In this document: piece by piece, positions 1-32,763 of the stretch
Position numbering within the stretch: the stretch's first letter is position 1
Layout: each line of letters opens with the position of its first letter
Assembly (NCBI GenBank): GCA_027067555.1
Contig: JAMOVU010000115.1
Location: forward strand, 1 to 32,763
Direction: 5' to 3'
Origin: Candidatus Aminicenantota bacterium
GTDB lineage: Bacteria; Acidobacteriota; Aminicenantia; JAMOAD01
Length of the DNA stretch: 32,763 nucleotides
Translations under genes and position numbers: made by a program
The notes under the pieces: generated by a model
Database searches by the model: none
Seen by the model: only the letters and a program-made list of their open reading frames with translations
What the model was told of the DNA's origin: nothing

Positions 1-51
1 TCTGGCCCCCGGCGTGTAAGACCAATGCTCTACCAGCTGAGCTAACCGCCC
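1..51 (-). tRNA. tRNA-Val (anticodon TAC), 5' part only
   Basis: Read on the minus strand from 51 downwards the sequence gives an acceptor 5' strand GGGCGGT, a D-arm with GCTC/GAGC stem, and an anticodon arm whose 7-nt loop CTTACAC puts TAC at the anticodon, which reads the valine codon GUA. The anticodon stem contains G-T pairs. The T-arm and the 3' half of the acceptor lie outside the window, so the gene is incomplete only because the window ends. It has its own promoter just upstream (64-92). Confidence 0.93.
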
Positions 52-63
52 AGTAAATACTGT

Positions 64-92
64 AAAATACTATAATTTGGCACTTTTGTCAA
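64..92 (-). promoter_or_regulatory. promoter of tRNA-Val
   Basis: On the minus strand TTGACA (87-92), a 17-bp spacer and TATTTT (64-69) lie 12 nt upstream of the mature tRNA 5' end, a good sigma-70-type promoter giving a short 5' precursor. Confidence 0.75.
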
Positions 93-244
93 GAATACTT
101 ATAGAGCTTTCATAAATCACAAATAAAATCATTTTAGCAACAACTTAATTCATCAAAAGAGAACAATTATTTTTTAAAAAGCTTTTTTAACCTTAAAGAT
201 TGATTTTTTAATTATTAAATATTTCAAGATATAAAAATATTTAT

Positions 245-273
245 TTGTTTTCATTTCTTATTTAATTTATAAT
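245..273 (+). promoter_or_regulatory. promoter of the antiporter gene, predicted leaderless
   Basis: TTGTTT (245-250), 17 bp, TATAAT (268-273), then 6 nt to the ATG at 280. A transcript starting the usual 6-8 nt after the -10 would begin at or next to the start codon. No Shine-Dalgarno is present. The rest of 52-279 is AT-rich and holds only this and the tRNA promoter. Confidence 0.65.
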
Positions 274-279
274 TTATGT

Positions 280-1494
280 ATGGACGTAAATTTTGTTCTA
301 CTGCTTATATCTGTAATAATACTTATAGGATACTTTGCGGAATGGGTTTTTGAAAGATTCTCTATACCTGATACACTTATTCTCCTACTTATAGGATTTT
401 TAATCGGACCTTCAGGATTCAATCTCCTGAGTGTTCATTCACTCAGTAAGATAGCTCCGATATTTACAACTTTTACTCTTCTCTTTCTTATGTTTGACGG
501 AGCTCTTTACATAGACCTAAAATCCTTCGCAGACGGGCTAAGCTCGGGAATAATAATAGGGCTCTGGAATTTTTTTCTTTCGGCAATAATTATAACAGCA
601 ATAATGTACTATATAAATGGAGACTTCATATCATCACTATTAATAGGATTTACTCTCGGAGGAATAACCTCCGCTTATGTTATTCCGATTTTAAAACAAT
701 TAAATGTGAATAAAAAAGTTTTCACAATTATGACAATTGAATCCTCTGTTACAGATGTTCTTTCCATTGTTTTTGCAATAACTGTTATGCAGGTAATAAT
801 AGCTCACCAATTCAGTGCGGGAACAGTCTTTTCCACAATAGCTTCTCTTTTCGCCATAGCAGGATTTACCGGAATAATTTTCGGAGTTTTGTGGTTTTCA
901 ATTGAAGGAAAGCTAATAAAAGAGGATGAAAACTATATTATGATGATTGCATATGTAGTATTAGTTTATATATTAACCGAATATCTGGGGGGGAATGGTG
1001 CTATATCTTCTCTATTTTTAGGGTTAGTTCTTGCGAACTCAAAAACAATAAAATCATTTGGAAAACTCATAAGAAAATCAAAAAAGAAGGATGAAAAGGA
1101 AAAACCTATTGTATCAAAGAGAGAAAAACTCTTTTACAGAGAGATCTCATTTTTTCTTAAAACATTCTTTTTCGTATACATAGGTCTTCTACTGAACTTA
1201 AAAAATACGGAAGCAGTAATAATAGGGCTTACAATTTCAATAAGTTTGATGTTAATAAGACCTTTATCATCAATTTTTACAAAAAAATTCGAAGCACTGG
1301 ACAGAAAGCTCATAAATGCCCTGTTTGCAAGAGGGATTGCTCCCGCAGTAATTATACTTATTGCAAAACAAAAGGGTGTAATTGAAAACGAACTTTTTGT
1401 TGACATAGTTTACTTTGTAATAACAGCAAGCATTATTTTAAGCTCATTTAAAGTATTTTTATATAGGCGCAAAAGAAAATCTTCTGAGTCATAA
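280..1494 (+). CDS. CPA1-type cation:proton antiporter
   Basis: A 404-residue, almost wholly hydrophobic protein with about a dozen predicted membrane segments, of the monovalent cation/proton antiporter (CPA1, Na+/H+ exchanger) family. It would exchange Na+ or K+ for protons across the inner membrane. The family layout is visible: an N-terminal segment with GFLIGPSGF near residue 40, the paired-helix core, and an ESSVTD motif near residue 153 at the place of the family's ion-binding acidic residue. The C-terminus is a short basic tail (RRKRKSSES), so the large cytoplasmic regulatory domains (TrkA-type) found in some relatives are missing. The ATG at 280 fits the membrane start; another ATG at 276 is out of frame. 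The ion specificity cannot be read. It is a single gene; the following lipoprotein has its own promoter. Confidence 0.85.
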   Translation: MDVNFVLLLISVIILIGYFAEWVFERFSIPDTLILLLIGFLIGPSGFNLLSVHSLSKIAPIFTTFTLLFLMFDGALYIDLKSFADGLSSGIIIGLWNFFLSAIIITAIMYYINGDFISSLLIGFTLGGITSAYVIPILKQLNVNKKVFTIMTIESSVTDVLSIVFAITVMQVIIAHQFSAGTVFSTIASLFAIAGFTGIIFGVLWFSIEGKLIKEDENYIMMIAYVVLVYILTEYLGGNGAISSLFLGLVLANSKTIKSFGKLIRKSKKKDEKEKPIVSKREKLFYREISFFLKTFFFVYIGLLLNLKNTEAVIIGLTISISLMLIRPLSSIFTKKFEALDRKLINALFARGIAPAVIILIAKQKGVIENELFVDIVYFVITASIILSSFKVFLYRRKRKSSES

Positions 1495-1496
1495 TA

Positions 1497-1525
1497 TTGC
1501 TTTGATATGACTTTTTGTTTATAAT
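1497..1525 (+). promoter_or_regulatory. promoter of the lipoprotein operon, predicted leaderless
   Basis: TTGCTT (1497-1502), 17 bp, TATAAT (1520-1525), 5 nt, ATG at 1531. There is no ribosome binding site between -10 and start. Confidence 0.68.
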
Positions 1526-1530
1526 TTAAA

Positions 1531-2154
1531 ATGAAGAAAATATTTTTTGTAATTATTGTTCTTTCAATAATTCTAACAGGATGTCTTATAAGACAGGATA
1601 CAACTCAAAGGGATGTATTTTTAAAGGGGAAAGTAAAGAATACTCAAGAGAAGAGTGTCCTGATTCTTCAATTTGCGGGCCCATCCTATGATTCAAGAAT
1701 CGGGAAAAGAGCCGCTGAAATATTCCATCAGGAAATGCTAAAAACAAACAAATTCGGCAAAGTTGCACTAAACAATGACTATAACTGGCTTGTTAAATTT
1801 AAAGATGAAGAAACATCCATTAAAGCAGCTCTTAAATATGCAAGAGAAAAAGGATTTTCCCTCTTATTCTTAGGCTGGATTGAAAAAGCTGTTTACGGAA
1901 GATTAACAGATACAGAAGTTATAATAAAGGTAAGATTAATTGATACTAAAACTCTTAAAACACTATGGTACGAAAGAGACAGGAAAATAACAAAACCAAA
2001 GGATAGATCCTACCCACTTGAAACAAAACTCAGTACACCATTACCACCTTTGGAAGAGACAATAAGATTTATTGCAAGAAAACAGATAAGCTCAATGTTT
2101 GCGGACAAAAAAGTCAAAAGTTTTTTTAAGCTCTGGGAAAAAAGAGATAAATGA
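1531..2154 (+). CDS. predicted lipoprotein of unknown function
   Basis: 207 residues. The N-terminus is a lipoprotein signal peptide: positive MKK, hydrophobic stretch, lipobox LTGC with the modified cysteine at residue 18. The mature part begins with a hydrophobic strand (SVLILQFAG) followed by AAEIFHQEML and a 'F..LFLGWIEKAVYG' strand; this alternation resembles the CsgG/TolB-N type fold of envelope lipoproteins, but that is inference and I recognise no specific family. The C-terminal third is rich in Lys/Pro (KITKPKDRSYP). It overlaps the next gene by 4 nt (ATGA), so it is translationally coupled to the YdjM-like hydrolase. It is likely anchored in the inner or outer membrane of a diderm. 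Confidence 0.75.
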   Translation: MKKIFFVIIVLSIILTGCLIRQDTTQRDVFLKGKVKNTQEKSVLILQFAGPSYDSRIGKRAAEIFHQEMLKTNKFGKVALNNDYNWLVKFKDEETSIKAALKYAREKGFSLLFLGWIEKAVYGRLTDTEVIIKVRLIDTKTLKTLWYERDRKITKPKDRSYPLETKLSTPLPPLEETIRFIARKQISSMFADKKVKSFFKLWEKRDK

Positions 2155-2663
2155 CACCTGTAGGGCATACAATTGCCGGAATCTGGAGCGGGGGAATAAT
2201 AAAAAAATCTTACGCGATAAAATACCTGATTTTTTATACTATTATAGCTTCTCTTCCGGATTTTGACATAATCGTAGGGCTCATTCTTTTCGGGAAAAAA
2301 GGGCTTGGGTTTCATCAATATTATACTCACAATTTTCTCTTCGTATTTGTTGTTTCAGGCATAGTCTATCATTTCACAAGAGATAAAAGACTAACCCTTT
2401 TCACCTTTATAATACTCACAATTCATCTTTTTTTGGATTTAATAGTTATTGATGAAAGGCCTCCAATCGGAATAAATCCGTTTTATCCTTTTTACAATAA
2501 ATTTTACAATATTCCCCTTCTTTTGGGCGTAAGAAAGGGCTCTTTACAGGAACTTTCCTCATTAAACAATATAAAAGCCGTTGTTTCGGAAATAGTGATA
2601 CTCTCTCCCCTATGGATTTATACGATTTTTGATTATCTTAAAAAGAGAAGAGAAAATGGCTAA
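2151..2663 (+). CDS. YdjM/DUF457-family membrane metal-dependent hydrolase
   Basis: A 170-residue membrane protein with the family's metal-ligand pattern: GHTIAG at the N-terminus (His6), LPDFDII near residues 35-41, FHQYYTHN near 54-61 and HLFLDL near 97-102. Such proteins (COG1988) are inner-membrane hydrolases whose physiological substrate is mostly unknown; E. coli YdjM is induced by DNA damage. About four membrane spans are predicted. Start is the ATG of an ATGA overlap with the lipoprotein; the 3' end overlaps the next gene by 8 nt. The length is normal for the family. Confidence 0.85.
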   Translation: MTPVGHTIAGIWSGGIIKKSYAIKYLIFYTIIASLPDFDIIVGLILFGKKGLGFHQYYTHNFLFVFVVSGIVYHFTRDKRLTLFTFIILTIHLFLDLIVIDERPPIGINPFYPFYNKFYNIPLLLGVRKGSLQELSSLNNIKAVVSEIVILSPLWIYTIFDYLKKRRENG

Positions 2664-2931
2664 AAAGGATTTCAAAGCAATAGCATTAAAGTATGATATG
2701 GAAAAAGATAAAGCTCCAAAAGTGGTAGCCAAAGGGATAAGAGAATTGGGGGAAAGGATAGTGAAGCTTGCAAAGGAGAGCGGAGTTCCCATAAAAGAGG
2801 ATAATGATCTTGCCGAAGTTCTTATAAAATTGGAACTTTACGAAGAAATACCAACCGAACTTTATTATGCAATAGCGGAAGTTCTTGCCTATATTTACAG
2901 AATTAATTTAAAAGCAGAAGAAAACAAATAA
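2656..2931 (+). CDS. FlhB-like cytoplasmic domain protein (YlqH/FlhB2 type)
   Basis: A 91-residue soluble protein made only of the C-terminal cytoplasmic domain of the flagellar/type III export switch protein FlhB: it contains ALKYD, the APKVVAKG segment and the GVPIKEDNDLAEVL segment that follow the cleavage site in FlhB. The autocleavage motif NPTH itself is not present, as usual in stand-alone copies. I choose ATG 2656 (MAKKDF), preceded by an AAGAGAAGAG purine run, rather than the in-frame TTG at 2629, which has none. Stand-alone copies occur both with flagella (where they can replace the FlhB tail) and in non-flagellated species, so the gene does not prove motility. Last gene of the operon. 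Confidence 0.82.
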   Translation: MAKKDFKAIALKYDMEKDKAPKVVAKGIRELGERIVKLAKESGVPIKEDNDLAEVLIKLELYEEIPTELYYAIAEVLAYIYRINLKAEENK

Positions 2932-3120
2932 TTACAAGGAAAAACCCTCAATCTTAAGGTTATTAAGCCAAAAACTTTTTTAACACAGGACAGAGAGAAA
3001 TGGGAGATCTTGTTTTTAAAAAACAACTCCATAATTATATATATTCATACGATTAATTTCACAATCAAATTTTCCTGAACTCAAATGATTTTTCTCTTAT
3101 GAATTTCTATTTATTAAATA

Positions 3121-3171
3121 AATTTTCCTTAAGAATTTTTATTTGACAAGTAAAATTTCTTAAGGTAAAAT
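3121..3171 (+). repeat. inverted repeat around the -35 of the first AAA_14 gene (possible operator)
   Basis: CCTTAAGAA (3127-3135) and TTCTTAAGG (3157-3165) form perfect 9-bp inverted arms embedded in A/T flanks that also largely match. One arm lies just upstream of the -35 box (3143-3148), the other fills the end of the spacer and touches the -10 (3166-3171). The centres are 30 bp apart, about three helical turns. Confidence 0.55.
3143..3171 (+). promoter_or_regulatory. promoter of the first AAA_14 ATPase gene, predicted leaderless
   Basis: Consensus TTGACA (3143-3148), 17-bp spacer, TAAAAT (3166-3171), 5 nt, ATG 3177. This is the best promoter in the window and it leaves no room for a 5' leader. 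Confidence 0.8.
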
Positions 3172-3176
3172 TATTT

Positions 3177-4409
3177 ATGCTTTATTCAAGAATGATTTTA
3201 AAGGATATAAAAAAATGGTTGAAGAGAGATGAGATAATTGTCCTCGTAGGACCAAGACAGAGCGGTAAAACAAGCCTTATGAAATTAATGGAAAATGATT
3301 TAAAAAAAGAAGAAAAGACTTTTTTCTTCACCCTTGAAGATATGGAAATCCTTTCTCTGTTAAATGAAACCCCGAAAAATATTTTTAAGCTTATTCCAAA
3401 TACAGAGAGTAAAATTTTTGTTCTATTAGATGAAATTCAATACCTTAAAAATCCTTCTAATTTTTTAAAATATATCTATGATCTTTACAAGGAAAAAATA
3501 AAGCTAATAGTATCAGGATCTTCCGCCTTTTATATTGATAAAAAATTCAGAGATTCCCTTGCGGGAAGAAAAAAGATTTTCACTATCCTCCCTTTAAATT
3601 TTCAGGATTTTCTAATATTCAAAGGCAGAGAAGAACTCATAGAAAAGACAGAAGAGATTTTTAGTTTAAATCCTTCCGATACTTCACTTACCTTTCCGGA
3701 AAAGAAAATCATTGCGGAGCTAATAAATGAATTTGCCACATTCGGAAGCTATCCGAAAGTGGTGCTTGAAAAAGATCCTCAGATAAAAAAAGAATTACTA
3801 AAAGAATTGGTAAATTCATACATTAAAAAAGACATTAATGAGAGTGAGATAAGTTATCCGGAAAAATTCTTAAATCTTTTAAAAATTTTATCATACAGAA
3901 TAGGCAATCTGTTGAACAAAAATGAGCTGTCTTCTCTAATAGGCTTTTCAACAACTACCATATCCAACTATCTTTACATAATGGAAAAATCATTCCACCT
4001 GAAATTAATACCGCCGTTTTTTTCAAACACAAAAAAAGAAATAAGCAAAATGCCTAAAATATTTTTCTTTGATTTGGGCTTAAGAAATTATCTTTTAAAC
4101 AATTTTTCACCTTTACAGAGTCGTGAAGACAGAGGTTCTGTCTTTGAAAACCTTGTGTTTAAGTTTTTAATTGATTCATATGAAAATGACATAATAAGAT
4201 TCTGGAAAAAACAATCGGGGACAGAAGTGGATTTTGTAATACCCTCAGAAAAAAAGGCATTTGAAGTTAAACTCAATAAAAAGCTTTTTAGAAGAAAGCA
4301 GATTCTCAGTTTTCTTAATCACAACAAAGATTTTTCCGTATATTTATGTTATTTAAATAATGATGGAATAATTCAAACAGAATTATTACAAATCAAAGAA
4401 AATACTTAA
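3177..4409 (+). CDS. AAA_14 / DUF4143 family ATPase (copy 1)
   Basis: 410 residues. N-terminal P-loop ATPase: Walker A GPRQSGKT (25-32), Walker B FVLLDEIQ (81-88), sensor strand IVSGSS (111-116) and the family's SLAGR motif (127-131), followed by the FGSYPKVV segment near 189. The middle has a winged-helix-like stretch (LSSLIGFSTTTISNYL). The C-terminal DUF4143 region has a PD-(D/E)xK-like nuclease-fold signature: FEN (E324), TEVDF (D352) and AFEVKL (E363, K365). The family is widespread and often multi-copy in archaea and bacteria, and its function is not established. It stands alone: own promoter, and the convergent DUF985 gene overlaps its 3' end by 17 nt. It is clearly related to the copy at 10605 and the remnant at 11963. 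Confidence 0.9.
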   Translation: MLYSRMILKDIKKWLKRDEIIVLVGPRQSGKTSLMKLMENDLKKEEKTFFFTLEDMEILSLLNETPKNIFKLIPNTESKIFVLLDEIQYLKNPSNFLKYIYDLYKEKIKLIVSGSSAFYIDKKFRDSLAGRKKIFTILPLNFQDFLIFKGREELIEKTEEIFSLNPSDTSLTFPEKKIIAELINEFATFGSYPKVVLEKDPQIKKELLKELVNSYIKKDINESEISYPEKFLNLLKILSYRIGNLLNKNELSSLIGFSTTTISNYLYIMEKSFHLKLIPPFFSNTKKEISKMPKIFFFDLGLRNYLLNNFSPLQSREDRGSVFENLVFKFLIDSYENDIIRFWKKQSGTEVDFVIPSEKKAFEVKLNKKLFRRKQILSFLNHNKDFSVYLCYLNNDGIIQTELLQIKENT

Positions 4410-4890
4410 TATCGCTATATTTTTCCAATAACCCTTTAACCACACTTTCATCCGCAAGTTCAAAATCATCAAATTCAAACCCCGGTGAAACTATTGTCCC
4501 CATAAGAGCAAAATCACCATTTCCTATAATTCTCAATCCCTGCCACACCTTTTTGGGGATAATTATTTGAGGCTTTTCACCCTTTTCCAAATTTTCTCCC
4601 AATACTTTTTTTTCTATTTTTTCATCAGGATAAATCATAAGAATCTCAACAGAAGCACCCAAGTAAAAATGATAAATCTCATCACTTTTTAATCTGTGCA
4701 ATTTTGAAACTTCTCCTTTTTTAAGAAGGTAGTAGATAGAGGTTGAAAAATTTCTGTCTCCTTCATATCTTAAAGGCAATGAATCTTTTACTATCTTTTC
4801 ATCACTTCTGTAAATTTCCCTGTAATAGCCCCCTTCAGGATGCTTTTTAAGGTTTAATTTTTCTATTATATAATCAGCACTGTATTTCAT
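4393..4890 (-). CDS. DUF985 cupin-fold protein
   Basis: 165 residues of the DUF985 (cupin superfamily, COG3542) family. Recognisable blocks are HPEGGYYREIYRS (17-29), FSTSIYYLL (48-56), the cupin strand SKLHRLKSDEIYHFYLG (62-78) with candidate metal-binding His/Glu residues, and IVSPGFEFDDFEL near the C-terminus. The biochemical role of the family is not settled. Length is normal. The start ATG overlaps the stop of the 5'-nucleotidase gene (ATGA), so it is the last gene of a three-gene operon. Its 3' end overlaps the opposite-strand ATPase gene by 17 nt. Confidence 0.87.
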   Translation of the reverse strand: MKYSADYIIEKLNLKKHPEGGYYREIYRSDEKIVKDSLPLRYEGDRNFSTSIYYLLKKGEVSKLHRLKSDEIYHFYLGASVEILMIYPDEKIEKKVLGENLEKGEKPQIIIPKKVWQGLRIIGNGDFALMGTIVSPGFEFDDFELADESVVKGLLEKYSDIKYFL

Positions 4891-6455
4891 TTTATAATTT
4901 TTATTCTACCGTCAGGCTCGGGAGGATTTACCTTTTTGTTTTCAGCTACATAATCCGCTATTATGGAATAAAAGGTTGAGTAAGTATTTAAAAGCTCTTT
5001 TCCATACCTTTTAAACCAAAAATAACCGTCTCCCTCTTTGTTTACCAAAAAGCTGTTTGAGACAACCTTATACTCTCCTTCATCGTCAAGATCAAGCCAT
5101 TTGCCCGATTTGGCATCATAGACCTTTATATCCTTTACCCTTTCACCTTTAAAATCTACATGAAGGGGAGTGGCTCTATCCTTTTTTAATCTCATAGGCT
5201 TTTTCCTAAGATCTATCTTGTATCTTATACCTGAGACCTGCAAAAAGCCTCCTGTTCCATACCTTGCAGCACTCCATTCCAAAATTTCCCTTATGTATTT
5301 TCCTTTGAGCTTTAACATATATGCATAATTTGAAAACTCATCTATCTCCTTTAATCTTTCATCCGTAATCTCTCCTGCAGGATAAACTTTGCTCCCCCTG
5401 AAAGCGCCTCCATTGTTCAAAACAATATCAGCCTTGAATTTTTCTCTCATCAAATCATTTACAAGATCCGCAAAACCGGACTCTCCCTTTCTTACGGCAT
5501 CCTTCGTAAGATCCCACTCTTTATCGGTATATCCCAAAACAATTGCCTTTGGAAAAGATTTTTTATACCCTTCAATTTTCTTAGCAATGAGAGGCTCTTC
5601 TTTGACACTCTTGTCAACAGAAATCAGTTTGAAGTCATGGGATATTACCCTTTTATTTTTAAGCCTTAAAACAATTTTCACAATATATTTACCCTTCTCT
5701 CCTCCGTTCACTATTAATGTATTATTAACCAAAAGAGGCTTTTTCAAATACTCGTGTGAGTGTCCTCCGAAAATCAAATCAATTCCGGAAACTTTTTTCG
5801 CAAGCTCTTTGTCCTTATCCTCACCAATATGAGTTAAAGCAATAATAATATCAGCATCCTTATCTTTAAGTAATTTAACTGCTTTTTCAGCCTCATTAAA
5901 ATTTTCCCCACTGAGTTTGACCGTTTTCCCCTGCGTTACCATTGGAAATTCTTCTGTCATAAGAGAAAAAAAGCCTATTTTTACCGAGCCTATTTTTTTA
6001 ATGTAAATCTTTTTACACTTACCTTTAAGAGGGGAATTTTCAATTGAAAGATCCGTGCAAAGAGCTACAAATTTTGCGGAATCAAGTGCATTTGCAAAAA
6101 TTTCCGGACCTTTGTCAAACTCATGATTCCCGGGAGCAAAAACCTGATACCCCGCCTCACTCATAAGAGTAAATATAGCCTTACCTTTGAAAATATGAAA
6201 AAATCTGTTCATTAAATCATCACCGGTTGAAACAACTATTACATTTTTATGATTTTTTTTCTCTGTATTTATTATTGTTGCAATTCTTCCTATTCCACCT
6301 ATGAGATAATTTTTATCCTTGTAAGATTCCATCTGCCCCTGAAGATCAGCTGTCCCCAAAACAACAATCTCCTCAACTTTGTTTTTGTTTATGCAGCCAC
6401 TATTGAAGTAAAAAAACATTAAAATTAATAGCAAAATTCCATACTTTTTTCTCAT
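4887..6455 (-). CDS. lipoprotein 5'-nucleotidase/metallophosphatase (UshA/NadN-like)
   Basis: 522 residues: a lipoprotein signal with cysteine 21 (FNSGC), a calcineurin-like metallophosphatase domain and a C-terminal 5'-nucleotidase substrate-binding domain. Metal-site motifs visible: TADLQG (D37), STGDD (79-80), GNHEFD (N110, H111), ALTHIGED and FGGHSHE (about 230). The C-terminal domain shows the NNGGAFRG block and a 'FSNYAYMLKLKG' block. Such enzymes hydrolyse nucleotides or nucleotide sugars outside the cytoplasmic membrane to salvage nucleosides and phosphate. Odd point: the first motif is D-x-Q where UshA has D-x-H. A GGAG Shine-Dalgarno precedes the start. It lies 18 nt downstream of the PrsW gene and 4-nt overlaps the DUF985 gene. 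Substrate unknown. Confidence 0.88.
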   Translation of the reverse strand: MRKKYGILLLILMFFYFNSGCINKNKVEEIVVLGTADLQGQMESYKDKNYLIGGIGRIATIINTEKKNHKNVIVVSTGDDLMNRFFHIFKGKAIFTLMSEAGYQVFAPGNHEFDKGPEIFANALDSAKFVALCTDLSIENSPLKGKCKKIYIKKIGSVKIGFFSLMTEEFPMVTQGKTVKLSGENFNEAEKAVKLLKDKDADIIIALTHIGEDKDKELAKKVSGIDLIFGGHSHEYLKKPLLVNNTLIVNGGEKGKYIVKIVLRLKNKRVISHDFKLISVDKSVKEEPLIAKKIEGYKKSFPKAIVLGYTDKEWDLTKDAVRKGESGFADLVNDLMREKFKADIVLNNGGAFRGSKVYPAGEITDERLKEIDEFSNYAYMLKLKGKYIREILEWSAARYGTGGFLQVSGIRYKIDLRKKPMRLKKDRATPLHVDFKGERVKDIKVYDAKSGKWLDLDDEGEYKVVSNSFLVNKEGDGYFWFKRYGKELLNTYSTFYSIIADYVAENKKVNPPEPDGRIKIIK

Positions 6456-6473
6456 AATTTTTCTCCGATTTTT

Positions 6474-7184
6474 TTAAGACCTTCCCTCCGCACGATCAAA
6501 CATTTTCGCATCTTTTATTAATTTATTAAGGTGTCCCCCCGAAAAATAAATTAAGACAAAGACAAAAGCTATGGAAATCCAGACAAGCCCAGGTAAAACC
6601 TTTAATATCATTATGGAAAAATCATAAGTACCGTGAAGAAGAATTGCTATTTTAAGTCCCTTTCTAATTAGCTTCTTTTCTTCCATTTGAGAAGATGCAA
6701 ATTTTGCCTGTCCTATGTAATACCCCATTATACCCGACATAATAGCATGCATCGGAACAGCCGTGACACCTCTTAATATTGCCACACTTATCCCGCTCCC
6801 CATAACATAGATAATATTTTCAAAACAGGCAAAGCCAAGACTAACTGCAATAGTGTAGATAATACCATCCATTATTTCATCAAATTTTTCATTTTTATAA
6901 ATACTTTTTTTTACTATAAAGAGCTTAACACTTTCTTCAACAAGTCCTGCAACTACAAATGCTTCAAATCCGATATATGTGATAATGGAAAAAGCGAAAA
7001 ATGGCTTTAAAATACTAACCAATACTTCAAAAAACACAGCTACGAAAACACCTAAAACTCCGAAAAAAAACACTTTAAAAATCAAACCGATAGGCTCAGG
7101 TTTCTGGGAATCCTTTTTGTAAAAATAATAGAGAAGATAAACAACAGGGATGATAGCCAATGCGAGAGAAATAATTATATTCAT
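6474..7184 (-). CDS. PrsW-family intramembrane metalloprotease
   Basis: A 236-residue polytopic membrane protein with the conserved PrsW motifs: EESVK (E83, E84, K87), FDEIMDGIIY (101-110), CFENIIY (120-126), AVPMHAIMSG (H146) and LLHGTYDF (H184). PrsW of Bacillus cuts the anti-sigma factor RsiW, and relatives are thought to be intramembrane proteases acting on membrane substrates. The Glu/His motifs needed for metal binding are intact, so the enzyme is probably active. The substrate is unknown and no anti-sigma factor is encoded nearby. It is the first gene of an operon with the 5'-nucleotidase and DUF985 genes and has a predicted leaderless start. Confidence 0.88.
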   Translation of the reverse strand: MNIIISLALAIIPVVYLLYYFYKKDSQKPEPIGLIFKVFFFGVLGVFVAVFFEVLVSILKPFFAFSIITYIGFEAFVVAGLVEESVKLFIVKKSIYKNEKFDEIMDGIIYTIAVSLGFACFENIIYVMGSGISVAILRGVTAVPMHAIMSGIMGYYIGQAKFASSQMEEKKLIRKGLKIAILLHGTYDFSIMILKVLPGLVWISIAFVFVLIYFSGGHLNKLIKDAKMFDRAEGRS

Positions 7185-7189
7185 AAAAC

Positions 7190-7218
7190 ATTTTATAAGA
7201 AAACTAAAAAAGGGTCAA
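7190..7218 (-). promoter_or_regulatory. promoter of the PrsW operon, predicted leaderless
   Basis: Minus strand: TTGACC (7213-7218), 17 bp, TAAAAT (7190-7195), 5 nt (GTTTT), ATG at 7184. No Shine-Dalgarno. Confidence 0.72.
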
Positions 7219-7250
7219 CAAACACTATTTTAAAATTAATAATTTCTTTC

Positions 7251-7291
7251 GAAAAAAGATATTAAAACAGAAGGGAATAATATGTTTTAAT
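7251..7291 (-). terminator. rho-independent-type terminator of the outer-membrane barrel gene
   Basis: On the minus strand the arms ATTAAAACA (7283-7291) and TGTTTTAAT (7261-7269) make a perfect 9-bp stem with a 13-nt loop, followed by ATC and six T (7252-7257). The stem is AT-rich, hence weak. It begins a few nt after the gene's stop codon, in the right place. Confidence 0.5.
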
Positions 7292-7297
7292 GTTCTC

Positions 7298-7861
7298 TCA
7301 AATCAAATGATAAAATGTAAATCTTATCCCGAAAAATTTTTCCGTTGAATTACTAAAAACCCATGAAGACATAAGCATAAAAAAAACTTCAACTTCACTT
7401 TTAAATTTAGCTTTTTCCGATAAAGAAATTCCCAATGAAATTTCTTCGAAATGATTTACACCACTGTCTTCTTCAGGAGGGACATTATCCCAGAAAATCG
7501 TCCACTTATATAAATAAGCTCCAATTTTGGGAGATATGTAAAAGTTCCTTAATAATTTCCACTTAATCCCCCCGCTCACCATATAATGTTTTTCTTTTTG
7601 ATCCCATCTGCACCAATAATCTTCGGAAGCAAGTGGAATAGAAAGATTAAAAATAAGAGAAAATCCATCCGAAATAGCATTGTCCACATCAAGAGAAATA
7701 TTCAAATGAAAATAATTCAAGGAATCATCTCCAAAAGGACCTTTGAGTGAATCGGAGGAATAACTTATCCCCGCCCCAACATATGTTTTTGATTCGTTTC
7801 CTTTAAGAAAAATAGTTCCAATAAAAACAATCAAAAAAGCAAAAATTATTCTTTTTTTCAT
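7298..7861 (-). CDS. small outer-membrane beta-barrel protein
   Basis: 187 residues starting MKKRIIFAFL. A cleavable signal peptide (basic head, hydrophobic core to about residue 20) is followed by alternating hydrophobic/polar strands rich in Tyr, Phe and Gly (TYVGAGISYSSD, GGIKWKLL), and the chain ends in an aromatic-rich strand (FGIRFTFYHLI), as outer-membrane barrels do. No specific family is recognised. The start is the internal ATG at 7861, because a strong GGGGAGGT lies just upstream and the promoter's -35 box coincides with the longer frame's first codons at 7915. Single gene with its own promoter and terminator, divergent from the dehydrogenase gene. Confidence 0.75.
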   Translation of the reverse strand: MKKRIIFAFLIVFIGTIFLKGNESKTYVGAGISYSSDSLKGPFGDDSLNYFHLNISLDVDNAISDGFSLIFNLSIPLASEDYWCRWDQKEKHYMVSGGIKWKLLRNFYISPKIGAYLYKWTIFWDNVPPEEDSGVNHFEEISLGISLSEKAKFKSEVEVFFMLMSSWVFSNSTEKFFGIRFTFYHLI

Positions 7862-7886
7862 CCCGACCTCCCCAAATAATAGCTCA

Positions 7887-7915
7887 AATATACCATAGTA
7901 ATCAATCTTTTTCAA
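7887..7915 (-). promoter_or_regulatory. promoter of the outer-membrane barrel gene (with leader)
   Basis: Minus strand TTGAAA (7910-7915), 17 bp, TATATT (7887-7892), then a leader of roughly 20 nt with GGGGAGGT before ATG 7861. This promoter fixes the true start at 7861. Confidence 0.7.
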
Positions 7916-7940
7916 AAATTTTGTTAGGAGATAAATTTTG

Positions 7941-7969
7941 TTTAAATTTTTCTTTTTTTAAGATAAAAT
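7941..7969 (+). promoter_or_regulatory. promoter of the dehydrogenase-aconitase operon (with leader)
   Basis: TTTAAA (7941-7946, poor -35), 17 bp, TAAAAT (7964-7969), then a leader of about 25 nt ending in GGAGG (7989-7993) and ATG 8001. Confidence 0.5.
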
Positions 7970-8000
7970 ATTAAACAAAATAAAAAACGGAGGTTAATAA

Positions 8001-9125
8001 ATGGCAAATTTTAAGATTGCGGTTTTACCCGGAGACGGGGTCGGAAAGGAAGTTATAGAGGCAGCAATGAAAGTATTGGATGCTGTGGGATTTAGCGCTG
8101 ATTACACATACGGAGACATCGGATGGGAATTCTGGAAAAAAGAGGGAAATCCTCTTCCTGACAGAACCATTGAACTTTTGAAAAATTCCGATGCAGCTCT
8201 ATTCGGAGCAATTACATCAAAGCCCAAAGATGAAGCCCAAAAGGAGCTTGATCCATCCTTACAGGGAAAAGGTTATGTTTACTTCAGCCCCATTGTAAGA
8301 CTCAGACAGGAATTTGATCTTTACACAAATATGAGGCCCTGCAAATCTTACAAAGGAAACCCCTTAAACCTCAAAGATGGTATTGATTTGGTAGTTTTCA
8401 GAGAAAATACAGAGGGAATGTATGCGGGAGTTGAATTTTATCCTCTCCCTGATGCCGTTAGAAATTCACTCCTTGACAATCATAAAAAAATGGCAAAATT
8501 CAAAGATGTCCCGGCAGATGAAATTGCAATATCCACCAGAATTATGACAAAAAAAGGCTGTGAAAGAATCGTAAGAGCAGCTTTTGAATATGCAAAGAAA
8601 AATGGTAGAAAATCCGTAACAGTAGTGGAAAAACCCAATGTTTTAAGGGAAACAGGTGGTCTTATGATCAGAATTGCAAGGGAAATCGCAAAAGAGTATC
8701 CTGAAATAGAATACGGAGAAGCAAACATAGATGCAATGGCTATGTGGCTCGTTAAGAACCCCGAAAAGTACGATGTTTTGGTTGCAGAAAACCTTTTCGG
8801 AGATATAATTTCAGACCTTGCAGCTCAGCTTGTCGGAGGACTTGGATTTGCAGCAAGCGGAAATATGAGTAAAGATTTCGGAGTATTTGAACCCACCCAT
8901 GGTTCGGCTCCAAAATATGCAGGTCAGTATAAGGTCAATCCTACTGCTGCAATTTTAGCCTCAAAAATCATGCTTGACTTTTTGGGAGAAAAGGAAAAGG
9001 CAAAAGCAATAGAGGATGCGGTGGCAGAGGTTATAGCAGAGGAGAAGGTAAGAACCTATGATATGGGAGGAAGCAACACCACCCTTGAAATGGCTGAGGA
9101 GATAGCTAAAAAGATAAGGGGTTAA
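8001..9125 (+). CDS. isocitrate/isopropylmalate dehydrogenase family enzyme (probably isocitrate dehydrogenase)
   Basis: 374 residues; beta-decarboxylating dehydrogenase that oxidises a 2-hydroxy acid such as isocitrate, homoisocitrate or 3-isopropylmalate. Visible: LPGDGVGKE at the N-terminus, substrate loop SPIVRLR (96-102) with R112, FRENTEGMYAG with catalytic Tyr141, catalytic Lys211 in VEKPN, metal-binding D244, D268 and D272. The cofactor loop HGSAPKYAGQYKVNP carries Lys305-Tyr306, the pair used for NADP in E. coli isocitrate dehydrogenase; Tyr353 is also kept but the following Arg position is Gly357. The substrate loop lacks the S-x-N of E. coli isocitrate dehydrogenase and resembles NAD-isocitrate and homoisocitrate enzymes. 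Pairing with an aconitase-type gene 2 nt downstream favours isocitrate, feeding 2-oxoglutarate and glutamate synthesis. Exact substrate unresolved. Confidence 0.85.
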   Translation: MANFKIAVLPGDGVGKEVIEAAMKVLDAVGFSADYTYGDIGWEFWKKEGNPLPDRTIELLKNSDAALFGAITSKPKDEAQKELDPSLQGKGYVYFSPIVRLRQEFDLYTNMRPCKSYKGNPLNLKDGIDLVVFRENTEGMYAGVEFYPLPDAVRNSLLDNHKKMAKFKDVPADEIAISTRIMTKKGCERIVRAAFEYAKKNGRKSVTVVEKPNVLRETGGLMIRIAREIAKEYPEIEYGEANIDAMAMWLVKNPEKYDVLVAENLFGDIISDLAAQLVGGLGFAASGNMSKDFGVFEPTHGSAPKYAGQYKVNPTAAILASKIMLDFLGEKEKAKAIEDAVAEVIAEEKVRTYDMGGSNTTLEMAEEIAKKIRG

Positions 9126-9127
9126 AA

Positions 9128-10375
9128 ATGGGGAAAACAATAATTGAAAAAATAATACAGGCTCATTCCAACGAGGAGGTTGAGCCCGGCAAAATAGTTT
9201 GGATAGAGCTTGATGTTATATCCGCAAGGGACTTCGGAGGACCGAATGTTGTCAAAAATTATGAGAGAGAGTACGGAGACTCCCCTCTTGCCAAACCGGA
9301 TAAAACATTTTTCACATTTGATCTGGTAGCACCTGCAAAAAACATCAAATATGCGATAAATCAGGAAATATGCAGAAATTTTGCAAAAAAGCATAACATT
9401 AAAGTTTATGATGTGGATAGCGGTATAGGTACCCATGTGCTTTTGGAAGAAGGTAAAGTGGGTCCCGGAGATATCGCAGTGGGAACAGACTCTCACTATA
9501 ATATTCTCGGAGCAATAGGTGCATTCGGACAGGGAATGGGAGATATTGATATTGCCTATGCTTTTAAAACAGGTAAAACCTGGTTTGAAGTTCCAGAAAC
9601 AATAAAAGTAATAGTAAAAGGAAAACCCTCGGAAAGCGCATCACCAAAAGATCTAACCCTTTATATATTAAAAAAATTGGGGACAAAGGAAGCATTGGGG
9701 AAAGCAATAGAATTTTACGGAGAAGCTGTTGAAGAGCTTTCCTTATATGGTAGAATTACTCTTTGCTCAATGGTAACAGAGATGGCAGGAATAGTTGCTT
9801 TCATACCCTTTAACGATAAAATAAGAGAGGAGCTAAGAAAATTTAATCCTGATATAAAAGACCAACCTATTCCCGACCCTGATGCAAAGTATTCAAAGGT
9901 AATAGAGATAGATGTGGAAGGCATAGGTCCCCAAGTTGCCGCCCCCCCTCACCCTCATAATGTTTTTGATGTAAAAGATTTAAAAGATGTAAAAATAGAA
10001 TCTGCCTTTGTCGGCTCATGTACGAACGGAAGATATGAGGATATTGAAGTTGTCGCAAAGATGTTAAAAGGTAAGAAGATTCCGGAAGGTGTAAGATTCA
10101 GTGTTGTTCCTGCTACAAGAAGAATTTACGGAGAGCTTTTGAAAAATGGGCTTTTAGAAATACTATTTGATGCTGGTGTAATAGTGGCAAATGCATCCTG
10201 CGGAGGTTGTGCTGAAGGGCATATTGGACTTACAGGAGAGGGAGAAATTCAGATAACAACGGGAAACAGAAACTTTCCCGGTAAACAGGGAAAAGGAGAG
10301 ACCTATTTAGCATCTCCTGCAACTGTTACAGCATCCGCACTTTTGGGAAGAATAGCAAGCGCAGACGAACTTTAA
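9128..10375 (+). CDS. aconitase / 3-isopropylmalate dehydratase large-subunit family protein
   Basis: 415 residues of the LeuC-type catalytic subunit family. The three [4Fe-4S] cysteines are present: C298 in GSCTNGRYED, and C358 and C361 in ASCGGC. Other family blocks: TDSHYN (120-125), GAFGQGMGD, KTGKTWFEVPE, ASPATVTASALLGRI. The Asp-His of the usual FDH block reads FDLVAP (His to Leu), and the GICHQ block reads GIGTHV, features of one LeuC subgroup of unclear substrate. No small (swivel, LeuD-like) subunit is encoded beside it; it must be elsewhere. Two nt after the dehydrogenase gene, with AAGGGG as ribosome binding site, so the pair would carry out successive steps (citrate or homologue isomerisation, then oxidative decarboxylation). 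Confidence 0.84.
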   Translation: MGKTIIEKIIQAHSNEEVEPGKIVWIELDVISARDFGGPNVVKNYEREYGDSPLAKPDKTFFTFDLVAPAKNIKYAINQEICRNFAKKHNIKVYDVDSGIGTHVLLEEGKVGPGDIAVGTDSHYNILGAIGAFGQGMGDIDIAYAFKTGKTWFEVPETIKVIVKGKPSESASPKDLTLYILKKLGTKEALGKAIEFYGEAVEELSLYGRITLCSMVTEMAGIVAFIPFNDKIREELRKFNPDIKDQPIPDPDAKYSKVIEIDVEGIGPQVAAPPHPHNVFDVKDLKDVKIESAFVGSCTNGRYEDIEVVAKMLKGKKIPEGVRFSVVPATRRIYGELLKNGLLEILFDAGVIVANASCGGCAEGHIGLTGEGEIQITTGNRNFPGKQGKGETYLASPATVTASALLGRIASADEL

Positions 10376-10558
10376 ATAGAGCACAAAAGATATAATAATT
10401 AAGGCGGAAAGAGAAAAATAAGAGCCTAAAGTTTAAATTATTGATTTTGTATGTATTTTACTCTAAAGCGAAATCTTAGCTTTTGACTTATTTATCCATT
10501 TTTTTTACTTTTTTTATTCATTTGTTGCCTAAAAATTTTCAAAAATTATTTATTCCGC

Positions 10559-10599
10559 GTATTATTAAGCTTGACTTTAATAAAACTCGTGCTATAATT
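10559..10599 (+). repeat. direct repeat, left copy, overlapping the promoter of the second AAA_14 gene
   Basis: 41 nt matching 11887-11927 at 35 of 41 positions in the same orientation. It includes the -35 and -10 boxes. The two copies bracket the ATPase gene. Upstream of it, 10376-10558 is non-coding AT-rich sequence in which I see nothing else. Confidence 0.8.
10571..10598 (+). promoter_or_regulatory. promoter of the second AAA_14 ATPase gene, predicted leaderless
   Basis: TTGACT (10571-10576), 16 bp, TATAAT (10593-10598), 6 nt, ATG at 10605. No Shine-Dalgarno. Confidence 0.75.
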
Positions 10600-10604
10600 T
10601 AACT

Positions 10605-11855
10605 ATGATTAAAAGAAAGTTGTTTGAAGCACTAAAATCACATTTGAAACAAAAAGAGATAACCCTTTTGGTAGGCCCGCGTCAGGCGGGGAAAACCACA
10701 TTGTTGTTAATGTTAAAAGAATATCTTGAAAAAAGAGGAGAAAAGACCGTTTTTTTCAACCTTGATATTGAAGATGACAGAAGGTACTTTCACTCACAAA
10801 CAGAGTTTCTGAATAAAGTGAAACTTGAAATAGGAGAAAACGGAGGTTTTGTTTTTATTGATGAAATTCAACAGAAAGAAAATGCAGGTATTTTTCTGAA
10901 AGGTATATATGATATGAATACCAATTACAAATTTATTGTCTCAGGTTCGGGAAGCGTTGAACTGAAAGAAAAAATTCACGAATCTCTTACCGGAAGAAAG
11001 AGATTATTTGAGCTAACTACTCTGACTTTTGAAGAGTTTGTCAATTTTAAGACAAACTATGCTTACGAAGATAAACTAAAAGATTTTTTTACAATAGACA
11101 AGGATAAAGTTGATATTTTGTTAAAAGAATATCTGAACTTCGGGGGGTACCCAAGAGTTGTACTTGAATCAAGACTTGAGGAAAAACGACTGCTTGTTAA
11201 TGAAATATACAAGAGTTACATAGAAAAGGATATTTCCTACCTTTTGAAAGTAAAGAAAACCGATACCTTTTCAAATTTGGTAAGGCTTTTAGCCTCACAA
11301 ACCGGTAAGATCACAAATTATAATGAACTATCCTCAAATTTGGGAATTGCTCATGTTACTTTAAGAGCGTATCTTCATTACTTGGAAAAAACCTTTATTA
11401 TTCGCAGAATTTCCCCCTTCTTTAAAAATATAAAAAAGGAAATAAGAAGAGCTCCGGTATTTTACTTTTACGATTTAGGATTGAGAAATTTTTCAGTCAC
11501 GGAATTTGGAAATCTTTATGAAAGGGAAACAGCGGGTTTTGTTTTTCAAAATTTTGTTTGTAATATCTTAATAGAAAAAATTGAAAATACGGGTGCAAGA
11601 CTTTTTTTCTGGAGGACAAAGGATAAAGCGGAAGTGGATTTCGTGATAGACAGAGGAGTAAATCAGATTCCGATAGAGGTTAAATTTCAGAAATTAAAAT
11701 TCCCTAAAGTACCGATATCTCTTAGAAATTTTATAAAAAGGTATCAACCGGAAAAAGCCTATATCGTAAATCTTGAATTAACAGAAACTTTTAAAATCGA
11801 GAGAACGGAAGTTTCTTTTATCCCTTATACTATGCTTTTGTTTGAAAAATTCTGA
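10605..11855 (+). CDS. AAA_14 / DUF4143 family ATPase (copy 2)
   Basis: 416 residues, same architecture as the copy at 3177: Walker A GPRQAGKT (24-31), Walker B FVFIDEIQ (82-89), IVSGSGS (111-117), ESLTGR (126-131), FGGYPRVV in the middle, a helix-turn-helix-like LSSNLGIAHVTLRAYL, and a C-terminal DUF4143 segment with KAEVDFVIDRG and PIEVKF, the nuclease-fold-like acidic/lysine residues. The two copies are diverged along their whole length, so this is not a recent duplication. It is a solitary gene with its own promoter, bracketed by 41-nt direct repeats, and faces a decayed third relative. Function unknown for the family; an ATP-dependent DNA- or protein-remodelling role is only inference. 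Confidence 0.9.
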   Translation: MIKRKLFEALKSHLKQKEITLLVGPRQAGKTTLLLMLKEYLEKRGEKTVFFNLDIEDDRRYFHSQTEFLNKVKLEIGENGGFVFIDEIQQKENAGIFLKGIYDMNTNYKFIVSGSGSVELKEKIHESLTGRKRLFELTTLTFEEFVNFKTNYAYEDKLKDFFTIDKDKVDILLKEYLNFGGYPRVVLESRLEEKRLLVNEIYKSYIEKDISYLLKVKKTDTFSNLVRLLASQTGKITNYNELSSNLGIAHVTLRAYLHYLEKTFIIRRISPFFKNIKKEIRRAPVFYFYDLGLRNFSVTEFGNLYERETAGFVFQNFVCNILIEKIENTGARLFFWRTKDKAEVDFVIDRGVNQIPIEVKFQKLKFPKVPISLRNFIKRYQPEKAYIVNLELTETFKIERTEVSFIPYTMLLFEKF

Positions 11856-11886
11856 AACGCCGACAAATAATCTAAACTTTAACAGA

Positions 11887-11927
11887 GTATTATTAAACTT
11901 GATTTAAATAAAACTCATGCTATTTTT
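11887..11927 (+). repeat. direct repeat, right copy (decayed promoter copy)
   Basis: Second copy of the 10559-10599 repeat, 35/41 identical, starting 32 nt after the stop of the second AAA_14 gene. The -10 region has decayed (TATAAT has become TATTTT) and no ATG follows at the expected distance, so no gene is driven from it. Confidence 0.8.
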
Positions 11928-11962
11928 AAAGTAATTTTTCCATTTATTATTAGAGATAATTT

Positions 11963-12140
11963 TTAGTTGGAAAAAAGGTCAAAATTAATAAGGATTTTTC
12001 TTTCGGTTGTTAGTTTATCGTAAATTATCATAGATTTTTCCCGTTTGCCTTGCTCCCAAAAGAATTATGATTTTATCTTTCTTCAGAGTATCATTAATTT
12101 TAGTTAAAACACCTCTTCTTTTTAATGTGTTATTTATCAT
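11963..12140 (-). pseudogene. frameshifted, truncated AAA_14 ATPase remnant (copy 3)
   Basis: From ATG 12140 the minus strand reads MINNTLKRRG..., then KKDKIIILLGARQTGK, an AAA_14 N-terminus with Walker A, and then stops at 12015. Within the run of five A at 12035-12039 a one-base shift restores the family: GK is then followed by SMIIYDKL..., ERKILINFDL, matching the EKTVFFNLDI strand of the 10605 protein, until a stop at 11963-11965. All later domains are gone. The promoter upstream still looks intact. The homology call rests on the GARQTGK motif in the right place plus the matching second strand; the rest of 11856-12356 contains no other gene I can see. Confidence 0.8.
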
Positions 12141-12145
12141 AACAT

Positions 12146-12174
12146 TTTATACATTAAACTGTATAATTTGTTAA
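12146..12174 (-). promoter_or_regulatory. promoter of the AAA_14 remnant, leaderless layout
   Basis: Minus strand TTAACA (12169-12174), 17 bp, TATAAA (12146-12151), 5 nt, ATG 12140: same geometry as the two intact ATPase genes. Confidence 0.6.
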
Positions 12175-12356
12175 GATGTTTATATAAACTCGAAAATTCA
12201 AAAAAGAGAGCTCTAAAAGCCCACAGTAAAAAGCCATTACTCCCTTCTTTGGCAGCCTTGGGGTATAATAATTATTTGCCAAAATAATTTTTTTTGTGAA
12301 GCTTTATCGTATGAATGATTATGGCTTAATTGTTTAAGAAGAATAAAAAGTTTTGC

Positions 12357-12836
12357 TTATTTTACATTTACAATCATTAATATTCCGGAAAAGCTGAGAT
12401 AAAAGATTAGGGCACCTAAGATACAACCTGCAACAATTATTAAAAAGGCTTTTCTCTTCTTCATCCCAATTGAAAAAGCAACTATACTTCCGGAGATAGC
12501 TCCTCCGGCATAGGGCAAAGCTGCTATAAAGAATAATCCCCAATCTCCCCATTTCATCAGTTTTTCTCTGAATTTTGATTTCTTTTTTTCTTCCGAGGAT
12601 CTTAGTTTTTCCTTAAATTTTTTCAGGAACTTTATGTTATTAAAGGAAAGATCAAGCAAATACAATAAGAAAAGTGTTTGAAGTATATCGCAGATTATAA
12701 CCAAAATCGTAATTTCAACCAAATTAAATTTCAGAAGAAGTCCGTAAGGATATGAGCCTTTTTTACCGAAAAGATATTGAACTCCTATAAAGCTCAATAT
12801 CTTAAGAGCCAAAGCTATTATTTCCTTAAAACTCAT
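12357..12836 (-). CDS. small multidrug export family (COG2426) membrane protein
   Basis: A 159-residue membrane protein with four or so hydrophobic segments and a charged cytoplasmic stretch (KKFKEKLRSSEEKKK) near residues 70-90. The second half, GLFFIAALPYAGGAISGSIVAFSIGM followed by KRKAFLIIVAGC, carries the LPxxG...G block typical of the Sm_multidrug_ex family (PF06695). The family name comes from annotation; transport activity is poorly established. Its ATG overlaps the gltX stop (ATGA), so it is co-transcribed and coupled with gltX. No clear terminator follows, only an AT-only hairpin near 12270-12290. Confidence 0.8.
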   Translation of the reverse strand: MSFKEIIALALKILSFIGVQYLFGKKGSYPYGLLLKFNLVEITILVIICDILQTLFLLYLLDLSFNNIKFLKKFKEKLRSSEEKKKSKFREKLMKWGDWGLFFIAALPYAGGAISGSIVAFSIGMKKRKAFLIIVAGCILGALIFYLSFSGILMIVNVK

Positions 12837-14311
12837 TCAGTTATTTTTTTTTCAGCCTCCGATATTCTCTCTTTAAGCGAAAGCGGAGATTTTTTAAGCT
12901 TTACAGCATCTGCTTTTGTCATTATATCAAGAAACTTATCAAGCTCAACACCGGAACCTCTACCTGTGAAAATAATTCGCATCGGATGAAAAAGCATTTT
13001 CCCTTTAAGTCCCTGCTTTTTTGCCTCATTTATAAAAGAGTAAATATCATTAATGGAAATATTATCAATTTCTTTAAAAAAATCCTTCATAAGGGAAAGC
13101 ATCTTCTCACCACCTTCCCTTTTAAGCTCATCAAAAGCATCTTCGGAATAATCATACTTGAAAAATATCTCAATTTCCATAGGAACATCCTTTAAAGTGA
13201 CTATATTTGTTTTAACAGAATCCACAGCTAAAATAAGCCAATTCAATGTTTTTTCATCAAGCTCATCAAGAGAGTCAAAATAGCCTTCGGAGACCAAAAA
13301 CTCTTCGGCTCTTTTTATAATCTCCTTTGTATCAAGAGTTGCTATATGCTTTCTGTTTACCCAATTAAGTTTATTGTAATCAAAGACAGCTCCCGATTTT
13401 GAAACCTTTGTTATATCAAAAAGCTCAATTAACTCCTCTTTTGACAAAATTTCTCTGTCCTCAGGGGGAGCCCATCCAAGCATAGCAAGATAATTTAAAA
13501 GAGCTTCGGGCAAATAGCCCATACCCTTAAATTGATTCAAAGAGGTCGCACCATGCCTTTTCGAAAGTGGCGAGCCATCCGGTCCCAAAACCATTGAAAG
13601 ATGCCCGAATTTCGGAGGAGTCCATCCCATTGCCTCATAAATCTTTATCTGTTTGGGAGTATTGGAAATATGATCCTCGCCTCTTATTACAAAATCAACT
13701 TCCATATAATGATCATCAACTACAACAGCAAAATTATAAGCCGGAAGACCGTTTGATCTTAAAATGACAAAATCACCGAAAAGGGAAAGGTCAAAGGATA
13801 TTCTTCCTCTTATAATATCATCATAATAAAAATCCTTATCTTCCGGCATTTTAAATCTTATGACAGCCTTCTCTCCGCTCTCAACTCGCCTTTTTGCTTC
13901 TTCGGGAGGAATATTCCTGCATTTTCCTGAATATTTAGGTGGAAGTCCTTTTGAAAGAGCCTCTTTTCTTTCCCTTTCAAGCTCTTCCGGAGTGCAAAAG
14001 CAATAATAGGCTTTTCCCTCTTCCAAAAGTTTATGAGCAACTTTTGTATATAGCTCCAACCTTTCCGATTGTCTGTAAGGTCCGTAATCTCCGCCAGTAT
14101 CAGGACCTTCATCCCACTCAATCCCGAGCCACTTAAAATCTTCAATCAATCCTCTCTCATACTCTTTTGTGGATCTTTCCACATCAGTATCCTCTATCCT
14201 TAAAATGAGCTTACCACCATTTTTTTTAGCATGTAGAAAGTTAAAAAGAGCTGTTCTTGCATTTCCCACATGAACATAGCCCGTGGGACTCGGAGCGAAT
14301 CTTAACCGCAT
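12833..14311 (-). CDS. gltX: glutamyl-tRNA synthetase
   Basis: 492 residues, normal length for the class I enzyme that attaches glutamate to tRNA(Glu) (and tRNA(Gln) in many bacteria). The nucleotide-binding motif is RFAPSPTGYVHVGNARTALF, with HVGN (14-17) as the HIGH motif, and the KMSKS-type loop reads LSKRHGATS near residue 250. RIEDTD, the VDDHYMEVDFVIRGEDH block and the C-terminal anticodon-binding helical domain are present. A cysteine cluster region (YCFCTPEE) occurs at the usual zinc-site position. Strong AAGGAGG lies upstream of ATG 14311, with a promoter at 14340-14368. Whether it is discriminating cannot be told; no gatCAB is seen in the window. Confidence 0.97.
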   Translation of the reverse strand: MRLRFAPSPTGYVHVGNARTALFNFLHAKKNGGKLILRIEDTDVERSTKEYERGLIEDFKWLGIEWDEGPDTGGDYGPYRQSERLELYTKVAHKLLEEGKAYYCFCTPEELERERKEALSKGLPPKYSGKCRNIPPEEAKRRVESGEKAVIRFKMPEDKDFYYDDIIRGRISFDLSLFGDFVILRSNGLPAYNFAVVVDDHYMEVDFVIRGEDHISNTPKQIKIYEAMGWTPPKFGHLSMVLGPDGSPLSKRHGATSLNQFKGMGYLPEALLNYLAMLGWAPPEDREILSKEELIELFDITKVSKSGAVFDYNKLNWVNRKHIATLDTKEIIKRAEEFLVSEGYFDSLDELDEKTLNWLILAVDSVKTNIVTLKDVPMEIEIFFKYDYSEDAFDELKREGGEKMLSLMKDFFKEIDNISINDIYSFINEAKKQGLKGKMLFHPMRIIFTGRGSGVELDKFLDIMTKADAVKLKKSPLSLKERISEAEKKITE

Positions 14312-14335
14312 GAAAATTTCCTCCTTAAAAAGATT

Positions 14336-14356
14336 AGTAAATATATATTATTTACT
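14336..14356. repeat. inverted repeat over the gltX -10 region
   Basis: AGTAAATA (14336-14343) and TATTTACT (14349-14356) are perfect 8-bp arms separated by 5 nt, covering the -10 hexamer of the gltX promoter. Could be an operator or simply an AT-rich coincidence. Confidence 0.45.
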
Positions 14357-14368
14357 AAAAATGTTCAA
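14340..14368 (-). promoter_or_regulatory. promoter of gltX (with leader)
   Basis: Minus strand TTGAAC (14363-14368), 17 bp, TATATT (14340-14345), then about 22-25 nt of leader containing AAGGAGG before ATG 14311. The leader is too short for a T-box. Confidence 0.72.
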
Positions 14369-14382
14369 TAGAAGAGCATTTT

Positions 14383-15504
14383 TTAATAGGAAAACACAGA
14401 CTCTCCCAATCTCTCCTTTAAGACATTAACTCCTATACCGTATCCTTCCGAAGGAATCTCAATAAAACCATCACTATCAAGTCTTACAGTAGGCTCTGCA
14501 ATATCCGATTTAAAATACCTTGAAGTTTCCGAAGTATCGCCGGGAAGTGTAAAGTAATCAAGCGTCTGAAGATGTATGTTAAAAGCTCTTCCTATGCCCG
14601 TCTCCAACATCCCTCCCGACCATACCTTTATTCCGTTTTTAAAGGATTCTTCGGCAATTGCTTTGGCGTTTAAAATTCCGCCCACTCTTCCCTGTTTGAT
14701 ATTTATAATTTTACAGGCATTCAGCGCAATAGCTGTTTTTACATTCGAAAGATTTTTTATTGACTCATCAAGACAGATAGGAGTTTTAAGCTCCTTTTGT
14801 AAAAGGGAATGCTCATAAATATCATAATATGACAAAGGCTGTTCAATCATCATAAGATTATATTCATCAAGTTTTTTTAGTATCTCAATATCCGAAAGTT
14901 TATAATCAGAATTTGCATCAACCATAAGTTTTATATCAGGGAAATTCTTTCTAACCTCCCTTACAATATCAACATCCCTCCCTTTTTTGATTTTAATCTT
15001 AATTCTATGATATTTTTTCTCCAAAGCTTTTTTTATGGAATCTATCAATTCAGAAGTTTCTTTTTTAAGCCCTATACTTATCCCAGACATTATCTTCTTT
15101 CTTCTTCCCCCGATTAACTCGTAAAGATGTAGTGAATTTAATTTTGCAGTCAAATCCAAAATGGCATTTTCAACCGCTGCTTTTGCCATATTATAGCCTC
15201 TTATTCTACCGACAGCATTAATAAAATCATACACAGTAAAATCTTTTAATTCCTTTAAAACAGGAATAACGTATTTTTTTAATATTTCCATTGTTGTGAA
15301 ATTTGTTTCATAACTGTAAAAAGGATCAGGAGATGTCACACTTTCCCCCCACCCGGAAATTCCTTCACTTATAATCTCCAAAATAATCGCTTCTCTTTCA
15401 GTTTGAACTGAAAAGCTTGTCTCAAAAGGTTTTACAAGTGGAAGATTCACAATATAGAGGTTAACTTTTTCGATTCTTTTAATCTTACTATTTTTTATAA
15501 TCAT
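14383..15504 (-). CDS. N-succinylamino acid racemase / o-succinylbenzoate synthase (MenC2, enolase superfamily)
   Basis: 373 residues, enolase superfamily, NSAR/OSBS subgroup. Catalytic lysines: K169-x-K171 in the IKIKIKKGRD strand and K270 in NIKQGRVGG. Metal ligands: D196 (VDANSD), E221 (IEQPL), D246 (CLDES). The diagnostic end block VWSGGMLETGIGRAFN and LPGDTSETSRYF is present. Members catalyse o-succinylbenzoate synthesis (menaquinone) and/or racemisation of N-succinylamino acids. No men genes are near; instead the neighbours are a COG3375 acyltransferase (17-nt overlap) and an M20 hydrolase, the set known for D- to L-amino acid conversion. I therefore favour the racemase role. GGAG 8 nt before the ATG. 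Last gene of a seven-gene operon. Confidence 0.88.
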   Translation of the reverse strand: MIIKNSKIKRIEKVNLYIVNLPLVKPFETSFSVQTEREAIILEIISEGISGWGESVTSPDPFYSYETNFTTMEILKKYVIPVLKELKDFTVYDFINAVGRIRGYNMAKAAVENAILDLTAKLNSLHLYELIGGRRKKIMSGISIGLKKETSELIDSIKKALEKKYHRIKIKIKKGRDVDIVREVRKNFPDIKLMVDANSDYKLSDIEILKKLDEYNLMMIEQPLSYYDIYEHSLLQKELKTPICLDESIKNLSNVKTAIALNACKIINIKQGRVGGILNAKAIAEESFKNGIKVWSGGMLETGIGRAFNIHLQTLDYFTLPGDTSETSRYFKSDIAEPTVRLDSDGFIEIPSEGYGIGVNVLKERLGESVFSY

Positions 15505-16267
15505 AATTTTTCTCCAGAAGATAAAATACTCTTTCCTTATTTTTTGTAAAAACTATGTCAATTGCAACATATCCATTTTCAAAAGCTTTTAAAAACTCCT
15601 CCCTCGTTTTATACCTCCACTCCAGAGCTTTTTTCAAATCGTTTTTTTTAAGTTTTCTTATATCAGCTGGTATTTCAATATAAATTATATCAGAGGAAAA
15701 ATCCGGAGCAGGAGGGGCTTTTTCCAAAAACACAGGAGGAATCTTTTTTTTCATTCTCTCTTTAACCCTCTCCGAATTAAGCTCCCAATGGGCGACCATT
15801 CTGTCAGTGGGAAGACCTTTATGAAGTCCACTCTCGCCAACTCCGTATATGTTCAGCTCATACTCAAAGCCTACAGCACCAAGTCTGTGAAGATTAAAAT
15901 AAGAATTTAAAGATTCAAGAGGATCAAATGTCCACTTAATAAAAGAGTAACCCATTTTCAAAGCTTCCTCCCTTTGAGCCTTTTTAATCAGATAACCGAA
16001 ACCTTTCCCCTGATATTCCTTTCTTACAGCAGCCATGTGAGAATAGAGAAAAAGTTTTCCTTTCCACTTTGCCAAAATTGCATAGGAAAATCCAATAAGC
16101 TTTCCATCAACAAAAAGTCCCATAACCAAGCCACCGTATTTTTGAACTCTTGTCATCAATTGATGGGGCTCAAGATCAAGCTCTGAAAAACCCCAGGCAC
16201 TTTTTTGAATCCAGGGAATCTCTTTGTAATCCTCTACCTTGGTTATCTTTTTAATTTCAATCTTCAT
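15488..16267 (-). CDS. COG3375 GNAT acyltransferase (candidate amino acid N-succinyltransferase)
   Basis: 259 residues, GNAT fold of the COG3375 type. Visible: WIQKSAWGFSELDLEPHQLM at the front, LYSHMAAVRKEYQGKGFGYLIKKAQR with the acyl-CoA pyrophosphate loop (QGKGFG, near 88-93), and the signature KWTFDPLESLNSYFNLHRLGAVG (about 110-132). Genes of this family commonly sit beside NSAR/MenC2 genes, where they are thought to succinylate D-amino acids from succinyl-CoA. Start and stop fit: ATGA overlap with the M20 gene upstream, 17-nt overlap with the racemase downstream. The acyl donor and amino acid range are inferred, not seen. Confidence 0.85.
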   Translation of the reverse strand: MKIEIKKITKVEDYKEIPWIQKSAWGFSELDLEPHQLMTRVQKYGGLVMGLFVDGKLIGFSYAILAKWKGKLFLYSHMAAVRKEYQGKGFGYLIKKAQREEALKMGYSFIKWTFDPLESLNSYFNLHRLGAVGFEYELNIYGVGESGLHKGLPTDRMVAHWELNSERVKERMKKKIPPVFLEKAPPAPDFSSDIIYIEIPADIRKLKKNDLKKALEWRYKTREEFLKAFENGYVAIDIVFTKNKERVFYLLEKNYDYKK

Positions 16268-17385
16268 ATTCTTTCTATTAATTTTGACATTAAATATGCT
16301 CTGAATGGGAAATCATCTATTATTATATATTCATTTACTGAATGGGCACCTGCTCCCTTTATTCCAAGTCCGTCAATTACAGGAACTCCATTGTAAGAAA
16401 GGGAAGAGCCATCGGAAGCTCCTCCGCTTGAGCATTCGGGAAGCTCATAACCTACTTCATCAGCTATTTGCCTAGCAATATTGTAGAGCTTCTTATTTTT
16501 TTCATCGTATTCAAGTGCAGGATGCTCAAATGAAAGTTCCGAATCAATTTTAGCTCCTCTTATCTCTGACATTCCTTCAATTTTCTTTAGAACTCTTTTT
16601 ATCTTATCATTGCTAAAACTTCTGACTTCCCCTTTTAATTCACTAAAGGGAGAAACAACATTTTTTCTAACACCTCCGGAGACTATCCCCGGATTAAAGC
16701 TTACATCTCCCTCTTTTTTTACAATATCATCTATCTTTAAAATTAACTCCGCAAGAGCTCTGTTTGCATCTATGCCTTTTTCAGGCTCTATACCGCTATG
16801 AGCTGCTTTTCCTGTAATTTTTATTTCCATTCTCCCTATTGCCTTTCGTCTGACTTTAACTCCTCCGTCAGGGCAGCTTGGCTCTGGAATAAGAACAGCC
16901 TTAGCATCTTTTGAATTTTCGTAAATTATCCCCTTGGAATATTTGCTACCGCTCTCCTCATCGGGATTAAATATTATCCTCAGAGATTTTTTAATATTAA
17001 AAGCACCCTGAAAAACAGATTTAAGGACAAAGTAAAAAAGGGCTATGCCGGTTTTCATGTCATAGGCACCATTTCCGTAAAGCAAACCATCCTTAACTTC
17101 AACTGAGGGGTTTTCATCTTTTACCCTAACAGTATCAACATGGGAAAGAAGTATAATTTTATCTCCAAATTGAGTAAAAAAATCAAAAATAAGAATATCT
17201 CCGACAGGTGTCATTCTTCTTTCCACAGAGTCAGGTCTGAAAGCCTGAAACAAATTCTGAAGATAATCCAAAAACCTGTTTATATTATCTCTTTCACCAT
17301 TGTAAGATCTATACCTTACAAGAGTGCTTATAAGCTCAACAAATTCATCTTTCTGTTTTTCAAAAAATTCTAATAGCTCATTCAT
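16264..17385 (-). CDS. M20 family metallohydrolase (candidate N-succinylamino acid desuccinylase)
   Basis: 373 residues, M20/carboxypeptidase G2-like two-domain enzyme using a dizinc centre. Motifs: LSHVDTV (H82, D84 catalytic), GNGAYDMKTG (D109, bridging), NPDEESGS (E143/E144, base), a dimerisation domain with GKAAHSGIEPEKGIDA, and the C-terminal GGASDGS and GAHSVNE with the last histidine ligand. Such enzymes remove acyl groups from N-acyl-L-amino acids or cleave C-terminal glutamate. Between a COG3375 acyltransferase and a YghO-like gene and in one operon with the racemase, it is the natural L-specific desuccinylase. ATGA overlaps on both sides show tight coupling. Peptidase activity on peptides remains an alternative. 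Confidence 0.86.
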   Translation of the reverse strand: MNELLEFFEKQKDEFVELISTLVRYRSYNGERDNINRFLDYLQNLFQAFRPDSVERRMTPVGDILIFDFFTQFGDKIILLSHVDTVRVKDENPSVEVKDGLLYGNGAYDMKTGIALFYFVLKSVFQGAFNIKKSLRIIFNPDEESGSKYSKGIIYENSKDAKAVLIPEPSCPDGGVKVRRKAIGRMEIKITGKAAHSGIEPEKGIDANRALAELILKIDDIVKKEGDVSFNPGIVSGGVRKNVVSPFSELKGEVRSFSNDKIKRVLKKIEGMSEIRGAKIDSELSFEHPALEYDEKNKKLYNIARQIADEVGYELPECSSGGASDGSSLSYNGVPVIDGLGIKGAGAHSVNEYIIIDDFPFRAYLMSKLIERI

Positions 17386-18515
17386 TTCCCTATTCTTTTC
17401 TTAAAAATTCTTCTTCTCTTATGCTGGCGAGGATTAAAGTATTTCCATTCTCCCTGAATTTTCTTGTTTGTTTCAAGCTCAGGATTTGACTCAGCTACCT
17501 TAAACCCCATTTTTTGAGCAGTCTGGAAAATATCCAAAACCATTAAAAGATCCACTCCTTTTCCTCTGTACTCTTTTTTAACACCAGCAAGGTAAAAATC
17601 CAATATTTCATAGGTTTTCAAAGCTTTTAGTATATGAATAAAGCCAAATGGAAAAAGTTTTCCCTTCGCCTTTTGAAAGCCTCTTGAAAGAGATGGCATT
17701 GTTATCATAAAACCAATCATTTCATCCTTTTCATTAACCACAGCTTTAACCAAATCCTTGTGAACAAACGGCAAATATTTTTTCATATAATACTCTTTTT
17801 GTCTTTCTGTTAATGGAGTTGTTCCGTAAAGCTCCTCATATGCTTCATCAAGAAGGTCAAAAAGCTCTTTTCCTCTCTTTTTGGCTTCCGCTTTGCTTTT
17901 GAATTTTAAGACTCTAAAATTGTACCTTTTCTTTATCCATTCTGCCGTTTTTAAAAGCTTTTCAGGGAATTTCCATCCTTCCGGAGGTTTGGTTTGAAAT
18001 TCCACATAATCTATCTCCTTTTCAAAACCGTATTTTTCAAGATGCACTTTGTAATAGGGATGATTATAAATGGTTACTATTGTTGCAAGCTCATCAAAAC
18101 CCTCAATTAATAGACCTTCAGGATCAAGATCTGTAAACCCCTGAGGCCCTGTGATTGTTTCCATTCCAAGCTCTTTAGCCCATTCTTCCACTTTATTAAA
18201 AAGAGCTTTTGTCACCTCATAATCATCTATCACATCAAACCATCCAAATCTCAAATTTCTTTCATCGAATTTCTCATTGGCAGCTTTATTTAAAATCGCA
18301 GCAACTCTACCAACTATTTCTCCATCTCTATAAGCAAGAAATAGCCTTGAGTCACAGAATTCATAAGCAGGGTTTTTCTTTTTTGAAAGGGTATCAATTT
18401 CATCCATTATTAGTGGAGGAACATAATTTTCATTCCCCTTGTAAAGCTCCATGGGGAATTTGATAAAATTTTTTAAATCTTTTTTTGTTTTTACTTCCGA
18501 AACCTCAATACTCAT
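17382..18515 (-). CDS. YghO-like GNAT-fold N-acyltransferase family protein
   Basis: 377 residues, resembling the YghO-type proteins annotated as GNAT N-acetyltransferases of unknown substrate. Visible: ELYKGNENYVPPLIMDE (about 23-39), the YEFCDSRLFLAYRDGEIVGRVAAI strand pair, TGPQGFTDLDPEGLLIEGF, and in the C-terminal half FYLAGVKKEYRGKGVDLLM, which resembles an acyl-CoA binding loop, ending in ETNKKIQGEWKYF and a very basic tail (RRRIFKKRIGK). TGGAGGG lies before ATG 18515. It sits between the mannose guanylyltransferase and the M20 gene, overlapping the latter by 4 nt. Whether it belongs to the amino acid or the envelope part of the operon is open. Confidence 0.72.
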   Translation of the reverse strand: MSIEVSEVKTKKDLKNFIKFPMELYKGNENYVPPLIMDEIDTLSKKKNPAYEFCDSRLFLAYRDGEIVGRVAAILNKAANEKFDERNLRFGWFDVIDDYEVTKALFNKVEEWAKELGMETITGPQGFTDLDPEGLLIEGFDELATIVTIYNHPYYKVHLEKYGFEKEIDYVEFQTKPPEGWKFPEKLLKTAEWIKKRYNFRVLKFKSKAEAKKRGKELFDLLDEAYEELYGTTPLTERQKEYYMKKYLPFVHKDLVKAVVNEKDEMIGFMITMPSLSRGFQKAKGKLFPFGFIHILKALKTYEILDFYLAGVKKEYRGKGVDLLMVLDIFQTAQKMGFKVAESNPELETNKKIQGEWKYFNPRQHKRRRIFKKRIGK

Positions 18516-18530
18516 CTTCCCTCCAAAAAT

Positions 18531-19568
18531 CTATTTTTCAAAAAATTCATATGCCTCTTTTACTAACTGTGATTTGTTTATATCCCCAACTAAAATTTTG
18601 TTCTTATTAACTATCACAAATACATTATCAAGACCAATTATTGCAACAGAGCTTTCCTTAGAGTGAATAAAACTATTGTTTGAATTAACAAAAAGTCCAT
18701 TTCCCTTTAAAACATTTCCATTCTCCCCTTTTTCCAAAAGATCATATAGAGACTTGAAAGAACCAACATCAGACCATCTGAAATCACCTTCAACCAGGAG
18801 AATTTCCTTACTCTTTTCAAGAAGAGCATAGTCAATGGATTCAGCCTTAATCTCGGAAAAAACCTTTTCTATATCTTCCCCTTTACGCATTCTCTCGTAA
18901 AACTCAGAAAAATAGGGAGAATATCTTTTCAAATTATCTCTAAAAACCCTACCTTTCCATATAAACATCCCGGAATTCCAGAAAAAATTACCTGATTTGA
19001 GATAGCTAAGAGCGGTCTTATAATCAGGTTTTTCCTTAAAAGAAAGAACTTTAAAATATCTTTTTTCATTTTCAAGAACCAAAGGCTCCTTTTCAGTCTC
19101 TATATAGCCATAACCGGTATCAGGAGAAGTTGGGATTATACCAAATGTAATTAATTTTTCCTCAGTGTTTGCAAGTTCAAAAGCAAGGGAAAGTCTTTCA
19201 GAAAATTTCCTTTCATCCGCTATAAAGTGGTCCGATGGGAAAATTCCAAAAATAGTTTCCTCATCTTCCCTTTCAAAAAGTGAAATAGCCCAGAGTATTG
19301 AAGGAGCTGTGTTTTTTGGTTGCGGCTCTGAAAGTATCTGCTCTTCCGGAAAATCCTTTAAAAAAGATGAAAGTTTTTTCCCCAACTCTTTATTCGTTAC
19401 AATAAAAATCTCATCTTTTGCAAAAAAATCTTTTAATCTTTCAATAGTCTCCTCTATCAGAGACTTTTCACTGAACACTGAAATAAGCTGTTTTGGTGTT
19501 CCCTTTTCACTAAGAGGCCAGAATCTTTTACCGGAGCCTCCAGCAAGAATAAGAGCTATCTTTTTCAT
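18531..19568 (-). CDS. manC: mannose-1-phosphate guanylyltransferase
   Basis: 345 residues, the single-domain form that makes GDP-mannose from GTP and mannose 1-phosphate. Nucleotidyltransferase motifs: LAGGSGKRFWPLS followed by PKQL (7-27), EPQPKNTAPS (81-90), FPSDHFI, the FKEKPD block, GNFFWNSGMFIW, and DFRWSDVGS near residue 263. The C-terminal isomerase domain of bifunctional ManC/AlgA enzymes is missing, as in many bacteria. GAGGAG 6 nt from the ATG. It follows uppP by 9 nt in an operon whose first gene makes mannose 1-phosphate, so the two act in sequence for glycan or envelope sugar synthesis. Confidence 0.92.
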   Translation of the reverse strand: MKKIALILAGGSGKRFWPLSEKGTPKQLISVFSEKSLIEETIERLKDFFAKDEIFIVTNKELGKKLSSFLKDFPEEQILSEPQPKNTAPSILWAISLFEREDEETIFGIFPSDHFIADERKFSERLSLAFELANTEEKLITFGIIPTSPDTGYGYIETEKEPLVLENEKRYFKVLSFKEKPDYKTALSYLKSGNFFWNSGMFIWKGRVFRDNLKRYSPYFSEFYERMRKGEDIEKVFSEIKAESIDYALLEKSKEILLVEGDFRWSDVGSFKSLYDLLEKGENGNVLKGNGLFVNSNNSFIHSKESSVAIIGLDNVFVIVNKNKILVGDINKSQLVKEAYEFFEK

Positions 19569-19577
19569 TTTTTCTCC

Positions 19578-20366
19578 TCAAAAGATAAAGTATAGGAAAG
19601 ATAATAGTGAAATTATAATACAATAAATTCCAAAAATATAAAACCTTTTATTTTTTATTATTTTAATTAGATAACCAATTGCCAAAAGACCGGTAATAAA
19701 TGATACTACAAACCCCAAAAGCAGCAAATAAAAATTGGTATTTTCAAAGCTTTTTGGAATCTCCAAAATTATGGCACCTATCATAGCAGGTAAAAATGCA
19801 ATAAAGGAAAACTCAGCTGACTCCTCTTTATCCCAACCTAAAAAAAGTGCTGTTGAAATAGTTGAGCCGGATCTTGAGATACCTGGTATTATCGCAAAGC
19901 TTTGAGCAAGGCCTATCAAAACCGAATCTTTTAGAGTGCTTTTCTTATCCTTCAATTTTACAAATTTAGTTAAAACTAAAATAATACCTGTAAAAAGGAG
20001 TGCAAAGGAAACATATAAAGGTTTTGAGAACAATGATTCAAAAAAATCTTTAAAAGCAAATCCGAAAAACCCCGTAACAATAGTAACTATCAATATACCA
20101 AAAAGATAATCCCTCTCCTCTTTTTTGACACTCTTGTAAGAGAATAATAATTTGAAAAAATCTGCTATCAGCTTTAACACCTTTTTTCTATAATAAAATA
20201 ACACGGAAAAAAGGGTGCCAGCATGGAGAACAATCGTAAGAAGTAACTTATCCTCTTTTATTTTAAAAAGGTGTTCTAAAAGGACAAGATGGCCTGAAGA
20301 ACTTACCGGAAAAAATTCTGTTATTCCCTGAACTAAAGCAAGAATTATTGTCTTAAATATCTCCAA
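19578..20366 (-). CDS. uppP: undecaprenyl-diphosphatase (UppP/BacA)
   Basis: 262 residues, integral membrane phosphatase that recycles undecaprenyl pyrophosphate to the lipid carrier for peptidoglycan and other glycans. Both active-site motifs are clear: VQGITEFFPVSSSGHL (13-28) and PGISRSGSTISTALFLG (about 160-176), with about eight membrane spans. The start codon is TTG at 20366 (MEIFKT...): it gives the family's usual N-terminus, and GAGGT lies about 10 nt upstream. It is 5 nt downstream of the phosphomutase gene. The combination with GDP-mannose genes suggests an envelope-glycan operon. Confidence 0.94.
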   Translation of the reverse strand: MEIFKTIILALVQGITEFFPVSSSGHLVLLEHLFKIKEDKLLLTIVLHAGTLFSVLFYYRKKVLKLIADFFKLLFSYKSVKKEERDYLFGILIVTIVTGFFGFAFKDFFESLFSKPLYVSFALLFTGIILVLTKFVKLKDKKSTLKDSVLIGLAQSFAIIPGISRSGSTISTALFLGWDKEESAEFSFIAFLPAMIGAIILEIPKSFENTNFYLLLLGFVVSFITGLLAIGYLIKIIKNKRFYIFGIYCIIISLLSFLYFIF

Positions 20367-20371
20367 AGAAT

Positions 20372-21733
20372 TCAGACCTCTTTTTTAACAATTTTAAGGG
20401 CTTTTTCTATCTCTTCCTTTATTTTATTAAGAGCTTCTTCGCTCTTTGCTTCATAGCGAATCACTAAAATAGGCTGGGTATTAGATGCTCTTACAAGTCC
20501 CCATCCATCAGGAAATAGCACTCTAACACCATCAACATCAATTATTTTGTATTTATCCTTAAAATACTCTTTTAATCTCTCTACAATCTTAAACTTTTCT
20601 TCTTCAGTACTCTCCATATGAATTTCAGGTGTATTGTAAACTTTTGGCATCTCATCCACCCATTCGGATACCTTTTTATCATACTTTGAAATAATCTCAG
20701 CAAACCTTAAAGAGGAGTAAATAGCATCATCAAAACCGAAGTATCTATGCTTGAAAAATATGTGGCCACTCATTTCTCCGGCAAGTATTGCATTTTCCTC
20801 TTTCATTTTACTTTTTATAAAAGAATGTCCGGTTCTCCACATTATAGGCACACCACCCAATTTTTTTATTTCATCAAATAAAATTTGAGAAGCTTTCACA
20901 TCAGCAATAATTTTACCTCCTGGAACTTCCTTTAAAATATCCTGAACCATTATGTAAAGTATTTGATCTCCGAAAAGAAGTCTCCCTTTATCATCAACAA
21001 CACCAATTCTATCAGCATCTCCGTCATAACCTATCCCAAAATCAGCTCTTTCCTCCTTTACTTTTTTTATTAAATCTTCCATATATTTCGGAACAGTAGG
21101 ATCAGGATGGTGATTGGGGAAATTCCCATCAGGATCTGTATATAGCTCAATAATTTCAGCACCAAGCTTTTTAAAAATAGGTACTGACACAAACCCGCCT
21201 ACTCCGTTTCCAGCATCAATCACTATTTTTAGTTTTTTTCTAAGTTTTATGTCATTCAAAAGATACTCTTCATACTCCGGCAAAATATTATATGAAAGGA
21301 GTTCTCCTCCTTCTTCGATTCTAAATTTCTCTTTTATAATAATATCATAAAGAGCCTTTATCTGTTCTCCAAAAAGAGCACTTTCCCCTACCATTAATTT
21401 AAAACCATTGTATTCAGGTGGATTGTGAGAACCTGTGATCATAACCCCACCATCTTTTTTCTTGTAAAAAACTGCAAAATAAAAAACAGATGTCGGTACC
21501 ATAGAAAGATCTATTACCTTCAAACCAGTGGATAAAAGTCCTTTTATCAAATAATCCCTTAATTCGGGAGAATGAGTTCTTGCATCTCTTCCCACAAAAA
21601 TCTCCTTTTTCCCTTTTTCTCTTAAAACAGTCCCAAAAGCTTTTCCTATTTTTTCAACAGTTTCCGCATTCAGATCTCTACCTACAATACCTCTGATATC
21701 ATAATTTCTGAAAATATTTTTGTTGATTGACAT
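20372..21733 (-). CDS. phosphomannomutase/phosphoglucomutase
   Basis: 453 residues, alpha-D-phosphohexomutase family (AlgC/ManB). Motifs: N-terminal FRNYDIRGIVG, active-site serine loop ITGSHNPPEYNG (near 98-110), metal loop DGDADRIG (about 240-247), sugar loop GEMSGH (near 323) and phosphate-binding RASNTQP near the C-terminus. Interconverts mannose 6- and 1-phosphate and/or the glucose pair. GGAGG before ATG 21733. First gene of the operon ending at 14383; it supplies mannose 1-phosphate to the guanylyltransferase two genes on. Confidence 0.93.
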   Translation of the reverse strand: MSINKNIFRNYDIRGIVGRDLNAETVEKIGKAFGTVLREKGKKEIFVGRDARTHSPELRDYLIKGLLSTGLKVIDLSMVPTSVFYFAVFYKKKDGGVMITGSHNPPEYNGFKLMVGESALFGEQIKALYDIIIKEKFRIEEGGELLSYNILPEYEEYLLNDIKLRKKLKIVIDAGNGVGGFVSVPIFKKLGAEIIELYTDPDGNFPNHHPDPTVPKYMEDLIKKVKEERADFGIGYDGDADRIGVVDDKGRLLFGDQILYIMVQDILKEVPGGKIIADVKASQILFDEIKKLGGVPIMWRTGHSFIKSKMKEENAILAGEMSGHIFFKHRYFGFDDAIYSSLRFAEIISKYDKKVSEWVDEMPKVYNTPEIHMESTEEEKFKIVERLKEYFKDKYKIIDVDGVRVLFPDGWGLVRASNTQPILVIRYEAKSEEALNKIKEEIEKALKIVKKEV

Positions 21734-21764
21734 CTATTCCAACCTCCATTATTAAAGATAAAAA

Positions 21765-21793
21765 ATTATATCAAATAAGGTTTTCTAAGGCAA
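21765..21793 (-). promoter_or_regulatory. promoter of the phosphomutase-uppP-manC-racemase operon (with leader)
   Basis: Minus strand TTGCCT (21788-21793), 17 bp, TATAAT (21765-21770), then a leader of about 25-30 nt with GGAGG before ATG 21733. Back-to-back with the cheW promoter. Confidence 0.75.
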
Positions 21794-21816
21794 TTAAGTA
21801 CGACAGGAAAAACATA

Positions 21817-21845
21817 TTGACGGATGATATTTTTTATGTTAAAAA
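21817..21845 (+). promoter_or_regulatory. probable promoter of cheW
   Basis: TTGACG (21817-21822), 17 bp, TAAAAA (21840-21845, weak -10), then about 25 nt of leader with GGAGGT (21867-21872). A small palindrome TAAGT-GT-ACTTA (21848-21859) lies at the expected start of transcription. Confidence 0.5.
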
Positions 21846-21876
21846 ATTAAGTGTACTTACCAAAAAGGAGGTAAAG

Positions 21877-22356
21877 ATGGAGAAAAAAAATGAAAACACA
21901 GAAAATAAAATAAAGCAAGTCGTAGGATTTAAAATCGGAAATGAAGAGTATGTAATTGATATTCTGAAAGTTCAGGAAATAATAAAACCTGTGGATATCA
22001 CCCCCATCCCCGACTCTCCAGACTTTATCGAAGGGGTTATAAACTTAAGAGGAATGGTAATTCCGATTGTATCATTGAGAAAAAGATTCAACTTTGAAGA
22101 GCTGAAAGACAATAAAGATACGAAAATAATTGTTACAAAAATAGACAATCATTTCATAGGCTTTTTGGTAGATAGTGTAACAGAAGTTTTAAGAATACCT
22201 ACAAAGCTAATTGAACAAACCCCACCTCTTGTGAGTAAAATCGGCTCAGAGTTTTTAGCAGGAGTTGGAAAGCTTGAGGATAGATTGGTAATTTTCATAG
22301 ATATTGATAAAATCTTATCTGCTGAAGAAAAAGAGGTAATAGAAAAAGCTTTATAA
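21877..22356 (+). CDS. cheW: CheW-type chemotaxis coupling protein
   Basis: 159 residues. CheW links receptors to the CheA kinase. Family features: VVGFKIGNEEYVIDILKVQEI near the N-terminus, ITPIPDSPDFIEGVINLRGMVIPIVSLRKRF (the NLRG..IP..L core), the TKIDNHFIGFLVDSVTEVLRI strand pair and the LAGVGKLEDRLVIFIDIDKIL end. The frame is open upstream to 21727 but the start is ATG 21877, preceded by AAAAAGGAGGT at 5 nt; the promoter also lies inside the longer frame. No cheA or receptor genes are in the window, so its partner is unknown. It is a single gene; its stop abuts the convergent plsC stop in a TTATAA. Confidence 0.92.
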   Translation: MEKKNENTENKIKQVVGFKIGNEEYVIDILKVQEIIKPVDITPIPDSPDFIEGVINLRGMVIPIVSLRKRFNFEELKDNKDTKIIVTKIDNHFIGFLVDSVTEVLRIPTKLIEQTPPLVSKIGSEFLAGVGKLEDRLVIFIDIDKILSAEEKEVIEKAL

Positions 22357-23109
22357 ACTTTCTTCTTCTATCTTTTTATACAAATTATAAGCAAGGTCCC
22401 TTAATTCCTTATCGCTTTTGTTTTTTACCACTTCCTCAGAAATTGGCGGTAAAAATTCTATTTGCAGTTTAGAAGGATAAATTAATTTCCTTCCTTTGGG
22501 CATAGCATAATAGAACCCTCTGAAATAAACCGGTAAGATAGGAAGATTATGCTCTTTAGCCAAAACAAATGCTCCCCTTTTGAATCTTTTTATTTTTCCA
22601 TCTCTACTTCTTGTTCCCTCCGGGAAAATACCTATACTATCACTTTTTTCTTCTTTTATTATATTTATTGCTCTTCTTACAGATTCTTCAGCTTTTCTCG
22701 GATTATCCCTGTCAACAGAGATATATTTTGATACTTTAAATGCCCAGGAAATTATAGGAACCTTGTCCACTCCAGATTTGTAAAAAAATCTCAATGTGCC
22801 CGGTACAACACTAAATAAAATTACAGGATCAAGAAAACTTGTGTGATTGCCAATTACAATCCACTGTCTATCTTTGAATAGTTTTTTATCAAAATTTTTA
22901 AGTTCCAGTTTTAACCCAAGAACAAACATAAGTGTTTTTATTGCAAATCTTACATAATTGCTCAGTAGTGGTTGCCATCTTGTAATATAAACAATTAAAA
23001 TAGGGATAATAGCAAAGATAGCAAATATTATTAACAAAAAGAGTGCTATTATGTTTCTCAAATAAATTAAAACTTTATCTATTAAACTTAATTGCAAGTC
23101 CTGTGACAT
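22351..23109 (-). CDS. plsC: 1-acyl-sn-glycerol-3-phosphate acyltransferase (PlsC family)
   Basis: 252 residues with an N-terminal membrane segment (ALFLLIIFAIFAIIPILIVY) and the lysophospholipid acyltransferase domain: GNHTSFLD (the HX4D catalytic block, near 84-91), RFFYKSGVDKVP, ISVDRDN and FPEGTRSRDG (near 164-173). It acylates lysophosphatidic acid to phosphatidic acid at the inner membrane. The start ATG 23109 lies inside the PP2C gene (35-nt overlap); a GGGAG about 9 nt upstream supports it and no later Met would keep the membrane segment. Last gene of the long minus cluster, ending against cheW with a 6-nt overlap. Confidence 0.9.
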   Translation of the reverse strand: MSQDLQLSLIDKVLIYLRNIIALFLLIIFAIFAIIPILIVYITRWQPLLSNYVRFAIKTLMFVLGLKLELKNFDKKLFKDRQWIVIGNHTSFLDPVILFSVVPGTLRFFYKSGVDKVPIISWAFKVSKYISVDRDNPRKAEESVRRAINIIKEEKSDSIGIFPEGTRSRDGKIKRFKRGAFVLAKEHNLPILPVYFRGFYYAMPKGRKLIYPSKLQIEFLPPISEEVVKNKSDKELRDLAYNLYKKIEEESL

Positions 23110-23815
23110 TATCTCTACTCCCTCTTAAAAGAGCTTCATTTACAAGATACTTCAAAGCATCCTTCAACCTGTAGCTTTTAAAAACTTTAACTATTTCATT
23201 ATTATCAAACATTGCGTGAAGACCATCGGTTGTTAAAAGAAAGATATCATCTTTTCTTGTTTCAATCTTTTTAATTCTTTGAGGTGAGATATTTAATCTT
23301 ACCCCGACAGATTGTGTTAACACATTTTTATTAGGATAAACTTCAGCCTCTTTTTTGTCTATAAGTTTCAATCTTTTTAAAGTATTAACAAGACTATGAT
23401 CTGTGGTAAGCTGCAAAATTTTACCTTCTCTTAAAAGATAAATTCTAGTATCTCCCACATGAACCAATGATGCTGTTTTATCTTTAAAAACAATTACTGA
23501 CAGAGTTGTACCGACAATAATATCTTTTTTATAATTGTTTGTCATGTTCCTTATTTGGTTGTGGGCAAAAAATAATGCCTTTTCCAAAAGTACATCTGTC
23601 TCAAATTCTTCCTTAAAATAATTTTTTCTGTAAAACTCAAGACAAAAATCAACAGCCAATTTTGAAGCAAGATCTCCGTGAGAATGCCCTCCCATTCCAT
23701 CCGCAATTGCAAGGAAATAGTGACCATCACCTATCTCATAAAATCTGAAATAATCCTCATTTCTGTCCCTGTAATCTCCCTTTTCAGATTTCCCGAACCA
23801 TATAATTTTTTGCAT
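23075..23815 (-). CDS. PP2C-type protein serine/threonine phosphatase
   Basis: 246 residues, the compact bacterial PP2C (PrpC/Stp) form. Metal and active-site motifs are intact: KGDYRDRNEDY (12-22), IADGMGGHSHGDLAS (38-52), VGTTL, HVGDTRIYLL (near 119-128), LTTDGLHAMF (near 196) and SRDNVTGL near the C-terminus. It removes phosphate from Ser/Thr residues; no partner kinase lies in the window. Its start overlaps the stop of the MglA-like gene by one base (TAATG), so phosphatase, GTPase and roadblock protein are translated as a coupled set and may act on the same pathway (inference). Confidence 0.92.
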   Translation of the reverse strand: MQKIIWFGKSEKGDYRDRNEDYFRFYEIGDGHYFLAIADGMGGHSHGDLASKLAVDFCLEFYRKNYFKEEFETDVLLEKALFFAHNQIRNMTNNYKKDIIVGTTLSVIVFKDKTASLVHVGDTRIYLLREGKILQLTTDHSLVNTLKRLKLIDKKEAEVYPNKNVLTQSVGVRLNISPQRIKKIETRKDDIFLLTTDGLHAMFDNNEIVKVFKSYRLKDALKYLVNEALLRGSRDNVTGLAIKFNR

Positions 23816-24408
23816 TAGCTACCGTGAAGGTTTTTTACTCTTTTTAAAACCAACTTAGCTATTAATTTCAAAGATTTGAAAACACCTACTCCTTTGGTAG
23901 CCACTGCCTCTATTACAGGTTCCCCTTTTCGTCTCAACTCTTTTACTAAAGTCTCAACCGGAAGAGCTGTTTTTAAATCCCTTTTATTTAACTGAAGGAC
24001 ATAAGGTAATTGATAAAAATCAATACCATAATCAGAAAGATTATCTATTAAATCATTTATACTCTCTATATTTGCCTCCAACCTGTCCTCTTGAGAGTCT
24101 GCTACAAAAATAATCCCATCAACTCCTTTCAAAATAAGCTTTCTGCTTGCTGAATAAAAAACCTGACCGGGGACAGTATAAAGAGAAAATTTCACATCAA
24201 AATTTCCAATTTTTCCCAGACCCATAGGTAAAAAATCAAAAAACAGAGTTCTTTCACTTTGAGTGGGAATTGAAGTAAAAGGGCCTCTGTTTTTTTCATC
24301 AAGTTTATCATAAATATACTTCAAATTTGTAGTTTTACCAGATAACCCCGGCCCATAATATACAATTTTAAATTCTAATTTCTTCTCAAGATAGTTTACG
24401 AAAACCAT
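23815..24408 (-). CDS. MglA-like small GTPase
   Basis: 197 residues, MglA family of bacterial Ras-like GTPases. P-loop GPGLSGKTT (19-27), the PTQSERTLFFDFLP switch I region (48-61), the DxxG position replaced by TVPGQ (78-82) as in MglA, and NKRD (141-144) for guanine specificity. MglA sets cell polarity and motility in Myxococcus and Thermus. Directly upstream and overlapping by one base is a roadblock/LC7 protein, the position of its GTPase-activating partner MglB. No gliding or type IV pilus genes are in the window, so the output is unknown. Confidence 0.9.
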   Translation of the reverse strand: MVFVNYLEKKLEFKIVYYGPGLSGKTTNLKYIYDKLDEKNRGPFTSIPTQSERTLFFDFLPMGLGKIGNFDVKFSLYTVPGQVFYSASRKLILKGVDGIIFVADSQEDRLEANIESINDLIDNLSDYGIDFYQLPYVLQLNKRDLKTALPVETLVKELRRKGEPVIEAVATKGVGVFKSLKLIAKLVLKRVKNLHGS

Positions 24409-24908
24409 TAATCTTCATCTCCAAATAGCTTATCAATATCATCCTCTGTGATCTCAGGGAAAGGAGATTCCAATTCCCCAAAGCTTGCTTTATCCTTGTC
24501 TATTTTATTTAAAATGGCTTCAAATATCTCCTCCAAATACCTCCCTGCTTTAGCCATCTTTAACCTGATTAAACCAATTGTAGTGCTTTTATCAAAAATT
24601 ACCCCCAAAATAAATCTTTCTCTTATGAGATTAATCTGGAAACTTATATGATTTCCTTCACTTGTTATTGAGAAGAATTTTTCTCCTCCGATAAGCTCTC
24701 CTACTCTAACACTCGCTGCTATAATCCCAGCGGTAAGTGAAGAAAGTGTTGGCAAATCTACTCCCGCAATTCCTCCTATTGAAGAAATTATCTGTCCCGA
24801 TTGATCCGCTAAAAACACAAGATCTGATTTACACTCCTCCTTTAATCTTGAGATAACATCCTTAATTCTCTTGTAATCCTCTTCATATAATAATAATATC
24901 TCTTCCAT
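24408..24908 (-). CDS. roadblock/LC7 domain protein (MglB-like)
   Basis: 166 residues. A roadblock/LC7 domain occupies about residues 10-125: CKSDLVFLADQSGQIISSIG, LPTLSSLTAGIIAASVRVGELIG, and the ILGVIFDKSTTIGLIRLKM end. It is followed by a roughly 30-residue acidic tail (ITEDDIDKLFGDED). In the MglAB system such a homodimer stimulates GTP hydrolysis. The start has GGAG only 2 nt from the ATG, so initiation may be weak. It lies 35 nt after recR and overlaps the GTPase gene by one base. Confidence 0.88.
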   Translation of the reverse strand: MEEILLLYEEDYKRIKDVISRLKEECKSDLVFLADQSGQIISSIGGIAGVDLPTLSSLTAGIIAASVRVGELIGGEKFFSITSEGNHISFQINLIRERFILGVIFDKSTTIGLIRLKMAKAGRYLEEIFEAILNKIDKDKASFGELESPFPEITEDDIDKLFGDED

Positions 24909-24943
24909 CGCTCCAAAATCTCACAATATTTTTACAAATTATC

Positions 24944-25552
24944 TCATATTTCGTATCTTTTTTCAAAAGCTTTCAAAAGAGTTATATCATCAGTATAATC
25001 TATATCTGATCCAATAGGTAATCCAACCGAAAGTTTTGTGACCTTTACTCCCGGGAATTTTGAAAGGAACTTTTTTAAAAATATTGATGTAGCTTCTCCC
25101 TCTACTGTTGGATTCGTTGCAAGAATTACCTCTTCAACCTCTCCTTTTTTTACAATTTTCTCGAGTTTATCCAGGTGAAGATCCTCGGGGCCAATCCCTT
25201 TTAAAGGAGAAAGGGCTCCCAACAATACAAAATATTTTCCTTTATAAACCCCGGTTCTTTCAATCGAATAAAGATTATAGGGTTGCTCAACTATACATAA
25301 TTTTTTAGAATCTCTTTCCTTAGAAGAACAAATAGGGCAGGGATCAGTATCTGTTATATTATTGCAAACACTGCAGTAAAAAAGCTTATCTTTAAGATTA
25401 GAAATACTATTTCCTAACTCATGTAGCTCCTCCCTATTCATTTTAAGCAAATGGAAAACAATTCTCTGCGAAGATTTCCTCCCCAAACCGGGAATTTTTT
25501 TTAATAAATCAATTACTTTTTGAAGAACTTCAGGATACTGGTAGCCTGCCAT
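24944..25552 (-). CDS. recR: recombination mediator RecR
   Basis: 202 residues, normal length. Helix-hairpin-helix KIPGLGRKSSQRI (19-31), four zinc cysteines C60, C63, C72, C75, a Toprim domain with CIVEQP and the EVILATNPTVEGEAT block, and the Walker-B-like end GLPIGSDIDYTDDITLLKAFEKR. Acts with RecF/RecO to load RecA at gaps. Four nt after ebfC; I see no good Shine-Dalgarno, so translation probably depends on coupling. The order dnaX-ebfC-recR is conserved across bacteria. Confidence 0.95.
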   Translation of the reverse strand: MAGYQYPEVLQKVIDLLKKIPGLGRKSSQRIVFHLLKMNREELHELGNSISNLKDKLFYCSVCNNITDTDPCPICSSKERDSKKLCIVEQPYNLYSIERTGVYKGKYFVLLGALSPLKGIGPEDLHLDKLEKIVKKGEVEEVILATNPTVEGEATSIFLKKFLSKFPGVKVTKLSVGLPIGSDIDYTDDITLLKAFEKRYEI

Positions 25553-25556
25553 AGAA

Positions 25557-25862
25557 CTAAAATAGCCCGGGGATATTCATACCTGGAATATTCGGTAACT
25601 TTGATTGTAATTCCTGATCAACTTTTTCAGAAGCACTGTTTACCGCTGATAGTATTAAATCTTCCAGAGTCTCAACATCTTCCGGGTCAACAATTTCCGG
25701 ATCAATTTTAATTGATATTACTTCTTTTTTACCATTCATCTTTACCTTTACCATATCCCCACCGGCACTACCCTCAACCTCAAGTGTTTCCATCTCACTT
25801 TGAAGCTTCTCCTGTGCATCTTTAACCATTTTAAAAATTTGATTAATATCAATACCTTTCAC
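25557..25862 (-). CDS. ebfC: YbaB/EbfC family nucleoid-associated protein
   Basis: 101 residues. Typical YbaB/EbfC: N-terminal helix with MVKDAQEKLQSEMETLEVEG, the MVKVKMNGKKEVISIKIDPE strand block, VETLEDLILSAVNSASEK, and a Pro/Gly/Met-rich tail (IPGMNIPGLF). Dimeric DNA-binding protein of the nucleoid. The start codon is GTG at 25862, with AGGAGG six nt upstream inside the end of dnaX; the two genes are separated by one base. Confidence 0.94.
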   Translation of the reverse strand: MKGIDINQIFKMVKDAQEKLQSEMETLEVEGSAGGDMVKVKMNGKKEVISIKIDPEIVDPEDVETLEDLILSAVNSASEKVDQELQSKLPNIPGMNIPGLF

Positions 25863-25863
25863 T

Positions 25864-27447
25864 TTATCCTCCTGATTTTATTTCAACAATTTCACCTTTA
25901 AAAAGCTCGAGAAAATCCTTTATTTTAGGGTCTTCCATAATTTTATCAATGGAATTTTTTTTGGAAAACCCCTTTTCAAAATTTACCAAAATAGAGTAAT
26001 TCTTATTTGTAATTTTCTTTATCATCTCGCTAAGTTTATCTTTACCACGAATAAGCATATCATAAGTAACCTTTCTGTTTTCAGGTATCACAAAAATAAG
26101 TTTATTTTTCTCAACCTCAATTCTAACTACATCTTTTAAAGAATGGCACAAAAAGCTTTCTTCATCTTTGGCCTCTTTAATTAATTTATCTAAAAGATTA
26201 CCTTCTTTCTTTTTTGTTTCTAAAGTGGGGTCAATTTGGAAGACAGCACTTGTTTGATGGCTATTCTGGGAAGTATTACTTTCTCTTTTTTCATTCTTAA
26301 TATCAACCCCTTTATCATTTTTTTTTACATTCTCTGCAATAGAAAATTCACTAATATTAACCGCTTCCTGAAGATATATAAGATTAAGCAAAATAATTTC
26401 AAGTAAATATCTTTTGTTAAGACTTTTTCTGAATGAATATTCGTATTTCTCAAGTAAATTTAATAATCTCAAGACTGTCAGGGAAGAAGTTTTTTCCTTA
26501 TTTTTATTAAAAAACTCTCTTTCTCTTTCAGAAAAATTCTCATCAAAGTTTCCTGTCTCCTTAAAAAATAGAAAATTTCTTAAAAAATCAAAAAACTGCT
26601 TGTAAAAATGATAAAAATCCTCTCCTGAGACAAAAATTTCCTCAACAATCTTAATAGCCTCTTTTTTATCTCTGTCAAAAACCGCTTTAAAAGTTCTTTC
26701 AAGAAGATCATCATCCACAATACCAAGTACACTATTTAAAGTACTATCATCAACCTTCTCACTATAAGATACTATCTGTTCAAACAAACTTAGGGCATCT
26801 CTCATACTGCCCTCCGAAACTTCGGCAATTCTTCCAAGTGCCCATTCGGAGACTCCAATCCCCTCTTGCTCTGCTACAAATTTTAATCTCTTTTTAATTT
26901 CCGAAAATGGTATTCTCCTGAAATCAAGGGTTATTGACCTTGAAACCACAGTAGGTAAAACCTTATGAAATTCAGTGGTAGCCAGAATAAAGACAGTATG
27001 CTCCGGAGGCTCCTCCAATGTTTTTAAAAGAGCATTGAAAGCTTCATTTGTAAGCATGTGCACTTCATCTATTATTATAACTTTATATCTCCCCTTTATA
27101 GGTTTATATTTAACAATTTCTCTCAGCTCTCTCACCTGATCAATTCCTCTATTGGATGCTCCATCAATTTCTATAACATCAGGAAAATTCCCCTCTGTAA
27201 TCTCAATACAATTGCTACATTTATTACAGGGTTCCACAGATACTCCCTCTTTACAATTCAGAGCCTTTGCAAATATTCTGGCAACAGAAGTTTTCCCAAC
27301 TCCTCTCATTCCTGAAAATATGTATGAATGGTGGATTTTGGCTGTCTTAAGTGAATTCTGAAGTATTTTTACAACATGGGGTTGATAAATCACATCTTTA
27401 AAGAACTGAGGTCTATACTTTCTTGCAATGGCCCTGTATTCTGACAT
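25864..27447 (-). CDS. dnaX: DNA polymerase III subunit tau (DnaX), with a likely slippage site for gamma
   Basis: 527 residues. AAA+ clamp-loader motor: ARKYRPQFFKDVIYQ, Walker A GMRGVGKT (46-53), four zinc cysteines C65, C74, C77, C80, Walker B IIIDEVHM (124-131), sensor ATTEFHKVLPTVVSR. Domain III ends near residue 360 (RYLLEIILLNLIYL). After a linker there is a short C-terminal tau-type region. At codons 374-377 the mRNA has nine A (26318-26326) followed by TGATAA in the -1 frame, so slippage would stop at 377 residues, a gamma-like protein. The start is 14 nt from the SRP RNA 3' end, with AGGA as ribosome binding site. Confidence 0.95.
   Translation of the reverse strand: MSEYRAIARKYRPQFFKDVIYQPHVVKILQNSLKTAKIHHSYIFSGMRGVGKTSVARIFAKALNCKEGVSVEPCNKCSNCIEITEGNFPDVIEIDGASNRGIDQVRELREIVKYKPIKGRYKVIIIDEVHMLTNEAFNALLKTLEEPPEHTVFILATTEFHKVLPTVVSRSITLDFRRIPFSEIKKRLKFVAEQEGIGVSEWALGRIAEVSEGSMRDALSLFEQIVSYSEKVDDSTLNSVLGIVDDDLLERTFKAVFDRDKKEAIKIVEEIFVSGEDFYHFYKQFFDFLRNFLFFKETGNFDENFSEREREFFNKNKEKTSSLTVLRLLNLLEKYEYSFRKSLNKRYLLEIILLNLIYLQEAVNISEFSIAENVKKNDKGVDIKNEKRESNTSQNSHQTSAVFQIDPTLETKKKEGNLLDKLIKEAKDEESFLCHSLKDVVRIEVEKNKLIFVIPENRKVTYDMLIRGKDKLSEMIKKITNKNYSILVNFEKGFSKKNSIDKIMEDPKIKDFLELFKGEIVEIKSGG
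26318..26326 (-). promoter_or_regulatory. A9 slippage/frameshift site in dnaX
   Basis: On the coding strand GTAAAAAAAAATGATAA: reading one extra A (polymerase slippage) or a -1 ribosomal shift on A-AAA-AAA gives Lys then the tandem stops TGA TAA. It sits directly after domain III. Runs of nine A also occur elsewhere (end of gltX, 12844-12852), so the run alone is not proof. Confidence 0.55.
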
Positions 27448-27461
27448 TATCTTTTCCTATC

Positions 27462-27550
27462 ATGGGGATACTGGCACGTACAGGGTCTTACTTATCGCTG
27501 CTCCCTTCCGGGCCTGACGAGGTTCGTAAGTCTGTACTACCAGTCCCCAT
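27462..27550 (-). ncRNA. ffs: small signal recognition particle RNA (4.5S)
   Basis: 89 nt on the minus strand forming one long hairpin: ATGGGGACTGG at the 5' end pairs with CCAGTATCCCCAT at the 3' end, and the apical part has GTCAGGCCCGGAAGGGAGCA, the conserved domain IV with the GGAA tetraloop that binds Ffh. This is the short bacterial SRP RNA without Alu domain. It pairs functionally with FtsY, encoded 3.6 kb upstream in the same cluster. Only 14 nt separate it from dnaX, with no terminator between. Confidence 0.95.
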
Positions 27551-27559
27551 AATTTTCTG

Positions 27560-27588
27560 ATTATATCAAACTTATGATTTTAAGTAAA
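27560..27588 (-). promoter_or_regulatory. promoter of SRP RNA and downstream dnaX
   Basis: Minus strand TTTACT (27583-27588), 17 bp, TATAAT (27560-27565), with the SRP RNA 5' end about 9 nt further on. It lies between the HEAT-repeat gene and the RNA, so transcription of SRP RNA-dnaX-ebfC-recR can start here. Confidence 0.72.
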
Positions 27589-27610
27589 TTTTGAATTCTT
27601 TAGACACTTC

Positions 27611-28288
27611 TTAACTTTCTTCTTTTAGCAAATCATTAATAGCTTTCTCCGCCCTCTTTTTCACCCATTGATTCTCATCTTTTTTAAATTTATAAATCAC
27701 AGAGATAGCTTTCTTCCCTCCTACTTTCTCCACTGCCTCTATATAAGTAATCTTAATATCAGTGTTGGTATCACTTAAAAACCTATCCTTATACTCAAAT
27801 ACTTTTTCATCCCCTCTTATACCAAGGATCTTAACACCTTCTCTCCTTATCGACCATAAAGGATTTTCCACTAATTTATATATATCCTCATTGGTAAAAC
27901 TCTCATCCTCTGCTATTAAATTTGAAATAAAATCTCTTATATCCCATGAAGGATCATTTAATCCCAATAACAAAATTTCTTTTTTAATTTGTTCGTCTAA
28001 ATTAAGAGCCTCTTTATAAATTTCAAGTCTTTTTTCCTTTTTGTTTGTATTTTCAAGTGTTTTTTTTACTTTTTCCAGGTCATTAAAATTATCTTTTCCC
28101 CCTTCATTCTCTTTTAAAATCTTTTTTAAAACTGCTTTGACAGCAGCATTCCTATCATCCTTAAATTTTTTATAGAAATCCGAGTCTTTATAACCGGATT
28201 CAAACAAAACCTTTAAAACATGGGCTCTGTGAGCACCTTTTTTTTCAGTTGCTTCCTTTTTCAGTTTTTCAATTTCCACCCTTTTCAT
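27611..28288 (-). CDS. HEAT-repeat-like helical protein
   Basis: 225 residues, all-helical and highly charged (Lys/Glu-rich), with no signal peptide. The C-terminal two thirds show HEAT-type repeats of about 30 residues: LGLNDPSWDIRDFISNLIAED, VENPLWSIRREGVKILG, LSDTNTDIKITYIEAVEKVGG and KKDENQWVKKRAEKAINDLL. Such repeats bind proteins; nothing points to a particular partner or activity. GAGGTG lies 6 nt before ATG 28288 and the gene follows ribBA by 12 nt, so it is probably the end of the ftsY-rib transcript. Function unknown. Confidence 0.82.
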   Translation of the reverse strand: MKRVEIEKLKKEATEKKGAHRAHVLKVLFESGYKDSDFYKKFKDDRNAAVKAVLKKILKENEGGKDNFNDLEKVKKTLENTNKKEKRLEIYKEALNLDEQIKKEILLLGLNDPSWDIRDFISNLIAEDESFTNEDIYKLVENPLWSIRREGVKILGIRGDEKVFEYKDRFLSDTNTDIKITYIEAVEKVGGKKAISVIYKFKKDENQWVKKRAEKAINDLLKEES

Positions 28289-28300
28289 TAAACACCTCGA

Positions 28301-29503
28301 TTAAATTTTCTTTAATTTATGCCCCATTTTTTCCTTTTTAGTTTTTAAATAATCATAGTTGACTTCATTCGGTTCAATTTCAATGGGTATTTGTTCTACA
28401 ACTTCAAGCCCATATCCCTTTAAAGATACAAGTTTTTTGGGATTATTTGTCAAGAGTCTCATCTTCCTCACCCCCAATTTCCTTAATATCATAGCACCAA
28501 TTCCATAATCTCTCAAGTCCTCCTTAAATCCTAATTTAATATTCGCAGCTACCGTATCCAACCCCTGATCCTGCAAAGCATAAGCTTTTATTTTATTTAC
28601 AAGACCAATTCCCCTTCCTTCATGTTCCAAAAGATAAAGCAAAACTCCTCCCTCTTTGGATATTCTTTTCATAGCCGTATGGAGTTGATCTCCGCAATCG
28701 CACCTTTTTGAACCAAAAGTATCGCCTGTAAGGCACATAGAGTGAACCCTCACCAGAGCAGGTTTATCTTCTGATATTTCCCCGGCTATTAAAGCAACAT
28801 TCTCTTTACCCCTAACCTTATCAACAAAAACTGCTATTTCAAAATTTCCGTATTTAGTAGGAAGTTTTGCCCGAGCCACTTCTTCAACCAAGATTTCATT
28901 TTTTAATCTGTATTTAATTATATTTGCAACACTTATTATCTTAATGTCAAATTTTTCAGCTATTTTCTCAAGTTGAGGGAGTCGAGCCATGGAACCATCT
29001 TCATTCATAATCTCACAAATAACTCCAGCCGGTTTTAAACCAGCTAATCTTGAAAGATCAACAGAAGCTTCTGTTTGTCCAGCTCGTACCAGCACCCCAC
29101 CGTCTTTCGCCCTTAATGGAAAAATATGACCGGGTCTTGCAAAATCTTCAGGTTTAACATCATCGGAAACAGCTGCCAAAATAGTAGCTGCTCTATCATA
29201 CGCGGAAATACCGGTTGTAGTCCCAATTTTATAATCAATTGAAACAGTAAAAGCTGTCCCGTATCTTGAAGAGTTATCACCAACCATAAGAGGTAAGTTA
29301 AGCTCATCAGCCCTCTTGTTTGTTAAAGTTAAACAAATTAACCCCCTTCCTTCCTTTGCCATAAAATTTACCAATTCGGGGGTTATTTTTTCAGCAGCGA
29401 CATAAAAATCTCCCTCATTTTCCCTATCTTCATCATCAACAATGATGACAGGTTTTCCGGCCTTTATATCATCCAATACATCTTCGACTTCAGATATTCT
29501 CAT
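28301..29503 (-). CDS. ribBA: bifunctional 3,4-dihydroxy-2-butanone-4-phosphate synthase / GTP cyclohydrolase II
   Basis: 400 residues, fused RibB and RibA. RibB half: IIVDDEDRENEGDF, NSSRYGTAFTVSID and RPGHIFPLRAKDGGVLVRAGQTEASVDL. RibA half: RVHSMCLTGDTFGSKRCDCGDQL with three zinc cysteines, LEHEGRGIGLVNKIKAYALQDQG and RLLTNNPKK. They make the two precursors of riboflavin, from ribulose 5-phosphate and GTP. In the zinc block the usual Glu of VHSEC is Met. Start: AAGGAG touches the ATG at 29509 but is 6 nt from the in-frame ATG at 29503, so I choose 29503; the 29509 start would add Met-Asn. Directly follows ribE. Confidence 0.94.
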   Translation of the reverse strand: MRISEVEDVLDDIKAGKPVIIVDDEDRENEGDFYVAAEKITPELVNFMAKEGRGLICLTLTNKRADELNLPLMVGDNSSRYGTAFTVSIDYKIGTTTGISAYDRAATILAAVSDDVKPEDFARPGHIFPLRAKDGGVLVRAGQTEASVDLSRLAGLKPAGVICEIMNEDGSMARLPQLEKIAEKFDIKIISVANIIKYRLKNEILVEEVARAKLPTKYGNFEIAVFVDKVRGKENVALIAGEISEDKPALVRVHSMCLTGDTFGSKRCDCGDQLHTAMKRISKEGGVLLYLLEHEGRGIGLVNKIKAYALQDQGLDTVAANIKLGFKEDLRDYGIGAMILRKLGVRKMRLLTNNPKKLVSLKGYGLEVVEQIPIEIEPNEVNYDYLKTKKEKMGHKLKKI

Positions 29504-29505
29504 AT

Positions 29506-30096
29506 TCATCTCCTTGGCATATTATACCAATTATAAATGTATTTTCCAATAATATCTGTTTCAATATTTACTTTATCCATCTTTCTCAAATGCTTGAGAT
29601 TAGTGTTTTCATATGTTAAAGGAATTATCTCAACTCCAATTTTTAGGCCTGAGATGTCTGCAACAGTTAAACTTATTCCATTTATCGAAATAGAACCCTT
29701 TGGAATTACAAATTTTTTCAACTCTTCAGGAAGTCTAAATTCAAACCTATAGCCATTTCCTCTTTTATATTTTCCAAGGAAACTCCCTAACCCCTCGACA
29801 TGCCCTTGCACAATGTGTCCTGATAATCTATCTCCTAATTTCATAGCTCTTTCCAAATTTACAAAATCACCCTTTTTTAAAAATCTCAAATTACTTTTTT
29901 CAAGTGTTTCTTTGGAGACAAAAAAGCCAAGTATTTCTTTCTTTCTACTCTCCACAGTAAGACAAACACCATTAACAGCTATACTCTCTCCTATAACAAC
30001 ATCCTGATAATTTTCTTTATTTAGGGAAAAAACTTTTAAAACATTATTCTTAAAATCTTCTACCTTTCCTAAACTATCAATTATACCCGTAAACAT
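29506..30096 (-). CDS. ribE: riboflavin synthase (alpha subunit)
   Basis: 196 residues made of two lumazine-binding repeats: the first starts MFTGIIDSLGKV and holds GESIAVNGVCLTV, the second starts LGDRLSGHIVQGHVEGLG and holds GSISINGISLTV. It converts two 6,7-dimethyl-8-ribityllumazine into riboflavin. The C-terminus reads IETDIIGKYI, the family end. It overlaps the end of ribD by 20 nt. The partner lumazine synthase (ribH), often beside it, is not in the window. Confidence 0.95.
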   Translation of the reverse strand: MFTGIIDSLGKVEDFKNNVLKVFSLNKENYQDVVIGESIAVNGVCLTVESRKKEILGFFVSKETLEKSNLRFLKKGDFVNLERAMKLGDRLSGHIVQGHVEGLGSFLGKYKRGNGYRFEFRLPEELKKFVIPKGSISINGISLTVADISGLKIGVEIIPLTYENTNLKHLRKMDKVNIETDIIGKYIYNWYNMPRR

Positions 30097-31174
30097 TTAT
30101 AACTCCCTCTATTATAATATTATCATCCAAATCAAAAGTTTTCCATTTTTTTATAATTTCACTATTGGAAACAGAAGTAATTTTCAAAGAATTTGAATAT
30201 GAATAACCACCGCCAAGTATTTTGTTGATAGCAATTTCCTGGATAAAAACATCCACATTCCTACTCCTTAAAAAAGAAGCTGCTATTTTGCTCCCTCCTT
30301 CCACAAGAAGTTTACCAACTCCCATCTTAAAAAGGACGGAAAGTACCTCTTTAATATCAATTCCCCCTTCCTCATTTCTTCCAACTTCTCTTACATCAAT
30401 CCCATTATCTATAAGAAAATGTTTTTTGTTTTCATTAGAATCTTTAGAAGTAAAAATAATAATTTCTCCCTTTTTTCTTGTATTAAACAATTTTGATTCG
30501 ATTGGGAATCTAAGATTTGAATCAAGAATAACTCTCCTTATTCTTTTTTTATAACCTCCAAGCCTTACCGTAAGTTCTGGATTATCCATTAAAACGGTGC
30601 CTATACCCACGAGTATTGCATCATTTTCAGCCCTTAAAAGATGAACATATTTTAATACTTCTTCAGAGCTAATACCTCTGGAACTTCCATTATATGATGC
30701 AATCTTACCATCAAGAGATGTTGCTATTTTTAGTGTTACATAAGGTCTTCTTTTTTCAATATTGCACAAAAAAGCCTGATTAAGTTCAATGGCCTTTTCT
30801 CTTAAAATCCCCACTTCAACATCCACTCCTTTTTCCCTTAAAACTTCAATACCTTTAACTTTAGGATTAGGGTCCTCATGAGCGATATAAACTTTTTTTA
30901 CTCCCTTTTCTAAAATAATCTCAGTACATGGGGGAGTTTTACCTTTATGAGAACAAGGTTCAAGATTTACATAAAGTTCAGCCCCTATAAAATTAATATT
31001 TTCCATTAAGCACCTTCTTTCCGCATGGTACTCGCCAAACTTATAATGATACGAAGTTGAAATTATTTTTCCATCCTTCACACAAACAGCTCCTACCATT
31101 GGATTGGGGCTTGTATAAAGAAATCCTTTTTTAGCAAGCTCTATTGCAAGATTCATATAAAATTGTTTATTCAT
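30077..31174 (-). CDS. ribD: riboflavin-specific deaminase/reductase
   Basis: 365 residues, normal bifunctional RibD. N-terminal cytidine-deaminase-like zinc domain: PNPMVGAV, YHAERRC (H50, E52) and EPCSHKGKTPPC (C74, C83). C-terminal reductase of DHFR-like fold: RPYVTLKIATSLDGKIA, VHLLRAENDAILVGIGTVLMDNP, and the LLVEGGSKIAASFL block. It deaminates and then reduces the pyrimidine intermediate of riboflavin synthesis. The start overlaps the ftsY stop by one base (TAATG). No FMN riboswitch precedes it, so the genes are not under that control here. Confidence 0.95.
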   Translation of the reverse strand: MNKQFYMNLAIELAKKGFLYTSPNPMVGAVCVKDGKIISTSYHYKFGEYHAERRCLMENINFIGAELYVNLEPCSHKGKTPPCTEIILEKGVKKVYIAHEDPNPKVKGIEVLREKGVDVEVGILREKAIELNQAFLCNIEKRRPYVTLKIATSLDGKIASYNGSSRGISSEEVLKYVHLLRAENDAILVGIGTVLMDNPELTVRLGGYKKRIRRVILDSNLRFPIESKLFNTRKKGEIIIFTSKDSNENKKHFLIDNGIDVREVGRNEEGGIDIKEVLSVLFKMGVGKLLVEGGSKIAASFLRSRNVDVFIQEIAINKILGGGYSYSNSLKITSVSNSEIIKKWKTFDLDDNIIIEGVINVYGYN

Positions 31175-32052
31175 TATTCAAAAAGAAGCTTTGCATAATC
31201 CTGAGGTGAGAAGCTCTGAATGTCTTCAACACTTTCACCTGTACAGATAAATTTAACTGGAAGAGAAAATTCCCTGGCTATGGAAATAATAGTCCCCCCT
31301 TTTGCAGTCCCATCCATCTTTGTAAGTATGATACCTGTAAGATCCGAAAATTTTCTGAACTCTCTTGCCTGAACAATGGCATTTTGACCAATCGTAGCAT
31401 CCAGAACAAGTAATACCTCCTTTGGCTCATCTGGAAATTCTCTTTTTATTACCTTGGTTATTTTCTTTAACTCGTTCATGAGATTCTCTTTTGTATGAAC
31501 TCTTCCTGCTGTATCTATTATAAGTACATCATAATTATTTTTTTTGTAAGAGTTTAATGCATTGTACACTACAGATGAAGGATCAGCTCCCTTCTCTCCT
31601 GAAACAACCGGTATGTTAAGCTTATTTCCCCATTGCTCAAGCTGAATTCCCCCGGCCGCTCTAAAAGTATCAGCAGCAGCAAAAATTACACTTTTCCCTT
31701 TCTTTTTAAGCAAAGCGCCCAATTTCGCTATGGAGGTTGTCTTTCCACCCCCGTTAACGCCTACAATCAAAGCTATAAATTTGTCATCTTTGTCAAACCA
31801 ATTTTCAGATTTGATGCTCAAAATTTCTATTATCTCTTCTCTTAATACATCAATTGCTCTTTCCCCTTTCTTCATCCTTTTTTTTATTTTTCTCATAATG
31901 TCTTCCACAATATCAATACTAACATCCGAAAGGACTAAAAATTCCTCAAGCTCATCTAAAATCTCGTCAACATTACTCTTTGAAAATATTGAAGATAATC
32001 CCTGTTTAAAATTATCTGATAAGTTTTTTAACTTTCCTTTAAAAATTTGCAT
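31174..32052 (-). CDS. ftsY: signal recognition particle receptor FtsY
   Basis: 292 residues, short form lacking the long acidic A domain. N domain helices in 1-85; G domain: P-loop GVNGGGKTT (98-106), ADTFRAAGGIQLEQW (128-142), IIDTAGRVHTKENLM, the TKMDGTAKGG guanine/closing loop, and the family end CTGESVEDIQSFSPQDYAKLLFE. It docks SRP-ribosome complexes at the inner membrane. First gene of the long minus cluster, with a predicted leaderless start. The P-loop has GGG where GxG with x = other residues is common, still canonical. Confidence 0.96.
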   Translation of the reverse strand: MQIFKGKLKNLSDNFKQGLSSIFSKSNVDEILDELEEFLVLSDVSIDIVEDIMRKIKKRMKKGERAIDVLREEIIEILSIKSENWFDKDDKFIALIVGVNGGGKTTSIAKLGALLKKKGKSVIFAAADTFRAAGGIQLEQWGNKLNIPVVSGEKGADPSSVVYNALNSYKKNNYDVLIIDTAGRVHTKENLMNELKKITKVIKREFPDEPKEVLLVLDATIGQNAIVQAREFRKFSDLTGIILTKMDGTAKGGTIISIAREFSLPVKFICTGESVEDIQSFSPQDYAKLLFE

Positions 32053-32057
32053 GTGAA

Positions 32058-32086
32058 ATTATAATAAAATCCGAGTTTATTTACAA
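32058..32086 (-). promoter_or_regulatory. promoter of the ftsY-rib cluster, predicted leaderless
   Basis: Minus strand TTGTAA (32081-32086), 17 bp, TATAAT (32058-32063), 5 nt (TTCAC), ATG 32052. No Shine-Dalgarno. Confidence 0.75.
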
Positions 32087-32117
32087 TCTTTAATTTAATA
32101 AATAAGAAAAGTCCAAA

Positions 32118-32146
32118 TTGACAAACAAATGAACATGTGTTATTTT
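32118..32146 (+). promoter_or_regulatory. promoter of the response regulator gene, predicted leaderless
   Basis: Consensus TTGACA (32118-32123), 17 bp, TATTTT (32141-32146), five A, ATG 32152. Divergent from the ftsY promoter with about 31 bp between the two -35 boxes. Confidence 0.72.
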
Positions 32147-32151
32147 AAAAA

Positions 32152-32763
32152 ATGGAGATAAAGGGCAAAGAAAAAAAGCTAATTCTTATTGTTGATGATG
32201 AAGCTAATATTAGGGAATTAGTAAAAGAAATACTTGAAGAGCAAGGGGGATATGAAACATTATCCGCATCTAATGGTAAAGAAGCACTGGATCTATTTTT
32301 AGAAAATAAAGACAGGATTTCAATAATTATGTCTGACATAAAGATGCCTATAATGGATGGACTGGAATTTTTAAGAGAGGTAAAAGCAGTTGATCCTGAT
32401 GCTGTAGTGATAATGATATCAGCTTTAAATGACATAAAATCTGCCATAAATGCAATGGACAGAGGAGCATACACTTACATCACAAAACCTTTTAAAATCA
32501 CGGAGCTTCTCATCGTCGTAAAAAGAGCCATTGAAAAGAGAGAACTTTTACTTGAAAATAAAAGATATCAACTCCACCTTGAAGAATTGGTAGAAGAGAG
32601 GACAAGGGAGCTTGAGAAAGCTTACAAAGAACTGGATGATATTTTTAATTCCACTCTTATAACCTTAGTAAATGCTCTCGATGCAAGGGATACTGAAACA
32701 GAAGGACATTCTGAAAGAGTTACCTACTATACTCTTGAATTGGCAAAGCTTATGGGAATAACA
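32152..32763 (+). CDS. response regulator with receiver and HD-GYP domain (RpfG-like), 3' end outside window
   Basis: 204 residues visible, running off the window. Receiver domain: LILIVDDE (acidic pair D15, D16), phospho-acceptor D62 in IIMSDIKMP, MISALND near 92 and ITKPF (conserved Lys near 113). A coiled-coil linker (LLLENKRYQLHLEELVEERTRELEKAYKEL by composition) leads to the beginning of an HD-type domain with NALDARDTETEGHSERV, the first helix and H of HD-GYP phosphodiesterases, which degrade cyclic di-GMP. The GYP motif is beyond the window, so activity cannot be judged. No sensor kinase gene is adjacent inside the window. Confidence 0.9.
   Translation, partial: MEIKGKEKKLILIVDDEANIRELVKEILEEQGGYETLSASNGKEALDLFLENKDRISIIMSDIKMPIMDGLEFLREVKAVDPDAVVIMISALNDIKSAINAMDRGAYTYITKPFKITELLIVVKRAIEKRELLLENKRYQLHLEELVEERTRELEKAYKELDDIFNSTLITLVNALDARDTETEGHSERVTYYTLELAKLMGIT

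Follow-up and report, generated by a model that had tools for sequence, protein, structure and literature searches.

The window analysed here, a 32,763-nucleotide stretch of DNA from a Candidatus Aminicenantota bacterium, carries on its minus strand a dnaX gene encoding the gamma/tau subunits of DNA polymerase III, with an EbfC/YbaB gene and recR downstream and the bacterial small SRP RNA just upstream (Table 1). The dnaX gene (32% GC) is identified by the NCBIfam gamma/tau models (PRK05563 above cut-off; dnaX_nterm covering residues 4-356), and Pfam domain III of the protein corresponds to residues 234-361. An AlphaFold2 model built on 29 aligned DnaX sequences (mean pLDDT 83) gives the core a pLDDT mostly above 85, with the last core helix at residues 345-359. 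Residues 368-415 have a pLDDT below 50, as in a disordered linker, and the C-terminal region is folded from residue 414.

Table 1. Position of dnaX, its parts and its neighbours in the window.
Feature	Codons	Positions	Strand	Basis
recR, after EbfC/YbaB		24944-25552	minus	RecR domains PF21176, PF02132, PF13662, PF21175
EbfC/YbaB gene, downstream neighbour of dnaX		25557-25862	minus	PF02575
dnaX, DNA polymerase III gamma/tau (tau)		25864-27447	minus	single uninterrupted ORF, 527 aa
Clamp-loader core, domains I-III, common to gamma and tau	1-361	26365-27447	minus	Pfam PF13177, PF22608, PF12169
DnaX linker	362-413	26209-26364	minus	low model confidence; poor conservation among relatives
A9 in the dnaX coding strand, proposed slippage site	374-377	26318-26326	minus	sequence
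-1-frame stops TGA TAA, immediately following A9, predicted gamma end (377 aa)		26312-26317	minus	sequence
Folded tau-specific C-terminal region, absent from predicted gamma	414-527	25867-26208	minus	AlphaFold2 model and alignments
Bacterial small SRP RNA, upstream neighbour of dnaX		27456-27553	minus	RF00169, 76.6 bits

Between the two folded parts, 13 codons past domain III, dnaX holds nine consecutive A (A9) read in frame as GTA AAA AAA AAT GAT AAA, and the tau ORF thus has the mark of the Thermus type, at least nine sense A between the clamp-loader core and the tau tail. Insertion of a single A, or a -1 shift, leads through ...NVKKK directly into TGA and gives a product of 377 residues ending 16 residues past the domain III match; with one A fewer, a stop is reached after 408 residues. 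The original prediction, which had described this run, the TGA TAA of the -1 frame and a gamma of 377 residues, is correct in its coordinates, frame, stops and length when the ORF and its translations are read again. Judged from the structural model, truncation at 377 would retain the complete clamp-loader core, the predicted end coinciding with the start of the disordered linker. The gamma chains of E. coli in the solved structure 1JR3 are of similar extent (373 residues), and an E. coli gamma construct of that extent forms a clamp loader. The tau tail of the same gene holds a second run, A8 at codon 496 (25955-25962), with a -1 stop at 500.

The genome to which the window belongs (G000; 2.82 Mb, 202 contigs) was compared with its relatives among the 60 genomes searched, two in the same genus and two more in the family. 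The dnaX genes of G001, from the same genus, and of G004, from another genus, both carry A9-TGA in the same phase, with predicted products of 379 and 387 residues respectively, and in all three genes the site lies 12-19 codons past domain III. The -1 TGA is immediate in each of them, while the +1 stop follows after 32 codons in the gene of the window and after 10-11 codons in G001 and G004. In G002 the assembly is split at the linker: contig C337 starts with A9-TGA and contig C205, with a coverage of 2.5, ends with ACAAAAAATGA (L003, L032). The disagreement consists of base substitutions, not of an A8 or A10 variant, and represents either two strains or low-coverage errors; as the two contigs conflict at the A run, G002 is counted as ambiguous and rejected as clean support. 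In G003 (57% GC), the sole GC-rich family member compared, dnaX has no A run at the site. Conservation of the run in relatives, on which the original prediction had made its case depend, accordingly stands for G001 and G004, is ambiguous for G002, where one of the two conflicting contigs has the run, and fails for G003. As the genome of the window and G001 share a genus, the independent evidence amounts to essentially two lineages.

The linker around the run differs strongly between the genome of the window and G004, the identity being 3 of 11 aligned residues for positions 362-373 and 4 of 24 for 379-415. In the pairwise alignment, which is ambiguous here, the codons of the run face ATC AAA AAG AAT in G004, whose A9 is found eight codons downstream. 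This suggests, as far as such an alignment can be read, that the slippery run has been retained, shifted in position, while the flanking protein sequence turned over. A protein-level cause of the run, in the form of a conserved KKN motif, is weakened by the same ambiguous alignment, since the KKN of G004 is written AAA AAG AAT without A9 and its own A9 stands further on. Among low-GC dnaX genes, at least nine A are present in the 80-codon linker of all three family members with an unambiguous site and in none of the 23 from outside the family (Fisher p = 0.0004, indicative only because the sequences are related), and a site ancestral to the whole class is thereby unsupported. In the linkers of the other class members examined, A9 is nowhere followed by a -1 stop within two codons; either the class ancestor lacked the site or losses have been frequent.

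Runs of this length are rare in coding sequence of this genome. In a genome sample of 332 kb, with 301 kb of ORFs and expectations derived from synonymous shuffles, sense A8 is not avoided (139 observed against 121.8 expected), sense A9 is avoided about four-fold (10 against 41.9) and sense A10 is likewise avoided (1 against 18.5), a sharp avoidance threshold at nine A. Baranov et al. took such avoidance as the sign that A9 is slippage-prone in a genome, and according to the same account it may also reflect replication slippage (Baranov 2005, PMC1088944). Eleven genes in the genome sample have a sense run of at least nine A, and retention was compared for dnaX and four controls; a gene of 1,228 aa was dropped as a control because its A9, at codon 20, is covered by none of the matches listed and the orthologous position is therefore unreadable. 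The controls with A9 or A10 keep a run of at least eight A in one of 12 orthologues overall: none of four for gltX, none of three each for a 600-aa and a 425-aa protein, and one of two, that of G001, for a histidine kinase. Left out of this count are L195 (a G002 kinase match starting past the run), L197 (a G003 kinase match of the C-terminal part only) and L204 (from G002, its similarity to the 425-aa protein too low for an orthologue). Read in the same way, dnaX keeps A9 in two of three (G001 and G004, not G003). The gltX run, at 12844-12852, is the second A9 against which the original prediction had cautioned, and its place near the gene end is confirmed (codon 487 of 492). The histidine kinase (L148, L155; L174:14305-16017) has an in-frame A9-TGA at codon 105 in both G000 and G001, and A7 in G004. 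Altogether 27 A9-TGA places are found in the five genomes; three pairs other than dnaX are each common to two genomes of the genus, with similar flanks, but only dnaX is common to more than two genomes and only dnaX crosses genera.

The A9 just past the core, the immediate stop in the shifted frame and the recurrence of both make it probable that slippage lets dnaX yield two replication proteins, one short and one long, the run being a programmed site, probably used during transcription, through which one gene provides two clamp-loader subunits. The original prediction had thought a Thermus-like mechanism plausible, and both the A9-TGA in relatives with an unconserved linker and the avoidance of A9 in coding sequence lend this further weight. 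RNA polymerase would slip on A9 and produce mixed mRNAs. Copies with A9, or with three A more or fewer, would be translated into tau of 527 aa, whereas those with A10 would run straight into TGA and give gamma of 377 aa, with a complete AAA+ core and without the tau tail; run lengths in the other frame would end 10-32 codons further on. Bacterial polymerase reportedly slips on runs of at least nine A or T, with insertions predominant at the Thermus dnaX run (PMC6260861). It is such an insertion of one A that would reach TGA at once. The slippage reading is weakened by the A-rich and lysine-rich nature of the linker, by the lack of the run in G003 and by the contradictory contigs of G002.

These same weaknesses fit another explanation, in which A9-TGA arose by chance in an A-rich, Lys/Asn-rich disordered linker and was inherited within a young family, tau alone being of importance; this appears unlikely. 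The pattern was scored as at least nine A with a -1 stop within two codons. When codon order is shuffled over 70 linker codons it is obtained in 7.3% of cases for the gene of the window, 8.4% for G001 and 3.5% for G004, and out-of-frame stop codons are frequent in an AT-rich genome, both of which agree with chance, as do the run-free G003 and the one doubtful contig of G002. Resampling of synonymous codons with the protein held fixed gives the pattern in 16%, 23% and 37%, respectively, so that the codons are not unusual given the protein. Rates of 3-8% in the shuffles make a single gene only moderately surprising, and the recurrence in relatives is the stronger evidence: the pattern reappears in another genus with a diverged linker, and the A9/A10 runs found elsewhere are mostly lost in orthologues. 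Real sequences point the same way. Among 80-codon windows from 287 other ORFs of the genome sample the pattern occurs in 177 of 76,567, and in 78 of 6,611 (1.2%) of those equally rich in Lys and Asn, a rate below both shuffle nulls that fits the four-fold avoidance of coding A9.

A product of the same length would result from programmed -1 ribosomal frameshifting on A_AAA_AAA, where two tRNA-Lys slip back by one base and translation ends at the TGA, leaving 377 residues. A heptamer A AAA AAA stands in the correct phase, TGA following as the second codon after it when read in the shifted frame, and a strong Shine-Dalgarno-like AAGGAG occurs about 10 bases upstream in G001 and G002 (-8.1 kcal/mol; equally strong at 2.8% of positions in G001). 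The best Shine-Dalgarno-like element of the gene in the window reaches only -2.9 kcal/mol, a value equalled at 46% of positions, that of G004 is also weak (-4.5 kcal/mol; 19% of positions equally strong), and no downstream fold clearly exceeds shuffled sequences in the four sequences folded (50 and 80 nt). The A_AAA_AAG heptamer was not found at the gamma/tau boundary of this dnaX, which has A_AAA_AAA instead, reportedly much less shifty in E. coli (PMC5009743); the sole in-phase A_AAA_AAG with a near -1 stop among the linker matches listed lies 49 codons past domain III. The E. coli-type set of heptamer, 5' element and 3' stem-loop is hence not found in the gene of the window, and frameshifting is kept as a rival that we consider unlikely. 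A heptamer would suffice for it, yet exactly nine A are retained, a length avoided elsewhere. A change of run length in the DNA itself, by replication slippage that switches tau production on and off, is scarcely credible. Tau carries the polymerase-coupling tail, and a genomic A10 would abolish tau. Moreover, all clean genomes with the run have precisely nine A, and although the G002 contigs conflict at the run, they do so by substitutions and not as A8 or A10. Long A runs in general are prone to replication slippage (Baranov 2005, PMC1088944), which would speak for such a switch.

Transcriptional slippage is thus favoured over frameshifting of the E. coli type on the evidence of the gene and its relatives. 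It fits better because a conserved 5' Shine-Dalgarno-like element and 3' stem-loop are lacking, because exactly nine A are kept, the length at which avoidance begins, and because the genome has two lysine tRNAs, with UUU and CUU anticodons. The use of polymerase slippage in Thermus has been linked to two lysine tRNAs (Atkins 2016; PMC5009743 section 21). That argument is about AAG codons, and its bearing on an all-AAA site is only indirect.

The wider occurrence of such runs was surveyed in 129 distinct dnaX genes, drawn from 58 of the 60 genomes and 80 named loci after removal of duplicates. Runs of at least nine A number 35, none of them in the core (139,638 nt), nine in the 80 codons past domain III (one of them the A10 of the doubtful contig end, C205, in G002), and 26 further on. 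A -1 stop within two codons follows 32 of the 35, compared to 50 of 250 runs of A6-A8, and seven of 10 when 25 genes of a Desulfuromonadia type are set aside. Four of these seven are linker runs of A9 or A10 in GC-rich dnaX genes of other groups, namely a Bacteroidetes MAG (L115), a Desulfobulbaceae MAG (L127), Desulfofustis (L139) and Kapaibacterium (L135).

The 25 Desulfuromonadia-type genes (48-62% GC), mostly titled Geobacteraceae, Desulfuromonadales, Desulfuromonadaceae or Deltaproteobacteria, have A10 (in one case A12) with a -1 stop within two codons, at about 150-166 codons past domain III, near the tau C-terminus and about 40 residues before the end. A search for the motif LSLAEKKKSD and its variants near the C-terminus found the run in 22 of 22 loci (L076, L086, L089, L094, L101, L102, L103, L104, L105, L107, L108, L109, L110, L114, L119, L123, L126, L130, L131, L132, L134 and L141; L104 and L105 share the motif DNA). 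In the ORFs with the motif no more than 374 of 658 lysines are encoded by AAA, yet all of these ORFs carry the run. In place of the A10, three other Desulfuromonadia genes (L067, L072, L128) carry A_AAA_AAG in the linker, a -1 stop following one codon later. The A10 is possibly a conserved slippage site that would trim the C-terminus of tau, and a literature search on Geobacter found no report of it.

Whether bacteria need the short subunit gamma is debated (PMC5009743 section 21). A tentative broader reading, held with less than even confidence, is that gamma made by slippage arose several times across phyla, at differing places in dnaX. The A9-TGA of low-GC Aminicenantes would then be an RNA-level element that shifts in position, and the A10 of the Desulfuromonadia type at 48-62% GC would serve the same end by giving tau without its last ~40 residues, a few Desulfuromonadia genes using A_AAA_AAG. 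If this is true, transcriptional slippage would be a common and recurrently evolved way of setting the gamma:tau ratio rather than an oddity of Thermus. Wherever an independent lineage retains a slippery run just behind the clamp-loader core, costly as such a run is, this would argue that gamma is selected for. For the gene of the window, the extension of Thermus-type slippage to an uncultured acidobacterial lineage makes a testable prediction, namely an A10 mRNA and a DnaX of 377 residues.

The closest known system is dnaX of Thermus thermophilus, which is described as making gamma by transcriptional slippage (PMC1088944; PMC5009743 section 21). Common to that account and to the present gene are a single tau ORF, nine sense A upstream of the tau tail, a near stop in the shifted frame, two lysine tRNAs and the outcome of gamma and tau, which here is predicted. 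The two differ in that the Thermus run lies seven-eighths along the gene, whereas the present run is at codon 374 of 527, only 13 codons after domain III, in a gene of 32% GC whose +1-frame stop is 32 codons away (10-11 in relatives). As in E. coli dnaX, a -1 shift on an A run would bring the short product to its end after one further codon, but the A_AAA_AAG, stem-loop and 5' Shine-Dalgarno-like element of that system are lacking at the site. Poly-A has also been proposed as a site of programmed transcriptional realignment in dnaX genes made of two ORFs, with 7-10 A, Antonov et al. (2013) listing 17 such genes, 12 of them with poly-A (PMC3711429). In those genes, as described there, gamma is in frame and tau needs the shift, while in the present gene tau is in frame and gamma needs the shift. 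A literature search, which covered papers mostly in outline, found no report of dnaX slippage for the Aminicenantes/Acidobacteria lineage. What is known is thus dnaX slippage in Thermus, and what is new is a candidate site for it in the Aminicenantes lineage.
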